A program made the position numbers and the translations under genes. A stretch of 64,000 nucleotides of DNA from Nitrososphaerota archaeon (GTDB lineage: Archaea > Thermoproteota > Nitrososphaeria > Nitrososphaerales > Gagatemarchaeaceae). The notes under the pieces were generated by a model. It did not search any database. It was not told where the DNA came from and saw only the letters and a list, made by a program, of their open reading frames with translations. Below, piece by piece: positions 1 through 64,000 of the stretch. The number at the start of each line of letters is the position of its first letter. Position 1 is the stretch's first letter. Location: NCBI GenBank assembly GCA_027887005.1, contig JAPCJI010000001.1:310001-374000 (forward strand), given 5' to 3'.

Positions 1-5
1 TAGCG

Positions 6-773
6 ATGTTTGTCTTCGCATTGACGCAGGGGAGGGGTGCTCTCGAGACCATTGCAGCCGCGCTCAGGAACGGTGTCGGTGAATTCTTCGCAAATGCGGG
101 TCTTGTCACCCTGATCGCGATTGGCTTCTTCATCTATACTGCTTCCATCGTGATCAACATTACATCGGCCTTCGGGCCCCCAATTGGGAATCCCTTCTCC
201 GGCATTGACCCTCTCCAGGCATTCATCGGGTTCACATTGGCCCCTCTCCGCGAAGAGTTTGGGTTCAGGGTGCTGATAATCGGCGCCGTGGCCTTCGCCG
301 TTTCCTTCTGGCGGTCTAACCGGGTCGCTCTCAGGTCCCTCTGGAGGCCCTCCATCGCCTACGAAGGACTCCCGAGGTACAGCTTGGCTGTGCTGCTGAT
401 AGTGGCGGCCTGGGCGTTGAGCTCTGGGGTCTTCGGGGCGTGCCACGTCGTCTGCGGAGGTGGCGGCTGGGACCTGGGCAAGCTGCCTGAGGCTATCTAC
501 GGTGGAGTCGTCCTGGGGTACCTGTACATCAGGTACGGGTTCCACGTGGCAGTGCTGGGACACTGGGGGGTAGACTACCTCGGCAGCGCCTTCGCGTTCT
601 ACGCCCAGGGGGCCTACGGCATCCCATTCACGTCCACGAGCGTCCCCGATGCGGTCTTCTCCGTCGGCCTTTCCCTCTTCGGGATCGCGTGCATAATCGT
701 TGTCGCGTATCTGGGGGTGAGGAGGTTGATGGTCAACAGGGCGAGAGCCGTCGCCCTGGTCGGAGGTTCTTAA
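6..773 (+). CDS. CPBP-family intramembrane metalloprotease (Rce1-like), possibly 5'-truncated
   Basis: This is a hydrophobic multi-pass protein of at least 255 residues with the three CPBP/Rce1 motifs in order: an EExxxR motif at E83-E84-R88, FxxxH at F143-H147, and HxxxD at H186-D190. These residues bind the metal and carry out proteolysis or prenyl-protein processing in characterised members. The reading frame is open to the window edge, so the ATG used here may be internal. CPBP proteins in archaea are mostly of unknown substrate; no partner is visible next to it. The family assignment is firm, the substrate unknown. Confidence 0.8.
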   Translation: MFVFALTQGRGALETIAAALRNGVGEFFANAGLVTLIAIGFFIYTASIVINITSAFGPPIGNPFSGIDPLQAFIGFTLAPLREEFGFRVLIIGAVAFAVSFWRSNRVALRSLWRPSIAYEGLPRYSLAVLLIVAAWALSSGVFGACHVVCGGGGWDLGKLPEAIYGGVVLGYLYIRYGFHVAVLGHWGVDYLGSAFAFYAQGAYGIPFTSTSVPDAVFSVGLSLFGIACIIVVAYLGVRRLMVNRARAVALVGGS

Positions 774-805
774 GCCCCGTTGCGGATGGTCGGTCGGCGA
801 GCGCG

Positions 806-1336
806 ATGACAGTTCTAGGAGTTTCGATAGTGAAGGAGATGGTCGCGAAGTACAAGTCCATCTACCCCAGCCAGGACGTTGCGTTTGACGGGGACGGTTA
901 CGTGCTCACCGTGAGGGAGGACAGGACGCTCCACTATCTGGAGCATCAGAACATGATCTCGAGGGAGATCGTGTTCACCCCGCCTGACTGCGTGGCGCAC
1001 CTGACTTCCAAGAGCAAGTTCGGGAGGCTTGGGCTGTCGTTCCTCAATTCGGTGAAGGTCCACAGCGGCTTCGTGGGCAGGCTGGCGCTCGAACTGGTGA
1101 ACCTCAGCAACGAGAGGACCCCCATCACGATCAAGCAGGGCGACCCCCTGATTCACATCGAGTTCATGCGAAGGGAGGGAGAACCTGCCCCGTACATCGG
1201 GAAGTACATGTTCCAGTTCATGAACGACGAGGAGACTGACATTTACATGAAGATCCTGACGGAGAACTTCCCGAAGGTGTTCCCGATGGACAGGCTGTCC
1301 CAGGTAAGAAAGGAACGATTGGTCAGAGAGGACTAG
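806..1336 (+). CDS. dCTP deaminase / dUTPase family protein
   Basis: The 176-residue product belongs to the trimeric dUTPase/dCTP deaminase fold. A central SKSxxGRxGL segment (about residue 71), then HSGFxGxLxLEL and GDPLIxIEF near residue 120, match the conserved phosphate-binding and catalytic strands, with the Glu of LALEL at the position of the deaminase catalytic Glu. The role would be dUMP/dUTP supply and keeping uracil out of DNA. The frame is open upstream to base 689, but that extension reads through the end of the preceding gene and lacks family similarity, so the ATG at 806 was chosen. Whether it deaminates dCTP, hydrolyses dUTP or does both cannot be told from sequence alone. Confidence 0.78.
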   Translation: MTVLGVSIVKEMVAKYKSIYPSQDVAFDGDGYVLTVREDRTLHYLEHQNMISREIVFTPPDCVAHLTSKSKFGRLGLSFLNSVKVHSGFVGRLALELVNLSNERTPITIKQGDPLIHIEFMRREGEPAPYIGKYMFQFMNDEETDIYMKILTENFPKVFPMDRLSQVRKERLVRED

Positions 1337-1342
1337 TCGTCT

Positions 1343-2290
1343 TCAGATTCCGAGGGCAGACCTCAGCCCCTTGTACCTGTTCCTGATTGTGACTTCCGTG
1401 ACCCCCGCGGCCTCAGCAACGTCCTTCTGGGTCTTGTCTTCGCCTTCAAGGGTGCACGCGACGTAGAGCGCGGCCGCGGCGAGCCCCATGGGGTCCTTCC
1501 CTGCGGTAATGCGGGTCTCTTCTGCCCTCCTCAAGATCTCGAGGGCCCGCCTCTTCGTCTTCTCCGAAAGCCCGGCTTTCGAGGCAATCCTGGAGACGCA
1601 CTTGGCTGGGTCGACCACCGGCATTTTGATGTCCATTTCCTTGATGAGGAGCCGGTAGCACCTTGCGATGTCCTTCTTCTTGACGTTGCTGACGGCGGCG
1701 AGGTCCTTGAGCGTCCTCGGGGTCTGGGTGTCTCTGCAAGCGGCGTAGAGGGACGCAGCAATGATCGCCGAGATTGACCTGCCCCTCACCAGCCCGCGCT
1801 CGAGCGCCTTCCTGTAGATGTAGGCTGCCTTCTCCACCACGGCGTCTGAAACCGAGAGCTTGTCGGAAAGCCTGTCGAGCTCGCTGAAGGCCTGCCGCAG
1901 GTTTCTGTCCACGGGCTCGTGTACCTGGCTGCGGGAGTCCCAGGTCCGGAGTCTGTCGACCGTTGCCTTCATCGAAGAAGACAGGGACTTGCCAGAGGCG
2001 TCCTTGTTCATCCCGCCAATTACCGTCGCGAGGCCCATGTCGTGCATGGCTATGGAAGTGGGGAGCCCGCCCCTGCTCCTGTCGTCCTTCTCCTCCTTCG
2101 AGAAGGCCCTCCACTCAGGGCCGGTCTCCTCGATCTTCTCCTTGACCACGAAACCACAGGAGCCGCAGAAGAGCTCGCCTCCCGCTGAGTCTACCAACAT
2201 TGGGCCCTTCCCGCATCTAGGGCACTTGTCGAGGGCTTTCTGCACCCTAACCACTCTAGAGAAGTCCTTGTCTGTTGACAAAATCACCAC
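1343..2290 (-). CDS. tfb: Transcription initiation factor IIB (TFB)
   Basis: TFB recruits RNA polymerase to the TBP-TATA complex and helps set the start site. The N-terminus has a zinc ribbon (C23xxC26 and C42xxC45 from the start chosen here), followed by the B-reader/linker region and two cyclin-like repeats (about residues 115-200 and 210-300). The reading frame extends upstream to an ATG at 2356, but a TATA-like element lies at 2329-2336 inside that extension. A GTG at 2290 downstream of it gives a 315-residue protein of normal length; an adjacent GTG (2287) or TTG (2281) is also possible. Archaea of this group often carry several TFBs, so this may be one paralogue. Confidence 0.93.
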   Translation of the reverse strand: MVILSTDKDFSRVVRVQKALDKCPRCGKGPMLVDSAGGELFCGSCGFVVKEKIEETGPEWRAFSKEEKDDRSRGGLPTSIAMHDMGLATVIGGMNKDASGKSLSSSMKATVDRLRTWDSRSQVHEPVDRNLRQAFSELDRLSDKLSVSDAVVEKAAYIYRKALERGLVRGRSISAIIAASLYAACRDTQTPRTLKDLAAVSNVKKKDIARCYRLLIKEMDIKMPVVDPAKCVSRIASKAGLSEKTKRRALEILRRAEETRITAGKDPMGLAAAALYVACTLEGEDKTQKDVAEAAGVTEVTIRNRYKGLRSALGI

Positions 2291-2328
2291 TAGCGAAATC
2301 TTTACAAGAAAGTGCGCCTGGAGGAAGT

Positions 2329-2336
2329 ATATATGC
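2329..2336 (-). promoter_or_regulatory. TATA box of the tfb gene
   Basis: On the minus strand this reads CATATATA, flanked by GC-rich sequence. It predicts a transcript start near 2305, about 15 bases before the GTG start used for tfb and downstream of the longer ATG-initiated frame. Confidence 0.55.
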
Positions 2337-2472
2337 TTTGTGGCGAAATATTGCATTGTTCCTCCCCTTATACAATTCCTGCTGGTAATCGTATGGAATC
2401 AGCATTGATATTGGAAGGAAGTGGTCGAGATTCGAAGAAAATCAACATGAGCCTTGGGAGGGTCGCGCGGCG

Positions 2473-3477
2473 TTGAAACTAAGGCATCCCCCGTCCACGC
2501 AGCTGCTGAGGCCGTTGCTGGACATGTACAGGAGCTCGGCGGTCGCCCTGACCGGATGCCGGTCCCTGGGCCTGGAGCGAGGCTCCTGCGAATTCGACGT
2601 GATCGTGGTGACGCCGGAGAAGCGGCCTCCCCGCTCTACCCGGGTCAGCGGGGTCCATGTCGACCTGTACTTCATAGATGAGAAGGAGGTCATGAGGCCA
2701 TCGAACCCCGAGCACGCGGTCTCGATGGCAAACGCGATAGCGGTCAAGGATGCTTCGCTCGTTCTTTCGACGAGCTTTGCTTCCAACTCTGCTCTGCTGG
2801 CCAACTCGTCTCGACGGAGTTCCAGGGCCCGGCTCGGTTCTTCGCTGAAGGCCCTGGGGAGGGTGGACGACGCGCTGTCCAAGGGACTGGTGCCGGACGC
2901 CGACTTCTGGCTCCTCTCCGCGTCCTATGATTTCGCCTACGCCCTGTTGTACTCGAGGGAGCGGATGCCGGCGCCGAGCCACCTCCTCGGCCAGCTCAAG
3001 AGCCAATCGAAGGGTCTGGCCAAGAACTTCGAGGCCTTCTCGAGGGGCGCAGGGTTGGAGAAGGCGTCGAGGGCGAGCTGTTCCGCAAGGCTGGAGGCGC
3101 TGGAGGTCCTCCATGATGTGCTCGGGAGGGCGCAGGGGGGAGGGGGAGCCAGCCACTCTGCCTGGACCAAGGAGCGGCTCGACATCGTCCGGAGCAAGGC
3201 GGCAGAGCTGAGCAGGTTGATCGACCACGCAGAGGCCTACTCGTTCTTGGGCCAGGAGGTCCTCAAGGCACTGATGGCCATAGCCTGGAGGGAAGAGTCA
3301 GAGGGCAAGAGGAGGGCCAAGAGCCCCATGCTGATGAGCGTGTTGGCGGCGGAAAAGGAGGGGCTCCTGAGCGCACGACTTCTCCGGGAGCTTGGCATCC
3401 CCCGCCAGAAAGCGAGCGTCGAGGGGTCCCTGGTTCTCCTGAGGGACCATGTCTCGCGGTTGGAAAAGTGGGTTTGA
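2473..3477 (+). CDS. Conserved hypothetical protein with nucleotidyltransferase-like N-terminus
   Basis: The 334-residue product starts at a TTG. Residues about 20-65 contain a small GCRSLGL segment followed by an acidic-hydrophobic strand (FDVIVV) and a second strand (VDLYFID), a layout reminiscent of nucleotidyltransferase-fold proteins. The rest is predicted mostly alpha-helical and rich in Ser, Arg and Leu, ending in a possible winged-helix-like region near residues 275-330. I do not recognise a named family and assign no function. It lies downstream of the divergently transcribed tfb, without overlap. Confidence 0.6.
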   Translation: MKLRHPPSTQLLRPLLDMYRSSAVALTGCRSLGLERGSCEFDVIVVTPEKRPPRSTRVSGVHVDLYFIDEKEVMRPSNPEHAVSMANAIAVKDASLVLSTSFASNSALLANSSRRSSRARLGSSLKALGRVDDALSKGLVPDADFWLLSASYDFAYALLYSRERMPAPSHLLGQLKSQSKGLAKNFEAFSRGAGLEKASRASCSARLEALEVLHDVLGRAQGGGGASHSAWTKERLDIVRSKAAELSRLIDHAEAYSFLGQEVLKALMAIAWREESEGKRRAKSPMLMSVLAAEKEGLLSARLLRELGIPRQKASVEGSLVLLRDHVSRLEKWV

Positions 3478-3597
3478 CCACAGGGTGGCTGAGGAATGTT
3501 CGTCAAACGTTTTCCTTAGGTCATCTAATGGCCTACGAAGAATCAAGAGAAGCGCCGTCCAAAATCGTCTATGCCAGAAGAGTCGCCGATAGATCCC

Positions 3598-3948
3598 TCA
3601 TCGCGACCTAATCATTGTCAGCAGCATCTTGAATCTCTTCGATGCTTTGACCGCATGAGGTTTCCCGGCGGGAAGGACGATTGCTTCTCCCTGGTCTAAT
3701 CGATTCATCTTCCCCGAAATGGTGACCTCGGCTTCACCTTCAAGAAGATGCAGTAGCGCGTCGTAGGGAGCTACGTGCTCGCTCAGTCCTTCACCCTCGT
3801 CGAACGCGAAGAGCGTTACCGTGCCAGCGCTGTTGCTGATAATCGTGCGGCTTACTACTGACCCCGGCTGATAGGAAACGAGAGAAGCGACATTCCCCTT
3901 ATGGCCGGGCATCAATCCTTTCGAGGTGCTGGCTGGTTCTGCCCCCAT
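3598..3948 (-). CDS. Small cupin-domain protein
   Basis: At 116 residues this is a single-domain cupin. The first cupin motif is seen as a glycine-rich GEGLSEH..APYDALLHLLEGE stretch around residues 52-72 and the second as LPAGKPHAV near residues 93-101. Two His and one Glu are available as metal ligands. Such proteins bind a metal and act as small oxygenases, isomerases or ligand sensors; the sequence does not tell which. It is divergent from the hemerythrin-like gene to its right, with about 115 bases between the starts. Confidence 0.8.
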   Translation of the reverse strand: MGAEPASTSKGLMPGHKGNVASLVSYQPGSVVSRTIISNSAGTVTLFAFDEGEGLSEHVAPYDALLHLLEGEAEVTISGKMNRLDQGEAIVLPAGKPHAVKASKRFKMLLTMIRSR

Positions 3949-4027
3949 TGCTACTCACCTGGTCGCGAGGCCCGAGAGCTAAGAACATTCGACAAGTTCA
4001 CTCTCCCAAGGAGGGAATCGTCAATCA

Positions 4028-4037
4028 CCTTATACGT
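4028..4037 (+). promoter_or_regulatory. TATA box of the hemerythrin-like gene
   Basis: The element CTTATACGTT lies about 33 bases before the ATG at 4065, which supports that start over the upstream in-frame codon at 3948. Confidence 0.45.
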
Positions 4038-4064
4038 TTCGCCACCGCCGTTCATCGGCGAGGA

Positions 4065-4511
4065 ATGACCTACACTCTGGACTACGACGAACCTCTTCCG
4101 AAGGTGATAGCCAGGCTGAAGTCGGAGCACAGGAAGCTCGACCTAGAGCTGAAGCAAGTCGAACGGCTGAGCAAGAGAGGTGACCTAGCGGTTGCGATTA
4201 AGAAGCTGAACACGATCAAGCTGACCCTGCTCAGACATGCGGTCGAAGAGGAAGCGAGGTTAATGAGAGTCATAATGTGGGAGTTCAAGGTCGACTCGGG
4301 CGATTCGATCATGATTCTGAGGTATCATCGAAAGATTGTGGAGTTCTACGAGCGCACATTGGCGAACCTGGCTACTCTCCCTGAGAAGGTGGGTCGCAGA
4401 GAAATCGGGATCTTTGTCAGGGAGCTAAGGCAGCATCATGAGCAGGAGGAGGAAACCGTCTTCCCCCTCGCTACCAAGGCGAATCGTCTTTATGAAAAGA
4501 ACCCACCCTGA
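4065..4511 (+). CDS. Hemerythrin HHE-domain protein
   Basis: The 148-residue product is a four-helix HHE-type protein. Likely di-iron ligands appear once per helix: SEHRKLD (about residue 21), LLRHAVEEEARLM (about 61), LRYHRKIVEFY (about 89) and LRQHHEQEEETVFP (about 126). Proteins of this class bind O2 or NO or store iron. The ORF could be extended to 3948, but the TATA element at 4028 and the unrelated-looking extension argue for ATG 4065. The neighbouring divergent cupin is also probably metal-binding, so the pair may respond to oxygen or metal stress; this is inference. Confidence 0.82.
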   Translation: MTYTLDYDEPLPKVIARLKSEHRKLDLELKQVERLSKRGDLAVAIKKLNTIKLTLLRHAVEEEARLMRVIMWEFKVDSGDSIMILRYHRKIVEFYERTLANLATLPEKVGRREIGIFVRELRQHHEQEEETVFPLATKANRLYEKNPP

Positions 4512-4618
4512 CGAGGAGGTAATGACAGGATCCAGACAGCCCAAGCTTCCGGCGCGGAAATACTGCTCATCCTGCATTGAGCATCGGGTCACTATTCGAG
4601 AAGCCTATATCGTCAAAC

Positions 4619-4629
4619 GCTTAAAATAA
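4619..4629 (+). promoter_or_regulatory. TATA box of the HTH regulator gene
   Basis: The element GCTTAAAATAA is centred 28 bases before the ATG at 4652, predicting a leaderless mRNA. Confidence 0.6.
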
Positions 4630-4651
4630 CATTCGCCAAGCGCCAAATTCC

Positions 4652-5359
4652 ATGGAGGAGTCCGGCAAGGGCAACGCACTGGCCCAAATCTCGGGGGACG
4701 TTGTCGCGAGCGCAGACCCGGGCCGGGCCATGAAGGCGTGGAGGGCGAAGCTGGGAATAAAGCAGGTCGTGCTGGCCAGGGCCCTGAGGATGTCCCCGTC
4801 GGTCCTGAGCGACTACGAGAGCGGAAGGAGGCCGTCACCGGGGGTCCAGTTCGTGAGGAAGTACGTAGAGGCGCTTGTCAGGCTGGACGCGGGGAAGGAG
4901 CGGGTGATACCCAAGCTCGTCGCGGACGAGAAGGACGAAGCGATACTCTCCATCGGTGAATTCCGTTCCCCGGTCGAGGCATCAAGGATCCTGAAGGCAC
5001 TCGATGCGAAGGTCCTGGTGGGGGACGAGAAGGCGGTCAAGCTCTACGGGTACACGGTGGTCGACTCGATCAAGACGATTTACGCTCTATCTGGTTTCGA
5101 CTTCTACAGAATCTTCGGTGCGACTACGGAGAGAGCTCTCATTTTCACGAAGGTGGGGATGGGGCGGAGCCCCCTGGTGGCCATCCGCGTCTCGCAGCTC
5201 AAGCCTAGGGTGGTGGTCATTCACGGGCCCAAGGAGGTCGACCCCCTCGCGGTGGACCTTGCCCGAAGGGAGGGCCTCGTATTCGCGCTGTCGGAGGCAC
5301 TCACCGTGGAGGAGCTCATCTCATCCTTGCGGGCGATCGAACCCTCTGCCCAGACTTAA
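4652..5359 (+). CDS. XRE-type HTH transcriptional regulator (COG1709-like)
   Basis: Residues about 25-80 form a Cro/C1-type helix-turn-helix (RAKLGIKQVVLARALRMS then SVLSDYESGRR). The C-terminal region of about 120 residues resembles the conserved domain of a family of archaeal predicted regulators of unknown ligand. It contains alternating strands and an HGPKEVDPLAVDLA segment near residue 190 that resembles a phosphate- or nucleotide-binding loop. The gene is single, with its own TATA box. It could be a global or autoregulatory DNA-binding protein; no operator could be identified. Confidence 0.82.
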   Translation: MEESGKGNALAQISGDVVASADPGRAMKAWRAKLGIKQVVLARALRMSPSVLSDYESGRRPSPGVQFVRKYVEALVRLDAGKERVIPKLVADEKDEAILSIGEFRSPVEASRILKALDAKVLVGDEKAVKLYGYTVVDSIKTIYALSGFDFYRIFGATTERALIFTKVGMGRSPLVAIRVSQLKPRVVVIHGPKEVDPLAVDLARREGLVFALSEALTVEELISSLRAIEPSAQT

Positions 5360-5363
5360 ATAG
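5355..5363 (+). promoter_or_regulatory. TATA box of the small membrane protein gene
   Basis: CTTAAATAG overlaps the TAA stop of the HTH regulator gene and lies about 29 bases before the ATG at 5388. The downstream gene is therefore probably transcribed on its own. Confidence 0.6.
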
Positions 5364-5387
5364 AAAAACTGGCAAACCAGTGCGAAA

Positions 5388-5786
5388 ATGGGCAACGAAA
5401 GCTCAGCTTCAACGACGTCCGACAAGGACTGGCAAAAGCAGGCCGGAAGGCGCCGAGTGTTCGGCTTCTTCTGGATCTTCTTCGGCGTCGCCATAGTCCA
5501 GACTCTCTCGTCAGAAGGGGACACCTTCATCCACGTGGTCGACAACTACATCGACATCGCACTTGTTGTTGTCGCGGTCATCGTCCTGCTGGCCTGGTGG
5601 AAGAAATCGTCCACCAAGGACCTGCAGATGGTGAACAACATACTCTCGGTGCTCGCCGTAATCCTCCTCGTACTGGCGATAGTGACTCTGGCAGGGCTAA
5701 CAGGAGAGACCACAGCTGAAGACCTTGCGGACGATATCCCTACACTGTTGTTCGGCATCTTCATGCTGATCAACAGGTTCGTCTAG
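5388..5786 (+). CDS. Hypothetical three-segment membrane protein
   Basis: The 132-residue product has a polar, Ser/Thr-rich N-terminus of about 25 residues followed by three hydrophobic segments (about 27-43, 55-68 and 85-102) and a short amphipathic tail. I recognise no family. The ATG start is 29 bases from a clear TATA element and the gene ends just before the convergent glycosyltransferase gene. Confidence 0.65.
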   Translation: MGNESSASTTSDKDWQKQAGRRRVFGFFWIFFGVAIVQTLSSEGDTFIHVVDNYIDIALVVVAVIVLLAWWKKSSTKDLQMVNNILSVLAVILLVLAIVTLAGLTGETTAEDLADDIPTLLFGIFMLINRFV

Positions 5787-5789
5787 GGA

Positions 5790-6821
5790 CTAGAGCATAG
5801 AAATCAACAAGCGGGAGATTGTTTCCACTCCCAGGAACTTCCGTGGGGGCTCCCGCTTCCCGATTTTCTCGTTCATCAGCCCTGCGAGGTTGCCCAGGCT
5901 CTCTGGAGAGTAGCCGAGGGCGGCCGCGTTCCTCTCCTGCTCGGCGTGATGTTTGATTGGAATGACGATGATGGGTGTTCCGGCGCTGGCCGCTTCGTCA
6001 ATGGTGCTCTTTCCCGCGGTGGAGACCACGAGGTCGGCGCAGGCGACCAGGTTCTGGTTGTCTGAAACGATGCCGAGGTCGAACATGTGGTCGCCCTGTG
6101 CTGCCTTCCCCCTGTTTCCGGATATCGCCAAGAACGCGCCCGGAACAGCTCCTCGTTTCATTACGTCGACGGTCTCGCGGAGAAGGAACTCTCCCAGGCC
6201 GCTCCCGCTCATGCTGAGCAGCACCATCCTCCCCTTCGTCGGGAGAGCGTGACTCGCCCTGGTCTGAATCGCGGTCGCAATCACCTCCCTGACTATCGGT
6301 CCGACGTAGCGCCTGTTCCCCGAGTCCTCTCCCGATTCGGGGATGACCAGGACGTCCACCGAGGCTTGGAGGTTCCGATACCATCCCTCGACACGCCTCT
6401 CGATGGTCCGTGCCAGCCATCCGCGAGCGAATCCCAGTTCGAGCTCGTCAGAAATGAAGGCGGTCTTGCACCCCTTCTCCATGGCCACGGTTATCCCCGA
6501 GAACTCCTCGTCGCAGACTACCAGGTCTGGCCGATAGGAATCGAATAGCTTCTCGGTCTGGCTCTTGGTGCCCCTCAGCGCGGCCCACGAACGTAGGTAC
6601 CACAGGGAAGCTCTCTTCATCTCTCCTCCGACTATCTCTAGAGAAGGGTCGGAGACGATGTCTTCCGCCATCAATCCCTGGGACCTGATGAACTCGGCTG
6701 CCTTTCCTCCCGAGAAGAGTTTGACGTCGTGGCCGGCAGAGGAGAGGGCCCTCGCGACGACCAGAGACCTCGTAGCGTGGCCGAGGCCGATTGGGCTGAT
6801 CCCGTAGAGTATCCTAGCCAT
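5790..6821 (-). CDS. MurG-like (GT28/GT1-type) glycosyltransferase
   Basis: This 343-residue protein has the two Rossmann-like domains of GT-B glycosyltransferases. The N-terminus reads ILYGISPIGLGHATRS, the acceptor-side glycine loop with the catalytic-region His seen in MurG and MGD synthase relatives. The C-terminal half has the nucleotide-sugar signature region (ADLVVSTAGKSTIDEAASAGTPIIVIP at about 258-284, then HAEQERNA). Archaeal relatives are predicted to move a hexose or N-acetylhexosamine to a lipid or glycan, but the acceptor is unknown. A TATA element 26 bases upstream makes the mRNA leaderless. Confidence 0.82.
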   Translation of the reverse strand: MARILYGISPIGLGHATRSLVVARALSSAGHDVKLFSGGKAAEFIRSQGLMAEDIVSDPSLEIVGGEMKRASLWYLRSWAALRGTKSQTEKLFDSYRPDLVVCDEEFSGITVAMEKGCKTAFISDELELGFARGWLARTIERRVEGWYRNLQASVDVLVIPESGEDSGNRRYVGPIVREVIATAIQTRASHALPTKGRMVLLSMSGSGLGEFLLRETVDVMKRGAVPGAFLAISGNRGKAAQGDHMFDLGIVSDNQNLVACADLVVSTAGKSTIDEAASAGTPIIVIPIKHHAEQERNAAALGYSPESLGNLAGLMNEKIGKREPPRKFLGVETISRLLISML

Positions 6822-6842
6822 CAGGGTCGAGGCCCTGGGCGC

Positions 6843-6850
6843 GTATATAT
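6843..6850 (-). promoter_or_regulatory. TATA box of the MurG-like glycosyltransferase gene
   Basis: The run GTATATAT (ATATATAC on the minus strand) is centred about 26 bases from the ATG at 6821. Confidence 0.6.
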
Positions 6851-6912
6851 TTCCGCGAAAGACTCGGAGACGGGTCTGCCGTCCGCAAGGTTATCTACAG
6901 CAAGGGGCGGGG

Positions 6913-7740
6913 ATGCGGGATACTTTGCTGAACCTTGTCACAGGCTCGGTCGAATTCTCAGTCGTGATAGGAGTCGCCCTTGCCGCGATACTTCTCAACA
7001 CCCTGGACTCCAGGGGTTTCCTCGCGAGCGTCGGGGTCGGGTTGGCGATAGTGTACGGAGGCGGTGCCTCGTGGTTCTTCATCGTGGCGGTGTTCTTCAT
7101 CCTCGGCGTGGTCTTCACTCTCTACAAGTACGGGTACAAGCGCAGGCTTGGCAGCGCCCAGGAGAAGGGAGGGGCAAGGAACTGGCCGAACATACTTGCA
7201 AACGGCGGTGCGGCGTCGGTTTTCGCAGTTTTCAACTTCTTCAGCCCATCTCCGCTCCTTGCCGGGCTCTTCCTGGGGGCCGTTTCCACTTCAGCCGCCG
7301 ACACCGCTGCCACCGAGCTGGGGCTCCTGAGCCGCAGCAGGCCGAGGCTCGTCACGAATCTAAGGAAGAGCGTGACGCCGGGGACTTCCGGCGGGGTATC
7401 GTTTCTCGGGGCTTTGGCCGCGGTTCTGGCATCTGTCGTCATCGGGCTCATGGCGCTCTTCCTAGGGGTGCTCACGATTGGGCTGTCAGTGATGGTCGTT
7501 TGCGTCGTAGGAGGGATATTCGGAGCGTTCTTCGACAGCTACCTCGGGGCGACAGTCCAGCGACGCGGACACTGCGCCATCTGCCTGAAGCCCACCGAGG
7601 CCCTGAACCACTGCGGGGAAGCGACCAGGTTGACCGGGGGAATCGGGTTCATCGAGAACAACCTGGTGAACCTGCTGGCGACGGTGGCGGGAGCGCTCGT
7701 CTCTATGCTGGTGGTTCTGGCTGTGATGCCGGCCGTCTAG
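6913..7740 (+). CDS. DUF92 / TMEM19 / VTE6-family integral membrane protein
   Basis: The 275-residue polytopic protein carries the DUF92 pattern: an N-terminal helix pair, a conserved GGARNWPNILANGG segment (about residues 87-100), FxGAVSTSAADTxATELG (about 119-137) and SVTPGTSGGVSFLG (about 153-166). Plant VTE6 of this family is a phytyl-phosphate kinase, so an isoprenoid-phosphate kinase role in archaeal lipid or quinone metabolism is a fair inference. A CxxC..HC cluster (about 219-229) in a cytosolic loop is an extra feature. The 3' end overlaps that of the convergent glyS by 38 bases. Confidence 0.85.
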   Translation: MRDTLLNLVTGSVEFSVVIGVALAAILLNTLDSRGFLASVGVGLAIVYGGGASWFFIVAVFFILGVVFTLYKYGYKRRLGSAQEKGGARNWPNILANGGAASVFAVFNFFSPSPLLAGLFLGAVSTSAADTAATELGLLSRSRPRLVTNLRKSVTPGTSGGVSFLGALAAVLASVVIGLMALFLGVLTIGLSVMVVCVVGGIFGAFFDSYLGATVQRRGHCAICLKPTEALNHCGEATRLTGGIGFIENNLVNLLATVAGALVSMLVVLAVMPAV

Positions 7741-9187
7741 GGTAAGCGCAGAGCGCCGCCAACCTCGCAGGCAGTTCGGCGACGGGGAACCTCTGCTGGC
7801 TCCGGTCATCTCTGACTCTCAGGGTCACAGTCTTGTCAGCCAGGGTCTGATAGTCCACGGTGATGCAGTACGGCACGCCTATGTCGTCAGCCCTTGCGTA
7901 GCGCTTCCCGATCGAGCCCGTGCGGTCGTAGAACACATCCAAGGTGTTTTGGAGCTCGTCTGTGATGCGGAGGGCCTCTTCCTCGAGCCCGTCCTTGTTG
8001 ACCAGCGGAAAGACCCCTGCCTTGTAGGGAGAGATGTAGGACCTCAGGATCAGCCAGGTCCTGTCCCCCTCTGCTCTCATGGAGCTCTCGAGGACTGCGT
8101 AGAGGCTCCTGTCCACTCCCATGGACATCTCGAAGACGTGCGGAAGGACCTTCTCCCCCTCGTCGTCTACGGTGAAGTTTGTCCCGCTCACGGCAGCATG
8201 TCGGCTCAGGTCGTAGTCACCTCGGTAGTTGCAGGCCACAAGTTCTAGCCATCCCACCGAGAGTTCGACCTCCAGGTCGAAGGCAGCCTTGGAATAGAAT
8301 GCTCTGTCCTCCTCTGAAAGGATCCTAAAGCGGAGCTTCTCCATCGGAAGGCCTGCCGCCTCGTAGAAGCCGAGAAGGAGAGATAGGTAGTGGCCGACCA
8401 GCGCATTGGGCAGGAGGCCCTTTGCAACGGCCTCGGAGACCTTGACCCTGTGGAGGGAGCCGTCGGGGCTCATCAGGGACATCTCCCTGTCCCCGGCGGA
8501 CCAGGGCCGAGGAACGCCGGCTCGGTTCGGGTTGAAGAAGACCTCCACCTCGGCCTGGTTGAGCTCGCGCATGCGGAGCAACCCCTGCCTGGGCGCGATC
8601 TCGTTCCGGAAGCTCCTCCCGAACTGGGCCACGCCGAAGGGGAGCTTCACCCGCTGAGTCTTGTGCAGAAGAGGGAAGTCGACGAATATGCTCTGGCAGG
8701 TTTCGGGCCGCAGGTAGGCCTCCTCCTGGACCGGGCCGATGCCGACCCTGAACATCATGTTGAACCTGCTGGTGCCGGACAGGGGGGCCCCGCACTTCAG
8801 GCACCTGACTCCGGCCTTTTCCATCATCGAATCGTAATCCGAGTCCTGGAGCTTCTCGGGGACCGGCTTCTTCGTCTTGTCCTCGATGAGCTTGTCGGGC
8901 CTGAAGACGGAACCGCACTTCGGACACTTGACGAAGGGGTCCGTGAAGCTGGCAAGGTGACCTGAGGCTTCGAAGACCGCCTTCGGGAGGATCTGGGAAC
9001 CGTCGATCTCCAGCATGCCGTCTCGCTTGACAATCGTCCTCCGCCAGAGCTCGACCAGGTTGTTCCTCATGGCCACGCCCAGGGGCCCGTAGTCCCAGAA
9101 GCCTGCAGGAGAGTTTGGGTAGCTGTCTGCGGACTTGAAGAAGAAGCCCTTCTGCTGGGCGAGGCGGGTCACGTCTTCGAAGGACAT
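7703..9187 (-). CDS. glyS: Glycyl-tRNA synthetase (archaeal/eukaryotic dimeric type)
   Basis: The 494-residue class II synthetase charges tRNA-Gly. It starts with the typical FEDVTRLAQQKGFFFKSADSY segment, has a zinc-type insertion (CPKC at about 89 and CLKC at about 128), motif 2 around FRNEIAPRQGLLRMRE, motif 3 around FEMSMGVDRSLYAVLE, and a C-terminal anticodon-binding domain of about 100 residues (ISPYKAGVFPL onward). The length is at the short end for the family. It stands alone with a TATA element 30 bases upstream of its ATG. Confidence 0.96.
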   Translation of the reverse strand: MSFEDVTRLAQQKGFFFKSADSYPNSPAGFWDYGPLGVAMRNNLVELWRRTIVKRDGMLEIDGSQILPKAVFEASGHLASFTDPFVKCPKCGSVFRPDKLIEDKTKKPVPEKLQDSDYDSMMEKAGVRCLKCGAPLSGTSRFNMMFRVGIGPVQEEAYLRPETCQSIFVDFPLLHKTQRVKLPFGVAQFGRSFRNEIAPRQGLLRMRELNQAEVEVFFNPNRAGVPRPWSAGDREMSLMSPDGSLHRVKVSEAVAKGLLPNALVGHYLSLLLGFYEAAGLPMEKLRFRILSEEDRAFYSKAAFDLEVELSVGWLELVACNYRGDYDLSRHAAVSGTNFTVDDEGEKVLPHVFEMSMGVDRSLYAVLESSMRAEGDRTWLILRSYISPYKAGVFPLVNKDGLEEEALRITDELQNTLDVFYDRTGSIGKRYARADDIGVPYCITVDYQTLADKTVTLRVRDDRSQQRFPVAELPARLAALCAYPRRPASQPEPPA

Positions 9188-9214
9188 TGTCGCCCTTCGG
9201 TCGGAGTTGACTGG

Positions 9215-9220
9215 ATATAT
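9215..9220 (-). promoter_or_regulatory. TATA box of glyS
   Basis: ATATAT is centred about 30 bases from the ATG at 9187. The remaining sequence up to 9440 is lower in GC than its surroundings and holds no ORF or RNA that I can support. Confidence 0.55.
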
Positions 9221-9467
9221 GCTAGACGGGTCTCAATTCGCTCGCGCGCCGCTTTCTGGGATTGATTCTGCCTACTCTACGATAGACTTGTAGCCGTATA
9301 GACGTTCAAACAAGCGAATCTACTGAGGGTCAAGAGATCTGAATCTACGTACTTCGCGCCAATCCCGGACTTTAGAACATTGGCAAAGAGGAGATTTCAG
9401 AAGGTCACGAAGACAGAGACACCTTGTCGCTGGAAGAACCCCGTTAAGCTTATCGAACGGCCCTCAC

Positions 9468-10310
9468 TTGGCGCAGGGGGGTACAAGATTGATTGAGGTG
9501 GCTGGAAGGTTCTCGCTAAGGTTATCCGTAACCGTGGTCCTGCTTTGCGTAGTAAGCGCCGTCAGTGGGGTCCTTGTTGGTGCGAGCTTCTTCGCGCGAA
9601 CGACATCAACACTGCAAACCACTACGGCATTCAACAACATCAACGGCACTCGCACTGCAACCGTCATAGGGACAGTGGAGAATGCTTACCTTTTAACAAA
9701 CGGATCGCTGGTGGTCACTTATCGCGCAGGAGGCTACGATGTACTGGCCTTTGGGACTGGCTTCTTGTGTGCGCCCTCGCATGATGAACAAGCTTGGGGC
9801 CCCGTAGCAACCAACCAGTCTGTCGTCCTAAGAACGAACTTGGGAGAGAATCTCACTGAAGGTACCAGCTGCGGGTTCTTTGTGACACCGAACAGCAACA
9901 ATGCACCGATTGTGGACATGAAAGTGTATCCCAAAGTCGCTGCGGCAATCCCATCGCCTGGGGGCCTCAATCTCACTTCAGCTTCGTTAGAGATTGTTCT
10001 GAATCGCGTTTGCACAACCGTTGGGTTACTGAATAACAATACATTTTGTTACAACCCAATTCATGTCACCGTCGCACTGAAGAACTCCGGGGCGAGTCCC
10101 ATTACATCAATAATCATCGAAACGATAGGCGTGGGCACAATCCCGAACCAGTCGTTTCTGTATGGCGGGGTTCCGGTTTCCCCGAGTAATCCTGTTCCAC
10201 CCAAAGCCGTCGCGCTACTTGATGAGGAAGGGCTCACGGGCAGCTCTTTCGTCTTCTGCGCCACATTCCAGAGCGGATCGGCGGCGTCGATCTACGTGGT
10301 CTTCCAATAG
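9468..10310 (+). CDS. Secreted or membrane-anchored extracellular protein, N-glycosylation-site-rich
   Basis: The 280-residue product has one hydrophobic segment (about residues 17-40), then a long extracellular-looking part rich in Asn, Thr, Ser and Val with at least five N-x-S/T sequons. Four Cys in the ectodomain may form disulfides. There is no recognisable catalytic domain, so it may be a surface-layer-associated or pseudopilin-like protein. Two TTG codons (9468 and 9489) are possible starts; the TATA-like TTAAGCTTAT near 9444-9453 fits either. Codon use is more A/T-rich than in neighbouring genes, which hints at recent acquisition or fast evolution. Confidence 0.65.
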   Translation: MAQGGTRLIEVAGRFSLRLSVTVVLLCVVSAVSGVLVGASFFARTTSTLQTTTAFNNINGTRTATVIGTVENAYLLTNGSLVVTYRAGGYDVLAFGTGFLCAPSHDEQAWGPVATNQSVVLRTNLGENLTEGTSCGFFVTPNSNNAPIVDMKVYPKVAAAIPSPGGLNLTSASLEIVLNRVCTTVGLLNNNTFCYNPIHVTVALKNSGASPITSIIIETIGVGTIPNQSFLYGGVPVSPSNPVPPKAVALLDEEGLTGSSFVFCATFQSGSAASIYVVFQ

Positions 10311-10396
10311 CGGCCACTTGGAAGATCTCGGCAAAGGGGAGAAATCCCATCCTTCTCGAGCGTCCGAGTATGTATCGGCCAGATTGACCGTTACAC

Positions 10397-10786
10397 TCAA
10401 CTGGCGACGATAAACTTGTATCCGTAGGTGATCTGCCCCGACTCCCCGTCAACCCTGGCCCGTCTGACTGTGGCCCTGACCTTCGCGCCGGTCTTCACAA
10501 GTTCGTCCGGCGAGTCGACTAGCTGGGTGAGGACCTTCGCCCCGTTTTCCAGCCTCACCAAAGCAAGGAAGAATGGCGCCTGGGCTTCAAACCCTGGGAG
10601 TGTCTCGTGGAGCTTCGTGTAGGTGATGATCTTTCCAGTCTGGGGCATCTGCTTGTCCTTCACACGCTCGGACCCGCACCCCCTGCAACGATAAACGGGG
10701 GGGAAGAACTCGTCGCCACAGTCTTCGCATTTGCTCCCGAGGAGCCGGTAGTATCTGTCGCGCAGCCGCCAGGACTGGATGGTCAA
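10397..10786 (-). CDS. DUF35 OB-fold / zinc-ribbon acyl-CoA-associated protein
   Basis: The 129-residue protein has an N-terminal rubredoxin-like zinc ribbon (CxxC at about 20-23, CxxC at about 34-37) and a C-terminal OB-fold. In characterised archaea this family bridges acetoacetyl-CoA thiolase and HMG-CoA synthase and channels the intermediate at the entry of the mevalonate pathway. Here it is the last gene of exactly that operon. Its start codon directly follows the thiolase stop. Confidence 0.9.
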   Translation of the reverse strand: MTIQSWRLRDRYYRLLGSKCEDCGDEFFPPVYRCRGCGSERVKDKQMPQTGKIITYTKLHETLPGFEAQAPFFLALVRLENGAKVLTQLVDSPDELVKTGAKVRATVRRARVDGESGQITYGYKFIVAS

Positions 10787-11950
10787 CTAGGACGCCCTCC
10801 CGAAGACATGAACAGCGCTCGTGGAGTCGACCCCTCCGATGTTTTGAGTCGCCGCGTACCGAGCACCCTCGACCTGGTTCTCCCCTGCGCGGTCGGTCAG
10901 CTGCATGTGAGCTTCGACTATCTGATACATGCCCGTGGCGCCGACTGGATGTCCCCGCGCCTTGAGCCCTCCAAATGTGTTGATGGGCAGGTCCGACCCT
11001 CTGCTGTATTTCCCTTCCTTCGCGTCCCGCGCCCCCATGCCCTTCTTCGAGAAGCCCATGGCCTCGAGCGAAAGCGCGCCCACCACCGAGAATGCGTCGT
11101 GCACTTCGAGGAGGTCGAGCTTCTTGGGAGAAAGCCCGGCCCGCTGCATCGCGCCCCTGAATGCGTGCCTGGTGGCTTTGAAATCGAGCATGTCGTCCCT
11201 CTCGTACAGGCTGAATTCTGCTGTGGAAACCTGGCCTCCCAGGACCTCGGTCATAGCTTTCCTTGCACCTGAGGCTGCCTTCTCGTTGACCAGGAGGACG
11301 GCGGCGGCCCCGTCCCCGACCGGGGCGCAGTCGAAGAGCCTCAGGGGATCGGCGATCATTGATGAGCGGCTTACCACGTCTGCAGTGATGGCCTTCCTGA
11401 ACTGGGCGTGCTCCGCAGTGACTGCGTTGGCGTGGTCGATGACCGGGATGGAGCTCAACTCGTCCCGGGAAACGTTCATCTGCTCCATGTAGTACCTTGC
11501 AAGAAGTCCGTTAAGGGCTGCGAAGGTGGCCCCCACGAACTGCGTGTATTCAGCGGATTCTGCCATCGACAGGGCCTGGGAGACCTCCTCGGGTTCCAGG
11601 TCCCTCATCTTCTCGACCCCGACTACCAGGGCCGAGTCGATGGCCCCACACTTCACGAGAGAATAGCCGAGATTGAACGCCGACCCACCAGACGAGCAGG
11701 CGGCTTCGACCTTGAACGCTGGGATGCCCGAGAGACCGAGCGCGCTTGCGAGCAGGGCGCCCAGGTGCTCCTGTCCGGCCCCGATGGCGCTGAACATATT
11801 GCCGACGAGGATCTGCTGAGGTTTGACCCTGGGTGCTCCCTTTAGGGCCATGCGAGATGCCTCCACTGCGAGGTCTGGCAGGGACTTTCCCCAGTGGTCG
11901 CCTATCTTTGTAAGGCCCGCTGAGGCAATGTAGACCTTGGATTTCGCCAA
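10787..11950 (-). CDS. Acetyl-CoA C-acetyltransferase (thiolase)
   Basis: The 387-residue thiolase of SCP-x/archaeal type condenses two acetyl-CoA to acetoacetyl-CoA for the mevalonate pathway. The nucleophilic Cys lies in VEAACSSGG (about residue 85), the catalytic His in the GHPVGATG motif (about 341), and the second His in LEVHDAFS (about 286). The TTG start is preceded by GGAG five bases upstream, a usable Shine-Dalgarno sequence expected for an internal operon gene. It lies between HMG-CoA synthase and the DUF35 protein, which are its complex partners in related archaea. Confidence 0.93.
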   Translation of the reverse strand: MAKSKVYIASAGLTKIGDHWGKSLPDLAVEASRMALKGAPRVKPQQILVGNMFSAIGAGQEHLGALLASALGLSGIPAFKVEAACSSGGSAFNLGYSLVKCGAIDSALVVGVEKMRDLEPEEVSQALSMAESAEYTQFVGATFAALNGLLARYYMEQMNVSRDELSSIPVIDHANAVTAEHAQFRKAITADVVSRSSMIADPLRLFDCAPVGDGAAAVLLVNEKAASGARKAMTEVLGGQVSTAEFSLYERDDMLDFKATRHAFRGAMQRAGLSPKKLDLLEVHDAFSVVGALSLEAMGFSKKGMGARDAKEGKYSRGSDLPINTFGGLKARGHPVGATGMYQIVEAHMQLTDRAGENQVEGARYAATQNIGGVDSTSAVHVFGRAS

Positions 11951-11958
11951 CTTTTCTC

Positions 11959-13002
11959 CTACTTGTGCAGTTTGTCTCTGAATTTACTGTAGATGGAGTA
12001 GTCTATCTTCAAACTGTGATTCATCAGCGACTTCACCGTCTGATTCCCTTTTCTTGCCTTCGTGATGCCGTCCAGGACCTCGATGCAGAAGGCGTCCGAC
12101 CCTGCGCCTGAGCCGAAGCTAGCGAGCAGGATCTTGTCCCCCGGTTTCGCTTCGTCGAGGACGGCCGCGAGGCCAATGGGAGAGCTGCCGGCGTAGGTGT
12201 TGCCGATCATAGGGTTGAGGAGCCCGGTCTTGATCTGCTCCAGGGTGAACCCCAGCCGCGTCGCCACCTCCACTGGGAACCGAGGGTTGGGCTGGTGGAA
12301 GACCGCGTAGGTGAAATCGGAGGCCTTGTGCCCTGTTTCCTCGAAGAGGGTGTTCACCGCGCTCTCGATGTGGAAGAAGTAGGCGGGCTCCCCAGTGAAT
12401 CTCGAAAGATGCCTGGGGTACTTCTCGTGCGACCTGCGCCAAAAGTCGCCCGTGTCGGACACGAAGGATGTGCTGCAGTCGATCACGGCTACGGCCTTCT
12501 TGCTCTTCCTGCCGATGACGTAGGCCGCCCCGCCGCTTGCAGCCGTGTACTCGAGGTCGTCCCCGGGACGCCCCTGAGCGGTGTCCATCCCCACGGCCAG
12601 ACCAGCCTCGATCATCCCGGAGCCCACCAGACCGGAGATGACCTGAATCGCTTCCGTCCCCGCCTTGCAGGCAAACTCCAAGTCGGCGGCTAGAGTGTGA
12701 TGCTGTCCGAGGGCCTGGGCGACCATGGTGCTGGTAGGCTTGACCGCGTAGGGCTTGGACTCGGTGCCGACGAAGACCGCGCCAAGCTTCTCCACGCCCG
12801 ACATCTTCACTGCCTGCTTCGAAGCCTCAATCGCCATGGTGACCGTGTCTTCGTCCATGGAAGCGACCGCCTTCTCGATGTTGGGGCCAGAGCCTCCCCC
12901 CTTCCAGACCCTTGCGATCTCCGTCGTAGGGAGTCTGTAGTAGGGGATGTAGGCTCCGTAGCCCAAGATTGCTGAAGGCTGCTTGCTTCTCATCACGTGC
13001 AT
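11959..13002 (-). CDS. Hydroxymethylglutaryl-CoA synthase
   Basis: The 347-residue enzyme adds acetyl-CoA to acetoacetyl-CoA, the committed step to isoprenoid lipids. Visible features are GYGAYIPYYRLP near the N-terminus, the catalytic Cys in FACKAGTEA (about residue 114) and the His-containing AVFHQPNPRFP (about 233). The size fits archaeal HMG-CoA synthases. It is the promoter-proximal gene of the three-gene operon. ATG 13002 is used; a second ATG three codons later is possible. Confidence 0.94.
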   Translation of the reverse strand: MHVMRSKQPSAILGYGAYIPYYRLPTTEIARVWKGGGSGPNIEKAVASMDEDTVTMAIEASKQAVKMSGVEKLGAVFVGTESKPYAVKPTSTMVAQALGQHHTLAADLEFACKAGTEAIQVISGLVGSGMIEAGLAVGMDTAQGRPGDDLEYTAASGGAAYVIGRKSKKAVAVIDCSTSFVSDTGDFWRRSHEKYPRHLSRFTGEPAYFFHIESAVNTLFEETGHKASDFTYAVFHQPNPRFPVEVATRLGFTLEQIKTGLLNPMIGNTYAGSSPIGLAAVLDEAKPGDKILLASFGSGAGSDAFCIEVLDGITKARKGNQTVKSLMNHSLKIDYSIYSKFRDKLHK

Positions 13003-13109
13003 GGGAGAATTTATCGTGCCAGCTTCATCCCGTAGTTAAATGATTAGGCAAATAAGCATTGTATTGATAGGCGATTGTCGAATCAACCGGGTCGACCCTG
13101 GAATACGGT

Positions 13110-13298
13110 CTAGACGGCCTTGATCTGCTTGACCACCGACGGCCTCGCCTTTCTGAATACCCGGTAGCCGCATATGCATTTGACCTCAGGAAGCTTCGAA
13201 AGCTCCTCCTGGGTGGTCCGAGTTCCGCACCTGACGCACTCGTACACCGCGCTGGCGAACACCTTCGCAGGCTGTTCTTTTGGTGTCTCTACTGACAA
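13110..13298 (-). CDS. rpo12: DNA-directed RNA polymerase subunit Rpo12 (RpoP)
   Basis: This 62-residue zinc-binding subunit has the diagnostic CVRCG at about 21-25, then CICGYRVFRKARP at about 41-53, matching archaeal Rpo12 and eukaryotic Rpb12. It contacts Rpo3 and Rpo2 in the core enzyme. The TTG start is 28 bases from a TATA element at 13323-13330, so the mRNA is leaderless. The N-terminal 15-residue extension is polar and unremarkable. Confidence 0.93.
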   Translation of the reverse strand: MSVETPKEQPAKVFASAVYECVRCGTRTTQEELSKLPEVKCICGYRVFRKARPSVVKQIKAV

Positions 13299-13322
13299 TT
13301 CAACGCACCTGAGGTTCTCGTC

Positions 13323-13330
13323 GTATATTT
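13323..13330 (-). promoter_or_regulatory. TATA box of rpo12
   Basis: On the minus strand this reads AAATATAC, centred 28 bases before the TTG start of rpo12. Confidence 0.55.
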
Positions 13331-13358
13331 GCCTTGCTCCGGATGTGTGTGCTCGGCT

Positions 13359-14072
13359 TCAACTAAGCGCGATCCTGAGGACCGCGACAAAGAACCTCAG
13401 CATGTCCCGAAGTCCTAGTTTGGACTTTCCTAGAGCTCTTGCGGAGAAGGTGTACGGGACCTCGACGATTCTCATGTTCGTTTTCAGAAGTTGGAGGGAT
13501 GCTACCTGAAACTCGAATCCCTTGGCAGGCAGGGGGGTGTTCGCCACTTCGGCGGCTGCCTTCGCCCCGTAGGCCCGGAAGCCTGACGTCGAGTCCCTGA
13601 CCGGGAGGCCGAGCAATGTCCTCGCATACCCGTTCGCTCCCTTGCTGACGACCCTCCTCCAGAAGTTCCATCCTGAAACCGAACCGCCTGCGATGTACCT
13701 CGAGCCTACTGCGACATCGGCCCCGCCCCTTACAGTCTTGACCAGCTCGGCGATGGCCGAGGGTGGGTGCTGGAGGTCCGCGTCCATCTCGACGATGATC
13801 TCTGGGGCCAGGGTTGAGATTGCTTCTTTGAACCCGTCCTGGTACGCGCTCCCGATCCCTCTCTTCTCAGTACGGACGAGGAGCCTCACCCAGGGTTCCC
13901 GAGAGGAGATCCCCCGCACGAGTTCCGACGTCCCGTCCGGGCTCGAGTCATCGACGAACAGCAAACTGAGCCCTTGTATCGCGCAATTCCTTACCTCGTC
14001 GACCAGCTTCGGGACGTTCTCCTTCTCATTGTAGGTTGGCACCACGACACAAATCCCCTGCGGCGATGCCAT
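13359..14072 (-). CDS. GT2-family glycosyltransferase (dolichol-phosphate mannose synthase-like)
   Basis: The 237-residue product has the DPM1 layout: VVVPTYNEKENVPKLV at the N-terminus, DDSSPDGT (about 41-48), the DADLQHPP metal/nucleotide site (about 97-104), GSRYIAGG and a C-terminal RDMLRFF segment. It lacks C-terminal membrane helices, like soluble DPM1. It would transfer mannose or another hexose from a nucleotide donor to dolichyl phosphate on the cytosolic face. It follows the DegT aminotransferase gene at 12 bases, so both are co-transcribed, next to a divergent GT-C-like membrane protein that could use lipid-linked sugars. Confidence 0.88.
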   Translation of the reverse strand: MASPQGICVVVPTYNEKENVPKLVDEVRNCAIQGLSLLFVDDSSPDGTSELVRGISSREPWVRLLVRTEKRGIGSAYQDGFKEAISTLAPEIIVEMDADLQHPPSAIAELVKTVRGGADVAVGSRYIAGGSVSGWNFWRRVVSKGANGYARTLLGLPVRDSTSGFRAYGAKAAAEVANTPLPAKGFEFQVASLQLLKTNMRIVEVPYTFSARALGKSKLGLRDMLRFFVAVLRIALS

Positions 14073-14084
14073 AGACGCGATCTC

Positions 14085-15215
14085 CTAGAGGAGGCCGCGG
14101 GTTGCAGCGATGAACGACCCGGCGACTCGTTTGATCTCTTCGGGGCCGAGCCTAGGATGGACAGGGAGGGAGAGGACGTGGTTCGAGGCCTCCTCAGTGT
14201 TCCTGAGGGTCCTTCTGCCATAGCCGAGCCGGACGTACAGCGGTGTCTTGTGGACCGGGAGCTTGAAGTAGACTGCAGCCCCGATGCCCGCTTCGTTGAG
14301 CCTCTTGAGGACCTTGTCCCTGTTCTTCCTGAGGCGCAAGGTGTACAGATAGTACGCGTGGGTCCTGTCAAGGGCGTCCTGGGTGAACTCAGACCCTTCG
14401 ACCATGGAGATTTCCTGCCCGAGGAGCTTCGCGTTTCGTGCTCGTGCTTTCAAGAACCCCGCGAGCTTGTCCATCTGGGACGAAGCGATTGCCGCTGGGA
14501 TCTCGGGCATCCGGTAGTTGAAACCCAGGTGCCTGGTGTCATAGCCGTGGACCATGCCGTGGTTCCTCACAAGCCGGAGCTTTTCCTCCATCTCGTCGCT
14601 GTTCGTGGAGACCGCTCCCCCTTCGCCGGAGGTCGCCACCTTGGTGGCGTACATGCTGAAGCAACCCGCGTCTGACAGCGTTCCTGTCTGCTTGCCCTTG
14701 TACTCCGCACCAAGGGATTCCGCTGCGTCTTCGACCACGCTGATGGAGTGGGTCGCCGCAGTCTCATTGATCTCGTCCATGTCTGCCGGGTAGCCGTAGA
14801 GGTGTACGGGTATCACAGCCCTCGTTCGCTTCGTGATCGCCCTCCTGAAAAGGACCGGGTCCAAGTTATAGTCCTTCTTCGTGTCCACGAAGACGGGCTT
14901 CGCCCCGCACGCGAGCACCACGTTCGCGGTCGCCACAAAAGTGAACGATGGAATGACCACTTCGTCCCCAGCCTTGACCCCAAGCGCCAGGAGGCTCGAG
15001 TGCAGCGCGGCTGTCCCCGAGTTCACCGCGACGACGTGCTTCACCCCTAGGAGCCTCCGCACCTTGGCCTCGAACTCCTTCACGTACTTGCCCCCCTCGT
15101 AGGACGCGTCGGTGAGCTTCCCGCTTTCAAGCACAGACAGGACTGAAGCCTTCTCCTCCTCGCCCAGGATGGGCACGTTGATCGGGATGAAGTCCAAATT
15201 CCCCGACTGCCCCAC
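14085..15215 (-). CDS. DegT/DnrJ/EryC1 (ArnB-like) PLP-dependent sugar aminotransferase
   Basis: The 376-residue enzyme makes amino sugars from keto nucleotide sugars. Family features are NSGTAALHSSLLALG (about 63-77), IPSFTFVATANVV, VEDAAESLGAEY, and the PLP lysine in SMYATKVAT (about 188). The GTG at 15215 is used, but a TATA-like ATTTGAAAG at 15228-15236 lies so close that a TTG at 15197 may be the true start. Together with the downstream DPM1-like gene it suggests synthesis of an amino-sugar-containing surface glycan. Confidence 0.9.
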   Translation of the reverse strand: MGQSGNLDFIPINVPILGEEEKASVLSVLESGKLTDASYEGGKYVKEFEAKVRRLLGVKHVVAVNSGTAALHSSLLALGVKAGDEVVIPSFTFVATANVVLACGAKPVFVDTKKDYNLDPVLFRRAITKRTRAVIPVHLYGYPADMDEINETAATHSISVVEDAAESLGAEYKGKQTGTLSDAGCFSMYATKVATSGEGGAVSTNSDEMEEKLRLVRNHGMVHGYDTRHLGFNYRMPEIPAAIASSQMDKLAGFLKARARNAKLLGQEISMVEGSEFTQDALDRTHAYYLYTLRLRKNRDKVLKRLNEAGIGAAVYFKLPVHKTPLYVRLGYGRRTLRNTEEASNHVLSLPVHPRLGPEEIKRVAGSFIAATRGLL

Positions 15216-15260
15216 AGAGCAAGACTATTTGAAAGTCATGAAGCTGTCCTCATCCCGCGC

Positions 15261-16262
15261 GTGATGAGAAGGCCATCGTGGAAGACGCTCGCGGTCATCT
15301 TCCTGGTCGCTGTCGGGGCAAGGCTGTTTCTGGTGGCCTTGCCTTTCGCCTACATCCCCGACATCTACTACTACGACGCCCAGGCAATCCAGGCCCTGTT
15401 CTCAGGGGCTGACCCCTACGGCCACAACTTCACCGTCCCGTCCGGCCTCCAGACCCCCGGGGCCCAGAATTCGTTCGCATACCTTCCGGGGGTACTCCTG
15501 TTCCTGGCCCCGTTCGGGGTGGCCGGGGACGTGCGCCTCGGCTTGATAGCCTGCGACCTCCTCGTCGGCTTCGCACTGTTATACATGGGTGGCAAGTGGG
15601 CGACTTTCGCCGCTGGGGCTTTCCTTCTTTTCCCCGCGACTGTGCTCTTTTCGACCTGGTACCCCAACGACACGCTGGTAGCCATGGCGTTCCTCGGCCT
15701 CGCGTTGATGCTCGAAGTCAAGGGAAAACCCTACGCTTCCGCTCTGTTCGTGGGCGCATCACTCGCCTCGAGCCAGTTCGTCTGGATCTTCTATCCGTTT
15801 TTCCTGCTGATCTACCTGAAAGGAAGGCGCCTCCGCCAGGCGGCGTTGGGGTTGGTGACGGCGGCCGCCATGGTAGCGCCCTTCCTTGTTTGGAGCCCCG
15901 CAGCCTTCATCCATGACACCGTCTTTTTCGAATTCGGGCGGCCTGTTCAGTCGCTCGTCACCCCTGAGCCCTTTGGATTGAACGTGAACCCCACCATAAG
16001 CGGCATCTCCATGACCTTCTTTGGCGCCCAAGTGGGGTTCGCAGTCAAGGCTGCGATACTCCTCATGGTCCTCGCGCTACTGCTCTACAGAACGAAGTCA
16101 TTCCCCTCTGCGTTGCTGAACGGCTCCATCTTCCTCCTGGCGGCGACCTTCATCCTCCCCAACGACTTTTCGCCCTGGTACCTCGAGCTCCCCTTCCAGC
16201 TGCTCCTTGCTCGCCTCGCCCTCGCCCCAACCGAGGGAGACGCTAGGGCCGCGAACCCTTAA
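15261..16262 (+). CDS. Polytopic membrane protein, GT-C glycosyltransferase-like
   Basis: The 333-residue protein has about eight to nine hydrophobic segments. After the first one, the first external loop carries an acidic, aromatic PDIYYYDAQA stretch (about residues 33-42) where GT-C enzymes place catalytic acidic residues. A second loop holds FSTWYPNDT. These features resemble polyprenyl-phosphate-sugar-dependent mannosyltransferases, though I cannot name the family with certainty. It is divergent from the DegT/DPM1-like operon and could use the lipid-linked sugar made there. The start is a GTG; an ATG follows one codon later. Confidence 0.68.
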   Translation: MMRRPSWKTLAVIFLVAVGARLFLVALPFAYIPDIYYYDAQAIQALFSGADPYGHNFTVPSGLQTPGAQNSFAYLPGVLLFLAPFGVAGDVRLGLIACDLLVGFALLYMGGKWATFAAGAFLLFPATVLFSTWYPNDTLVAMAFLGLALMLEVKGKPYASALFVGASLASSQFVWIFYPFFLLIYLKGRRLRQAALGLVTAAAMVAPFLVWSPAAFIHDTVFFEFGRPVQSLVTPEPFGLNVNPTISGISMTFFGAQVGFAVKAAILLMVLALLLYRTKSFPSALLNGSIFLLAATFILPNDFSPWYLELPFQLLLARLALAPTEGDARAANP

Positions 16263-16289
16263 AGCAGACTCGGGGTCGCGCATGCCGAA

Positions 16290-16835
16290 TTGGCCACGGG
16301 GCCTACGCTTACTCCGGGAACCAGACGAGTCTTCAGAGTAGTCACCTGGCTCTCCTTCGTCACCATCCTGGTGGTCGCCACCTACGGCGTCGTCGCTTCC
16401 TATGGGACCAAGTTGCCCGTCGGGCAGACCCTGGTCGACGTCTACTGGCCCATCTCGCCGTACTTTGCCCAGCCCGTCACCTACTTCAGCGTGGCCTGCA
16501 TCGCGTTCTTCTACGCCGGACTGAGAATCTGGCAGGAAAGGATCATGCGATGGCCCCCTGCCCTCCTCTCGTTCCTTCAGCTCTTCGGATTCGTCGTCGC
16601 CTTCTCCTCGGCCTACGAGGTTCTCTACAATTTCATGCTCTGGGGGTCGACCTACTCTATCGCCTGCGCCAACTCGATAATAGCACACACACCGTGCAAC
16701 CCCGACGTGATAATCAGCTCCTACCCCGTCCCCTGGAACCTGGTCTTTGCGACCAGGGCGTTCGCAGCCCTGTTCGTGATCAGCGGATACTCAGTCTACT
16801 ACCTGAGGCGCCTGTCCGGGTCAGAACTGATCTAG
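16290..16835 (+). CDS. Hypothetical membrane protein, four to five segments
   Basis: This 181-residue protein has hydrophobic segments at about 18-37, 58-76, 90-110 and 148-170. A loop between the third and fourth contains two Cys (about residues 126 and 135) that might pair outside the cell. No family is recognised. It starts with a TTG 27 bases after the GT-C-like gene and is probably co-transcribed with it; its 3' end overlaps the next convergent gene by four bases. Confidence 0.6.
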   Translation: MATGPTLTPGTRRVFRVVTWLSFVTILVVATYGVVASYGTKLPVGQTLVDVYWPISPYFAQPVTYFSVACIAFFYAGLRIWQERIMRWPPALLSFLQLFGFVVAFSSAYEVLYNFMLWGSTYSIACANSIIAHTPCNPDVIISSYPVPWNLVFATRAFAALFVISGYSVYYLRRLSGSELI

Positions 16836-17194
16836 GCTTCGGGGACCTTCGGAGAGTAGGCCGCGTAGAGGATGAGAAAGTGCACCACCGCGAAGGCCCC
16901 AAACCCCGCCAGGGACAGCTCTGCGATTGTGGAGAAAGGCCCGCCCACCAGAGGGACGTTGGCATAGGCCGCGTATCCTGAGAGGAGGAGCCCGAGGACG
17001 GCCGAGGCCGTGGCCCAGGCCCAGGTCAGCCTCGTTGTCGGACGGACCCGGAGCAGGATTCCGGCTACGAGGCAGGTGAACACTGGCCAAAGCACGAACC
17101 AGCTCGAGAGGTAGGCGACCGTGAGCCAGACCACTCCCACGGCCAAGAATGCATAGGCAACATTCACCCTGAGTGCGTCCAGAATCCGGGACAT
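16832..17194 (-). CDS. Hypothetical four-helix membrane protein
   Basis: The 120-residue protein consists almost entirely of four hydrophobic helices with short loops and a Pro-Glu-Ala end. The open frame begins at 17308, but a strong TATA element at 17218-17226 lies between the two candidate starts, and the ATG at 17194 is at leaderless distance from it. Function unknown; no family recognised. Confidence 0.62.
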   Translation of the reverse strand: MSRILDALRVNVAYAFLAVGVVWLTVAYLSSWFVLWPVFTCLVAGILLRVRPTTRLTWAWATASAVLGLLLSGYAAYANVPLVGGPFSTIAELSLAGFGAFAVVHFLILYAAYSPKVPEA

Positions 17195-17217
17195 CTGCGC
17201 ATGCGCCCCTTGGTCTC

Positions 17218-17226
17218 GATATAAAT
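17218..17226 (-). promoter_or_regulatory. TATA box of the four-helix membrane protein gene
   Basis: ATTTATATC on the minus strand, centred about 28 bases before the ATG at 17194. It decides against the longer frame starting at 17308. Confidence 0.6.
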
Positions 17227-17302
17227 TGTGCGAGTGGAAAGCTAGGGGGCGCGGTAGCCTTATCTGGGTTGAGCCCTGGATGGCAAACCAGCTGATTTCA
17301 CT

Positions 17303-19834
17303 ATGCAATCGGTCGCCCAGAGCAAGAACCTAGCGAAGCAGCTTGCGGAGCTGACTAGGCCCGTCACCGAGCTTGACGAATCCCTCCTTGCCTCGGCCAC
17401 CTACGACGGGGACCTACGCCTTGCCGTCCTGAAGTTCTACGACCAGAAGTCGGGAAGGTTTTGGCTCTGGAAGGACAACACTCGGCACCGGCCCTACTGC
17501 TACACGAGGCTGGGGCTGGATGAGCTGGGGGAGATCAGGGCCAGGAAGGACGTCATCGAGATTACCGAAGAGGAGAAGCTCGACCTCCTGAACGATACCC
17601 GGGTGAAGATGAGGAAGATAATCACCACCGACCCCCTGGCGATAGGCGGAGGGAACGACAGCATCAGAGACCGGGTGAAGGCCTGGGAAGCGGACATCAA
17701 GTACTACGAGAACTACGCCTATGACAAGGGCCTGAAGATGGGGACCTACTACAGGGTCTCCAAGGGGAACGTGATCCCCGTGGCCCACCCTGTCCCCGAG
17801 AAGGTAGCGCGTTCGCTCGACGACCTATTGAGGCGGAATCCCCCAGAATTCGCTCCGTATCTGAAAGAATGGGCCCAGCTCCTTGGTGAGCCGCTCTGCG
17901 AATTCAAGCGGATAGCCCTGGACATCGAGGTGGCCAACGAAGCGTCGCGCCTCCCCGACCCCGAGGACCCGAAGCGCCCGGTGATTGCCGTGTCCTTCTT
18001 CAACGAGAGCGAGCAGACTGTCTACGTCCTGCGGAGCGGCAAGGACGCGGGGGAGCTCGGAGGGAGACCGTACACGGTTCAGCTGTTCGAAGACGAGGCG
18101 GAGCTGCTCAGGGCGGTCATGGCCAAGATCCTGGAGTACCCAATCATAATCACCTTCAACGGAGACGATTTCGACCTCCGATACCTGCAGCACAGGGCCG
18201 AGAGGCTCGGGATCCAGGAAGGAGAGAACCCCATCCAGTTGGAGAGAGTCGCAGCGTCGCTGAAGCACGGGGTTCACATAGACCTCTATCAGTTCTTCAG
18301 GAACCGGTCGATCCAGGTCTACGCCTTCAGCAACAGGTACTCGGAGCACACGCTCAACGGCATCTCCGAGGCCCTCCTGAACAAGTCGAAGATCGAGTTC
18401 GATGGCGAAATAGGCGACCTTCCACTGGCCGAGCTGGCAGGCTACTGCCTGAACGACTCGCAGCTCACCTACGAGCTGACTTCCATGGCGGGCTCGGTGG
18501 TGATGAAGCTCCTGCTTGTCATCTCGAGGATCGGGAAGATGCCCATCAACGACGTGTCGCGGCTGGGAGTCTCCAACTGGATCCGGAGCATGCTCTTCTT
18601 CGAGCACCGGAAGATGGGAGCACTGATTCCCAGGCAGGACGAGCTCGCGGAGAAGGGGGGCGCCTCATCTCAGGCGATAATCAAGGGGAAGAAGTACAAG
18701 GGAGGACTCGTGATCGAGCCGAAGCCCGGGGTGTTCTTCGACGTCTCGGTCCTGGACTTCGCAAGCCTCTACCCTAGCCTGATCAAGGTCCACAACCTGT
18801 CCTACGAGACTGTCGACTGCGTCCACGAGGAATGCCGTTCCAACACAGTTCCCGACACCTCCTCCTGGGTCTGCACCAAGAGGAAGGGGATCACCAGCCT
18901 AGTCACGGGTTCCCTGAGGGACCTACGGGTCAGCCATTACAAGCCCCTGACCAGGGACGCGACTCTAAGCAAAGAGGATAGGGAGCTGTACAACGTCGTA
19001 ACCCAGGGCCTCAAGGTCTTCCTCAACGCCATCTACGGCAGCATGGGTTTCGAGACCTTCGCGTTCTACTGCCTCCCCGTCGCGGAGGCGACCGCGGCCC
19101 TGGGGCGGGACGCCATCACGAAGACCATAAAGAAGTGCGGCGAGCTGGGGATCAACGTCCTCTACAGCGACACGGACTCGATCTTCCTGCAGAACCCCTC
19201 GAAGGAGCAGGTCTCAGCGGTAGAGAGATGGGCGAACGCCGACCTGGGAGTGGAACTGGACCTGGACAAGACCTACCGCTACGTGGCGTTCAGCAGCCGG
19301 AAGAAGAACTACTTCGGGGTGCTCCCCGACGGGACGGCGGACATAAAGGGTCTGACTGGGAAGAAGTCTCAGACCCCCGAGTACCTGAAGGAGACCTTCT
19401 ACACCGCGTTGGACATCCTCAGCCAGGTCAAGACAGAGTCCGACTTCGAGAAGGCGAGGGCCGATACGAGGGCGCTCCTGACCAGGATGATCGGCCAGCT
19501 CAAGAAGAAGGAGGTCCCGGTCGAGAAGCTGGCGTTCAACGTCATGATGGGGAAGCCCACGGAGAAGTACAACGGGACGACCCCCCAGCACGTCAGGGCT
19601 GCGAAGCTGCTGGAAGCGCGGGGGAGGGAGATCAAGGCCGGGGAGATCATAGCCTACGTGAAGACGAAGAACCCGCCCTATGTGAAGCCCGTAGAGCTGG
19701 CCAAAGTGGAAGAAGTAGACGCGGACAAGTACATCGAGTACGCCCATTCGATGTTCGACCAGATGCTGGACGCCCTGGACTTCAGCTTCGACGAGATAAT
19801 GGGAGCGACGACCCTGGACTTTTTCTGGTCCTAG
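17303..19834 (+). CDS. polB: Family B DNA polymerase
   Basis: This 843-residue replicative-type polymerase has intact 3'-5' exonuclease motifs: DIEV at 207, TFNGDDFDLR at 284 and YCLNDSQ at 381. It also has intact polymerase motifs: motif A DFASLYPSLI at 485, motif B KVFLNAIYGSMG at 571 and motif C YSDTDSIF at 621. Three Cys lie between motifs A and B (506, 511, 524). The extreme C-terminus, ATTLDFFW, resembles a PCNA-interacting peptide of the pattern xxxLxxF(aromatic). No intein is present. The gene is single, with a TATA-like CCTTATCTG at about 17255-17263, and overlaps the mscS-like gene tail by four bases. Confidence 0.96.
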   Translation: MQSVAQSKNLAKQLAELTRPVTELDESLLASATYDGDLRLAVLKFYDQKSGRFWLWKDNTRHRPYCYTRLGLDELGEIRARKDVIEITEEEKLDLLNDTRVKMRKIITTDPLAIGGGNDSIRDRVKAWEADIKYYENYAYDKGLKMGTYYRVSKGNVIPVAHPVPEKVARSLDDLLRRNPPEFAPYLKEWAQLLGEPLCEFKRIALDIEVANEASRLPDPEDPKRPVIAVSFFNESEQTVYVLRSGKDAGELGGRPYTVQLFEDEAELLRAVMAKILEYPIIITFNGDDFDLRYLQHRAERLGIQEGENPIQLERVAASLKHGVHIDLYQFFRNRSIQVYAFSNRYSEHTLNGISEALLNKSKIEFDGEIGDLPLAELAGYCLNDSQLTYELTSMAGSVVMKLLLVISRIGKMPINDVSRLGVSNWIRSMLFFEHRKMGALIPRQDELAEKGGASSQAIIKGKKYKGGLVIEPKPGVFFDVSVLDFASLYPSLIKVHNLSYETVDCVHEECRSNTVPDTSSWVCTKRKGITSLVTGSLRDLRVSHYKPLTRDATLSKEDRELYNVVTQGLKVFLNAIYGSMGFETFAFYCLPVAEATAALGRDAITKTIKKCGELGINVLYSDTDSIFLQNPSKEQVSAVERWANADLGVELDLDKTYRYVAFSSRKKNYFGVLPDGTADIKGLTGKKSQTPEYLKETFYTALDILSQVKTESDFEKARADTRALLTRMIGQLKKKEVPVEKLAFNVMMGKPTEKYNGTTPQHVRAAKLLEARGREIKAGEIIAYVKTKNPPYVKPVELAKVEEVDADKYIEYAHSMFDQMLDALDFSFDEIMGATTLDFFWS

Positions 19835-20439
19835 ACCGCGAGTTTCTTCCCCAGGCGTGCGCCGGCCGTATGATTGAGGATGGGTCCGGCCGAGAGGTTG
19901 CTGTTGCCGATGATGGCGATGACGCCCTCTCCAGTCCTGACCCAGGTGGTCCTCATGTTCAGTCGCACCACCTCCCCCTTGGTGGACCCGAATTCGATCA
20001 CATCCCCTAGGCGAAGTACCCCATCTCTCAGCATCAGCACCCCGGCGATTATGTTGGACAGGGTGGTCTGGAGGGCCAGGGTGACTGCTAGGCCTCCGAT
20101 ACCAGAAAGGGTCAGAGAGGTGTAGGTGGAGGAGATTCCGGCTATGCCCGTGACGGCCGCGGCAGCGGCAAGTATCATCAGGAGAGCGACCCACTGCCTG
20201 ACCGAACTCGAGACTGACTTCGGGGCCCCCGCCCGCTTTGCCAGCCGCTCGACCAGCCGGCCGAACAGAGTCCCGACTAAGATGATCGCCGCCAGGGCCA
20301 CCACTACGTAGGCGAAGGTCAGGAGGAGGGGCCGACCTGTCGCGAACTGGGCGGTGGTGACGCTGGTCGAATTTGTGATGGGAGTAGTGACGAGCTGCAG
20401 GAAGGTCAAACCCAGCGCTTGAGGGAACAAAGCCCACAC
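19831..20439 (-). CDS. Small-conductance mechanosensitive channel (MscS family)
   Basis: The 202-residue protein has an N-terminal hydrophobic region with three segments. The pore-lining helix is glycine/alanine-rich (SGIGGLAVTLALQTTLSNIIAG, about 113-134), and the following beta domain (GDVIEFGSTKGEVVRLNMRTTWVRT) is the MscS middle domain. It is shorter than bacterial MscS and lacks much of the C-terminal vestibule. It would release solutes on hypo-osmotic shock. The GTG start faces the AraC-effector-type gene divergently. Confidence 0.88.
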   Translation of the reverse strand: MWALFPQALGLTFLQLVTTPITNSTSVTTAQFATGRPLLLTFAYVVVALAAIILVGTLFGRLVERLAKRAGAPKSVSSSVRQWVALLMILAAAAAVTGIAGISSTYTSLTLSGIGGLAVTLALQTTLSNIIAGVLMLRDGVLRLGDVIEFGSTKGEVVRLNMRTTWVRTGEGVIAIIGNSNLSAGPILNHTAGARLGKKLAV

Positions 20440-20526
20440 CTCGGTGTTTCACAGCAGGGGAAAAGGATTTTTGCACGTCCGCGGCGGGTTTATTGCACCT
20501 GGGGAAGCCCTCACTTCGAACGGGGC

Positions 20527-20991
20527 TTGGCCGAACCAGAGGTCAAATTCACAGTCTGTCCGAAGGTCTTCGTGGCCTCCATCAAGAGGAACGGTCCCTA
20601 CTCCGGGGTCGCGGCGGCAATCAGAGAGCTCAAGGAGTGGATCGATTCCAAGGGCATCGAACAGGCGGGCCATCCGTTCTGCCTGTTCTACGACAACCCG
20701 ACGGAAACTCCAGAGTCGGAGCTGAGGAGCGAGGTCTGCATCCCGGTCGTGAAGCCCTTCAGAGCCGAAGGGAGGGTGGAATCGAGGGAACTGCCAGAGA
20801 CAGCGGTGGCAGAGACGCGGCACAAAGGGCCTGCGGAGGACTTCTCCAAGACCTACGGGCCGTTCCTGGAGGGGCTGCTCAGGGGCGGCTACAGGAACAT
20901 CGGCCCCGCACGTGAGTACTTCATGACAGTCGCCGATGTCACCGGCCCCGGCGCCGGATTCCTCATCCAGCAACCCCTCGAGAAGTGCTAG
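20527..20991 (+). CDS. GyrI-like / AraC effector-binding-domain protein
   Basis: The 154-residue product resembles stand-alone GyrI-like ligand-binding proteins. It has a tandem SHS2-like layout, an IKRNGPYSGVAAAIREL segment near residue 18, and an acidic, aromatic C-terminal half (FSKTYGPFLEGL, then YRNIGPAREYF). Members bind small hydrophobic or cationic ligands, or hydrolyse cyclopropanes in a few cases. A TATA-like GTTTATTGC around 20487 supports the TTG at 20527 rather than the upstream in-frame codon at 20419, which would overlap the mscS-like gene. Confidence 0.72.
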   Translation: MAEPEVKFTVCPKVFVASIKRNGPYSGVAAAIRELKEWIDSKGIEQAGHPFCLFYDNPTETPESELRSEVCIPVVKPFRAEGRVESRELPETAVAETRHKGPAEDFSKTYGPFLEGLLRGGYRNIGPAREYFMTVADVTGPGAGFLIQQPLEKC

Positions 20992-21040
20992 CGATTCACG
21001 TCTTGTTAATATGGAGGATTCGGGCCGGCGAGTTCCTCCG

Positions 21041-21895
21041 ATGAGACAGAATCGTTCAGAGTCGCGTGTCAAGATAGCCCTGGTGCAGATGGCCGCGACC
21101 TACGACTACGACGCCAACATCGCCCGGGCAACGAGCCTGGTGTCGGAGGCGTCGGAAAGGGGCGGGCAGATCGTGTGCCTTCCCGAGCTGTTCTATTCCC
21201 GATATTTTCCGAGGACCAAGGGGGGGGAGCAGGCTCCCGAAACCATCCCAGGTCCCACATCCGACTCCCTCTCGAAGGCTGCGAAAGCAGCCAGGGTGGT
21301 CCTCGTGGGAGGGTCAATCTACGAGAAGAGGGGAAGGTCTCGCTACAACACCTCCGTCGTCTTCGACGAGCGGGGGAAGATGGTCGGAAGGTACAGCAAG
21401 GTCCACGTCCCCCAGGACTCGCACTATTACGAGCAGGACTACTTCTCCCCGGGGAAGAGGTACACTGTGGTGGACACCGACCGGGGGAAGGTGGGGGCTC
21501 TCATCTGCTTCGACCAATGGTTCCCCGAGGCGGCGAGGGTCAACAGGCTGATGGGCGCGCAGATGCTCTTCTATCCGACTTCCATCGGCTGGGTGAAGGG
21601 GATAGACCCGGTCGAGGGTGACTGGCACGAAGCCTGGGAGGCGGTCCAGAGGGGCCACGCGATCGCGAACAGCTTGGTGGTCTGTGCGGCCAACAGGGTC
21701 GGGGTCGAAGGAGACATGACTTTCTGGGGTGGCTCTTTCGTCTGCGACCAATTCGGGAAGATACTGGTCCGGGCGGACGACAGGGAAGGGGTCTACATTG
21801 CCGAGTGCGACCTCGGGCTGGGGCCCGAAGTGGAGGAAGGGTGGGGCTTCCAGAAGCTCCGCAAGCCGGCCACCTACGGACGGATTGTAAAGTAG
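21041..21895 (+). CDS. aguB: N-carbamoylputrescine amidohydrolase (nitrilase superfamily)
   Basis: The 284-residue enzyme converts N-carbamoylputrescine to putrescine, CO2 and ammonia. The nitrilase Glu-Lys-Cys triad is seen in order: Glu in CLPELFYSRYF, Lys in YSKVHVPQDSHYYE, and Cys in ALICFDQWFPEA. The motif around the Cys and the YYEQDYFSPG segment are characteristic of the carbamoylputrescine group rather than of other nitrilases. TTAATA at about 21006-21011 is TATA-like and favours the ATG at 21041 over upstream in-frame codons. It is followed after four bases by agmatine deiminase, the preceding enzyme of the pathway. Confidence 0.92.
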   Translation: MRQNRSESRVKIALVQMAATYDYDANIARATSLVSEASERGGQIVCLPELFYSRYFPRTKGGEQAPETIPGPTSDSLSKAAKAARVVLVGGSIYEKRGRSRYNTSVVFDERGKMVGRYSKVHVPQDSHYYEQDYFSPGKRYTVVDTDRGKVGALICFDQWFPEAARVNRLMGAQMLFYPTSIGWVKGIDPVEGDWHEAWEAVQRGHAIANSLVVCAANRVGVEGDMTFWGGSFVCDQFGKILVRADDREGVYIAECDLGLGPEVEEGWGFQKLRKPATYGRIVK

Positions 21896-21899
21896 AGGG

Positions 21900-22919
21900 A
21901 TGGACAGGATGGACCCGACCTGGTCGATGCCCGCGGAATGGGAGAGGCACGAAGCGACCTGGCTGTCATGGCCGAAGAATCCAGACACCTTCCCCCCGGA
22001 AGTACTCCCGGGGGTCGAGGCTGCTTACACGACCATGGTCGACGCCCTCTCGCGAGGGGAGAAGGTCAGGGTCCTCGTTGACGACCTGAACGAGGAACGA
22101 AGGGTTGCGGACGTCCTCTCTGGGATCGACAACATCGAGTTCCACAGGTTCAGGACCGCAGACGTGTGGGTCAGAGACTACGGCCCCATCTACGTCCGTG
22201 GGCGAGGTCAGGCGCTCACCAAGTGGATGTTCAACGCCTGGGGCGGGAAGTACGACGACCTGATGGAGGACAGCCTCGCCGGAGACAGGATCGCCGACTC
22301 TGCCGGACTTCCGGTCTTCAGGCCCGGGATTGTCCTGGAAGGAGGGTCGGTCGAAGTGAACGGACGGGGGACCCTCATGACGACGGAGCAGTGCCTCCTG
22401 AATCCGAACAGGAATCCGACCCTCTCCAGGGCCCAGATCGAAGAGTATCTACATGACTTCCTTGGAGGCCGCAAGATCGTCTGGTTGAAGTCTGGCATCG
22501 AAGGGGACGACACCGACGGGCACATCGACGACATCGCAAGGTTCGTAGGCCCCTACCGAGTCGCCTGTGCGACAGAGGAGAATGCGAAGGACCCCAACCA
22601 CGGAGTCCTCGCCAAGAACAGGGCCATCCTTGAGTCAGCCTCCGACCAGGATGGAAGGAAGCTTGAAGTCGTCAGCCTCCCGATGCCAAGAAGGGCGGAT
22701 TCGCAGTTCGGAAGGCTGCCAGCTAGCTACGCCAACTTCTACATCGGCAACGCGGTGGTGCTCGTACCCGCCTTCGGATGCGAGCAGGACGAAGAGGCAA
22801 GGGAGACACTGAGGCGCGAGTTCCCCGGCAGAAGGATAGTCAGCATCGACTGCAGGGGCCTCGTCTACGGGCTGGGCACTCTCCACTGCGTGACCCAGCA
22901 GGTTCCAGTCTCAGAATAG
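21900..22919 (+). CDS. aguA: Agmatine deiminase
   Basis: The 339-residue guanidino-group-modifying enzyme hydrolyses agmatine to N-carbamoylputrescine and ammonia. It begins with MPAEWERHEATWLSWPKN, typical for the family, and has the VRDYGPIYV motif (about 88-96), the EGGSVEVNG motif (about 148), the DTDGHIDDIARF motif with the catalytic His (about 205), and the C-terminal catalytic Cys in LGTLHCVTQQ (about 332). The pair with the amidohydrolase gives a complete agmatine-to-putrescine route. Confidence 0.95.
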   Translation: MDRMDPTWSMPAEWERHEATWLSWPKNPDTFPPEVLPGVEAAYTTMVDALSRGEKVRVLVDDLNEERRVADVLSGIDNIEFHRFRTADVWVRDYGPIYVRGRGQALTKWMFNAWGGKYDDLMEDSLAGDRIADSAGLPVFRPGIVLEGGSVEVNGRGTLMTTEQCLLNPNRNPTLSRAQIEEYLHDFLGGRKIVWLKSGIEGDDTDGHIDDIARFVGPYRVACATEENAKDPNHGVLAKNRAILESASDQDGRKLEVVSLPMPRRADSQFGRLPASYANFYIGNAVVLVPAFGCEQDEEARETLRREFPGRRIVSIDCRGLVYGLGTLHCVTQQVPVSE

Positions 22920-22932
22920 GGCGACAGCCGCA

Positions 22933-24636
22933 CTAGCGGTTGGCGGCAACGTCTGAGGCGACCCGGCCGATGAAGGACTCGAGCCTGACCCCCTGCTCCT
23001 GCTCTCCGGCTCTGGTCCTGACGGAGACGGTCTTCGAATCCTCCTCCTTCTTCCCCACTACTAACATGTAGGGGATCTTCTGAAGCTGGGCGTTCCGTAT
23101 CTTCGACCCCATGGTGCCGCTTTCAAAGTACCCTTCGGCCCTGACGCCTGCTGCTCGGAGCTCGGAGAGGACTTCCTGCGAGTAGACAAGGTGCTCGTCT
23201 GAGAGGGGAATCACGCACGCCTGGACCGGCGACACCCAGACCGGAAGGGCCCCCTTGTAGTGCTCCAAGATGATCCCGATGAACCGCTCGAGCGAGCCGT
23301 AGATCGTACGGTGAATCACCACGGGGACGTGCTCCTTCCCATCGGACCCGGTGTAGGCCAGCTTGAACCGCTTCGGCATCTGAAGGTCCAACTGGATTGT
23401 ACCGCACTGCCATTCCCTCCCCAGCGAGTCTTTGATGTCCACGTCTATCTTGGGTGCGTAGAAACTGCCTTCCTTGTCCTTGACTTCGTAGGCCAGCCCC
23501 TTGGCCTCGACTGCCTTGACAAGGGTCTTGGTTGCCCTCTCCCACTCCTCCACGCTTCCCATGTGCTCGTCGGGTCTGGTTGAGATCTTCACTTTGTACT
23601 TCAGCCCGAAGACCGAGTACATCTTGTCGAGCAGGTCGAGGAGGCCCACCAACTCGGACTCGGCCTTCTCCTCGGGCGCGAAGATGTGGGCGTCGTCCTG
23701 AGAGAGGACCTTGACGCGGAAGAGGCCAGTCGCCACTCCGCTCAGCTCGTTCCTGTAGACCGGGTCGAAGTCTGCGAACCTCACCGGGAGCTCCCTGAAG
23801 CTCCACCTGCGCGACTTGTAGATCAGGAAGATAGAGGGGCAGTTCATGGGCTTGAGTCCGAGCTCTTCTTCTCCCAGGCTCGTCAGGAACATGTTCTCCT
23901 TGTAGTGCTCGTCGTGACCGCTGACCCTCCAGAGCGTCATGTTGGCCAGGGCAGGGCTGCTCACTTCGATGTATCCGCGCCTCCTGAGCTCCGCCATGAT
24001 GAACTGAACCAGCAGGTTCCTCAGGGTGAGCCCCTTGTCATGCCAGTAGACCATACCCGGGGAGGGCTCCTGGAAGCTGAACAGGTCGAGGCGTTCGCCG
24101 ATGACCCTGTGGTCCGTCTCGGGGAGGGTTCCGAAGTCGCTCTTCTTGATCCGCGCGAGGAGCTCGCCTTCGGAGAGCTCCCTCCTCGGATGGGGGGGCT
24201 TCTGCTGCTCGGGGGCGGGCTTCACCCCCTTGGAGTAACTGCGAGACATCTCCGCCAGGGGGTGGCCTTTGACCTTCAGCTGGTAGGCCTTGTTCCAGCC
24301 GAAGGGAGACCTAGACGTCTCGATTCCGGCGTTCTTCGCCTCCCTCTCCATCGCCTCGAGGACGGGGAGGGCGTCGGCAGGCCTTGCCAGGTCGCTGCTC
24401 AGGTGCGCGAACGGATAGATCATCACCCTGTTCGCTCCGAGGTTCTTCAGGAAGGCCTTGAGCTCCCCCACTGCCTTCGCAGCTACCTCTCCGTCGTCCC
24501 CCTTTTCCACAGCGGTGAACAGGACGACCGTATCCTCCTCCCTGACCTTCCCCTTCTCCGCCTCCTCGGCTCCGGGGATTTCTTTCTTGATAGGCTCGTA
24601 TTCGATGAAGTCTACGTGGAGCTGGAGGATCCTCAA
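22933..24636 (-). CDS. thrS: Threonyl-tRNA synthetase (archaeal type)
   Basis: The 567-residue synthetase has the archaeal N-terminal editing domain related to D-aminoacyl-tRNA deacylase (residues 1-140, starting MRILQLHVDFIEYEP). The class II catalytic core follows, with a zinc-site Cys in LKPMNCPSIFLIY, motif 2 around VRFADFDPVYRNE and motif 3 in the GSLERFIGIILEH region, and then the anticodon-binding domain (VSPVQACVIPLSDEHLVYSQ onward). It is slightly shorter than some family members but all domains are present. A TTG start lies 16 bases after the zinc-finger gene, so the two form an operon. Confidence 0.96.
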   Translation of the reverse strand: MRILQLHVDFIEYEPIKKEIPGAEEAEKGKVREEDTVVLFTAVEKGDDGEVAAKAVGELKAFLKNLGANRVMIYPFAHLSSDLARPADALPVLEAMEREAKNAGIETSRSPFGWNKAYQLKVKGHPLAEMSRSYSKGVKPAPEQQKPPHPRRELSEGELLARIKKSDFGTLPETDHRVIGERLDLFSFQEPSPGMVYWHDKGLTLRNLLVQFIMAELRRRGYIEVSSPALANMTLWRVSGHDEHYKENMFLTSLGEEELGLKPMNCPSIFLIYKSRRWSFRELPVRFADFDPVYRNELSGVATGLFRVKVLSQDDAHIFAPEEKAESELVGLLDLLDKMYSVFGLKYKVKISTRPDEHMGSVEEWERATKTLVKAVEAKGLAYEVKDKEGSFYAPKIDVDIKDSLGREWQCGTIQLDLQMPKRFKLAYTGSDGKEHVPVVIHRTIYGSLERFIGIILEHYKGALPVWVSPVQACVIPLSDEHLVYSQEVLSELRAAGVRAEGYFESGTMGSKIRNAQLQKIPYMLVVGKKEEDSKTVSVRTRAGEQEQGVRLESFIGRVASDVAANR

Positions 24637-24652
24637 CGCGAAACCCTGTTGA

Positions 24653-24856
24653 TTACCATCGGGCCCTTTCCAGGTCCTTCGATTTCTTGGTCGCCTTCTT
24701 CCAGACCTTGTAGTGGTCGTGGCACAGGTAGACCCTCCTCCCTTCTCCGGAGACCGAGAGGCCGCTCCCGCCGATCTGTGAACGACTCAGGGAGCGCACG
24801 GCGGGATTGGAGCAGCCGCCCACGTTGCATCCCACGCCCTTGTCTATCTTGCCCAA
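24653..24856 (-). CDS. Small zinc-finger-like conserved protein
   Basis: The 67-residue protein starts MGKIDKGVGCNVGGC and has a CxxxxC pair at its N-terminus and a CxxH pair (LCHDHYK) in the middle, with a Lys-rich C-terminus. This is consistent with one zinc site and nucleic-acid binding. Small proteins of this build are, as far as I recall, conserved in Thaumarchaeota; the function is unknown. A TTG at 24856 at leaderless distance from a palindromic TATA element gives the most family-like N-terminus. It precedes thrS in the same transcript, hinting at a translation-related role. Confidence 0.72.
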   Translation of the reverse strand: MGKIDKGVGCNVGGCSNPAVRSLSRSQIGGSGLSVSGEGRRVYLCHDHYKVWKKATKKSKDLERARW

Positions 24857-24878
24857 GGATGTTCCCGAGCGTGTTTCA

Positions 24879-24888
24879 CTATTTATAG
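24879..24888. promoter_or_regulatory. Palindromic TATA element serving two divergent genes
   Basis: CTATTTATAG is almost a perfect dyad. It lies about 28 bases from the TTG of the zinc-finger gene on one side and 30 bases from the ATG of the CDP-alcohol transferase gene on the other, so it could drive leaderless transcription in both directions. Confidence 0.6.
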
Positions 24889-24913
24889 CGTTGCACAGTC
24901 GGGCTCTCCCCCG

Positions 24914-25483
24914 ATGCTCGACAGGCTGAGGGGGCGACTCAAGACCTACTTCTGGGAGATCGGGAAGGCTTTCGCGACCCTGGGCCTCTCCCCGACGGGG
25001 TGGACCTCCGTCGGTCTGGTCGTCTCGTTCATCTGCGCAGCCGCCTACTGGACCGCAGGCCAAAGGGGGGAGCTCACCGCTGGGCTGCTTATCCTGCTGG
25101 CAGGGTTCCTCGACATAGTCGACGGAGCAGTGGCTCGGTTCACCGAGAGGATGTCGAAGAGAGGGGCGTTCCTCGATTCGACCCTTGACCGCGTGTCTGA
25201 GGTGGCAATCTTCCTGGGGATACTCGCCGGTGGCCTGGCGAGCCCCGTCGCCGTCGTACTCGCACTGTCGTTCAGCCTGCTGGTCAGCTACTCGCGCGCG
25301 AGGGGGGAGTCCCTAGGCACGAGCCTTTCTGGGGTCGGCATTGGGGAGCGGAGCGAGAGACTGCTCGTCCTCGCAGTTTCGTCCATTTTGGGCCTGGTCG
25401 GCTGGGGCGTGGTGCTGGTAGCGGTCTTGGCTCTCTTCACCTTCCTTGAGAGGACGGCGAGGGGAGCGATGAGCCTGAAGTAG
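24914..25483 (+). CDS. CDP-alcohol phosphatidyltransferase (archaetidylinositol phosphate synthase-like)
   Basis: The 189-residue membrane enzyme has a complete CDP-alcohol phosphotransferase motif: D67xxD70-G71xxA74-R75, then G84xxxD88xxxD92, which binds the metal ions and CDP-linked lipid. About five hydrophobic helices surround it. In archaea, family members of this length join CDP-archaeol with inositol-1-phosphate or glycerol-phosphate; the inositol reaction is the most likely but is inferred. It is followed by a membrane cyclophilin gene. Confidence 0.88.
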   Translation: MLDRLRGRLKTYFWEIGKAFATLGLSPTGWTSVGLVVSFICAAAYWTAGQRGELTAGLLILLAGFLDIVDGAVARFTERMSKRGAFLDSTLDRVSEVAIFLGILAGGLASPVAVVLALSFSLLVSYSRARGESLGTSLSGVGIGERSERLLVLAVSSILGLVGWGVVLVAVLALFTFLERTARGAMSLK

Positions 25484-25515
25484 AGGCACCGGACCGGATC
25501 GACCGGCTTCACCGA

Positions 25516-26205
25516 ATGATATTTCAACGAACTCGGCGGGACCCTTCCCGAGGGTTGTCCTACAAGCCCAGGAACAGGGTGCAGACGAGGGTCGTGACCG
25601 GCCGGCGAGTCGCTTCGGTCCTCGTAGCCGTACTCCTGGCCACTTCTGCCTGGTTTGCCTACGAGACCTACTTCGTCAAGCCTGCCCCAGAGTACGCCAC
25701 GGTCTACACGACCAAGGGGTCCTTCGAGATCGAGCTCTTCCCGGCGGCCGCCCCAGCCACCGTGGCGAACTTCGTAAATCTCGCGGATTCTGGATTCTAC
25801 AACGACCAGGTGTGGCATCGGATATTCCCGGGCCTGCTGATCCAGACTGGAGACCCGAACACCAGGGGCGGGCTGACAAACAGGTCGACCTGGGGGGTGG
25901 GGGGTTCGAGCCAGACCGTCCCCCTTGAGATCGACCGCTCGCTTCACAACTATCAGGGCTACGTAGGAATGGCCAGAAAGGAAGCGAACAACAGCGGCAC
26001 CTCGCAGTTCTACATCAACCTGTCAAACAGCACCCTCAACCGCAGCCTTGACGGAAACTACACGGTGTTCGGGAAGGTCGTTTCTGGATGGAGCGTAGTC
26101 CAGTCCATAGCAGACGTGCCCACCTATGCCTACGGACTGAAATTCGCAGGACAGCCGATAGACCCGGTCTTCGTGAACGTTATCGTGATATCGAAGTCGC
26201 CCTAG
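25516..26205 (+). CDS. Membrane-anchored cyclophilin-type peptidyl-prolyl isomerase
   Basis: The 229-residue protein has a basic N-terminus, one transmembrane segment at about 33-53, and an extracytoplasmic cyclophilin domain. The catalytic Arg is in WHRIFPGLLIQTGDP, and ARKEANNSGTSQFYINL matches the substrate-binding strand. It probably assists folding of exported proteins. Three N-x-S/T sequons fit an outside location. The gene lies 32 bases downstream of the CDP-alcohol transferase gene. Confidence 0.9.
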   Translation: MIFQRTRRDPSRGLSYKPRNRVQTRVVTGRRVASVLVAVLLATSAWFAYETYFVKPAPEYATVYTTKGSFEIELFPAAAPATVANFVNLADSGFYNDQVWHRIFPGLLIQTGDPNTRGGLTNRSTWGVGGSSQTVPLEIDRSLHNYQGYVGMARKEANNSGTSQFYINLSNSTLNRSLDGNYTVFGKVVSGWSVVQSIADVPTYAYGLKFAGQPIDPVFVNVIVISKSP

Positions 26206-26212
26206 AGTCTGG

Positions 26213-26488
26213 CTACCAGTTTCGTCTTTCTGACGCCGCTCTGACCTTTACAATGCCGTAGTGGACGCTGCAGCTAATGCAGTAGTACCGCGTGGTGGTG
26301 GGGGAGGCGATGTACGCGCCCGCCGCTCTCAGCTCCCTTGCCAGGGTGGGTTCGACAAGCGACACCCGGGTTGTGACCTTCTTCGCCTTGTCTCGGGGAA
26401 CGGCAGCGCCGCAGTTGCTGCAGTAGATCAATCCTCCGCGCCCCTTCCCTCCCTTGGACCGTCCTCGGCTCTTTCTCTTCTTGGTCAA
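26213..26488 (-). CDS. rps26e: Small ribosomal subunit protein eS26
   Basis: This 91-residue basic protein has the eS26 pattern: a Lys/Arg/Gly-rich N-terminus, YCSNCGAAVPRDKA (CxxC at about 23-26) and a second pair in YYCISCSVHYGIVKVR (about 70-73), forming a zinc-binding fold near the mRNA exit channel. It is absent from most Euryarchaeota, so its presence supports a TACK-type genome. It is convergent with the cyclophilin gene. Confidence 0.92.
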   Translation of the reverse strand: MTKKRKSRGRSKGGKGRGGLIYCSNCGAAVPRDKAKKVTTRVSLVEPTLARELRAAGAYIASPTTTRYYCISCSVHYGIVKVRAASERRNW

Positions 26489-26538
26489 GACTTCTGAAGC
26501 TCTTGGAGGCTGGAGCCTCTTTAAACATGTCCCCGTTG

Positions 26539-27471
26539 TTATTCTTTCTTGTAGGGGGTCGCGAGGGCAGTGGGGGGCCTCAGGCGCTTCGAAGCGATGG
26601 CCAGCACCGCCACCGTGAGGACGTAGGGTATCGTGCTGAAGAGGAAGAAGACAGGCCCGGTGGTCGCGACAACAGTGGTAAGGCCTATGCTCGCCCCGAA
26701 GATGAGCCCCGTGGCCAGTACGTAGGTGGGGTTCCAGCCGCCCGCTATCACAGCTGCGATTGCGATGAACCCGATTCCCGCGGTCGCGTTCCGTGTGTAG
26801 GAGTCGAAAAGGTCCACGGTCAGGTAGGAGCCCGCGAGGCCCAGGAGGACCCCCCCCAGAGACGTGGCGAGAATCCTCGTCCTGGCGACCCCGATTCCTG
26901 CCACCTCTGCGGCCTTGGGATTCTCCCCCACGGCCCTGATGTGGAGGCCGAACTTGGTCTTGGAAAGCAAGAGGTAGGTCAGGAGTGGGAGGACGAACAT
27001 CAGTATGGTCAGGGGGCTTATCCCGATGGAGAGGTTGGAGGAGATGTTGTGGATCACGAAGACAGGGGGGATCGTGTTGGAGACGGGCGTTGTGCCGTTG
27101 ATCCGCGACCCAAGTATCTGCTTGGCCGATAGAACGTAGATGATCCCCAGCGCGAAGATGTTGATGCCGATGCCTGCGATAACCTGGTCCACGTGGGCTT
27201 TGGTGCTAAGGAACGCGAAGACGAAGTTCATTGCGACGCCGGTGGCGACGCCAATGATCAGAGGCAGGTAGGGGTTCGCGATCCCGAGGATGAGCTGGAA
27301 GTAGACGTTGGAGAGGGCGGCTGTAAAGGATGCCATCAGCATGACCCCCTCGATTCCTATGTTCAGGATGCCCGATTTCTCAGTAATCAGCTCCCCCTGG
27401 GCGGCGATTGAAATCGTGGTGGCGTACTGGAGCCCGAAGACGGCGACCAGGAGAACCGGGGCTAGGTCCAT
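26539..27471 (-). CDS. Nucleoside-type ABC transporter permease (second permease)
   Basis: The 310-residue protein has about eight to nine hydrophobic helices and the permease family pattern (GILNIGIEGVMLMASFTA near residue 34; AVGENPKAAEVAGIGVARTRI near residue 177). It is homologous to the second permease of the BMP-binding-protein-dependent nucleoside importers (NupQ/YufQ class). The 5' end overlaps the first permease gene by 10 bases, showing translational coupling. It is the distal gene of the four-gene operon: binding protein, ATPase, permease, permease. Confidence 0.92.
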   Translation of the reverse strand: MDLAPVLLVAVFGLQYATTISIAAQGELITEKSGILNIGIEGVMLMASFTAALSNVYFQLILGIANPYLPLIIGVATGVAMNFVFAFLSTKAHVDQVIAGIGINIFALGIIYVLSAKQILGSRINGTTPVSNTIPPVFVIHNISSNLSIGISPLTILMFVLPLLTYLLLSKTKFGLHIRAVGENPKAAEVAGIGVARTRILATSLGGVLLGLAGSYLTVDLFDSYTRNATAGIGFIAIAAVIAGGWNPTYVLATGLIFGASIGLTTVVATTGPVFFLFSTIPYVLTVAVLAIASKRLRPPTALATPYKKE

Positions 27472-28529
27472 TTCCTTCTCCTGCCCGCCTTGAGTATTAC
27501 GGTGCTGATGTGAGGCATCGACATGAAGACGATTATTATTCCCTGCATCGCCCAGATGACGTAGACGTTGAGGCCGCTCGCCCCCACGCTGGCCGACCCG
27601 GCCACGAGGACGCTGAAGAAGATGGCGGAGAAGATCGCACCGATCGGGTTCGAGGCCGCCACCAGGGCAACCGCGATTCCCGCGAACCCCTCACCGCCGA
27701 ACCATCCGGCGGCGAACCCCACCTGATAGCATGCCGAGGACCCGCACGAGTGCCCAGCGGCCAGGACGTCCCCGGCCCCCGCCAGTCCTGCGACTAGGCC
27801 TCCGATGACCATCGCGATGACCTTGGTCCTCCGCGGGTTCACCCCCTTGGCTTCGGCCGGGTGCGGACCCAACCCGGTAGCGCGGATCTTGTACCCTAGG
27901 GTCGTCCCCCGGAAGAAGTACTCAGTCCCTATGGCGACAACAACCGCGACGATAATCATTATCGATGTCGTGAAGAAGGGAAGGCTGGGGATGGAGGCCA
28001 GGGGAGGTATGGCGGCCGTGTTGTAGAGCCGGGCCTTGGGCTGGGCGTCCACTATGATGCTGAGGAAGAGCGCAGCCGAAATCGCCTCGCCGACGAAGTT
28101 CAGCATGATCGTGGTCACTATGGCCGAGGCGTTGCGATAGGCTTCGAGGATTCCGGGGATGAAGGCCCAGAACGCCCCCACCAGCATGGCAGCCATGACG
28201 GCAACGAGGGGCCAGATAATGAACGGGAGAGGGAAGACTACTGCGACTATGGTGGCCACCGCCCCGGCCATGAAGATCTGTCCCTGGGCACCGACGTTCC
28301 AGATGCCCGCCTTGCCTGGGATCAGGAATGCGAGGGCCGAGAGGATCAGGGTCCCGGTGTAGGTCAGGACGTAGGACTGACCGTCGCGGTTGCCCAACGC
28401 CCCGTTCACCAGGGTCCCGTAGACCTCGAGGGGGTTGTAGCCCACGATAAGCATCAGAATCGAGGCAGCGAGGAGACCGAGCAGAAGGACCAGGACCTGG
28501 GGGACGCTGGCCCTCAGGGCCTTGACCAC
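27462..28529 (-). CDS. Nucleoside-type ABC transporter permease (first permease)
   Basis: The 355-residue protein has about nine to ten membrane segments. It contains the GKAGIWNVGAQGQIFMAGA segment (about 71-89) and ATGLGPHPAEAKGVNPRRTKVIA (about 216-238), the conserved permease features of the NupP/YufP group. It forms the membrane channel as a heterodimer with the adjacent permease. Confidence 0.92.
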   Translation of the reverse strand: MVKALRASVPQVLVLLLGLLAASILMLIVGYNPLEVYGTLVNGALGNRDGQSYVLTYTGTLILSALAFLIPGKAGIWNVGAQGQIFMAGAVATIVAVVFPLPFIIWPLVAVMAAMLVGAFWAFIPGILEAYRNASAIVTTIMLNFVGEAISAALFLSIIVDAQPKARLYNTAAIPPLASIPSLPFFTTSIMIIVAVVVAIGTEYFFRGTTLGYKIRATGLGPHPAEAKGVNPRRTKVIAMVIGGLVAGLAGAGDVLAAGHSCGSSACYQVGFAAGWFGGEGFAGIAVALVAASNPIGAIFSAIFFSVLVAGSASVGASGLNVYVIWAMQGIIIVFMSMPHISTVILKAGRRRKWT

Positions 28530-28549
28530 CCGGCCCTCGGACCGGGCGG

Positions 28550-30067
28550 TCAGACTGCTATCCCGCCCAGTAGCTTGCCCAAGTCTCCTATGCTCGCTCC
28601 GCGTTCCAGCTCCCCGATTATCTTCCCCTCGTAGAGCACCAGTATCCTGTCGCTCAGGTCGAGGGTCTCGTCAAAGTCCGCGCTCACCAGCAGGACGCCC
28701 CTCCCCTCGTTCCTGGCCTCGACAAGGAGGGACTGGATGTACTCGGTGCTCGCCACGTCCAGGCCCCGGGTGGGCTGGTGGGCGATGAGGAGGTGAGGGC
28801 CCCCCGAAAGCTCTCTCCCCACTATCACCTTTTGCTGGTTGCCCCCCGAGAGGTTCCTGGCTTTTACTTCGACCCCTGGGGTGGCCACGCTGAAAGTCTT
28901 GACGATTCCCCTGGCGAACTCTCTGACCTTCGCGAGGGAGAGGAGGCCCGAGCTTGAGAAGCGCGGCTCGTCGACCCGCCCCAGAACTGTGTTCTCTGCT
29001 ATCGAGAAGTCCAGGACGAGGCCGCTCAGGGCCCGGTCCTCGGGGACGTGGCCCACCGAGAGGTCGAGGATCTGCTTCGGAGCGAGGGCGTTGGTGCTAT
29101 GGCCGTTGATCGAAATGGTGCCCGAGACGGGCCTGTTCATGCCGGTGATCGCCTCGATGAGCTCAGACTGACCGTTCCCCTCAACCCCTGCCAGGCCCAC
29201 GATCTCGCCCGCCCTCACCTTGAACGAGCAGTTCTGGACAGCCCTCGGCTTGTTCGGGGTCGAGACCACGAGGTCTTTCACTTCGAGCAGGTCCTCCCCG
29301 GGCTGACGGTCGACGAACTTGAACTTCCGCTCCACGTCCCTGCCCACCATCATGTTGGCGAGGATGTCGAAGGCCGCGTCCTTGGTGTCGATGGTCCCAA
29401 CGACCTTCCCCTTGCGCATGACCGTGATGCGGTTGGAGAGGGCGATGACCTCCTTCAGTTTGTGGGTGATGAAGATGACAGTGGTGCCGGCGCCCGCCAG
29501 CTTCCGCACGGCCTTGAAGAGCTCATCCGCCTCGAGGGGGGTGAGGACGGCCGTCGGCTCGTCGAGGATAAGGACCCTAGCTCCCCTGAAGAGTGCCTTC
29601 AGTATCTCGACGCGCTGCTTGAACCCCGTGGGAAGGTTCTCCACGAGCTCGTCCTGGTCGATGGGGAGCCCGGTCTCCTGAACAAGCTTGGTCACCCTGG
29701 CGTTCGCTCCGGCTGCGTCTAGAATTCCCAGCCTCGAGGGCTCGGCGCCCAGGATGATGTTCTCTCTTACCGTGAGGTTCGGGACCAGGGTGAAAGCCTG
29801 GTGGACCATCCCGATGCCGAGGGATATCGCGTCGCGAGAGCTTCTTATCTTCGCGGGGACTCCGTCGATTGAAATCGAGCCGCCGTCCATCCGGTAGAGC
29901 CCGTAGAGGACGCTCATGAGGGTGCTCTTCCCAGCACCATTTTCCCCAAGGAGGCCCATGACCTCTCCCTTGGAGACGCTGAAGTCCACGCCGTCCACCG
30001 CGACGACACCGGGGAACTCCTTCCTGATCCCAGACATCGAGACCATCGTCTGGGGCACGTTAATCAC
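28550..30067 (-). CDS. Nucleoside-type ABC transporter ATP-binding protein (duplicated ATPase)
   Basis: The 505-residue protein holds two ATPase domains in tandem. The first has a full Walker A (GENGAGKST, about 42) and Walker B with VLILDEPTAVLT, but a degenerate signature (LPTGFKQRVE). The second has a degenerate Walker A (GVEGNGQSE, about 291) and a strong signature (LSGGNQQKVIV) with LIAHQPTRGLD in place of the usual DEPT. This split of intact motifs is normal for sugar/nucleoside importers of this type. Confidence 0.94.
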   Translation of the reverse strand: MINVPQTMVSMSGIRKEFPGVVAVDGVDFSVSKGEVMGLLGENGAGKSTLMSVLYGLYRMDGGSISIDGVPAKIRSSRDAISLGIGMVHQAFTLVPNLTVRENIILGAEPSRLGILDAAGANARVTKLVQETGLPIDQDELVENLPTGFKQRVEILKALFRGARVLILDEPTAVLTPLEADELFKAVRKLAGAGTTVIFITHKLKEVIALSNRITVMRKGKVVGTIDTKDAAFDILANMMVGRDVERKFKFVDRQPGEDLLEVKDLVVSTPNKPRAVQNCSFKVRAGEIVGLAGVEGNGQSELIEAITGMNRPVSGTISINGHSTNALAPKQILDLSVGHVPEDRALSGLVLDFSIAENTVLGRVDEPRFSSSGLLSLAKVREFARGIVKTFSVATPGVEVKARNLSGGNQQKVIVGRELSGGPHLLIAHQPTRGLDVASTEYIQSLLVEARNEGRGVLLVSADFDETLDLSDRILVLYEGKIIGELERGASIGDLGKLLGGIAV

Positions 30068-30105
30068 AAAAATGGGAAATAGGTGAGCAATCTACTCACC
30101 TAGTT

Positions 30106-31386
30106 CTAGGTTGGGGAATCGTTGTAGTTTTCTGGGATTACGATGGTTCCGTTAAGGATGCCGCGCGTGATCTGGGTCAGTATGTTCTTGGCCGCTGGTG
30201 TAAGGTACTGGCTCGAGTACTGGAAGGGCGTTGGTCCGACTGCGCCCTGGGCGAGGCCCAGTTGCAGTACGTTGCGCACGTGGCAGGGCTGGTCGCCTGT
30301 CGTGCCGCAGAGGGTCGTGGACCCGCTGAAGTAGCCGCCGCCGAACGTGGCTGCGTCGTTCCAATAGTTGGAGTAATTGCCGTATACCACCGACTGCATG
30401 ACCTTGAAGACTCCGAAGTCCACCTTCTTTATTTCAGAAGTGAGGACGAAGGAGGGCGCGCTGAAGGTGGAGGAGTTCTTGACGAAGAACCCGTAGGTTC
30501 CGTAGTAGTCCTGGTTCGCATCGACTCCGATGCCGAAGACTGGCGGCTTTGCAGATGTGAAGTTCCAGCCCTGCTGGATGTCATACTGCCCGACGGCCTT
30601 GAGTCCACCGATGCCGGTTCCGCCTGCGACCATGAATACTATGTCAGCTCCCTGCGAGATGAATGATTGGGTGATGCGTTGGCCTCCAGCCGGATCGCTG
30701 AAGCCCACACTGAAGTCTGTGCTGTCAAACTGCTTGAGCAATGTGACGTTCTTGTGGAGATAGTTGGAGGCCCATACCGCGCCGGCCTTCCAACCGTTCC
30801 AGAACTTGTAGATGATCGAGAAGGGTACCCCGCCGAGGAATGCTATCTTGTTCGTGTTCGTCATGGCCACCGAGAGCGCCCCTACTATCGCGCTACCAGT
30901 GTGTTCGGTGAACTTGATTGCTATGACGTTCGTCAGGTTATAGATGTCACCGTCGACCTGGGCGAACTTCTGGTTCGGATACTTCGCCGCTTCCTGGGCG
31001 ATGGTTGGGTCCATGTTGAACCCGACTCCGACCACGAGGTTAACGTGCTTCGCTATGATAGCCTCAAAGTCTGAGGTGTAGTCGTTGGAGCTGGCGGCCA
31101 CTACATAGTGGGTGTCGACACCAAGAGTGGTGTTGGCCTGCGACATTCCCTGGAAAGCCAGGTCGTTGAAGCCGCGGTCACCCAGCCCTCCGACGTCGAA
31201 GATTACGCCGATGGACATCCCCTTGCCGGGGAGCGGTCCTGCGGTCGTGGTGGTGGTTGGAGTGGTTGTGGTCTTTGTGCCCGTTGAGGAGATGAAGTAA
31301 TACGCCACTGCGGCAGCTAGCAACAGGACGATTATGACTGAGACGCCGATTGTTGTGCTAATCCCATTTCTAGAATGAACGTTCAA
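30106..31386 (-). CDS. BMP-family nucleoside-binding protein of the ABC importer
   Basis: The 426-residue product has a short basic start, one hydrophobic anchor (about 12-32), a Thr/Ser/Pro-rich linker (about 33-50) and a periplasmic-binding-type domain. Near residue 57 the domain starts GVIFDVGGLGDRGFNDLAFQG, the signature of PnrA/BmpA basic membrane proteins that bind purine or other nucleosides. There is no lipobox Cys; the anchor is a transmembrane helix, as is common in archaea. It has its own TATA element, and the operon continues into the ATPase and two permeases. Confidence 0.93.
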   Translation of the reverse strand: MNVHSRNGISTTIGVSVIIVLLLAAAVAYYFISSTGTKTTTTPTTTTTAGPLPGKGMSIGVIFDVGGLGDRGFNDLAFQGMSQANTTLGVDTHYVVAASSNDYTSDFEAIIAKHVNLVVGVGFNMDPTIAQEAAKYPNQKFAQVDGDIYNLTNVIAIKFTEHTGSAIVGALSVAMTNTNKIAFLGGVPFSIIYKFWNGWKAGAVWASNYLHKNVTLLKQFDSTDFSVGFSDPAGGQRITQSFISQGADIVFMVAGGTGIGGLKAVGQYDIQQGWNFTSAKPPVFGIGVDANQDYYGTYGFFVKNSSTFSAPSFVLTSEIKKVDFGVFKVMQSVVYGNYSNYWNDAATFGGGYFSGSTTLCGTTGDQPCHVRNVLQLGLAQGAVGPTPFQYSSQYLTPAAKNILTQITRGILNGTIVIPENYNDSPT

Positions 31387-31415
31387 ATTGTTCTCGCAGC
31401 CCTCCTCGCGTTTGG

Positions 31416-31425
31416 TTATTTAAAC
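31416..31425 (-). promoter_or_regulatory. TATA box of the nucleoside importer operon
   Basis: GTTTAAATAA on the minus strand, about 34 bases before the ATG at 31386, in the divergent gap shared with a PfkB kinase gene. Confidence 0.6.
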
Positions 31426-31476
31426 GAGCCACGAAAAAAGTCGGCCGATTGCGCTCTGTGTGTGAATGGGCGGAAG

Positions 31477-31486
31477 TATTCTTAAG
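31477..31486 (+). promoter_or_regulatory. TATA box of the PfkB kinase gene
   Basis: TATTCTTAAG is centred about 31 bases before the ATG at 31513, predicting an almost leaderless transcript. Confidence 0.5.
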
Positions 31487-31512
31487 ACGAGTTCGGCTGA
31501 CGCGGCCTCGGA

Positions 31513-32418
31513 ATGAAGGTGCTGGTCGCAGGATTCATCACCATCGACTCGATTCAGCTCCCCATGAGACTGATAACGTCGGTCGGGGGCCCCCCCTGCT
31601 ACGCTGGTCTGATCTGTTCCAGGTTCGGCCTGGACGTGACTCCCCTTACCAGGGTGGGGAACGACTTCCCCGAGGAGCAGGCGGTGTGGCTGGCGCGGAA
31701 CGGGATATCCCTGCGGGCGGGTGACAGGAGCTTCCTGAAGCCGACAACGAAGTTCAGCATAGCCGAGGGCGTGGGGAGCCGGACCCTGACCCTGGTACAC
31801 AGGTGCGAGGACCTTTCAGTTTCACAGATTCCTCCAAACATAAGGTTCAGCGCCGCCCTGGTCAGCCCGATAGCAGGGGAGGTGTCCACGTCACTGTTGA
31901 CAGAGATTTCGGCGCGCTCCGACTTCACTTTCCTCGACCCCCAGGGGTTCGTGAGGAGCTTCGATTCTAAGGGGACCGTGTCCGTCGCCCCCATCCAGGA
32001 CAAGAGCATACTCTCGAAGGTGGACGCCATCAAGATGGACCGGAGCGAAGCGGAGGCGCTGACGGGGAAGGCGAACCCGAAGGAAGCGCTCGAGAAGATC
32101 GCGGCCATAGGCCTTCGGAAGGCCGTCGTGACCCAGGGGGCCGACTCCTGTTTCGTCCTTGACGGGGCACGCATCTACGAGATCAAGGTCCCCCGCGCAC
32201 AGGTGGTCGACAGCACCGGGGCCGGGGACATCTTGAGCGGTGCCACCGTCAGCTGGTACCTGAAGACCAGGGACTTCCTCCGCAGCGCCTGCTTCGGAAT
32301 CGCCGCGTCTTCCCTCTCCCTTCACATGATCGCCCTGGCAAAGGTTGACCTGCCCATGAGCGTTGATGACAGCGCTATGAGGCTCTACTCCCTGGCGAGC
32401 CCCGTGGCCGTCGTCTGA
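31513..32418 (+). CDS. PfkB-family carbohydrate/nucleoside kinase
   Basis: The 301-residue kinase has the ribokinase-fold N-terminal glycine region (VGGPPCYAGLICSRFGLD, about 24-41) and the C-terminal catalytic signature VDSTGAGDILSG (about 233-244) with the Asp base. The substrate-binding lid is short. It is divergent from the nucleoside importer, so nucleoside or ribose phosphorylation after uptake is a reasonable inference. The 3' end overlaps the convergent second kinase gene by 44 bases. Confidence 0.88.
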   Translation: MKVLVAGFITIDSIQLPMRLITSVGGPPCYAGLICSRFGLDVTPLTRVGNDFPEEQAVWLARNGISLRAGDRSFLKPTTKFSIAEGVGSRTLTLVHRCEDLSVSQIPPNIRFSAALVSPIAGEVSTSLLTEISARSDFTFLDPQGFVRSFDSKGTVSVAPIQDKSILSKVDAIKMDRSEAEALTGKANPKEALEKIAAIGLRKAVVTQGADSCFVLDGARIYEIKVPRAQVVDSTGAGDILSGATVSWYLKTRDFLRSACFGIAASSLSLHMIALAKVDLPMSVDDSAMRLYSLASPVAVV

Positions 32419-33382
32419 GCTCCCCCAGTGCCCCCATCGAATCCTCCAGCTCCTTAGCACCGGGGCTCCCCCGGGTCTCGTACCTGGCGGCTTTCAGGGC
32501 CCCCGCGAGGTTCGCCCAGGAGGCAGCCTCCTCCACAGTCTTGCCCCAAGTGAGATAGGACGCAAGAACGCCGAGGAACGCGTCCCCGGAGCCGGTGCTG
32601 TTCACCGCCCTGAGGCCGAGCGCGGCCAGGTCGACTCCCTCAAGCACGGTCTTGACGGTCCCCCTGGAGACTACGCATCCTTTTGCCCCGAGCGTCACCA
32701 CCACGGTCACCCGGGGGAAGGCGTTCGAGAGCGCCTCGAGGGAAGGGTCTTCGGCCTCAAGGCCGGCCAGGTTCTTCAGCTCGCTGGAGTCCACGACCAG
32801 GATATCCGCCCGACGGATCACCGGCCCGATCCTCCTGAGCCCTTCCTGAGCCCTTACCCCCGGGCTGTAGACGACCCTGCACCATCGCTCCTTGGCTCGG
32901 CTGACCGCGGCGAGGGCCACGCTCGTGGGAGGGTCCATAACGACTATCATCGAGCTTCTGGAGACCAGCCTCGCCACGTTTTCCTTCGCAAGGTGAGCGG
33001 GAGTCAACTCCCCGTTGGCCCCGAATTGGGTGTGGATGGTCTTCCTCCCCCTCTCGTCGACGACTATGTACGCCATCCCCGACCGGCTGCCCGTCAGGGT
33101 CGACACTCCGCCCGTCAGAACACCTTCAGCGCGGAGCCCGGCAAGCTGCCTTTCAGAGACGTCGTCATCGCCAAGGGCCCCGACAAGGCTGACCCGTCCG
33201 GCGCCGAGGACCCTCGCGGCCGCCACGGCTACGTTCGCCCCCTTGCCGCCGGGGTATTCCTCCACGAGTCTAGCTTGGACCTCCTCTCCCACTCGAGGGA
33301 AACGATCTTCGAAGATTGTGACGTCCCAGTTTATCGCACCTATGACGGACAGGAAGCCGCGCCCCGGCGCTCTGGTCTCCAA
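32375..33382 (-). CDS. Ribokinase-like PfkB-family kinase
   Basis: The 335-residue kinase is closer to ribokinase/adenosine kinase, with NWDVTIFEDRFPRVGEE and YPGGKGANVAVAAARVL (about 43-59) and the catalytic VNSTGSGDAFLGVLASY (about 256-272). It phosphorylates ribose, a nucleoside or a similar sugar; specificity cannot be read from the sequence. Next to it is a second PfkB kinase and a nucleoside importer. The extreme C-terminus is Arg/Gly/Ser-rich and lies within the overlap with the opposite gene. Confidence 0.88.
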   Translation of the reverse strand: METRAPGRGFLSVIGAINWDVTIFEDRFPRVGEEVQARLVEEYPGGKGANVAVAAARVLGAGRVSLVGALGDDDVSERQLAGLRAEGVLTGGVSTLTGSRSGMAYIVVDERGRKTIHTQFGANGELTPAHLAKENVARLVSRSSMIVVMDPPTSVALAAVSRAKERWCRVVYSPGVRAQEGLRRIGPVIRRADILVVDSSELKNLAGLEAEDPSLEALSNAFPRVTVVVTLGAKGCVVSRGTVKTVLEGVDLAALGLRAVNSTGSGDAFLGVLASYLTWGKTVEEAASWANLAGALKAARYETRGSPGAKELEDSMGALGELRRRPRGSPGSRAS

Positions 33383-33404
33383 GGCGTCTTCTCGTCAGGC
33401 CCTT

Positions 33405-34850
33405 CTAGTAGGACTTCGCGTAATTGGCCGTAGACTCGGCCTTCTCCCCGCACGAGACACACTTCGCCTTAGGAGGCTTTTGGTCGAGGGGGATGCTCAG
33501 GATCTTCCCTCCTGCTCTGTCCTTCATCTTGTCTTCGCACGACTTCTTTCCACACCAGGCGACCCTCACGATCCCTCCCTTTCCAGCAATGAGACGTTCG
33601 AGCTCCTCCATCGAACCCGCCTCCACTGTGTGTGATTCCAGGAACGCCCTCGCCCTGGCGAGGAGGTTGGATTGGATGTCTCCCAACTCCTTGTCCACTT
33701 CCTTCCCGAGGAGGTCGATAGCCACGGTCCGCTTGGCCCCGGTGTCCCGTCTGACGAGCACGGCCTGTTTTGCCTTGAGGTCGCGCGGACCGAATTCAAT
33801 CCTCAGGGGGACCCCCCTGAGTTCCCACTCGTTGAACTTCCTGCCCGGCGTCAGGTGGTCTCGGTCATCCAGCCTGGTCCTCCAGCGGGCAGCGAGGTCC
33901 TTGGAAAAGGCCTTTGCCTCCTTGAGGATCGACTCCTTGTTTTCCTCGTTGACTATGGGCACCACCACGATCTGCAGGGCCGCGAGCTTCGGTGGGACGA
34001 CGGCGCCCTTGTCGTCGCTGTGGACGGCAAGCATGACCCCGATCTCCCTCGTCGAGATCGCCCAGGTGTTCTGCCATGCGAACTGCTTCTCCCCTTCCTC
34101 GTCGACGAACACGATGTCGAAGGCCTTCGAGAACCTCTGACCGTCGGAGTGGAAGTCCGGACCCTGAATCGCCTTGCCGTCGGGCAGAAGATGCTCGATG
34201 CTGTAGGTCGCCTCGGCTCCTGCGAACTTCTCGGAGTCGGTCTTCCTTCCAACCAGCCCTGGGAGCGCAAGATAGTCCTCGGTGACCATCCTGTAAATGC
34301 CCAGTATCTCGTCCCTCTCAGCGTCCGCCTCCTCCTTGGTGGCGAAGATCGTGTGCCCTTCGTTCCAGAGGAACTCCCTCGAGCGAAGGAAGGGGGTCGG
34401 GTGCTTGAACTCCCACCTGACGACGTTGTTCCACTGGTTCAGCCTCAGTGGCAGGTCCCTCCAGGACCTGATCCAGCGCTTCACCACCTCGTACATGACG
34501 GTCTCTGAGGTCGGCCTTACGGCAAGCCTCTCGTCGAGAGTGGACTTCCCCGCCTGGGTCACCCAGGCCACTTCGGGGGAGAAGCCCTTGACGTGCTCCG
34601 CCTCCTTCTTGAGCAGGCGTTCCGGGATGAAGAGCGGAAAGTAGGAATTCTGAATGCCGATCCGCTTGAACTCCGCGTCGGCGGCAGACTGGATGTTCTC
34701 CCAGATGGCGTAACCGGAGGGCCTGAAGACCATGCACCCCGAGACCGGACTGTAGTCTGCGACCTCCGACTTCAGGATGACCTGAGTGTACCACTCGTCG
34801 AAGTCCGTCCCCTTCTTCGCGGTCAGACCTTCTTGGCTCGCCTGAGACAT
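33405..34850 (-). CDS. proS: Prolyl-tRNA synthetase (archaeal/eukaryotic type)
   Basis: The 481-residue class II synthetase has FDEWYTQVILKSEVADYSPVSG at the start, RPTSETVMYEVVKRWIRSWRDLP (about 111-133), motif 2 around VVRWEFKHPTPFLRSREFLWNEGHT, an anticodon-binding domain, and the C-terminal zinc-binding domain (CGKKSCE, then CVSCGE) ending in a terminal Tyr as in archaeal ProRS. It lacks the bacterial editing insertion. A TATA element 28 bases upstream gives a leaderless mRNA. Confidence 0.96.
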   Translation of the reverse strand: MSQASQEGLTAKKGTDFDEWYTQVILKSEVADYSPVSGCMVFRPSGYAIWENIQSAADAEFKRIGIQNSYFPLFIPERLLKKEAEHVKGFSPEVAWVTQAGKSTLDERLAVRPTSETVMYEVVKRWIRSWRDLPLRLNQWNNVVRWEFKHPTPFLRSREFLWNEGHTIFATKEEADAERDEILGIYRMVTEDYLALPGLVGRKTDSEKFAGAEATYSIEHLLPDGKAIQGPDFHSDGQRFSKAFDIVFVDEEGEKQFAWQNTWAISTREIGVMLAVHSDDKGAVVPPKLAALQIVVVPIVNEENKESILKEAKAFSKDLAARWRTRLDDRDHLTPGRKFNEWELRGVPLRIEFGPRDLKAKQAVLVRRDTGAKRTVAIDLLGKEVDKELGDIQSNLLARARAFLESHTVEAGSMEELERLIAGKGGIVRVAWCGKKSCEDKMKDRAGGKILSIPLDQKPPKAKCVSCGEKAESTANYAKSY

Positions 34851-34873
34851 GCAGCCCTACGCGCCGACGACCT

Positions 34874-34882
34874 GGCTTAAAG
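34874..34882 (-). promoter_or_regulatory. TATA box of proS
   Basis: CTTTAAGCC on the minus strand, centred about 28 bases before the ATG at 34850. Confidence 0.55.
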
Positions 34883-34900
34883 AATATGCGCCCTTGAAGT

Positions 34901-34919
34901 GCTGAGGCGAAGCCTCAGC
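34901..34919. other. Perfect 8-bp inverted repeat (hairpin)
   Basis: GCTGAGGC and GCCTCAGC flank a GAA loop. It lies 35 bases downstream of the TMEM165-like gene stop and upstream of the proS TATA box. No T-run follows on either strand, so it is not an obvious terminator; it could stabilise a 3' end or bind a protein. Confidence 0.4.
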
Positions 34920-34953
34920 GGGCGTCTCAAGCGGGGAGAATGCCTGCCTCGGG

Positions 34954-35556
34954 TTACGTGAAGGCGGAGAGGATGATGAACGTGCCCAGTATGAGGAAGA
35001 CGACCACCGAAACGTTTCGGATTCTCGCCGGGGTCAGGAGCTTCCCGAGCCTGCTGCCGAGGGCCGTCTCGACCCCGGTGGCCAAGATCAGCCCCGTGCA
35101 AACGCCTGCGAAGACCAGGAGGGCATTGGAATAGTGGGCGACGAACACGATTGTAAGCACTTCCGTCGCGTCCCCCGCGACGTCCAGGATGACGAGGGCG
35201 CCCACCATGGAGACGAAGACCCTCCATCCTGCGGCTTTCTTCTCTACTTCCCGCTCTTCTCTCTCGACAAACCTCTCCCCGACAAGCCCCCGCGCTTCCC
35301 ACAGGGCGTAGGCGATCATGATTGTACCCCCTGCGAATTTCACCCATGCAATCGGGACCAGCCGGGTGATGAGGCTGCCTGCGGTGACGAACAGCGCAGT
35401 CGTGAGGGCAAACGCGCTCACCCCCGCCAGGAACACCGTCGAAGCCTTCTCCCTCCCAGCGAGGGCAAGCAGAAGCAGAGCGTCCTTGTCCGTGAGTTCG
35501 GTGATGAAGAGGGCTGCGGCAATGCCGGCGAAGGCGGTCAGGAGAGGCGGATCCAA
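34954..35556 (-). CDS. TMEM165/GDT1-like (UPF0016) cation transporter
   Basis: The 200-residue protein has six hydrophobic helices in two symmetric halves separated by a charged loop (about 96-112), as in the GDT1/UPF0016 family of Mn2+/Ca2+ exporters. The two signature acidic motifs appear in altered form: ELTDKD (about 20-25) and DVAGDATE (about 124-131), instead of the usual E-x-G-D-K/R-(S/T). The cation specificity may therefore differ, or it may belong to a sister family. The start is a TTG. Confidence 0.68.
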   Translation of the reverse strand: MDPPLLTAFAGIAAALFITELTDKDALLLLALAGREKASTVFLAGVSAFALTTALFVTAGSLITRLVPIAWVKFAGGTIMIAYALWEARGLVGERFVEREEREVEKKAAGWRVFVSMVGALVILDVAGDATEVLTIVFVAHYSNALLVFAGVCTGLILATGVETALGSRLGKLLTPARIRNVSVVVFLILGTFIILSAFT

Positions 35557-35640
35557 GCAAGACTACCTGATGGGTAGAACCTGCAGGACAGCGAGGGGTT
35601 CTAAGGTGTTACTTGAGGGAAGTTAGGGGGAGGAGAAGCC

Positions 35641-36261
35641 CTAGTTCTTCTCGGGAGCCGCTTTCTTCGCAGTGCTTCTGAGGAGCAACACCACCCCGAT
35701 GATCAGTAGTATCAGGGCAGTTCCCAATCCAACGGAGAGGTTCCTCTTTCCAATCAGGTCGACCGAAACGGGCACGAGGAGCAGTGCGATAATGCCGAGT
35801 GGCTTCGGGTTCTTCAGGGAAGCGAGGTTGAACCGGGCTGTGATGAGATAGCTCAACAGGACAAGGGCCGCAGGGAATACCAGGCTAAAGCGTCCCAGGA
35901 TGAAATCAGTCGCCGCACCTGATACATCCAGGAAGCCGTTTGCGTACCAGGCGAAGAAGAGTGCGAGGACCAGGCTGGCGGCCCCCATCGACTGCAGGGT
36001 GTTCCCAAGGGAGTTCAGCCTCGCAGGCCTCTCGGCCGGGTCTGCCGATGTGAAGTCCAGGGTGACTGCGAGCATGACGGCGAGGGAGCCGGCCACGAAC
36101 ACGTATGGGTCTCTTGTTACCGTCAGGTAGACGCCGGTCGGAAGATAAGCGGAAATGCCTCCTGCGATCCAGAGATACAGAGCATAGACCCCGCTGGCGA
36201 GGAATGGAACTAGGTAGAGGAGCGCGGACAGGTCGTCTCTGGTCCCCCTGTTATTCATCAA
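35641..36261 (-). CDS. Hypothetical six-helix membrane protein
   Basis: The 206-residue protein has about six hydrophobic segments, a short polar cytosolic N-terminus and a Lys-rich C-terminus. Segment 3 is preceded by a charged loop (SADPAERPARLNSLG). No family is recognised. A TATA element (GTTTTAAGC near 36286-36294) precedes the ATG by about 28 bases, so it is transcribed alone. Confidence 0.62.
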   Translation of the reverse strand: MMNNRGTRDDLSALLYLVPFLASGVYALYLWIAGGISAYLPTGVYLTVTRDPYVFVAGSLAVMLAVTLDFTSADPAERPARLNSLGNTLQSMGAASLVLALFFAWYANGFLDVSGAATDFILGRFSLVFPAALVLLSYLITARFNLASLKNPKPLGIIALLLVPVSVDLIGKRNLSVGLGTALILLIIGVVLLLRSTAKKAAPEKN

Positions 36262-36357
36262 ACGGCCTCCGCGACCGCGATGGGCTTAAAACTGTTTTCA
36301 GCCTCGAGGCGACTCTGTCGGAGCCGGCGGGCGGAGCGGTCGTGTGTCCTGGAACAT

Positions 36358-37203
36358 TCAGGGGGCAGCGCTGCCCGTTGTGGTTCGCCCGAAGGTGAGG
36401 TAGGCGGTGTGCCCTATCATGATGTTGGCTGGCCTCGTCATCCCCACCCGGGCCTCGAGGTGCCTCATGAGGATCTCCACCGTCTCGATGGAGACGAACC
36501 CCTCGTCCTTCATCTTCGACACGAGCTTCTCGGCTTGGTTCGTGGTCGGGGTGATCGCAACCATTGGGGCTGAGGGTTTCAGGCTCTCCTTCATGCTGTG
36601 GACCACTTCCCAGGGGTCGCCCACGTCGAGCACCCCTGCGTCCATGCCCCTCTCGGTGAACCCAAGCCGCGAGTCCCCGGCCTTGAAGGTGACGAAGGGA
36701 GTGAGCCCAACCTTCTCGATGTTCTTCTTCGCCACGTCCTGGAACCCGGGGTTGATGTCGTAGGTATAGACCATCCCTGCCGGCTGGACGAGGTATGCCA
36801 TGAGGGCGGTGGTGGCTCCGGTTCCGGTCCCTGTCTCGATAATCCGTGACCCCGAATGTACGCCGAGCTTGACTATCATGAGGCCGAGGTCCTTCGGGTA
36901 GACGACCTGAGTGCTCCTGGCGAGCTTCATGACCAGGTCCTCGATGGTGGGCCTGAGGATTGTCAGCGAGTCGCCCAGAGTCGTCGTGACGCTGATTCCA
37001 TACTCCCTGCCGACGAGCGCCGACATGTCCAGGATCCCAAGGTGGGTGTGGAGCTTCGGCGTATCCCTGGGTCTGATGAGCCACCTCCTCCTTCTGTCGC
37101 GGTAGACGAGGACGAGAGAGTCGGCACCGATGGTCTCAACGTTCGGACTAGGCGCCGGCGCTTCCTCCTCCACTTCGACCACCCTAGGCCCGCCACCAGT
37201 CAT
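36358..37203 (-). CDS. trmI: tRNA (adenine-N1)-methyltransferase, TrmI family
   Basis: The 281-residue enzyme methylates A57/A58 in the T-loop of tRNA. The N-terminal small domain (about 15-75) is followed by a SAM-binding Rossmann domain: the RPTIEDLVMKLARSTQVVYPKD linker, IIETGTGTGATTALMA (about 123-138), YTYDINPGF and VLDVGDPWEVV with the catalytic Asp. The gene overlaps the end of the splicing endonuclease gene by 20 bases, and both follow a DUF47 gene, forming a translationally coupled tRNA-processing operon. Confidence 0.93.
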   Translation of the reverse strand: MTGGGPRVVEVEEEAPAPSPNVETIGADSLVLVYRDRRRRWLIRPRDTPKLHTHLGILDMSALVGREYGISVTTTLGDSLTILRPTIEDLVMKLARSTQVVYPKDLGLMIVKLGVHSGSRIIETGTGTGATTALMAYLVQPAGMVYTYDINPGFQDVAKKNIEKVGLTPFVTFKAGDSRLGFTERGMDAGVLDVGDPWEVVHSMKESLKPSAPMVAITPTTNQAEKLVSKMKDEGFVSIETVEILMRHLEARVGMTRPANIMIGHTAYLTFGRTTTGSAAP

Positions 37204-37741
37204 ACCTGAGGAAGTCGACGGTCTTCTTCGCTCGGTCCGGGATTGCGATGATGAACTGCTTCCTTACCGTGGTGGCCAGCCTCCCCGAGCGGACCATGGA
37301 GGTTGCGGTCATGGTGGCCTCGGGGGCCATGACCTGGATGATGTAGGGGGCGTGGTCGATCCCGGGGCCGTGCTCGTAGACGGCGAAGTCGGAGCCGAAC
37401 TTTATCCCCGGAGTGACGACGTACCCCGACTCCCTTAGCTTCCTGTAGACCATGAACTTCTCCGCGAAGTCAATGTAGGAGGCCTCGCAGATATCCTGGA
37501 CCTGCTTCAGGGTCAGCTTCTTGCCAGAGTTGTCTTCGAGCTCCACGGACTTCTTGGCGGCCAGGTAGTATCCCTCCATGAGGTCCAGGACCAGCGGGGC
37601 TTCGAACTCGAAGTCCTTTGGCTTCGGGATCCCCAAGGGCTTGCCGTAGTAGCCTTCCTTGAAGAGGCGTCTGGAGGATTCGACCTCCCAGACGACCACC
37701 CTGTTCTCGAAGAGCCTGCCCCTCGCCATCTGCTTGGGCAT
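37184..37741 (-). CDS. endA: tRNA-splicing endonuclease
   Basis: The 185-residue subunit removes introns from pre-tRNA. The catalytic triad is seen as Tyr122 in GSDFAVYEHG, His130 in IDHAPYIIQ and Lys161 in TTVRKQFIIAI. The length fits the short subunit type that assembles as a homotetramer or with a second subunit. A longer open frame runs upstream to 38416, but that part is the antiphase reading of the DUF47 gene; the ATG at 37741, two bases after its stop, gives the proper N-terminus. Confidence 0.93.
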   Translation of the reverse strand: MPKQMARGRLFENRVVVWEVESSRRLFKEGYYGKPLGIPKPKDFEFEAPLVLDLMEGYYLAAKKSVELEDNSGKKLTLKQVQDICEASYIDFAEKFMVYRKLRESGYVVTPGIKFGSDFAVYEHGPGIDHAPYIIQVMAPEATMTATSMVRSGRLATTVRKQFIIAIPDRAKKTVDFLRYDWWRA

Positions 37742-37743
37742 GG

Positions 37744-38397
37744 CTACATACCTAGCGCAAGAATCGTGCTGGCGTTGGCCGCGCGGAGCATCGCGTCCGC
37801 GCAGTTCTCGATGGCTTCGAGGAGCTCCTTGTTCACTATCAGCTCCTTGACGTTGGTCGCCTCCTTCATGGTGGTGACGACCGACTCCCGGTAGGTCGCG
37901 TCGATGGAGCTCTCGAGCTTCTGGACCTGGGCCGACATCTGGATGGTCTGCTCCGAGTTGATGGATAGGGCCCTCATGCTTTCGTTGAGCTTGGATATCC
38001 CGTCGATGAGGAGCCCCAGGAGCTCGGTGATGGACTCCTTGTACTTCTTGTCTTTGGCCGAGCTTCGCGACACCTGGGACATCTTGAAGGCCACCCCGCT
38101 TATGTGCCCGAAGATGTCCTCCACAGCGAACGCGCAGCGGAGCAGGTCCTCCCTGTTGACGAGGAGGGTACCGACCTGGGATAGCTCCCTGATCAGGGCG
38201 CTGCGGAGCATCACCACGTCCTCCTCCGCCTTCTTGACCCTCTCCAGCGACGAAGCCACAAGCATCTTGTCCGCTTTGATGAGGCCGGTGAACTCGTCGT
38301 TGAGGACGCGGGTCGCGTCGAGTACGCGCCTCATCTCGTCCTGAAGAACTACAATTGTCCGCCGTCTGGCTTGGGTTTCGCTCTCTGGTCCGGACAT
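37744..38397 (-). CDS. DUF47 / PhoU-like helical protein
   Basis: The 217-residue all-helical protein resembles the DUF47 family, which is related to PhoU and often linked to phosphate transport. It has regular heptad-like spacing and a conserved region EDIFGHISGVAFKMSQ (about 93-108). Acidic and basic helices could hold a metal cluster, but the classic metal-binding E/DxxxD pattern is weak here. No phosphate transporter lies nearby; instead it leads an operon with endA and trmI. A TATA element (CTTATATC at about 38433-38440) precedes it. Confidence 0.75.
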   Translation of the reverse strand: MSGPESETQARRRTIVVLQDEMRRVLDATRVLNDEFTGLIKADKMLVASSLERVKKAEEDVVMLRSALIRELSQVGTLLVNREDLLRCAFAVEDIFGHISGVAFKMSQVSRSSAKDKKYKESITELLGLLIDGISKLNESMRALSINSEQTIQMSAQVQKLESSIDATYRESVVTTMKEATNVKELIVNKELLEAIENCADAMLRAANASTILALGM

Positions 38398-38507
38398 GAA
38401 AGGATGCTCGCACCAAGGCTTGAAAGGTTTGGGATATAAGACTGGGCCTTCAATCGAAGGAATTTGAGAATCCGAGGCCGTTTCTTACCGTTTTGAGATA
38501 ATCTGGC

Positions 38508-39413
38508 CTATTTCTTGTCCTTTTCCTGCGCATATTCCTTGAGCGGAGCCAGCAGGCTGGTGAACTCCATCGGGAAGATGTACTTCGTGGAAGGGCTCGC
38601 CCCGAGGGCCTTCAGAGTGTCAAGGTACTGTAGGACCATCGTCTTCGAATCTATCCCCTTGGCAGCCCCGTAGATCTGGTTGAGTGCCCCTGCGTATCCC
38701 TCCGCCCTTAGCACCGAGGCCTGTTTGTCTCCTTCCGCCCGGAGGATGTTGGATTTCTTTTCCCCTTCGGCGACCAGTATCGAAGCCTCTCTCTTCCCGT
38801 CCGCCTCAGTTACGGTGGCCCTCCTTGTCCTCTCGGCCGACATCTGCCTGACCATCGCCTCCTGGACGTCCTGGGGCGGGCGTATCTCCCTGATCTCGAC
38901 GTTGGTGACCTTGATCCCCCACCTCTCCGTGACTTCGTCGAGCTTGGTCCTGAGCACCTGGTTGATCTGCTCCCTCTTTGCAAGGAGCTCGTCGAGAGGG
39001 ATGTCGCCGACGACTGCCCTAAGCGTGGTGGTAGCGATCCCGATGGATGCCCCCTCGAAGTTCTGTACCTGGACGACGCTCTGGGTCGCCTCGGTGACCT
39101 TGTAATAGATTAGGAAGTCGATGTCAGTCGGGGCGTTGTCCTTGGTGATGCAGGTCTGGTGAGGGACCTCCAGGTATCTCTCTCTGAGGTCGATCTTGTT
39201 CACCCTGTTGACCAGCGGGAAGACGAAGATAACTCCAGGACCCCGGGCCCCCACGAGACGGCCGAGCCGGAAGACCACGAGGCGCTCGTACTCCCTTACT
39301 ATCTTGATGGTGGAACCTATCAGCGCCAGGACGACTATGATTATCAGAGCGTAGATGGCGTATGAGACGATGTCACTGGTAGTCTGCAGGACGTCCGAAG
39401 CGATGGGAATCAA
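38508..39413 (-). CDS. SPFH/stomatin-like (slipin) membrane protein
   Basis: The 301-residue protein has an N-terminal hydrophobic anchor (about 14-36) followed by the SPFH band-7 domain (EYERLVVFRLGRLVGARGPG, about 41-60; VEIREIRPPQDVQEAM) and a charged coiled-coil region rich in Ala, Glu and Lys. Slipins form ring oligomers in membranes. Its start overlaps the end of the NfeD gene by four bases (ATGA), the usual slipin-NfeD pairing in archaea in which NfeD cleaves the C-terminal region of the slipin. Confidence 0.94.
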   Translation of the reverse strand: MIPIASDVLQTTSDIVSYAIYALIIIVVLALIGSTIKIVREYERLVVFRLGRLVGARGPGVIFVFPLVNRVNKIDLRERYLEVPHQTCITKDNAPTDIDFLIYYKVTEATQSVVQVQNFEGASIGIATTTLRAVVGDIPLDELLAKREQINQVLRTKLDEVTERWGIKVTNVEIREIRPPQDVQEAMVRQMSAERTRRATVTEADGKREASILVAEGEKKSNILRAEGDKQASVLRAEGYAGALNQIYGAAKGIDSKTMVLQYLDTLKALGASPSTKYIFPMEFTSLLAPLKEYAQEKDKK

Positions 39414-40750
39414 CTTTCCAGCTTCTCTACTACCAGCTCGAGCCCTCTGACTTCTTTAACCTTTACAGCGTCCCCCTTCCTCAGGTCCTGCTGGGAGGTC
39501 ACGCTCCACTGCTCTGCCCCGACCAGTGCTACCCCCTTCTTGCCAGCCGTAAGGTCGGTCTCCATGACACCTTCCTTCCCGATCCGCGCGGCCGGGTCGT
39601 TCACCTTCGGCCTGTTCATGAGACCCTCTCTGATGGAGCGGAGGTAGAGGCTCGCGACCACGATCCCGACGGCCAGGGCTGCAATCAGCGCATAGGTTAT
39701 GTTCGGGATGCCGGAGAAGTTGACCCCTGGAAGCGCCGGGTTCGCCGCCGAGGCTGGAGGAAACTCGAAGACCAGGAGGAAGCCGACCACGAAGATGATG
39801 ACCCCTATCACGGCGCTCACTCCATGTTGGGTCTTCACTTCCAGGAAGATAAAGGCAGCACCCACGATCATGAGGAATACTGCCAGGGGCGAGGCGCCGA
39901 AGACGCCCAGCCCGAGGAGGGCCAGCGCTATTATCACGACTCCGACGATGGAGAGGACGATGGTGGGATGATAGATGTCCGCGAGGACAGCGAAGACCCC
40001 CACCAGGAAGAGGAGACCAGAAACGTTGGGGTCGCTCAGGATTGAGATCAGGGTAGACCTGATTCCGGGGGAGTCGATGCCGATGGATGTTGGCACGCCA
40101 AGCTCCGCCAGGGCCCCTGACACGGAGGTCGAGTTCAGCACTCCGTCGATCACGTGCTCAGCCAGTGCTTCAGAGGCGGTGTAGGACTGGTGGTGGCCCG
40201 GAGTGACCATCTGGCCTGAGGCCGTCGCGTTCCTTCCGTTGGCGGAGGTCAGAGCCTGCATGTACGATTTGAACGCCGAGATGTCTTTGCTGAGGGTCGA
40301 GTTCTCCTCGCCGGTCGGGATGCCCGAGACAATCGGAGTTGCGGAGCCTATCGTCGTCCCCGGGACCATGTATATCTTCGAAGAGGCCTCTGCGATGTAC
40401 GAGCCTGCGGAAAACGCGAACGCGCCCTGGGGCGCGACAAGGGTAACGAAGCTACCTCCCCACTGCTGGTAGGACGAGATAGTGTTTACCATCGACTCCA
40501 TGCTTCCTCCGTCACCCCCGTTCGTCTGGAGGACGAGGATGAAGTGCCCGGCGCAAGCCGCCTTTGCGTTGCTGACCGCGGTTGCTAGGAAGTCTGCGGA
40601 TCCAGGGTCGATGTTCTGGTTGAGCGAGGCTACGTACCATCCGTTCTGGGAAGTGCAGGTCTGGGCGCGGGCGGGGGCGACCTGGGCGGCGAAGGCGAGG
40701 AGAATCGCGAGGGCAAGGACGAGCCTGAGAGTCTTCAAACTTGAAGGCAT
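39410..40750 (-). CDS. NfeD-family membrane serine protease (ClpP-like)
   Basis: The 446-residue protein starts with a signal peptide (about 1-30). A ClpP-fold protease domain follows, with a proposed nucleophile Ser114 in AFAFSAGSYIAEAS and Lys155 at the spacing of the Ser/Lys dyad of archaeal homologues. Next come four to five transmembrane helices (about 260-390) and a C-terminal OB-fold. The frame is open to 40831, but the TATA element at 40764-40773 favours ATG 40750. It is first in the operon with the slipin gene, its likely substrate. Confidence 0.9.
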   Translation of the reverse strand: MPSSLKTLRLVLALAILLAFAAQVAPARAQTCTSQNGWYVASLNQNIDPGSADFLATAVSNAKAACAGHFILVLQTNGGDGGSMESMVNTISSYQQWGGSFVTLVAPQGAFAFSAGSYIAEASSKIYMVPGTTIGSATPIVSGIPTGEENSTLSKDISAFKSYMQALTSANGRNATASGQMVTPGHHQSYTASEALAEHVIDGVLNSTSVSGALAELGVPTSIGIDSPGIRSTLISILSDPNVSGLLFLVGVFAVLADIYHPTIVLSIVGVVIIALALLGLGVFGASPLAVFLMIVGAAFIFLEVKTQHGVSAVIGVIIFVVGFLLVFEFPPASAANPALPGVNFSGIPNITYALIAALAVGIVVASLYLRSIREGLMNRPKVNDPAARIGKEGVMETDLTAGKKGVALVGAEQWSVTSQQDLRKGDAVKVKEVRGLELVVEKLES

Positions 40751-40763
40751 GCTCCGCGGTCTG

Positions 40764-40773
40764 ACATAAATAC
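40764..40773. promoter_or_regulatory. Shared TATA element between nfeD and upp
   Basis: ACATAAATAC (GTATTTATGT on the other strand) lies at near-leaderless distance from both the ATG at 40750 on the minus strand and the GTG at 40799 on the plus strand. Confidence 0.5.
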
Positions 40774-40798
40774 TGTTGCGAGCCGACCCAGGCACGGA

Positions 40799-41449
40799 GT
40801 GCCTCGGCCCAAGGTCACAGTTATGGACCATCCGATGGTGATGGAGCAGCTGGCGCTCGCCCGGGACAGGCAGACGAACCAGGTGGCGTTCAGGAAGGCG
40901 ATATATCGATTGGGGCGCTTTATGGCCTATGAGTTCCTTAGGACCATGGAGACCCAGCAGGTCGAGTTGCAGACGCCCCTCGCCAAGTCCTCTGGAAGGA
41001 GACTAAAGGGGAAAGACAAGGTCGTGATCATCCTCGTCCTGAGGGCGGCGATTCCCTTTGTCGAAGGGATGTACAAGAATCTGCCCATGGCCAGGACCGG
41101 GGTGATAAGCGCCTGGCGCGGAAGGGCCCCGAACTTCCCCGTAGAAGTCCAGTACGCCAAGGTCCCAGAGATAAGGCGGGACGACGTCGTGATAATAGCC
41201 GACCCGATGCTTGCGACCGGTCACACCCTGGTGGAGGTTGCGAAGAAGGTAGCGGAAATGGGGAAGCCGAAGCGGCTGGCGTTCTTCTCGGTCATCTCCG
41301 CGATGCAGGGCATCGAATACGTGGCGAAGCACTTCCCCAAGGCTGAGTTCTACACCTGTGCCGTCGACCCGGAGCTCGACGACCATGGATACATCGTTCC
41401 CGGTCTGGGAGACGCGGGGGACAGGGCCTTCGGCGCCCCGACTAGGTAG
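40799..41449 (+). CDS. upp: Uracil phosphoribosyltransferase
   Basis: The 216-residue type I phosphoribosyltransferase converts uracil and PRPP to UMP. The PRPP loop is seen in VIIADPMLATGHT (about 131-143) and the uracil-binding C-terminus in CAVDPELDDHGYIVPGLGDAGDRAFG (about 183-208). It starts with GTG, leaderless from the shared TATA. It fits with the thymidine kinase, nucleoside phosphorylase and nucleoside importer also in the window. The 3' end overlaps the ligase gene by eight bases. Confidence 0.95.
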   Translation: MPRPKVTVMDHPMVMEQLALARDRQTNQVAFRKAIYRLGRFMAYEFLRTMETQQVELQTPLAKSSGRRLKGKDKVVIILVLRAAIPFVEGMYKNLPMARTGVISAWRGRAPNFPVEVQYAKVPEIRRDDVVIIADPMLATGHTLVEVAKKVAEMGKPKRLAFFSVISAMQGIEYVAKHFPKAEFYTCAVDPELDDHGYIVPGLGDAGDRAFGAPTR

Positions 41450-43202
41450 CGGCGACCTTCTTCAGCTGGCCGTTGTACATCGAGACTATCTCCTCGACTG
41501 TGGTCCCGTCCTCCGGCCTCTTGTCGTCCCTCACCCTTCCCGTGAACTTCGGAAACCTCAGTGATATGCCCGCGCCCGGCCTCACCCTTCCGAGGGCCGC
41601 AGTGTGGATGGGAGAGAGGGTCAGCTCCGACGCGATCGTTTCGATGACCAGCTGCGGCCTGAACCAGACGTCTGGGACCATGTTCGACTCGACGTTCGGA
41701 GGTTTGACATGGCTCTCGAAGGGCTTCAGGAGCTTAGGGATAGCCGCGAGGTCCTGGTCGGAGAAGCCCGTCCCGACTTTGGCGACGCTGGAGTAGACCC
41801 CCCTCTTCGCGTCGTAGGCGCCGAGAAGGTAGGTTCCGTAGTTCCCTGCGCGCCTTCCTTTTCCGTGGAATGCCCCTATTATCGGAAGGTCGATGGTGTC
41901 GGTGAGCTCGCTCCTGTACTCCCTCTTCAGCTTGATCCATGCGAACTCCCTTGCCCCTGCCCGATAGGTCGACTTCGGGTCCTTGACGACCAGCCCTTCG
42001 CAGCCGTTCTCGATGGCCTCTTCCATGAATCTCTCCAGGTCTGCCGGGTCTGAGGCGGTCAGGGCGGGGACGAGCCGAGTCCTTTCGGTTTCCTCGACCA
42101 CCTCGAGCATCTTGCTCCTTCTCACCGTGTAGGCCTTGCCCGTGTAATCCGTCGAACCGGCGAGAAGGATGTCGAAGAAGTTCAGGGCCACGGGGTAGTC
42201 TTCGACCGCCTGCTGGACCCCGTGCTTCCGACGCCTGTGCATGAGTTCCTGGAAGGGAAGGTATTCTCCGGTGTCCTCGTTGATGGCGACCACCTCGGCC
42301 TCGAGTATTGCTGACTTCGCGGAGACGTGAGTCTTCACCAGCTCGACTGCGTCTGGGTAGTTCCCGGTAATCACCTCCAGCCTCCTTGAGAACAGGGAAA
42401 CGCTGTTGCCTGACTTATGTATCTGCAGTCGTTCTCCGTCCAGCTTGTACTCGGCCACCACGGACTTCGACCCTATCTTCTTCACTATCGCCTCGGCAGA
42501 CGGAAGCCTCTCCGCCAGCATCGGCCGGATGGGGACCCCGACCTCCACCCGGATCGACTCCACCCCCTTCAGGCCCTTCGACGCTACGCTCTCCACTATG
42601 AAGCCAAGGTCTGGGTGGACGTTGTAGGCGCGTTCGAGTTTTGGCCTCTCCGTCTTGCCGCCAAGGAAGGCGACCGCAGCCGCGTCCAGGACTGTGTAGT
42701 CTGCGACCCCGAGCCTCAGCTCTCCAGTCACCGTCCGCATGATGAACTTCGCCTCGAGCGGGGACGCGTCGTTTAGCAGGCTGACCAGCTTGCGCTGTTT
42801 GGCCTCGACGGACCCGGCACCTCCCTGGCCAGCCATCCTCAGGAGGGTGGAGTAGACCCTCTTCAGTGTCAGCCCTTCTGCAAAGAGGGTCCCCTGGCGC
42901 CTGTTTCCTAGCAGTTTCTCGGCCGCTCCCCCAATGTCTCCGAGCTTCACATAGGTCTGGTAGACTGAGTTCGGAGAGAGGCCTCCAGCCTTCCCTATGG
43001 CCCTGAGGGCCATCTTCTCCGCCAGGCCCAGCTCCACCCCTTCGTAGTCTGGCTTCAGCTTCCCCTGGGTGAGGTAGACGAGCGTGGCGAGCTCATCCCT
43101 GGGGACCGCCTTCAGCAGAGAGGCCAGCACTTGCGTCATTTCGTTCCTCCCAGAGATGCCCTCGAGCCTTGAGTAGGACTCGGCCACGACGGAGTAATCC
43201 AA
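41442..43202 (-). CDS. lig: ATP-dependent DNA ligase
   Basis: The 586-residue replicative ligase has an N-terminal DNA-binding domain (1-215), the adenylation domain with motif I EYKLDGERLQ (nucleophile Lys253), motif III region and FPKFTGRVRDDKRPEDGT as the C-terminal OB-fold motif VI area. It matches archaeal ligases of the Lig1 type in length. A TATA element (GGTTTAAGC, 43225-43233 on the minus strand) is 28 bases from the ATG. It faces upp convergently. Confidence 0.96.
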   Translation of the reverse strand: MDYSVVAESYSRLEGISGRNEMTQVLASLLKAVPRDELATLVYLTQGKLKPDYEGVELGLAEKMALRAIGKAGGLSPNSVYQTYVKLGDIGGAAEKLLGNRRQGTLFAEGLTLKRVYSTLLRMAGQGGAGSVEAKQRKLVSLLNDASPLEAKFIMRTVTGELRLGVADYTVLDAAAVAFLGGKTERPKLERAYNVHPDLGFIVESVASKGLKGVESIRVEVGVPIRPMLAERLPSAEAIVKKIGSKSVVAEYKLDGERLQIHKSGNSVSLFSRRLEVITGNYPDAVELVKTHVSAKSAILEAEVVAINEDTGEYLPFQELMHRRRKHGVQQAVEDYPVALNFFDILLAGSTDYTGKAYTVRRSKMLEVVEETERTRLVPALTASDPADLERFMEEAIENGCEGLVVKDPKSTYRAGAREFAWIKLKREYRSELTDTIDLPIIGAFHGKGRRAGNYGTYLLGAYDAKRGVYSSVAKVGTGFSDQDLAAIPKLLKPFESHVKPPNVESNMVPDVWFRPQLVIETIASELTLSPIHTAALGRVRPGAGISLRFPKFTGRVRDDKRPEDGTTVEEIVSMYNGQLKKVAAT

Positions 43203-43224
43203 GGCGCCCGTCGAGCGGATCGGA

Positions 43225-43233
43225 GGCTTAAAC
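43225..43233 (-). promoter_or_regulatory. TATA box of the DNA ligase gene
   Basis: GTTTAAGCC on the minus strand, centred about 28 bases before the ATG at 43202, with few other A/T runs nearby. Confidence 0.55.
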
Positions 43234-43297
43234 CCCTTTTCCCGTTCCGCACCGGAAAGCCTTATTTCCAGTGTCGGCGGGTGCGTTCTGAAATCAC

Positions 43298-43648
43298 TTG
43301 GGAGGAGTCAAGAAGAAATCCATGGCCTCCATGGAGAAGTCCCAGGATTCAGACGAGACAGCGCAGCAGTCAGGGGCTGCGACCAAGGGGAAGAAGGGAA
43401 AGGAGCAGAAGGCTGCGCCTCAGCAGCAGCAGAAGCGACTTCCGTTCCTTCCACCTAAGATGAGCGAGCAGGAGATGCTCAAGAGCCTCACCCCACTGAA
43501 GGCGATAACAGTCTATACGGCATCGAGGGCCCTTGGGGTCAACGCTTCCATCGCGACGGGCATCCTCCGCGAGATGGAGACGAAGAACCTCGTAAGGAAG
43601 GCAGGCGGGTTCAGCGGCCACACGGTCTGGGCTATGGCTTCGGCCTAG
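43298..43648 (+). CDS. rps25e: Small ribosomal subunit protein eS25
   Basis: The 116-residue product has a Lys/Gln-rich flexible N-terminus starting MGGVKKKS and a C-terminal winged-helix domain (LTPLKAITVYTASRALGVNAS, then RKAGGFSGHTVWA), as in archaeal eS25. The TTG start at 43298 has a TATA-like CCTTATTTC near 43261. It belongs to the set of ribosomal proteins shared by TACK archaea and eukaryotes. Confidence 0.9.
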   Translation: MGGVKKKSMASMEKSQDSDETAQQSGAATKGKKGKEQKAAPQQQQKRLPFLPPKMSEQEMLKSLTPLKAITVYTASRALGVNASIATGILREMETKNLVRKAGGFSGHTVWAMASA

Positions 43649-43652
43649 CTGC

Positions 43653-43730
43653 CTAGTCGCGGCTGATCTCGAACTCGCGGCGGTCGTTTTCATTCGCGAG
43701 GCACTGTAACTGGGTCCTGGGATCAAGCAT
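43653..43730 (-). CDS. Candidate 25-residue micro-ORF
   Basis: An ATG-initiated frame on the minus strand encodes a charged peptide starting MLDPRTQLQCLANEN and ending in EISRD. It lies between the convergent ends of eS25 and the TM1367-like cyclophilin gene. The composition (Asp/Glu/Arg/Asn with one Cys) looks protein-like and the codons follow the local preference. A TATA-like CAATAAG about 50 bases upstream may serve it. There is no homology that I can name; it may be chance. Confidence 0.3.
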   Translation of the reverse strand: MLDPRTQLQCLANENDRREFEISRD

Positions 43731-43782
43731 TTTCAGAAAGAAGGTCTGTGAATCCAGGATTCCGGAAGAATGACTGGCCGTC

Positions 43783-44199
43783 TTATTGGGACGGTTGAAG
43801 GCTGGCTGCGACCGCTTCCAGCCTTACCGTGTCCCCACGCTTCACTCCTTCGAGGGCTGAGAGCCCGTCCTCGACCTTCCCGATCGGATTGAGGGGCATT
43901 TCACTGCGCGAGTCTTTGAGGAAGAAGCAGACGAGCCCCCCCGAAGGCAGGAAGGCGACGTCGCCTCGGGAGTAGGACGTCCTCCCCTTTTCGACGCCCA
44001 CCCGCATGGGAGTGAACAGAGCGACGAGGCTCGGCTGGACATTGACCCGACTGTCGATGGGGAACACCCGGAGAAGCGCGTTCACCGTGAGGGGTGCGAG
44101 ATGCTTGAACAGAGACACTTTGGCGACCCCTCTTCCGGGGACTGTGGCAAGGCACTCGACCTTGGAGACTGATGCCGCTGGAGCCTCGGGGGACGACAC
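43783..44199 (-). CDS. Cyclophilin-like (TM1367-type) domain protein
   Basis: The 138-residue protein resembles the TM1367/DUF3830-type cyclophilin-like fold: an N-terminal region with NALLRVFPIDSRVN, a SRGDVAFLPSGGLVCFFL core and PLNPIGKVEDGL, the pattern seen in these small beta-barrel proteins. It lacks the isomerase catalytic Arg-Phe set, so it is probably not a peptidyl-prolyl isomerase; the family function is unknown. A TATA element (CGAATAAGGG, centred near 44226) gives a leaderless start. Confidence 0.75.
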   Translation of the reverse strand: MSSPEAPAASVSKVECLATVPGRGVAKVSLFKHLAPLTVNALLRVFPIDSRVNVQPSLVALFTPMRVGVEKGRTSYSRGDVAFLPSGGLVCFFLKDSRSEMPLNPIGKVEDGLSALEGVKRGDTVRLEAVAASLQPSQ

Positions 44200-44302
44200 T
44201 TCAGCAAGCCCCGCCGGTCGCCCTTATTCGCTTTTCGTGGGTCGCGCGGAAAAAGACTTATCAGATGACGGCGAAGGGGCAAATTCGCTCCGGGGCTCCT
44301 CG

Positions 44303-44593
44303 ATGTCACCTACTAAGATACAGAAGAAGGCTAGGCAACCCTCAATCGCTTCTTTTGAGGTCAAGATAGGTCCTCCGAAGCTCACGAGGTTTGAAAGGGC
44401 CAGGATTGTTGGCGCAAGGTCACTGCAGATCGCCATGGGGGCGCCGTCCTTTATTCCGATGGAGGGACGTTACAGAGGGCCCATAGAGATAGCAACGTTA
44501 GAGCTGGAGGAAGACGCCCTTCCGATATCGATCAGAAGGTCTCTCCCGAACGGAGTCACCCAGGACATCCCGATAAAAGCCCTGTCCAAGTAA
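44303..44593 (+). CDS. rpoK: DNA-directed RNA polymerase subunit Rpo6 (RpoK)
   Basis: The 96-residue subunit has the omega-like signature PKLTRFERARIVGARSLQIAMGAP (about 31-54) that clamps the largest subunit. The frame is open upstream, but the part before 44303 is the antisense of the cyclophilin-like gene. A TATA-like GACTTATCAG (44256-44264) precedes ATG 44303 by about 43 bases, leaving a short leader. A dehydrogenase gene follows after 14 bases. Confidence 0.95.
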   Translation: MSPTKIQKKARQPSIASFEVKIGPPKLTRFERARIVGARSLQIAMGAPSFIPMEGRYRGPIEIATLELEEDALPISIRRSLPNGVTQDIPIKALSK

Positions 44594-44607
44594 CCCCCGG
44601 TCGAGAC

Positions 44608-45522
44608 ATGCAGAGGATTGCGATATTCGTAACCGAACGCCTGGCGGACGAGGCCAGGAAGATCCTTTCAGACTACGATGTCTTCGAGCTTGAGGCTGAC
44701 GACGGTGCCCTGGCCCGATGCGAGGTCCTGATGACCAGGCCTTCGCGTGCGAGGAAAGAGACTTTGTCAAAGTTGACCAAGCTCAGGATGGTCCAGACCA
44801 TGTCAGCCGGGGTCGATAGCTTGGACTTCACGCTGCTCGCAGATGGTGTCATCGTGTGCTCCAACGCAGGAGCGTACACCGGCCCGGTGGCCGAGCACGC
44901 CTGGGGGGTCCTACTCGGGCTTGCGAAGGGACTCCACGCAAGGAAACAGCAGGTCGTCCCGAGAACGCTCAGGGGGAGGACTCTCCTAGTCCTAGGGTGT
45001 GGAGCCATCGGCTCGGAAGTCGCCAGGCTCTCGAAGTCCCTCGGAATGAAAACTATCGGGGTCTCGAGGTCGTTCCCAAACCCGGAGCTCTTCGACGAGA
45101 AGCATGGCCTGGCGGAGCTCGGGTCTGTCATCGGCCTGGCAGATGCCGTGGTGATATCACTTCCCCTGACCGGGGCGACCAGGGGCGTGATCAGCTACGA
45201 CATATTATCGAGGGCGAAAGAGCACGTCTGCATGGTCAACGTCGGAAGGGGAGAGCTCGCAGGGGAGGCGGACCTGATCAGGTGGCTCAGAGAACGGCCC
45301 GAGAGCAGGTATGCGACCGACGTGTTCTGGAAGAAAAGAGGAAAGGAGAGTTTCGAGAGTACGGCCTGGGAGCTACCCAACTTTGCTGGGACACTCCACA
45401 TCTCGGGGCTCCCCCTCGGTGAGAAGCTGATCGGCCCTATAGTGGCGGCCGCGAAGAACGTCTCAATGTACCTCCAGACAGGGGAGGCCCACAACCGGGT
45501 CGACCGGTCAGAATATTCCTAG
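44608..45522 (+). CDS. D-isomer-specific 2-hydroxyacid dehydrogenase
   Basis: The 304-residue NAD(P)-dependent oxidoreductase has the dinucleotide loop LVLGCGAIGSEVARLSKSLGM (about 130-150), the catalytic Arg in VNVGRGELAGEADLI (about 212) and the catalytic His in TLHISGLPLG (about 262). The usual TPHxAG is TLHISG here. The substrate (glyoxylate, phosphoglycerate-like or other 2-oxo acid) is not evident. It is probably co-transcribed with rpoK, 14 bases upstream. Confidence 0.87.
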   Translation: MQRIAIFVTERLADEARKILSDYDVFELEADDGALARCEVLMTRPSRARKETLSKLTKLRMVQTMSAGVDSLDFTLLADGVIVCSNAGAYTGPVAEHAWGVLLGLAKGLHARKQQVVPRTLRGRTLLVLGCGAIGSEVARLSKSLGMKTIGVSRSFPNPELFDEKHGLAELGSVIGLADAVVISLPLTGATRGVISYDILSRAKEHVCMVNVGRGELAGEADLIRWLRERPESRYATDVFWKKRGKESFESTAWELPNFAGTLHISGLPLGEKLIGPIVAAAKNVSMYLQTGEAHNRVDRSEYS

Positions 45523-45547
45523 GATTTCGACCGTCAGCCCCCATAGC

Positions 45548-45556
45548 ATTAAATAT
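45548..45556 (+). promoter_or_regulatory. TATA box of the alba gene
   Basis: ATTAAATAT lies 40 bases before the ATG at 45592 and only about 19 before the in-frame GTG at 45571, so the ATG is the better start. Confidence 0.6.
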
Positions 45557-45591
45557 CCGATGTCGGGGCCGTGGAAAACAAGGTCAGACAC

Positions 45592-45978
45592 ATGCCAACA
45601 AGAAAGAAATCCGACTCAGGCGAGTCTGAGGAACACTCTGGGGAACAAATGGCAGCACCAATGCCAGCCCCAAGCGCACCAATGCAAACCCAAGGCGCGC
45701 CCTCGCAAAGGGCGCCTTCCAACCACATATTCGTCGGCAAGAAGCCTGTCATGAGCTACGCGATGAGCGCGCTCATACAGCTCACTCAAGCCGGTGAGAT
45801 AGTGGTCAAGGCAAGGGGAATGGCCATCGGCAGAGCAGTCGACGTGGCGGAGATCGTCACGAAGCGGCTCGCTAACGGCCAGTTCAGAGTCAAGGACATC
45901 GGCATAAACACCGAAGTCGTTGGCGAAGGCGCTGAGCAGAGAAACGTCTCCTCAATAGAAATAGTCGTCGGCAAGTAA
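45592..45978 (+). CDS. alba: DNA/RNA-binding chromatin protein Alba
   Basis: The 128-residue protein has a C-terminal Alba domain (HIFVGKKPVMSYAMSAL, about 45-61) with the conserved Lys pair at the site of reversible acetylation, and the TRKRL-like helix EIVTKRLANGQF. The first 40 residues are an unusual low-complexity extension rich in Pro, Ala, Met, Gln and Ser, absent from most Alba proteins. Alba coats and bridges DNA. The single gene has its own TATA box. Confidence 0.94.
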   Translation: MPTRKKSDSGESEEHSGEQMAAPMPAPSAPMQTQGAPSQRAPSNHIFVGKKPVMSYAMSALIQLTQAGEIVVKARGMAIGRAVDVAEIVTKRLANGQFRVKDIGINTEVVGEGAEQRNVSSIEIVVGK

Positions 45979-46018
45979 GAACAGCGACACCATTGAAACG
46001 TCAGGTGGATCGTATTCG

Positions 46019-46300
46019 CTAGCGGACGCTGTTTCTGGACTTTCGCGAGTACCGACCGCAGAGAAGGAGCTTCGTGCTCCTGCTCGTCCTTTTTATCATG
46101 AGTTCCCGTCTAAGGGCTTCTCCCCTGTTCCGTGATTCTTCAAGGTAGGACAGCACAACGGGGCCTCGGCCGCGGGTGTACCTGGCCCCGTTCCCTGAGT
46201 TGTGCTCTTCAAGCCGCCTTTCCATGTCGGTTGTGTACCCGGTGTAGAGCGTCCCGTCCGAGCAGGTCAGGATGTAGACGTAGTGTCGTCGCTTTGGCAT
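46019..46300 (-). CDS. GIY-YIG nuclease-domain protein (UPF0213-like)
   Basis: This 93-residue single-domain protein has YVYILTCSDGTLYTGYT (about 7-23) followed by MERRLEEHNSGNGARYTRGRGPV, the GIY-YIG core with catalytic Tyr and Arg. The acidic metal ligand is in YLEESRNRGEALRREL. Stand-alone members of this type are widespread with unknown role, possibly DNA repair. A possible small gene lies just upstream and overlaps its start. Confidence 0.85.
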   Translation of the reverse strand: MPKRRHYVYILTCSDGTLYTGYTTDMERRLEEHNSGNGARYTRGRGPVVLSYLEESRNRGEALRRELMIKRTSRSTKLLLCGRYSRKSRNSVR

Positions 46301-46500
46301 GCCGCCCGCGGATCGAGGCCGCCCATCCTGCGAAAAGGATTTTCGGGCAAGGGGCCTACGTATTCGCCCGGAAGGTACAGGACGTTGAGCGCCCCTTCCC
46401 CGACGAGGACGGGGATTGCCTCCCCGGCTAGAAGGATTCGAACGAGACGCCTACTCGAACCATGCGGGTTTCGCAGGGGAGCCCACTTCAGTAGGGCCAC
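46267..46500 (-). CDS. Possible small hypothetical gene upstream of the GIY-YIG gene
   Basis: A GTG-initiated frame of 77 residues contains a hydrophobic stretch, VRILLAGEAIPVLVGEGALNVLYLPG (about 20-45), and a polar Ser/Thr-rich end. It starts almost at the predicted transcription start of the divergent TATA element at 46518-46527 and overlaps the GIY-YIG start by 34 bases. The codon use is only partly coding-like and I recognise no family, so it may be just the leader of the GIY-YIG transcript. Confidence 0.35.
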   Translation of the reverse strand: MALLKWAPLRNPHGSSRRLVRILLAGEAIPVLVGEGALNVLYLPGEYVGPLPENPFRRMGGLDPRAACQSDDTTSTS

Positions 46501-46517
46501 TCAAGGATCAGGGTAAC

Positions 46518-46527
46518 CGATAAATCC
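46518..46527. promoter_or_regulatory. TATA element between the GIY-YIG region and thymidine kinase
   Basis: CGATAAATCC on the plus strand is 29 bases from the TTG start of the thymidine kinase gene; the reverse GGATTTATCG could serve the minus-strand genes. Confidence 0.5.
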
Positions 46528-46550
46528 ACGGTGGCGGGGCGCGGGACAAG

Positions 46551-47117
46551 TTGACCCTCGAAGTCATCATCGGGCCAATGTTCTCGGGCAAGACCTCGGA
46601 GCTCATCAGGCTGGTGGAGAGGGAGGTCTACGCCAAAAGGAAGGGTGCCATCTTCAAGATAGCCTTCGACAAGAGATACAGCGCGCGCCAGGTGGTCACT
46701 CACAACGGGCTGAGGTACGACGCCTACACCGTGGCCTCCTCCGCGCACGGGCTGAAGAAGATAGAGGAGCTCGCCGGCCCTGACGGCCTCGACGCCATAG
46801 GTGTGGACGAGGTGAACTTCTTCCCCGAGGAGATCGTGGGACTTCTGGACAGGCTGGCCGACAAGAAGAAGGTCATCGCCTGCGGCCTCAACCTGAACTT
46901 CAGGGCCGAGCCCTTCCCGTCAACCATGGAGCTGGCGGCTAGGGCCGACAGGGTCAGGTATCTCAGCGCAGTGTGTGTCGTCTGCGGCCAAGAGGCGACG
47001 AGGACCCAGAGGCTCATAGGCGGGAAGCCGGCCCCGAAGGATTCTCCGGTCATTGTGGTTGGGGGCAAGGAGCTCTACGAACCGCGGTGCAGGAACTGCT
47101 ATGTCTCCCCTCGGTGA
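46551..47117 (+). CDS. tdk: Thymidine kinase (type II, tetrameric)
   Basis: The 188-residue kinase phosphorylates thymidine and deoxyuridine. It has a P-loop GPMFSGKTSEL (about 8-18), the DEVNFF motif (about 86), the lasso region SAVCVVCGQEATRTQRL with a CxxC pair, and the second CxxC (CRNCY near the C-terminus) for the structural zinc. It starts with TTG, leaderless. It shares the nucleoside salvage theme with the phosphorylase immediately downstream (63 bases). Confidence 0.93.
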   Translation: MTLEVIIGPMFSGKTSELIRLVEREVYAKRKGAIFKIAFDKRYSARQVVTHNGLRYDAYTVASSAHGLKKIEELAGPDGLDAIGVDEVNFFPEEIVGLLDRLADKKKVIACGLNLNFRAEPFPSTMELAARADRVRYLSAVCVVCGQEATRTQRLIGGKPAPKDSPVIVVGGKELYEPRCRNCYVSPR

Positions 47118-47180
47118 CTTCCGCAGGGCGAACGATTGATAATGTCCGAGTTCTGGTGTTCGTCGAGGGTGCCGAACTAA

Positions 47181-47951
47181 GTGACTCAAGAACCCCTGGA
47201 TGAAAAGGGGAGGCCGTATCACATCAGACTCGAGAAGAGGCAGGTCGGCAGCATCGCGTTCCTTCCGGGAGACCCGGCGAGAGTCGCAAGGATAGCCCAG
47301 AGGCTCACGCGCCCTGAGCAGCTCTCTTCGAACAGAGAGTTCACGGCCTACGGGGGTTACGTGGGGAAGGAGCGAATCGTCGTGATAAGCACTGGGATTG
47401 GAGGTCCGGCCACGGCGATTGTCGTGGAGGAGTTGGCAAGGCTTGGCGTCAGGACTATGATCCGAGTTGGTACCTGCGGAGCGATCACGAGCAGGGCGAA
47501 GGTCGGTTCTGTCATCATCGCGGACGCTGCTGTCAGGATGGACGGGACCAGCGCCCTCTACGTCCAGCGAGGATATCCGGCTGCAGCGACCCCTGGCATC
47601 GTAATGGCCCTTTCACATGCGGCAAGGAAGCTCAAGGTCCAGGGCACCGTCGGGATCGCGGCATCGACCGATTCCTTCTACGTGGGCCAGGGACGGAAGG
47701 GCTTCGGCGGCTACTTCCCACCCGAGAGCGCCGGGATTACGAAGCGGCTGCAGCAGGCCCGCGTGCTCTGTTTCGAGATGGAGGCCGCCACGCTCTTCAC
47801 TCTGGGAAGGCTCTTCGGCCTGCAGACTGGCGCCGTCTTCGCGGTCGTAGCCAATAGGGCGACCAACGAGTTCAAGCTGGGCTCAGGCATCGACGCGGCC
47901 ATCGACGTCGCAGTCGGTTCAGTCCGCCACTTCAAGAAGTACGGCGTCTGA
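47181..47951 (+). CDS. Nucleoside phosphorylase (uridine/purine phosphorylase family)
   Basis: The 256-residue NP-I enzyme has IAFLPGDPARVARIA (phosphate/ribose site, about 25-39), STGIGGPATAIVVEEL (about 70), IRVGTCGAI (about 94) and a C-terminal CFEMEAATLF ribose-binding motif (about 197). It cleaves a nucleoside with phosphate into base and ribose-1-phosphate. The pattern is nearest to uridine phosphorylase, which would feed the uracil phosphoribosyltransferase, but purine specificity is possible. GTG start; the 3' end overlaps the convergent mutase gene by 20 bases. Confidence 0.88.
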   Translation: MTQEPLDEKGRPYHIRLEKRQVGSIAFLPGDPARVARIAQRLTRPEQLSSNREFTAYGGYVGKERIVVISTGIGGPATAIVVEELARLGVRTMIRVGTCGAITSRAKVGSVIIADAAVRMDGTSALYVQRGYPAAATPGIVMALSHAARKLKVQGTVGIAASTDSFYVGQGRKGFGGYFPPESAGITKRLQQARVLCFEMEAATLFTLGRLFGLQTGAVFAVVANRATNEFKLGSGIDAAIDVAVGSVRHFKKYGV

Positions 47952-49179
47952 ACGGACCTTCCGCGACCCTGGCCAGCACATCCCTGCCTTGGAGTAGCCC
48001 GAGGGAGCCCCTCCTCGCGCCCCTTTCAGTGAAGCGCTTGGCATCCCTCTTCTGGCCTCCCGTAATCAGGAGTGGGACGGGGTCGCTCGAATGCATCATC
48101 ATGGTGCAGGGCGTCGCATGGTCGCAGGAGACTCCGAGCCTGATGTCTGATCCGTCGTCTTTCACCGTCGAAAAGAAACCCCTGTCGATTTCCTCGATGC
48201 TCTTCTTCTTGCCCACCGCGTCTCCGTCATGCCCGAACTCGTCGGGCCCTTTGATGTGCACGTAGACCACCGTCCCCTCGTGCAGTTCCCTGGTGAAGAG
48301 TGATGCCTTTTCCCTGATGTCCTTCCTGTCGGCGACCTCGACCATCTTCATCCTCAGGATCCTGGCTATCCCCACCTCAGCTGGCATCTCGACGACTGCC
48401 GTTCCCTTCATGCCGTACTTCGTCTCGAAGGGTTCGACCTGGGGGACGTGGTCCCCCGCGTCGCGGAGAAGGATGGCATTGGCGGGGACCTTCCCTTCCC
48501 GCTTTCGCTCCCGGTTGACATCGCTCGAGGCGAGGACGACGAGGCTCTTGGCGGTGAACTCGTTGACTAGCCTCGCAGCCAGTCTGGCGGCTGGGTCATC
48601 CGACTCCGGGCGGCATTCGAGGACGCGCTCGTTGGTCTTCGTCGGCCTCGCGGCTCCGAAGCCTCCCACCTTCGCGTAGGCGGGGTCGGTGTTGGTAATC
48701 CCGGCTGAAAGGCCACCCCTCGACCGGATGACGAGGACCCCCCTATACGAGATGGTTGGTCTGAATTCGAACTCCGCGTCTCGCAGCTTGATGGTCTTCA
48801 GGTCCTCTGAGAGACGGAGCGCCTCTGCTTCGGTCAGGTTTCTCCCCGCCCTCCGGTCGACGATGCGCCTCCCCACCACCGACGCAAAGTTCGCCCTCAG
48901 GGCCAGGTCCCCTCGCTCGAGGTCAACGCCCGCCCCGACGGCCTCCACGACCCCTCGACCAGGGTATCCCTGGTCGAACGAATAGCCAAGCATGTTGAAG
49001 ACCGCGATGTCGGACTCAGGCGCGACCCCTCTCCGGACCGTCACCACCCTTCCGAGTCTTGAGCGGCTTGCGATCTCGTCGAGGTTCGGGGTGAAAGCCG
49101 CCTCGAGCGGGGTCGTGAAGTTGAGTTTCGGATTGGGCCTGTCGGCGCAGCCGTCAAGCAGGACATAACCGATCTTCAT
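47932..49179 (-). CDS. apgM: 2,3-bisphosphoglycerate-independent phosphoglycerate mutase (archaeal ApgM)
   Basis: The 415-residue alkaline-phosphatase-superfamily enzyme interconverts 3- and 2-phosphoglycerate. The N-terminal LLDGCADRP metal motif is followed by the nucleophile Ser in GVAPESDIAVFNMLGY (about 52-67), GRGVVEAVGAGVDL (about 74), and the metal-binding HIKGPDEFGHDGD (about 308) and SCDHATPCT (about 349) motifs. All expected metal ligands are present. It serves glycolysis or gluconeogenesis. Confidence 0.93.
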   Translation of the reverse strand: MKIGYVLLDGCADRPNPKLNFTTPLEAAFTPNLDEIASRSRLGRVVTVRRGVAPESDIAVFNMLGYSFDQGYPGRGVVEAVGAGVDLERGDLALRANFASVVGRRIVDRRAGRNLTEAEALRLSEDLKTIKLRDAEFEFRPTISYRGVLVIRSRGGLSAGITNTDPAYAKVGGFGAARPTKTNERVLECRPESDDPAARLAARLVNEFTAKSLVVLASSDVNRERKREGKVPANAILLRDAGDHVPQVEPFETKYGMKGTAVVEMPAEVGIARILRMKMVEVADRKDIREKASLFTRELHEGTVVYVHIKGPDEFGHDGDAVGKKKSIEEIDRGFFSTVKDDGSDIRLGVSCDHATPCTMMMHSSDPVPLLITGGQKRDAKRFTERGARRGSLGLLQGRDVLARVAEGPFRRRTS

Positions 49180-49275
49180 CTTTCCGCGCGAGACAACGAG
49201 TCGCCATGGATTATCATACTTTCGGGCTGGACTCGCTAAACCCTAATATCCTGTCCCGGTCGTTAGCCCGCGCTA

Positions 49276-50310
49276 ATGGTCGAGATACGGAAGGACTACT
49301 TCACGGAGAAACTCTCCATCATCCTTCCAGACCGCGGCCTCAAGCCGGGCCAGGTCATCACGCAGAGGGCAGAGAAGTGCAACTTCTGCCCGGGAAACGA
49401 GGAGTTGACCCCGCCGGCCGACCTCGTCCTGGTCAAGCGAGGGGACACCCTGCTCAAGCAGACTGATTCTGAAGGGGATGTCATCAAGAACTGGGCGGTG
49501 AGGATATTCCCCGCGAAGAACCCGATCGTCACTCCGAGCGCCCCTCCGTCCTACGGCGAGGCACCCCACTACAGCGAGCCTGCGGTAGGTTACCACTACA
49601 TCCTCGTGGCCACACCCAAGCACGACCAGCCCTTCGCCAAGATAGACATAGAGCAGTGGACCAGCATCTTGGCGTCCCTCCAGGACAAGGTCAGGTGGCT
49701 CTATTCACAGAAGGGGGTCAGCTACGTGCTCGTCTACGTCAACTCCGAGAAGGAAGGGAACCCCACCGCTGTGCACCCTCACATAGAAATCGTCACCACC
49801 CCCCGGGTCCCGCCCACGGTCGAAGAGGAGGCGGACACCGTCCAGACTTCCCTCAACGACCTGGGTGTCTGCCCCATGTGCCAGGTGGTCGGCACCGAGA
49901 CCGGGGGTCCCCGGCAGATACTTGCGACGGACTTCTTCATATCCTTCGCGCCCTGGGTCTCGACCCATCCGTTCGAGTTCTGGATCTATCCGAAGAGGCA
50001 CATGACCAGCATCCTCAAGCTTTCCCAGAAGGAGATGATGGACCTGGCGCTGATGCTCAGGTCGACGCTCGGCGGGATGTCCAAAGCGCTCGACACGCAG
50101 ACGTTCACCATGGTCTTCCACAGTTCGTCTGAGAAGAAGACGACGAAGCAGATCCACTGGCACATGGAGGTGTACCCTCGCAAGCCCCAGCTGTCCGGGC
50201 TGGAGCTGGGAGGGGGGATATACCTGAGCGAGGTTTCCCCTGAAAGCGCCGCCCAGGTGCTCGGAGCCAGCTCCAGGAAGGAGCTCGCTCAGCTCGTTGG
50301 AGTCCGCTAG
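49276..50310 (+). CDS. Galactose-1-phosphate uridylyltransferase-like protein (GalT/HIT)
   Basis: The 344-residue protein has the two HIT-like halves of GalT. The N-terminal zinc-type pair is CNFCPGNEE (about 35-43), and CPMC occurs at about 198. The nucleotidyl-transfer motif reads HPHIE (H167-P-H169-I-E171) where GalT enzymes have HPHxQ, and the second motif is IHWHMEVYP (about 298). The Glu for Gln change suggests altered substrate or a nucleotidylyltransferase other than GalT. A TATA element lies at about 49242-49250, at leaderless distance. The neighbours are glycolytic and sugar-phosphate enzymes. Confidence 0.82.
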   Translation: MVEIRKDYFTEKLSIILPDRGLKPGQVITQRAEKCNFCPGNEELTPPADLVLVKRGDTLLKQTDSEGDVIKNWAVRIFPAKNPIVTPSAPPSYGEAPHYSEPAVGYHYILVATPKHDQPFAKIDIEQWTSILASLQDKVRWLYSQKGVSYVLVYVNSEKEGNPTAVHPHIEIVTTPRVPPTVEEEADTVQTSLNDLGVCPMCQVVGTETGGPRQILATDFFISFAPWVSTHPFEFWIYPKRHMTSILKLSQKEMMDLALMLRSTLGGMSKALDTQTFTMVFHSSSEKKTTKQIHWHMEVYPRKPQLSGLELGGGIYLSEVSPESAAQVLGASSRKELAQLVGVR

Positions 50311-51336
50311 TCAGGATGCCCGCTTCAGCCTGTCGATGAGCTTCGTGGGGAATGGGTCTCTCCCTAGGCAGAGTGCCAGGTAGTACGAAGCCATGTCCAG
50401 CCGGTAGACCAAAGTGATAAGCTCTGAGAGCGTCCCCCTCCGCCTTCCACTGACTTCGATTGGAGACCTGTCGGCGCTGGACAGAATCCGGACCATCAGG
50501 TCGGTCCTCACCCTGTCGCGCTTTTCCTCGGAGGAGTGGCGGAGGAAGATGGGCTCGAAGTCACCCCGGGGGTCTTCCCAGGCCTCGATGTCGTTGTGAA
50601 AGGCGTCGGGGATGCCGTAGTAGAGCGCGTGGACCTTTGCGTTCTCGTTGAGGACGTTCTTGAAGCGTATCCCCGCTCCGCGGGTGGACTTCGATCCATA
50701 GATGACTGGGGTTCTGTCTACGAGCGAAAGAGCCAGGACCTTCGAAGGGTTCTCTTTCAGGGGGGACCCAACCCTGACCGTGCGTCCTTCGGCCTCCATG
50801 CCCCTGAACGCCTCTTCGGCATCCGCCTCGCATTTGAGGTCGAGCGCAGAGTTCATCACCGAAAGACAGGCGAACACTATGTACGGCAGGACGTAGCGGG
50901 GGGCAACCAGCCCCGGCATCCTGATGTGGGGCACCCCGAGCTTCTTGGCCACTTCCATCAGAGACCCGCCCGAAGAAATGGAAACAACGGTTGCATGTTT
51001 CTTGACCGCAGTTTTCATCATCTCGATTGTCTCTTCGGTCTCACCCGACGCACTAACCGCAATCGCGAGTGAATCGTCCATGTCTTCAGTCGGGAGTTGG
51101 CCCTTGAACACGCCGACCCCTATCGCCGGCCTATCCGCCAGCCAGCTCGCGATTATGTCCCCTCCAGCGGCCGAACCCCCCATTCCTAGGACGAACCCCT
51201 TCCTCAGCCCGCCACTGGGCAAGGACGGGGCAACCCTGAACCCTTCTCTGGCCAGGGAAGTCCATCGCTCGTAGGTCCTGTGGACCAGGTGAGAGTCGAC
51301 GCGTTTGATATGCTCAGGGGAGAATGGGTCGTCCAA
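50311..51336 (-). CDS. Bifunctional phosphoglucose/phosphomannose isomerase
   Basis: The 341-residue SIS-domain enzyme interconverts glucose-6-P, mannose-6-P and fructose-6-P. The first SIS domain has VLGMGGSAAGGDIIASWL (about 49-66) and VSASGETEETIEMM (about 93-106); the catalytic Glu lies in the middle (FKNVLNENAKVHALYYG, about 222) and His in the IPDAFHNDIEAW segment. It provides mannose phosphate for the sugar donors likely used by the DPM1-like enzyme. The TTG start is about 52 bases from a TATA-like AGCTTAAAGC. Confidence 0.92.
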   Translation of the reverse strand: MDDPFSPEHIKRVDSHLVHRTYERWTSLAREGFRVAPSLPSGGLRKGFVLGMGGSAAGGDIIASWLADRPAIGVGVFKGQLPTEDMDDSLAIAVSASGETEETIEMMKTAVKKHATVVSISSGGSLMEVAKKLGVPHIRMPGLVAPRYVLPYIVFACLSVMNSALDLKCEADAEEAFRGMEAEGRTVRVGSPLKENPSKVLALSLVDRTPVIYGSKSTRGAGIRFKNVLNENAKVHALYYGIPDAFHNDIEAWEDPRGDFEPIFLRHSSEEKRDRVRTDLMVRILSSADRSPIEVSGRRRGTLSELITLVYRLDMASYYLALCLGRDPFPTKLIDRLKRAS

Positions 51337-51428
51337 TTGGCTTCACGAGGGCTGCGATTGTGGCAGACCCCGGCCCCTTTCCGCTTTAAGCTCGACGCTG
51401 TGGTGGCGGGCAGCCGGTGACCGAATCT

Positions 51429-52670
51429 TCACGCAAGGCGCCCCTTCCGCACCCCTGCCTTCTTCCTTTCGGCTGAGGTGAGACGAAAGGTCGTCCTGAG
51501 CAACGCCTCTCCCGCCCTCGTGAGCGTCTTTCCGCGCCTCTCCACCATGCGCCGCTGGGTCTCCACGACCGAATCGACCAGCAGTTCTGTCATCTTCCCT
51601 GTCGGGGCCAGGTAGGTAAAGCTGGGAACGTTCGTCCTGGCGAGCCCGGCCAGCTGGCAGCCGGTGCCGAGTGTCTTGCCTGCGTAGACCAGGGTCCCGA
51701 TAGAAAGTTTGCCTAGGTCTCCGACGGCCGGGCCGACCTTCATCATCCCTGAATCCACCTTCTCACCCCCGACCTCTAGTCTGACGTTCCCGTAGGTGTT
51801 CTTCAGGTTGCTGAAGTTGCTCCCTGCGCCGATGTTGACCCATTCGCCGACGTAAGAGTCGCCCACGTAGCCCTGGTGGGCCTTGTTCGTGTGAGCCATC
51901 AATATCGAGTTGTCCACCTGTCCCCCGACCCTGCACCCTTCGAAAATCGAGGTCCCGCCGCCTATCTGGGCGGAGTAGAGCCTGGTCCGCGGACCGATAT
52001 AGCAGGGCCCGGTCACTCGAGAGAAGCTCTCTACCAGTGCCCCTTCTTCGATCATGATCGGCCCCTTCCTGGCGTCGAAGTGGACAAACTCTTCCACCTC
52101 AGCATCCCCATGGAGTCTTAGGTTCGAAGGAGGGCCCCTGAGGGCCGCGTTGGTGGGTAGGGCAGGGGGGTGTTCAAAGTGCTTCGCCTGTTCCGCTATG
52201 GCAAGCCCGTTGCTCTTGACGAGCTCCCAGTAGCCCCTCAGGAGGCTTTCGGAGGGGACGTCGAGCCTCTCGGCTCCCTTCATCGCCTTGGCCACCCCGC
52301 CTCTGGCTAAGACTCCGGGTGGGAGGGAAGAAGCATCATTCCTCGCGGCGACAAGGCGATCCCCCGAGAAGGCAGCAAAGGGCCCCTTCCTCTCAAAGAG
52401 GGACCGGAGCGACCTGCCCGGCCTCGCGAGGGCGTTGACGAATTGAACCTGACCGTGGACCGGTTCGTTGTAGCTGGTCCGGAGCTCCTCGCGGGCGACA
52501 TCGGCCAGGCCCTCCCTCCCCCAGAGATGGTGGCCTGCGGGGTCGGATACCTGCAGGAGGATGGACTCGAGGAGGGTCCTGGTGCCCCAGGCGAGTTGGC
52601 TCGCGTGCCTCATGGCGACCAGCGGGCCGAAGCCTGCCAGCTCGTCGTCTTCGAAAACTACTACGGTCAA
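51429..52670 (-). CDS. GlmU-like sugar nucleotidyltransferase with left-handed beta-helix
   Basis: The 413-residue protein starts with a reduced nucleotidyltransferase-like domain (MTVVVFEDDELAGFGPLVAMRHASQLAWGTRTLLESI) that lacks the usual GxGTRxxP signature of active enzymes. The C-terminal half has hexapeptide repeats of a left-handed beta-helix (about 205-350), resembling GlmU-like acetyltransferases. It may be an acyl- or acetyltransferase on a nucleotide sugar; the first half is perhaps inactive. It lies downstream of a TIM-barrel gene of unknown function and may be co-transcribed with it. Confidence 0.75.
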   Translation of the reverse strand: MTVVVFEDDELAGFGPLVAMRHASQLAWGTRTLLESILLQVSDPAGHHLWGREGLADVAREELRTSYNEPVHGQVQFVNALARPGRSLRSLFERKGPFAAFSGDRLVAARNDASSLPPGVLARGGVAKAMKGAERLDVPSESLLRGYWELVKSNGLAIAEQAKHFEHPPALPTNAALRGPPSNLRLHGDAEVEEFVHFDARKGPIMIEEGALVESFSRVTGPCYIGPRTRLYSAQIGGGTSIFEGCRVGGQVDNSILMAHTNKAHQGYVGDSYVGEWVNIGAGSNFSNLKNTYGNVRLEVGGEKVDSGMMKVGPAVGDLGKLSIGTLVYAGKTLGTGCQLAGLARTNVPSFTYLAPTGKMTELLVDSVVETQRRMVERRGKTLTRAGEALLRTTFRLTSAERKKAGVRKGRLA

Positions 52671-52792
52671 GGCCTAGAGGACCTTACCGAGCTTCTTGAG
52701 GAACGGGTCATTTGCATCATTGCATGACGCCCTGTCCCCGATGTCAATGAACTCCCCCTTTACCTTGACCAGCGAGGACGACTGCTTGGATG

Positions 52793-53512
52793 CTACTGTT
52801 CTTCAGCTGGGTGTCGCCTTGGGCTCAGGCTTGCCAGCTCGTCCTTATACGCTTCGTCAGTCCCTGAAAGAATGCATGGGTCGACGACCAGGCCCTTCAC
52901 TCCGAGGGAGACGACCTTCCCGATGTCAGTAGGGGTGAGCTTCTTCTGAGTCCTAAGAAGAACGGGTTTTGTGGAGAGGTTGGTAATGACCCCTACGGTC
53001 GCAAAGTCTAGGACTGTGAACGGGGTGCCTCTCGCCTGAGGCTGGACCGTGGCAATGTCAATGGCTTCCACGCCCTCCATCCGCGAGAGCTGGCTCACCT
53101 GTTCGAGGATGTAGCCGGTCGAAATCGCGCAGATCTTCTTTACCCGCTCGTCGGAGAGCACAAAGAGCGGCATCAGGTGGGCGTACATCTCGACGAACCC
53201 GAAGGACGTGCCCATGATCCTCTCCCAGTATTCCTCGGTGAGCTGTTTTCCTCCTCCGATGAAGAGGCCGCAGGGGACCGAGACTGTTGAGATCACGTCC
53301 TTGATGTAGGCGTCGTGCAGGTCGTAGCTACCGTAATGGCTCGGGGATGAGGACTCGTCTCCGTCTACGTTCATCATGATCGCATCGGCGCCCGCCTCCT
53401 CTGCCCTTGCAGCCAGCGAGGAGCTGTTCTTCGGCAGACTCGCAAGGAAAGAGTACTCGCGGTCGCGGGCTATGACTTCCAGTGGCCTTCGCAGCTGCGG
53501 AACGGACTCCAT
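52793..53512 (-). CDS. TIM-barrel-like protein of unknown function
   Basis: The 239-residue protein has the alternating beta-strand/helix pattern of a TIM barrel. Visible strands include YSFLASLPKN (about 20), AGADAIMMNVDGD (about 39), VPCGLFIGGGKQ (about 79), KICAISTGYI (about 126), GVEAIDIATVQPQ (about 145) and GVKGLVVDPCILSG (about 210), and the C-terminal strand-loop could bind phosphate. I recognise no family. It is linked to the GlmU-like gene. Confidence 0.6.
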   Translation of the reverse strand: MESVPQLRRPLEVIARDREYSFLASLPKNSSSLAARAEEAGADAIMMNVDGDESSSPSHYGSYDLHDAYIKDVISTVSVPCGLFIGGGKQLTEEYWERIMGTSFGFVEMYAHLMPLFVLSDERVKKICAISTGYILEQVSQLSRMEGVEAIDIATVQPQARGTPFTVLDFATVGVITNLSTKPVLLRTQKKLTPTDIGKVVSLGVKGLVVDPCILSGTDEAYKDELASLSPRRHPAEEQ

Positions 53513-53618
53513 TCTGCTTCTGAACCAAGGTAGCGTCTCCTGCTTACAAGAGAAGTGCTCAAATGTGGTTTATTGTGTGATTAACTAACTTACATCACGA
53601 GGCCGGCTTCAGGGCCGC

Positions 53619-54500
53619 CTAGGTCCAGACTGCGACGCCGAGCGCGATGAAGATGAGCGTAAGGTAGGGGCTTGTTATCTTGAATAGAGTCCAGGCCGTC
53701 TCGCGCTTCCTGTCGACTGCCAGTTTCGCGCTGTAGGCCAGCACTATCGCGCCCAGGAAGACCGCCGAGGCCGCGTAAATGACGCTCGGCCGAAGGAAGA
53801 CGAGGGCGAGTGAAAAGACCCCGAGCAACGCGGACGTGCCCGCCACACAGACGGACGCGACCCTGTCGCCGAACACGACGGGGAGCATGGGTACCTTCGC
53901 GGCTTCGTAGTCGGCTCTGCTGAAGATGGCAAGGCTCCAGATGTGGGTCGGTATCCAGACCATAACCAGTGCGGACATGTAAAGGGCGATGGGAGAGAGG
54001 GGGTTTGAACCGGGGACAGCAGCATAACCGACGAGCACGGGCATTCCTCCTGAGAAGCCTCCGAGGATTATGTTGAGCCAGCTCCTGCGTTTCAGGAGCA
54101 AGGAGTAGACCACGACGTTGTCCAGGAGGCCGATCAGCATGAACGTTGCCGAAGCCTCGTTGATCAGAAGGAGGGGGATCAGAACGGAGAGGCTGGCCAT
54201 GGTCAGGCCGTAGACCAGGGCGTTCCTCGGGAGGATCTCTCCGCTCGGTATCGGCCTGTTCATAGTCCGTTTCATCATCTTGTCGATGTCCCTATCGTGG
54301 TAATTGGTCAGCACGTCTGCTGAAGCGCTCCCAAGGGTCAGGGCGACGAAGCAGACCAGGATGAGTGAGGGCGAGATGACCGCCCCGACGGTCTCCTTGT
54401 AGGACACGAGCATTGCGATAATACCGGTGAAGACCAGGAGACCCCATATCCGCGGCTTTGTCAACCGCCAGTAGTTCTCGATGGTCCGCGTGAGAGGCAA
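53619..54500 (-). CDS. ctaB: Protoheme IX farnesyltransferase (heme O synthase)
   Basis: The 293-residue UbiA-family prenyltransferase makes heme O from protoheme. It has eight to nine membrane segments and the two Asp-rich sites: NYHDRDIDKMMKRTMNRP (about 66-83) with DxxxD, and the second site in SRADYEAAKVPMLPVVFGD. Its presence implies a heme-copper terminal oxidase of a or o type elsewhere in the genome. TTG start; a TATA element (GTTTTAACC near 54522-54530) is 27 bases upstream, so the mRNA is leaderless. Confidence 0.94.
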   Translation of the reverse strand: MPLTRTIENYWRLTKPRIWGLLVFTGIIAMLVSYKETVGAVISPSLILVCFVALTLGSASADVLTNYHDRDIDKMMKRTMNRPIPSGEILPRNALVYGLTMASLSVLIPLLLINEASATFMLIGLLDNVVVYSLLLKRRSWLNIILGGFSGGMPVLVGYAAVPGSNPLSPIALYMSALVMVWIPTHIWSLAIFSRADYEAAKVPMLPVVFGDRVASVCVAGTSALLGVFSLALVFLRPSVIYAASAVFLGAIVLAYSAKLAVDRKRETAWTLFKITSPYLTLIFIALGVAVWT

Positions 54501-54553
54501 GGTTCGAACGCGTTCCAGCGAGGGTTAAAACGTTAGCGTACGTCTTCCAAAAC

Positions 54554-54562
54554 CGTAAATAG
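54554..54562 (+). promoter_or_regulatory. TATA box of the tatA gene
   Basis: CGTAAATAG lies 30 bases before the TTG at 54588 and only 18 before the other in-frame TTG at 54576, favouring the later start. Confidence 0.5.
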
Positions 54563-54587
54563 GCCGACCGAGCGGTTGGAACCAGCC

Positions 54588-54875
54588 TTGGCCTTTGGAG
54601 ACCCGCTTCAAATAATCGTTATCGGAATAATCGTGGTAGTCATCTTCCTTTGGGGGCCGCAGAAGATCCCCGACCTTGCAAGGGCGATGGGACGGGCAAA
54701 GAAGGAGTTCGACGATGCCTCCAAGGAAGGCTCCACCCCGACGCACACTGGCCAGGACATGACAGCGGACCAGGCATTGCTGGAAGCAGCCAGCAGACTG
54801 GGAATCTTCACCGAGGGCAAGACACGGGCTCAGATTTCGCAGGAAATCGTCGAGCGAGCCAGGTCTCGAGCCTGA
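54588..54875 (+). CDS. tatA: Twin-arginine translocase subunit TatA/E
   Basis: The 95-residue protein has the TatA/Hcf106 build: a short N-terminal transmembrane helix (PLQIIVIGIIVVVIFLWG), a conserved GPQKIPDLARAMGRAKKEFDDA hinge and amphipathic helix, and a polar tail of about 45 residues. TatA polymerises to form the pore for folded proteins. No tatC is nearby. The frame also allows TTG 54576; the TATA distance favours 54588. Confidence 0.9.
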   Translation: MAFGDPLQIIVIGIIVVVIFLWGPQKIPDLARAMGRAKKEFDDASKEGSTPTHTGQDMTADQALLEAASRLGIFTEGKTRAQISQEIVERARSRA

Positions 54876-54956
54876 CCCAATCGGGGACTAGCTCAGAAGC
54901 CTCATCAGCGCGTCGGACTGGGCCCATAGTGTTGCTCCAGAGGAGGCTTTTCTTCG

Positions 54957-55160
54957 TCAGGAAGGTGGTCGGTGACGCAGTTTCTCATCATTGCCCTGGT
55001 CCCTCAGTCTTCGCAGGGTGATTTCCTGTTCGGTGACGTAGAGAACAATCTCGTCCTTCTCCTTCCATCCAAAACCTTCGACGACTGGTTGGGGGACCGT
55101 AATCCTAAGGCTGTTCCCGGTCTTGCCCAGCTTGACCCGGAAGATAACGGGCACAGGCAT
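54957..55160 (-). CDS. AbrB/SpoVT-like small DNA-binding protein
   Basis: The 67-residue protein has the swapped-hairpin pattern FRVKLGKTGNSLRITVPQPVVEGFGWKEKDEIVLYV (about 7-42), typical of AbrB/MazE-type DNA-binding domains, which dimerise and bind DNA or act as antitoxins. No toxin-type neighbour is seen. A TATA element (TTTATATTT, near 55171-55179) precedes the ATG by about 15 bases, so the GTG at 55154 could also be the true start. Confidence 0.78.
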   Translation of the reverse strand: MPVPVIFRVKLGKTGNSLRITVPQPVVEGFGWKEKDEIVLYVTEQEITLRRLRDQGNDEKLRHRPPS

Positions 55161-55330
55161 GGCCGATTCTAACGCAAATATAAACCTCGGTTATGTCAAT
55201 AGAACAGACAGCCTGGGTCAAGGAGCGCAACCCATAGCCGATATCAATGCATGTTAGTATCTGCGTAATAACATGGGCTCTCTTCTCAAAACGCAACCGA
55301 TCCTGGCGCGACGCTTTAGGTGGGAGGACA

Positions 55331-55720
55331 TTGGGGTGGAGATTTACAACCTGGAGAGCGGAATGGGGGACGAGGGTTCTGGAGAATCCTGACTCCTTTC
55401 AGAGAGTACTGGATGCGCTAATCGAAAACGCCGTAGGCATGATGAATCATCCTGTACACCCAAACGTCGACCCCAAGTCGGGATTGGCGCGCAGAGATGA
55501 CGGCGAGCTCATGGAGAGCGCTTCGCGCGTGACTTTCATCCTCAATGCGCCCGGCTATTGGCAGGAGGACCTGCATGTCTCCGTCTCCGCCGACGAGGTC
55601 GAGGTAAGGGGGCCTGACTTCGTTGTCAGGAAGCGATTCCTCCCGGATGTGGACCCCGCGAGCGTCGAGAAGAGCTACACGAATGGAATCCTTGAAATCC
55701 GGCTGAAAAAGCTGGACTAG
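55331..55720 (+). CDS. Hsp20/alpha-crystallin-like protein, N-terminus probably disrupted by a frameshift
   Basis: The C-terminal half (about 65 residues) resembles an Hsp20/CS-type beta-sandwich with FILNAPGYWQEDLHVSVSADEVEVRGPDFVVRKRFLPD and VEKSYTNGILEIRLKK. The ATG start at 55247 would add an Arg/Trp-rich stretch unlike the family. A GTG at 55336 begins VEIYNLESGMG in another frame, and removing one base in the run GGGGG at 55365-55369 would join it to the remaining frame (RVLENPDSFQRVLD). The current sequence therefore probably has a one-base frameshift or an alternative start; TTG 55331 is used as a compromise. Confidence 0.6.
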   Translation: MGWRFTTWRAEWGTRVLENPDSFQRVLDALIENAVGMMNHPVHPNVDPKSGLARRDDGELMESASRVTFILNAPGYWQEDLHVSVSADEVEVRGPDFVVRKRFLPDVDPASVEKSYTNGILEIRLKKLD

Positions 55721-55776
55721 ACTCGTCCTCGACAGCAAGAGCGGGATTTAACTACCAGGAAGGATTCATGTCCTTG

Positions 55777-56271
55777 ATGAGCAATCTTGCCAATCGGAGG
55801 CGACTTGCTGCGACCGAAGGGTTCGACGCCATCTTCGAGATGGTGAAGTCGGCCACCGAGTTGAGCCTCGGGATGCACAGAGCGGGCCTGACGCTGGTTC
55901 TCGGAGACATCCCAAACTCGGTGGGGGCGTACCACGAGATGGGGTCGAATGCCATAGTCATGAACAGAAACCTGCTGAGGATAGTGCAGAAGCTGTCTAG
56001 GTCGGGGGTGAAGAGGAACTCCTACGTCTTCATGATACTGCTCCATGAATACCTGCACAGCCTTGGCTACACCGACGACAGGCAGGTCAGGAACCTTAGC
56101 AGGCAGATCGCAAGCGAGTACTTCGGCGGGAAGCATCCTGCAGGGGAGATGGCTGTCATGCCGCTGAACAAGTTCTTCCCTGACCTCGGGAAATACGCAG
56201 TGTTCAGGGACAAGGGCGAGTACGAGACTATCAGAAAATTCGACAGCTCGAGCACCCCCTACATCGGGTAG
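55777..56271 (+). CDS. Small zinc metalloprotease (HExxH, minigluzincin-like)
   Basis: The 164-residue protein has the zinc motif LHEYLHSLGYTDD (HExxH, about residue 92) and lies in an all-helical fold with the RQIASEYFGGKHPAG segment behind it where a third ligand might sit. It lacks a signal peptide, so it is probably cytosolic. Small proteases of this build occur in archaea and Thaumarchaeota without known substrates. ATG 55768 and 55777 are both possible; the TATA-like GATTTAAC near 55745 favours the second. Confidence 0.75.
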   Translation: MSNLANRRRLAATEGFDAIFEMVKSATELSLGMHRAGLTLVLGDIPNSVGAYHEMGSNAIVMNRNLLRIVQKLSRSGVKRNSYVFMILLHEYLHSLGYTDDRQVRNLSRQIASEYFGGKHPAGEMAVMPLNKFFPDLGKYAVFRDKGEYETIRKFDSSSTPYIG

Positions 56272-56278
56272 TAGAATC

Positions 56279-56288
56279 CGTAAATACG
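56279..56288 (+). promoter_or_regulatory. TATA box of the anion-type ABC transporter operon
   Basis: CGTAAATACG is centred about 36 bases before the GTG start at 56320, leaving a short leader. Confidence 0.45.
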
Positions 56289-56319
56289 CCAGCGCGTCGC
56301 GCCGCCCTTCGAAGCCTCA

Positions 56320-57921
56320 GTGTCTCTTGAATTTGGCCTCATCGCCCTAGACGTAGTTGCATCCTGGCTGAGGATGATGGTCGCCCTCGGCCTGAGCATC
56401 GTTTTCGCACTTGCCGTTGGCATCGCTGCGGGAAGGAACAGAAGGGCTGAATCGATTATTCTGCCACTCTTGGACATTTTCCAGTCGATCCCCATACTAG
56501 GATTCTTCCCTTTCATAGTGTTTGGAATCTACGGGGTTCTTCCAAACGCAGTGGGCGCAAACCTCGCCGTCGTTCTCCTGATCTTCACAAGCATGTCCTG
56601 GAACATTGCGTTCGGTGTCTACGAGGCTGTCAAGGCAGTACCCCAGGACTTCGCCGATCTCCTCAGCCTGACCAATTCGAGCCTCTGGCAGAGGATGAGG
56701 TCGATGTACATCCCGGCTTCCATGAGCCGGATAGCATACAACACGCAGACCTCCTGGGCCGTAGGGCTGTTCTTTCTTGTAGCCAGTGAAATAATATCCT
56801 ACGGCACCTCGACGGTCCCTGTCTCGTACGGCATAGGGGTCGCAGTGCAACAGTTCTCCAGCACCATTCCCTTCGACACTGCGAATTATTCGCTGTTGAT
56901 CGCCGAGATCATCGCGGCCGTAATCATCTGGAGGTACTTGTTCATCAGGGAATTCGCCCTTTGGTCGGAGAAATACAAGATGATGGAGGAACCACGGGAG
57001 ATGCACAGAGACCCGATCATGAAAGTCTACTCCTGGGTCAACCAAAGAAGCATCTCGAAGCTCTTTCTTCTAACTCAGGGGCGGGGGGTCACCAGGTTCA
57101 CGTCTACAATCTCGAGGTTCAGGAAGGGATTGAAGTATGCGATACTCATTTTCCTCGGATTCTTCCTTGCCCTGATCGTAAGCGTGATCATGAGCTCAGG
57201 AGGGCTGAACATCGGAAACCTGCCGAGTCTGGCGACCATATTTTCAGATGAGGGCTCTGTCCTTTACGCCCTGGGCGCTTCGTTCCTCAGAGTCTGGTAT
57301 GTCTACGCGCTCTGCGTCGCCATCGGATTGCCCTTGGGAATCGTCATATCACTGAACTTCAAATTGTATGACTCGGTCTCCCCTATTCTGGAAATCATCT
57401 CCTCCATACCCGCCCCCCTTCTCTTGCCGGCCATCGTACTGATACCCGTGATCGGAGGGATCCCCGAAGCTGTCAGCACCATCATCATAATGCTCGCAAT
57501 AATCTGGTATGTCATCTTCAATGTAATGGCGGGGGTGAGGACACTGCCAGCGGATCTCAAGGACCTGCCGCACGTCTTCAAGACCGGCCGAGTCTCTGCC
57601 TGGCGGAACGTATATCTGCCCGGAGCGATCACAGGTTTCGTTACAGGCTCAATCACCGCGATAGGCGGAGCCTGGAACGCACTAATAATCTCGGAATACT
57701 TCACGGTGACCGACCCAGCAACCGGGATCACTCGAGTCCTGACCCAGGTCCCTACTGGAATAGGCAAGACCATCGACCTCGCAACATCGGCAAAGCCAGC
57801 AGACAACCTCACCCTGGCTCTCGCCGTCATGTCGATGACCGTCTTGATAGTCGCGTTCAACCTGACGGTGTGGAGGAGGATTTACCACCATGCTACGAAG
57901 CGTTACACGTATAACCGCTAG
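56320..57921 (+). CDS. ABC transporter permease, duplicated (anion/NitT-TauT type)
   Basis: The 533-residue protein contains two BPD_transp_1 permease halves fused in one chain (about 1-230 and 265-533), each with about five to six helices. Both coupling loops are present: EAVKAVPQDFADLLSLTNSSLWQRM (about 106) and AGVRTLPADLKDLPHVFKTGRVSAW (about 405). This duplicated form is known in archaea as a putative anion transport permease (COG4986-like). Unusually, no substrate-binding protein is encoded alongside it. The ATPase gene follows 18 bases later. Confidence 0.9.
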   Translation: MSLEFGLIALDVVASWLRMMVALGLSIVFALAVGIAAGRNRRAESIILPLLDIFQSIPILGFFPFIVFGIYGVLPNAVGANLAVVLLIFTSMSWNIAFGVYEAVKAVPQDFADLLSLTNSSLWQRMRSMYIPASMSRIAYNTQTSWAVGLFFLVASEIISYGTSTVPVSYGIGVAVQQFSSTIPFDTANYSLLIAEIIAAVIIWRYLFIREFALWSEKYKMMEEPREMHRDPIMKVYSWVNQRSISKLFLLTQGRGVTRFTSTISRFRKGLKYAILIFLGFFLALIVSVIMSSGGLNIGNLPSLATIFSDEGSVLYALGASFLRVWYVYALCVAIGLPLGIVISLNFKLYDSVSPILEIISSIPAPLLLPAIVLIPVIGGIPEAVSTIIIMLAIIWYVIFNVMAGVRTLPADLKDLPHVFKTGRVSAWRNVYLPGAITGFVTGSITAIGGAWNALIISEYFTVTDPATGITRVLTQVPTGIGKTIDLATSAKPADNLTLALAVMSMTVLIVAFNLTVWRRIYHHATKRYTYNR

Positions 57922-57939
57922 GAAGAGCGGGGGAACCTA

Positions 57940-58725
57940 ATGTCAAAAGGACCACTTCAACTCACAACTGGCCAGACCGTTGTCACCGTGAACCATGTCA
58001 GCCTGGATTACCACAAGGAGAAGGAGCCACTGCCAGTACTGGTGGACATCAGCTTCACGGCGGGGAAGGACGAGTTCGTCATGATCACTGGGCCGTCAGG
58101 ATGCGGCAAATCTACCCTCCTTAGGATCATCGGAGGGCTAAGCAAACCGACCTCGGGGGCGGTGAAAGTGATGGATTCTGAAGTGACCGGTCCGCGCAGC
58201 GAACTTACACTCGTCTTCCAGAACTTCGTCCTGCTACCCTGGAGGACGGCTCTGGAAAACGTGCTCTTTGGCCTCAGCTCACGCCGCGACCTCACGGACG
58301 AGCAGAAGAAGGCGAAGGCCGAAAAGGCTCTCGAGAACGCCGGGCTGATGGGCTTTGAGAACGTCTATCCGGGTGAACTCTCAGGTGGCATGAAGCAGCG
58401 GGTGGGCGTGGCCAGGGCCCTCGCGACAGACCCGCAGGTCCTGCTCATGGACGAGCCGTTCAGCTCCCTGGACGACCTCACTGCTGAAAGGCTAAGGAAA
58501 GAGATCTACTCCCTCTTGATCAATCCGACAACTTCGGTTCAGACTGTGATAATGGTGAGCCACAACGTGGAGGAGATCATCGAGCTTGCGGACAAGGTGA
58601 TCGTCCTGTCTTCGCGTCCTGGCCATGTGGTGGGAGAACTGAAGATCGACCTTCCGAGGCCTAGGAACAAGAAATCAGAGGAGTTCTTCGCACTTGTGGA
58701 CAAGGTGTACTCCCTCCTATCATGA
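57940..58725 (+). CDS. ABC transporter ATP-binding protein (NitT/TauT type)
   Basis: The 261-residue ATPase has Walker A GPSGCGKST (about 50), the Q-loop FQNFVLLPW (about 94), the signature LSGGMKQRVGV (about 146), Walker B LLMDEPFSSLDD (about 165) and the switch His in VSHNVEE (about 206). It belongs to the group energising nitrate, taurine or aliphatic sulfonate uptake. It pairs with the duplicated permease directly upstream. The ligand is unknown. Confidence 0.92.
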   Translation: MSKGPLQLTTGQTVVTVNHVSLDYHKEKEPLPVLVDISFTAGKDEFVMITGPSGCGKSTLLRIIGGLSKPTSGAVKVMDSEVTGPRSELTLVFQNFVLLPWRTALENVLFGLSSRRDLTDEQKKAKAEKALENAGLMGFENVYPGELSGGMKQRVGVARALATDPQVLLMDEPFSSLDDLTAERLRKEIYSLLINPTTSVQTVIMVSHNVEEIIELADKVIVLSSRPGHVVGELKIDLPRPRNKKSEEFFALVDKVYSLLS

Positions 58726-58778
58726 CTCGAGATTGTCTTCTTAAGTCGTGGTCTGGCGCCCCGGGAGCGGACAACTAA

Positions 58779-59288
58779 TTGGCCGAACCTCGAAGGCCTT
58801 TGCCGGTCGCGCTCGTGATGCCGGGGAACGTGAGGGCTGGCCAGGTCATCAGCCTGGTGGAAGTGGCTGGGAGCCTCGGCGCAAAGGTCGACGCGCCTCG
58901 CCTCGCTGACGAACTCGGTGCGGACATAGGGGTCCTGCTCCCCATACTAGACACAGCGGAGATGCTCGGCCTGACGAGGACGGAGAAAGGCGTGGTGTAT
59001 CTGACCGAGCTCGGGCACAGGTTCCAGAAGACTTCGACGAACAAAGTACGGATGCTGAAGGACCGGCTGGCGGCGATTGAGCCCTTCCGCACTGCGCTGG
59101 ACCTTGCGTCGAGAGAGAGATATGTGACAGCGGGGTTGGTAACGGACTCGCTCCTGGAAATAGGCATCAAGTGGCACTACCAGCCCGAGCTGAACGAAGC
59201 GCTGATCAAAGCCCTCCTGATCCACTGGGCCATATACGGCGGCCTGCTCAGGTACGACGGGAAGACCGGGAAGTTCCAGAAGGCCTAG
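58779..59288 (+). CDS. Stand-alone AAA-associated C-terminal domain (AAA_assoc_C) protein
   Basis: The 169-residue helical protein resembles the domain found fused C-terminally to NitT/TauT-type ABC ATPases in archaea. An N-terminal winged-helix-like part has LVEVAGSLGAKVDAPRLADELG (about 26-47) and EMLGLTRTEKGVVYLTELGHRF (about 65-86); the C-terminal helices include LIKALLIHWAIYGGLL. Here it is a separate gene, with its own TATA-like TTCTTAAGTC at 58736-58745, 50 bases after the ATPase gene. It may sense ligand or control the transporter. The 3' end overlaps the amidohydrolase by four bases. Confidence 0.78.
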   Translation: MAEPRRPLPVALVMPGNVRAGQVISLVEVAGSLGAKVDAPRLADELGADIGVLLPILDTAEMLGLTRTEKGVVYLTELGHRFQKTSTNKVRMLKDRLAAIEPFRTALDLASRERYVTAGLVTDSLLEIGIKWHYQPELNEALIKALLIHWAIYGGLLRYDGKTGKFQKA

Positions 59289-60823
59289 TTTTCCGAGCCA
59301 AGGTACGAGTAGACCAATATGCCGCCGACGACCGTGGCGGCCACTCCGACCTTCCGGACCATGGCCGGGTGCATCCCTTCGATGTCTGAATCGAGGAGCG
59401 TCAGGTTCGCTCCCATGCCCTCGGCGAGGCCCGGGCAGGGGTCGTCGAACCCGTTGGACACCCCGTTGGCCGTGTATATCCGGACGGCCTCCTCCAAGGA
59501 CAAGCTCTCCTCGGGGGCGAGCCCCCCTCTAGCCATGGCGGCCCAGGCGCCGACCATGGGGCTCATCGACTCCACCGGCGCGTCTGAGCTCCCTGAAGCC
59601 ACGATTCCCTCTCCGAGCATCGACTTCAAGGGATAGAGGTACCTAACCCTCTCCTCGCCGAGGCGTTTCAGTGCCCAGGTGTCGGAGGTGATGAAGAGGG
59701 GCTGTACCGTCGCCCTGATCCCAGCCCTGGCCATCCTGACCCGAAGGTCCTTCGGGAGCAGGCTGGCGTGTTCGATCCTGTGCCTTCGGGGGTTTCCCTT
59801 CCCGGCGACCCTGGTCAGGGACCCTATGGCCTGCTCGACCGCCCTGTCGCCGATCGCGTGGATTATCACCTGGTAGCCCCCGTTGTCTGCACTCTCTACC
59901 AATCCGTCGAGTTCCTCGGCCGTGTGCCTCAGGATGCCCGTGTTCCCCGGGTCATCGGAATATGGCTCCCGGAGGGCCGCGGTCCTTGCTCCGAGCGAGC
60001 CGTCCGCGTAGATCTTCACCCCGTTTATTCTGACCTGGTCGTCGTCGAGCTTCTCCCGGATTCTCTTCTCCGCGACGTATCCAAGGGCCTCAGCGGGGAT
60101 GTACAAACGATGCCTGAGTGAGAGGGCGCCCGCAGAGAGCAACGAAACAATCGCCTCGAGCTCTGAGGCGTAGCTGTCCGCGGACACAATCGTGTGCAGG
60201 GTGGTCAGCCCAAACTTCGCAGCTTCGCCCTCTGCGGAAAGGAGGTCCGCGACGCAGTCCTGCGAGCTCCTTGGAATCCTTGCGAAGACCTTCTCCTGGG
60301 CGCCTTCCTTGAGGATACCCGTGAGCCGGCCTGAAGAGTCTCGTTCGTACTCGCTACCCTGGATTCCGTCTAGGGATAGCGTCTCTATGGCCACCGTATT
60401 CAGGAGGACGATGTGCCCGCAGACCCGTGAAAGGGCCACGGGGTTCCGGGGACTCAGGTCGTCTATGTCGACGCGGCTTGGCATCCGAGCCTCGGGGAAG
60501 GCCTCCTGGTCCCAACCCTTGCCTCTGATCCACTCACCAGGCTGCGCTCGCTGTATCTTCGCGAAGAGCCTTAGTCTGATGCCGGTGACGTTGCTGGTGC
60601 CCCGGAGGTCCACGCTCCGCTTAAGCCACCCGAATTCGAAGGGGTGACAGTGTGAATCGACAAGTCCCGGCAGCAGGGTGGACCCTCCCGCGTCAAGCTT
60701 GATGGTGCCTGCAGGCACGTCTGGCGTAGTCTCCTGGGATATCCTCGAGATAAGCGCGCCTTCAACAAGAACGGAAGCATGTTTCCTCTCGCCGATGCTG
60801 CAATTCTCTATCAGGAGGCCCAT
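59285..60823 (-). CDS. Amidohydrolase family protein (YtcJ-like)
   Basis: The 512-residue metal-dependent hydrolase has the N-terminal HCHPFEFGW metal motif (about 58), the Lys in NGVKIYADGSLGART (about 269), HAIGDRAV (about 331), HRIEHASL (about 357) and the final Asp in GSSDAPVESMSP (about 418), matching the YtcJ subfamily of amidohydrolases. The substrate is unknown. A longer open frame extends to 61300 through antiphase cofC sequence; ATG 60823 starts MGLLIENCSIGERK, the right N-terminus. It overlaps the end of cofC by 13 bases and is co-transcribed with the F420 genes. Confidence 0.88.
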   Translation of the reverse strand: MGLLIENCSIGERKHASVLVEGALISRISQETTPDVPAGTIKLDAGGSTLLPGLVDSHCHPFEFGWLKRSVDLRGTSNVTGIRLRLFAKIQRAQPGEWIRGKGWDQEAFPEARMPSRVDIDDLSPRNPVALSRVCGHIVLLNTVAIETLSLDGIQGSEYERDSSGRLTGILKEGAQEKVFARIPRSSQDCVADLLSAEGEAAKFGLTTLHTIVSADSYASELEAIVSLLSAGALSLRHRLYIPAEALGYVAEKRIREKLDDDQVRINGVKIYADGSLGARTAALREPYSDDPGNTGILRHTAEELDGLVESADNGGYQVIIHAIGDRAVEQAIGSLTRVAGKGNPRRHRIEHASLLPKDLRVRMARAGIRATVQPLFITSDTWALKRLGEERVRYLYPLKSMLGEGIVASGSSDAPVESMSPMVGAWAAMARGGLAPEESLSLEEAVRIYTANGVSNGFDDPCPGLAEGMGANLTLLDSDIEGMHPAMVRKVGVAATVVGGILVYSYLGSEN

Positions 60824-61452
60824 GCGCTCAACTTCTTTCGCGCAAATTCGACGGAGCGTGTATTTATCCGCGTCCCGGCGAGTTCTCGCAGGTCCCCCGG
60901 CGAGTCGACGTCGAAGAGGACGCCTCGGCTGCAGTGGACGGCCAGGGTGGAGCTGTTTCGAGCTACGGCCCTGACATGGTTCCAGAAGCTGTCCGAATCG
61001 TAGCTCAATTCCAGGCGAGGACTTCTCGAGAAGATGAGGAGGTTGGTGCCGTCGAAGGACTTGGAAGGAGAGACCACGCTGTCGAAGCGGGAACCCAGGT
61101 TCGCGACCGAGGCCAGTTCCCGGGCCGTCAGGAGGGGGAGGTCGGAGGGGAGCACGAGGAAGCGATCCCAACCCTTGAGGAACCTCATCCCCCTTTCGAC
61201 CGCGGCGTCGACCCCCTTGTCGGAGGTCTCCCTTGCCGGAGTTGCCCCCGACCTTGAAGCCAGGGACAGAGCTCTCCGGTCTGAGGAGACAACCACGCAT
61301 CGGTCGACCAGGCCAGCGCCCCTGACCGCGCGGAGGACGTCAAGGAGCATGAGTTCGGACAGAGCTCGCCTGTCTGCGGGGCTCAAGTCCGAGGATAGAC
61401 GCGACTTGCCGTCCACAGCCTTGAAAGGGACGATGACGGAGAGGGGATTCAA
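60811..61452 (-). CDS. cofC: 2-phospho-L-lactate guanylyltransferase (CofC)
   Basis: The 213-residue nucleotidyltransferase activates 2-phospho-L-lactate (or phosphoenolpyruvate) with GTP for F420 synthesis. It starts SVIVPFKAVDGKSRLSSDLSPADRRALSEL, typical of CofC, and has VLPSDLPLL (about 108) and a DGTNLLIFSRSP segment. The TTG start (61452) overlaps the cofD stop in a TTGA arrangement. The longer frame to 61524 reads through the end of cofD. Confidence 0.93.
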   Translation of the reverse strand: MNPLSVIVPFKAVDGKSRLSSDLSPADRRALSELMLLDVLRAVRGAGLVDRCVVVSSDRRALSLASRSGATPARETSDKGVDAAVERGMRFLKGWDRFLVLPSDLPLLTARELASVANLGSRFDSVVSPSKSFDGTNLLIFSRSPRLELSYDSDSFWNHVRAVARNSSTLAVHCSRGVLFDVDSPGDLRELAGTRINTRSVEFARKKLSAWAS

Positions 61453-62363
61453 GCCCTCAGAACCGCCCTGGCAAGCCTTGTCTCGTCTTCTGGGCCGGCC
61501 ATCCTGATGTCTGAAAGATGGCATTGCACGCCCTGGTTCGAAATCTCCTCAGCGAGGCCCGCGTCTTTACTGTCGATCAGGATTGCGTCCAGGAAGCCCG
61601 AATACCTCACTGCCACCCCGAGAGAGTTTGGTCGAAGTCCTGCAGCCTTCATCAGCTTCGCCGCCGGACCGCTGAATGGTGATGACCCAAGCATTGGGGA
61701 GAGGGCGGTGATCCTCGCGCGGGCTCCCTGAAGGAGCTTGGGGAATCCCGGGATGGCAAGGATGGGTCCGATGCTGGTGACGGGGTTCGCCGGGCAAAGG
61801 ACTATGCGGTCCGCTCCTTTGATCGAATCAGCAACCTGAGGGCTCGGTCTCGATCTGGCGGCGCCCCGGTACTCCACCCCGGTGACACCCGGGCGTCCGC
61901 CCTCGCGAACCCAGAACTCCTGCAGGTGCAGGAGGCCCTTCTTCGTCCTGACGTGGGTTTCTAGAGGGTCGTCGGTGGCCGGGAGGACTCTGGAGGTCGC
62001 ATGGAGATCCCTCCGCAGCTTCTCGGTCACTTCAGTCAGAGACGCGCCTGAGCGAAGGAGTGCGGTGCGGACGATGTGGGTGGCCAGGTCCCTGTCGCCC
62101 AGTGCGAACCAGGATTCCGTGTTCAGGGCCCTGAGCCCTGCGAGCGAATTGAAAGTGTCCCCCTCGACCCCCCATCCGCGCGATTTGTCAGCGATGCCGG
62201 CGAGCGTGTACAGCGCGATGTCCAAGTCCGGGCATACATAGAGGCCGTGCATCCAGATATTGTCGCCCACGTTCGCGACCACGGTCAAGTCTGGCCCGAG
62301 ATAGGAGAGGCCCCGGATGAGCTTGGCTGACCCTGTCCCTCCGGCGATAGCTACTACCTTCAA
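61449..62363 (-). CDS. cofD: 2-phospho-L-lactate transferase (CofD)
   Basis: The 304-residue enzyme transfers the activated phospholactate from CofC to the deazaflavin Fo, making F420-0. The start VVAIAGGTGSAKLIRGL (about 3-19), the Asp-containing NVGDNIWMHGLYVCPDLDIALYTLAGI (about 31-57) and LCPANPVTSIGPILAIPG (about 189) are diagnostic. The TTG start is preceded by AGGTGA, which also contains the cofE stop. It lies between cofE and cofC. Confidence 0.95.
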   Translation of the reverse strand: MKVVAIAGGTGSAKLIRGLSYLGPDLTVVANVGDNIWMHGLYVCPDLDIALYTLAGIADKSRGWGVEGDTFNSLAGLRALNTESWFALGDRDLATHIVRTALLRSGASLTEVTEKLRRDLHATSRVLPATDDPLETHVRTKKGLLHLQEFWVREGGRPGVTGVEYRGAARSRPSPQVADSIKGADRIVLCPANPVTSIGPILAIPGFPKLLQGARARITALSPMLGSSPFSGPAAKLMKAAGLRPNSLGVAVRYSGFLDAILIDSKDAGLAEEISNQGVQCHLSDIRMAGPEDETRLARAVLRA

Positions 62364-62367
62364 CCGT

Positions 62368-63117
62368 TCACCTGAAAAGGTCTCTTTCCCGCTTCATGAC
62401 CAGGGATCCTATCCCGCTTTCCCCCCGGGCGTAGATGGCGCCTCGGACCACGGCCACGGGGATCCTCTCGAGTTTGCCCACCGCGAGCTCGGCCGCCCCT
62501 GCCAACTCGTCCACGACGGCAGGTTCGGTCACCCTGAGCTCGTAGCCGAAAGCATCCTTCCTTCCCCTGTAGGAGACCAGGGGCTCGATGCCAGAACAGC
62601 CGATGGCGACGTCGGTCTGCCCCCTTCTCCATGGCCTTCCGAAGGTGTCGGAGACGATGACCGCGAGTTTCTTGCCGGTCGAGGCTTCCAGGCCTCGCCT
62701 TATCCTTCTGGCGCTCAGGTCAGGGTCCACCGGAAGGAGGGCTGCGAAGCCCCTCCCGACGTTGGACTGGTCCACCCCTGAATTCGCGCAGACCAGCCCG
62801 TGCCTTGTCTCGGTGATGATCACCCCGTGCCCGGCCCGAACGACGCGCACCGATTCCCGTAGGACCAGCTCGACGAGCCTTGGGTCCTTGCCCTGGGCCC
62901 GGGCGAGCGCAGACGCTCGTCTCCCGGGTTTGACCCTGCGAAGCTCGACGACCCTCCCCTCGGCCTTGGAGACTGCTTTCTGCTTGACTACCACCACGTC
63001 GTGCTCTTGGAGGGCCAGCCTCTCCCGTGCGGTCGCTTCCATGATCATATTGGCGATGTCCGAGCCCTTCTTGACTTCCGGGATCCCGCCGACTGGGAAG
63101 ATCTCTACCCTGCTCAA
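62368..63117 (-). CDS. cofE: F420-0:gamma-glutamyl ligase (CofE)
   Basis: The 249-residue enzyme adds L-glutamate residues to F420-0 with GTP. Conserved features are the N-terminal IFPVGGIPEVKKGSDIA, VVVKQKAVSKAEGRVV, the ITETRHGLVCANSGVDQSNV motif (about 103-122) and VIVSDTFGRPWRRGQTDVAIGCSGI (about 153-177). TTG start with GGAG upstream. It is the first gene of the F420 operon cofE-cofD-cofC. Confidence 0.95.
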   Translation of the reverse strand: MSRVEIFPVGGIPEVKKGSDIANMIMEATARERLALQEHDVVVVKQKAVSKAEGRVVELRRVKPGRRASALARAQGKDPRLVELVLRESVRVVRAGHGVIITETRHGLVCANSGVDQSNVGRGFAALLPVDPDLSARRIRRGLEASTGKKLAVIVSDTFGRPWRRGQTDVAIGCSGIEPLVSYRGRKDAFGYELRVTEPAVVDELAGAAELAVGKLERIPVAVVRGAIYARGESGIGSLVMKRERDLFR

Positions 63118-63168
63118 TTGCTCCTAGAGGCGCTCGCGAAGGGCGCGATAAATGCTCTGTATAGGGGT

Positions 63169-63178
63169 TAGATTTTAT
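63169..63178 (+). promoter_or_regulatory. TATA box of the Mrp ATPase gene
   Basis: GATTTTATAC is centred about 32 bases before the TTG at 63206, in the divergent gap shared with cofE. Confidence 0.55.
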
Positions 63179-63205
63179 ACGCCGCAAATCCCCTCGGGAG
63201 CAGAC

Positions 63206-64000
63206 TTGCCCACCAAAGAGGACGTGCTGAAGGCATTGGCTGAGGTCAGGGACCCCGAGCTCGGGAGGGACGTGGTGTCGCTTCACATGATCGATGACGT
63301 CAAGGTCGATGGAGGGAGTGTCGAGTTCACACTGAACCTGACCACCCCTGCCTGCCCGCTGAGGAATCGGCTCGAAGAGGCTGCCAGGGACGCCGTGAAA
63401 GCCCTGCCCGGCGTGAGTGCGGTCCGGATGAAGACGGGTTCCACAGTCTTCGCAACCCGGGACTACGCGCAGTCAGAGATGCTGAAGGGGGTCAAGAACA
63501 TCATCGCGGTGGCAAGCGGGAAGGGAGGCGTCGGGAAGTCGACGATTGCGACCAACCTTGCGGTGGCCCTGGCGGGGTCGGGGGCCAAGGTGGGCCTGCT
63601 CGACGCTGACGTGTACGGCCCCAACATCCCGCACATGATGGGGGTGGAGGACGGCGCGGACGTCAGGGACGATTTGATCATCCCCCCGGTAGCCCACGGG
63701 GTAAAGGTCGCCTCGCTGGGGTTCTTCTACAAGGACGAGACTCCGGTGATATGGAGGGGGCCCATGGTGGCCGGAGCGGTGAGGCAGCTCCTCACCCAGG
63801 TCGAGTGGGGAGACCTGGACTACCTTGTGGTCGATCTCCCTCCGGGGACGGGGGATAGCTCCCTTACCCTTGCGCAGACGGTCCCTCTGGGAGGGATAGT
63901 AATCGTCACCACCCCCCAGGACGCCGCACTCAGCATCGCGGCGAAGGCCCTGGCGATGTTCCGGAGGTTGAACGTGCCAATCCTCGGAGTAGTGGAGAAC
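63206..64000 (+). CDS. Mrp/NBP35-family P-loop ATPase with DUF59 domain (3' end beyond window)
   Basis: The frame runs from a TTG start off the end of the window, giving 265 residues so far. Residues 1-80 are the DUF59/MIP18 domain (EVRDPELGRDVV.., then TTPACPLRN). An ATPase domain follows, with the deviant Walker A SGKGGVGKST (about 100), LLDADVYGPNIPHMMG (about 132) and VVDLPPGTGD (about 211). These proteins carry Fe-S clusters to target enzymes. A TATA-like GATTTTATAC (63169-63178) lies about 32 bases upstream of the start. Confidence 0.92.
   Translation, partial: MPTKEDVLKALAEVRDPELGRDVVSLHMIDDVKVDGGSVEFTLNLTTPACPLRNRLEEAARDAVKALPGVSAVRMKTGSTVFATRDYAQSEMLKGVKNIIAVASGKGGVGKSTIATNLAVALAGSGAKVGLLDADVYGPNIPHMMGVEDGADVRDDLIIPPVAHGVKVASLGFFYKDETPVIWRGPMVAGAVRQLLTQVEWGDLDYLVVDLPPGTGDSSLTLAQTVPLGGIVIVTTPQDAALSIAAKALAMFRRLNVPILGVVEN

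Follow-up and report, generated by a model that had tools for sequence, protein, structure and literature searches.

Two independent gene modules, one for nucleoside salvage and the other for inositol phosphorylation destined for membrane lipid, probably interleave at a single locus of the 64,000-nucleotide stretch of archaeal DNA analysed here (the window). The DNA is that of a soil archaeon, apparently a member of the Gagatemarchaeaceae (Thaumarchaeota group I.1c). We infer every ligand, substrate and product in this reading from what gene content, residues, folds, gene neighbourhoods and co-occurrence show. In the first module, a BMP protein would capture nucleosides outside the cell, two permeases and a duplicated ATPase would import them, and cleavage would follow, here most simply by a uridine-phosphorylase-like enzyme and in relatives by a nucleoside hydrolase. 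K14, a ribokinase-like PfkB kinase, would then act on the ribose unit so released (ribose or ribose-1-phosphate), phosphorylating its 5-hydroxyl, and uracil phosphoribosyltransferase is a possible user of the uracil. In the second module, a shorter PfkB kinase would phosphorylate free myo-inositol at O3, and an archaetidylinositol-phosphate-synthase-like enzyme would couple inositol phosphate to CDP-archaeol.

Gene content of the locus

An earlier note on this DNA had described a complete four-gene BMP-type importer and two PfkB kinases, and ORF calls with Pfam matches far above cut-off confirm all six ORFs in 26539-33382, with the importer intact. The minus-strand importer genes run head to tail, with 38 and 20 bases between neighbours at two of the junctions and an overlap of 10 bases at the third. 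The kinases do not flank them, as had been supposed: both are on the upstream side of the gene for the binding protein, and ribosomal protein S26e is on the importer's other side. The short kinase is divergent from the importer across a gap of 126 bases and overlaps the 3' end of K14 by 44 bases. Neither an Rfam nor a tRNA scan found a match in the window. The features are as follows.

689-1336: dCTP-deaminase match, weak and partial (46.8 bits, cut-off 92.8)
24914..25483, plus strand: archaetidylinositol-phosphate-synthase-like CDP-alcohol phosphatidyltransferase (NF040950 165.7 bits, cut-off 180; CAPT motif)
26213..26488, minus strand: ribosomal protein S26e, landmark that separates the synthase-like gene from the transporter slot (NF006816 126.3 bits, cut-off 118)
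26539..27471, minus strand: ABC permease 1 of the BMP importer (PF02653 127.8 bits); in relatives it is likewise found beside permease 2 and the ATPase of the importer
27462..28529, minus strand: ABC permease 2 of the BMP importer (PF02653 87.2 bits); overlaps permease 1 by 10 bases
28550..30067, minus strand: duplicated ABC ATPase (PF00005/ABC_tran, two stretches, 171.4 bits)
30106..31386, minus strand: BMP/PnrA-type substrate-binding protein, predicted nucleoside ligand (PF02608 110.0 bits)
31513..32418, plus strand: short PfkB kinase, predicted myo-inositol 3-kinase (PfkB 75.2 bits; PDB match, contact residues, structural matches)
32375..33382, minus strand: K14, ribokinase-like PfkB, predicted ribose or ribose-1-phosphate kinase (PfkB 144.5 bits; TIGR02152 164.7 bits)
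33405..34850, minus strand: prolyl-tRNA synthetase, which marks the far side of the locus (PF09180, PF00587, PF03129)
40799..41449, plus strand: uracil phosphoribosyltransferase (PF14681 178 bits)
46551..47117, plus strand: thymidine kinase (NF003296 219 bits, cut-off 183)
47181..47951, plus strand: uridine-phosphorylase-like nucleoside phosphorylase (TIGR01718 251.5 bits, cut-off 280.3; PF01048 120.6 bits)

Among the further salvage genes named earlier, those for uracil phosphoribosyltransferase, thymidine kinase and the uridine-phosphorylase-like enzyme are real and lie 9 to 16 kb away, with a presumed link to the importer, while the dCTP deaminase is reduced to the weak partial match listed above.

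The importer and its ribokinase-like partner

The importer comprises a PF02608 binding protein, two BPD_transp_2 permeases and a duplicated ABC ATPase, the complete BMP/PnrA-type gene set. Motifs examined in the window and 10 relatives show that the second nucleotide site of the ATPase is degenerate (Walker A Lys to Gln, Walker B Asp-Glu to His-Gln). The PDB matches of the binding protein are Lbp, PnrA, TmpC, BmpD and BmpA. Ten nucleoside-pocket positions are published for BmpA/BmpD (Asp19, Asp24, Phe27, Asn28, Asp98, Phe151, Phe176, Val224, Asp225 and Lys242; PMC13325309, in excerpt), and when placed by eye from these and the PDB-match alignment, all ten are filled in the window protein (D64, D70, F73, N74, D145, F195, F229, V288, D289 and K320). 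Nine are identical in 12/12 importer-linked orthologs and the tenth is Trp in two of them; four paralogs, one from the same genome, differ at 6/10 positions. In G009 and G016, permease 1 is followed by a same-strand nucleoside hydrolase, and in G033 a single cluster holds K14, the short kinase, the importer, R15P isomerase (375.1 bits, cut-off 314.1), PRPP synthase and RuBisCO. Since the pocket positions are kept and the importer's neighbours in relatives are either a nucleoside hydrolase or the trio R15P isomerase, PRPP synthase and RuBisCO, the importer is very probably nucleoside-specific, a prediction made from sequence.

The importer resembles NupDABC, the nucleoside importer of Thermococcus kodakarensis, and BmpA-NupABC, named there as its Lactococcus lactis counterpart (PMC12628685, in excerpt), in its BMP-type binding protein, ATPase, two permeases and nucleoside pocket. 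Unlike those systems, its genes sit among lipid and translation genes, and whereas the N- and C-terminal regions of T. kodakarensis NupD are swapped relative to T. pallidum PnrA (same excerpt), the window protein aligns with PnrA-type chains in the usual order. The importer proteins score under the NCBIfam cut-offs for a putative B6 (BMP-type) ABC transporter, NF047927-NF047930 (44.1/400, 116.3/465, 119.5/400 and 439.3/670). Among solved binding proteins the closest is Lbp, for which laminaribiose was the ligand first reported, although its crystal fits guanosine (PMC9601137, in excerpt); the laminaribiose report was counted against a nucleoside ligand.

K14 follows the importer across genomes. 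Among 46 family genomes, the importer occurs in 11, the K14 subfamily in 14 and both in 10 (Fisher p 2.4e-6, uncorrected for relatedness), so that K14 is present in 10/11 importer genomes and in 4/35 of the others. The four K14 genomes without importer and the one importer genome without K14 were counted against the two-module reading. Co-occurrence in the same 46 genomes was not significant for importer and nucleoside hydrolase (7/11 importer genomes, p 0.15) or for K14 and RuBisCO (2/14 K14 genomes, p 0.49). The joint occurrence of importer and K14 supports the assignment of K14 to the importer's putative nucleoside-salvage module.

Two readings of the K14 product are compatible with this assignment. 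The chance that K14 is an ordinary ribokinase making ribose-5-phosphate is only a little short of even. Ribokinases are the best matches of its predicted structure (Z 42.2, rmsd 1.6, 300 residues), and nucleoside hydrolases, which release free ribose, lie within 400 bases of K14-subfamily genes in 38/80 named loci (80 of the 298 found; the tree of K14 loci left out L209, L248, L249 and L252 as too short and 12 named loci taken as duplicates). NxD, GGKGAN and E143 are ribose-contact or acidic positions of E. coli ribokinase. K14 shares the fold and the NxD, GGKGAN and GxGD motifs with the E. coli and Thermus enzymes, but is only 28-31% identical to them, falls under the ribokinase cut-off (TIGR02152, cut-off 299.65) and at the E143 position has Asp in the MAFFT alignment (Pro in another alignment). 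Also against this reading, no nucleoside hydrolase was found in the window genome, and two relatives place K14 in a RuBisCO and R15P isomerase context.

That context underlies the other reading, a tentative one, in which K14 would be a ribose-1-phosphate kinase of the pentose bisphosphate pathway. K14 clusters with R15P isomerase and RuBisCO in G033 and in G018, where K14, RuBisCO III and R15P isomerase are adjacent, the phosphorylase in the window would yield ribose-1-phosphate, and ATP-dependent ribose-1-phosphate kinases occurring without R15P isomerase are known, e.g. Pcal_0041 (PMC9700705, in excerpt). Conversely, K14 scores lower on the ribose-1-phosphate kinase model (NF053626, 121.2 bits, cut-off 330) than on the ribokinase model, the hydrolases beside its subfamily point to free ribose, and the window genome yielded neither RuBisCO nor an R15P isomerase over cut-off (best 217.5 bits, cut-off 314.1). 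The absence of these two and of a nucleoside hydrolase, which leaves the K14 product with no evident route onward in this genome, was counted against the two-module reading.

Three side leads on K14 were dropped. Loss of E143 as a marker of ribose-1-phosphate kinases failed, as the position aligns with Asp, which is common to hydrolase-linked members too. In-frame stops inside K14 of four relatives proved to be the ordinary stop, within the last few residues (G018:C84 was judged by its ORF). An isomerase beside K14 in five Asgard-type loci was considered as R15P isomerase; the one tested, L190, reached 186.8 bits against 314.1 and is MtnA-like (279.9 against 271 on an MtnA-type model, 264 against 279 on MtnA).

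The short kinase and inositol

The best PDB matches of the short kinase are 3w4s, 4xf6 and 4xf7, the myo-inositol 3-kinase of T. kodakarensis (MI3K_TK), which we take to be TK2285. Its first five structural matches (5ysq, 5ysp, 7e4l, 3w4s and 1vk4, Z 33.3-31.5) are all inositol-phosphorylating kinases, four of them TM0415 or its mutant, and in structural alignment it is 29% identical to 3w4s and 21% to the PPi-dependent TM0415; the PPi motif RxGRGD occurs in 0/40 short kinases. Matched by alignment to the MI3K_TK contact residues D12, G26, Q136, R140 and D219 (PMC5931981, in excerpt), the acceptor-contact residues of the short kinase are D12, kept in 39/40, and G26, Q144, R148 and D239, kept in 40/40. 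All five are present in the window, where Ile83 and Leu92 are hydrophobic like L77 and L87 of MI3K_TK. The motif DxQGhxR is found in 39/40 short kinases versus 0/99 kinases of a control set consisting of K14-type kinases only, not all PfkB families, and the looser QGxxR in 39/40 versus 2/99.

Unlike MI3K_TK and TM0415, the short kinase has a lipid-synthase-like gene as a neighbour. It is present in 45/61 genomes at E <= 1e-20, and across 40 loci (G037, G044, G050, G056 and G058 were left out) the synthase-like gene lies in its stretch in 28/39 relatives and the window, hence 29/40, with or without an importer between them. The synthase-like protein scores 14 bits under the NF040950 cut-off, the next best model reaching 95.0, and the CAPT catalytic motif is in the window protein and in 26/29 homologs from the 40 loci. 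As contact residues, predicted structure and conserved neighbours are all of the inositol type, the short kinase is placed outside the nucleoside network and looks like a myo-inositol 3-kinase, a prediction from sequence and modelled structure.

The D-myo-inositol-3-phosphate that such a kinase would make is the same compound as 1L-myo-inositol-1-phosphate. Homologs of inositol-1-phosphate synthase are near-universal (59/61 genomes, the window genome included), so the lipid precursor could be made without the short kinase, and the idea of an inositol dependence through absence of that synthase failed. The inositol-contact residues are common to TM0415, for which the authors left the true acceptor open, with a Km of 12 mM for inositol (PMC5931981, in excerpt); this was counted against the myo-inositol kinase reading.

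In 25 family neighbourhoods, the window included, the slot next to the short kinase is occupied by the BMP importer (10), an MFS transporter (6), a CUT1-like ABC system (2) or MFS plus CUT1-like together (1), and is empty in 5; the importer of G034 is on another contig. This variety would fit an importer that brings myo-inositol to the short kinase, its place being taken by an MFS or CUT1-like transporter in relatives without it, and it leaves some room for such a role. We nevertheless regard that role as improbable: the binding protein keeps the base-stacking Phe and the ribose-contact residues, the importer adjoins the nucleoside hydrolase in G009 and G016 and the RuBisCO route in G033, and across genomes it goes with K14, not with the short kinase. 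The pocket residues and the hydrolase neighbour were the grounds for setting inositol aside as the BMP ligand.

Slightly less probable still is the single salvage network proposed in the earlier note, with the short kinase as a nucleoside kinase: the six genes are adjacent, several nucleotide-salvage genes lie in the window and the nucleoside kinase 3kd6 is the sixth structural match (Z 30.3 against a best of 33.3, a small margin below the top five), but five inositol-phosphorylating entries outrank it, the inositol-contact residues are kept, and short kinase and synthase-like gene stay together in importer-free genomes. The nucleoside importer and its link to K14 survive from that proposal on pocket residues, operon partners and co-occurrence. 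A shared history of the gene set does not hold for the short kinase, the importer being found in 12/61 genomes at E <= 1e-25.

Implications for inositol lipids and RuBisCO

No report tying an archaeal inositol kinase to archaetidylinositol synthesis was found among the matches listed in the open-licence literature, including the excerpt of PMC9385802, which is weak evidence of novelty. The same literature, among the matches listed, gave nothing usable on Gagatemarchaeaceae nucleosides, hydrolase-linked ribokinases or the 7e4l work. Inositol in the thaumarchaeal genome papers PMC7265257, PMC8397731 and PMC10773090, as excerpted, concerns di-myo-inositol phosphate.

Taken jointly, the observations allow a broader proposal, which we hold as plausible while leaning slightly against it: inositol kinase and synthase-like enzyme would form a pair that is ancestral and spans the order in these Nitrososphaeria (the Nitrososphaeraceae genome G057 included) and that opens an unrecognised route by which free inositol from soil reaches archaeal membrane lipid; the space next to the kinase would be a hot spot for the insertion of different importers; and the RuBisCO of G033 would be nucleoside-degrading, not carbon-fixing.

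Annotation would label both PfkB kinases "sugar kinase"; the analysis tells them apart and links each of them to a pathway. A Gagatemarchaeaceae cluster of rbcL, R15P isomerase and PRPP synthase has been taken as carbon fixation (PMC10640624, in excerpt). G033 has the same trio, but with the importer and a predicted ribose or ribose-1-phosphate kinase adjoining it, the cluster looks like nucleoside catabolism. The inositol module, if true, would mean inositol salvage for lipid headgroups in Nitrososphaeria and a testable source of their inositol lipids.

Layout of the importer and kinase genes

Open reading frames and Pfam matches confirmed six genes, four of the importer and two of the PfkB family, in the following part of the window:

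26539-33382: BMP/PnrA-type ABC importer (binding protein, duplicated ATPase, two permeases) and both PfkB genes
31513-32418, + strand: short PfkB kinase (short kinase)
32375-33382, - strand: ribokinase-like PfkB kinase (K14)

The importer genes run leftwards, first the binding protein, then the ATPase and then the two permeases, and are either separated by short gaps or overlapping. The short kinase is divergent from the importer, 126 bases away, and K14 is convergent with the short kinase, overlapping it by 44 bases, so that both kinases lie on one side of the importer; the earlier note was thus right about the genes present but not in having the kinases flank the importer. On the opposite side are ribosomal protein S26e, a peptidyl-prolyl isomerase and an archaetidylinositol-phosphate-synthase-like gene (synthase-like gene), 0.7 kb from S26e. 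The locus is best explained as two interleaved modules, one for nucleoside salvage (importer and K14) and one for inositol phosphorylation for lipid (short kinase and synthase-like gene), a reading in which every function is predicted and which we hold to be likely, our confidence being slightly reduced by the caveats attached to Lbp and TM0415 (see below).

The importer and K14 as a predicted nucleoside salvage module

A sequence search of the PDB returned Lbp, pneumococcal PnrA, the Aeropyrum protein 4pev, TmpC, BmpA and BmpD as the solved chains closest to the binding protein. These are handled as nucleoside-binding relatives in PMC13325309; Lbp was a laminaribiose binder in its first report, and guanosine fits its crystal according to PMC9601137. 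The BmpA/BmpD pocket positions were mapped onto the window protein by eye, via the PnrA alignment and residue spacing rather than the BmpA sequence itself, and were counted in 16 sequences. Nine of the 10 positions are invariant among the 12 importer-linked proteins, the exception being F229 (Trp in genomes G033 and G051), whereas the four paralogs, one of them from the window's own genome, are all altered at positions 64, 73, 195, 229, 289 and 320. This contrast argues that the predicted pocket has been retained for nucleosides. Of the two ATPase sites, one is intact and the other degenerate, both in the window and in 10 relatives; the second Walker A carries Gln in 11/11, and the degenerate second Walker B pattern is matched in 10/11.

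The binding protein starts (31270-31386) with a short leader of RNGIST type plus a hydrophobic segment, which we take to resemble archaeal class III (pilin-like) signal peptides; taken by itself, the leader region gave matches in relatives to numerous other proteins. A second BMP-family importer in the window genome (G000:C3; locus L149:8164-15204), with a pocket altered at 6/10 positions, adjoins the oxamate-carbamoyltransferase subunits AllH and AllG and is a candidate ureide or oxalurate importer. Its pocket changes are shared by paralogs from G016, G033 and G034.

Among 46 genomes of the family taken as Gagatemarchaeaceae, the importer (E <= 1e-20) was present in 11, the K14 subfamily (E <= 1e-45) in 14 and both in 10 (Fisher's p 2.4e-6, a value that ignores relatedness and gene linkage). 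The importer occurs without K14 in G016, and K14 without the importer in G063, G067, G068 and G069. The G063 and G067 matches correspond in position to loci L176 and L177, the former flanked by ornithine carbamoyltransferase and a TrpB-like protein; in G068 (match positions as in locus L209) the contig stops shortly past the short kinase, and G069 carries K14 at a contig edge. Gagatemarchaeaceae K14 forms one clade (support 100/98) in a tree of 99 kinases, which groups the window family with Candidatus Gagatemarchaeum stordalenia.

In the best 80 of 298 named K14 relatives, a same-strand nucleoside hydrolase lies within 400 bases in 31 cases and an opposite-strand one in seven, and three have one further away; none was detected near 39 with three reference hydrolases as queries. 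The hydrolase-linked relatives include Bathyarchaeota, Dehalococcoidia and Nitrososphaeria, and a distinct paralog group has hydrolase neighbours in 11 of the 19 family loci read. The predicted structure of K14 (pLDDT 92.2) best matches E. coli ribokinase (Z 42.2, rmsd 1.6, 300 residues). Together, importer co-occurrence, hydrolase neighbours and the ribokinase-like model support K14 as a predicted kinase acting on the ribose moiety of nucleosides, with ribose and ribose-1-phosphate both candidate substrates.

Downstream of permease 1, a nucleoside hydrolase is encoded on the same strand in G009 and G016. The order in G033 is ProRS, K14, short kinase, importer, R15P isomerase, PRPP synthase, RuBisCO, S26e and synthase-like gene, and an additional K14 copy in G018 adjoins RuBisCO III and R15P isomerase. 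RuBisCO, isomerase and PRPP synthase occur together in three topsoil genomes, interpreted as carbon fixation in PMC10640624. The window genome (~96% complete) has no nucleoside hydrolase, RuBisCO or R15P isomerase over the cut-off; a uridine-phosphorylase-like gene lies within the window.

At five loci from Jordarchaeia, Freyarchaeota and Sigynarchaeota (L190, L194, L202, L206, L211), K14 relatives lie directly ahead of an isomerase gene. The one tested, at L190, is MtnA-like, so these are perhaps kinase-isomerase pairs acting on a ribose derivative.

The short kinase and a proposed route of inositol phosphate supply

Among PDB sequences, the best match to the short kinase is the myo-inositol kinase of T. 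kodakarensis (3w4s). The predicted structure of the short kinase (pLDDT 95.4) matches entries of this enzyme, TM0415 and a TM0415 mutant in the first five places (Z 33.3 to 31.5), by a small margin over a nucleoside kinase (Z 30.3) and ribokinase (30.1). Five inositol-contact residues, as defined in PMC5931981, are kept in 39 or 40 of 40 short-kinase sequences; TM0415 also has them, and its own authors remark there that a different compound could be its true acceptor. Of the short-kinase sequences, 39/40 carry the motif DxQGhxR, against 0/99 in the K14 set. Changing two positions to Leu turns an inositol 1-kinase into a 3-kinase, according to the title of PDB entry 7e4l; these positions are Ile and Leu in the short kinase and hydrophobic in 39/40. 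The PPi motif was found in 0/40. The second GxGD residue, small in ATP-type members, is bulky in relatives at loci L085 (Leu, G049), L088 (Met, G055), L097 (Ile, G059), L098 (Leu, G043) and L099 (Val, G045); Ile or Leu here is tied to ADP dependence in PMC5931981.

The short kinase was present in 45/61 genomes (E <= 1e-20), and its neighbourhoods were read in 39 of those 45 and in the window. The synthase-like gene lies within the same stretch in 28/39, or 29/40 with the window, and is absent from it in 11 (G012, G015, G016, G018, G019, G027, G034, G047, G049, G051, G053), several of whose stretches or contigs stop short of the expected place. Across 25 family neighbourhoods, the slot beside the short kinase is occupied by a BMP importer in 10 cases, by an MFS transporter in six, by a CUT1-like ABC system in two and by both of the latter in one, and is empty in five; in G034 the importer is by S26e, on a different contig from the short kinase. 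Set against this variable slot, the pair formed by the short kinase and the synthase-like gene (29/40) is more widespread at this locus than the importer, and probably older. At L065, L071, L072 and L074-L079, loci lacking the BMP importer, the MFS sugar-type transporter or CUT1-like ABC system adjoining the short kinase is a candidate inositol importer.

D-Ins(3)P is the same compound as 1L-myo-inositol-1-phosphate. The latter is the headgroup precursor according to PMC9385802. The synthase-like protein scores 14 bits under its curated cut-off. Since the window genome has inositol-phosphate-synthase homologs, the predicted inositol kinase would act as a branch for salvage rather than as the only source.
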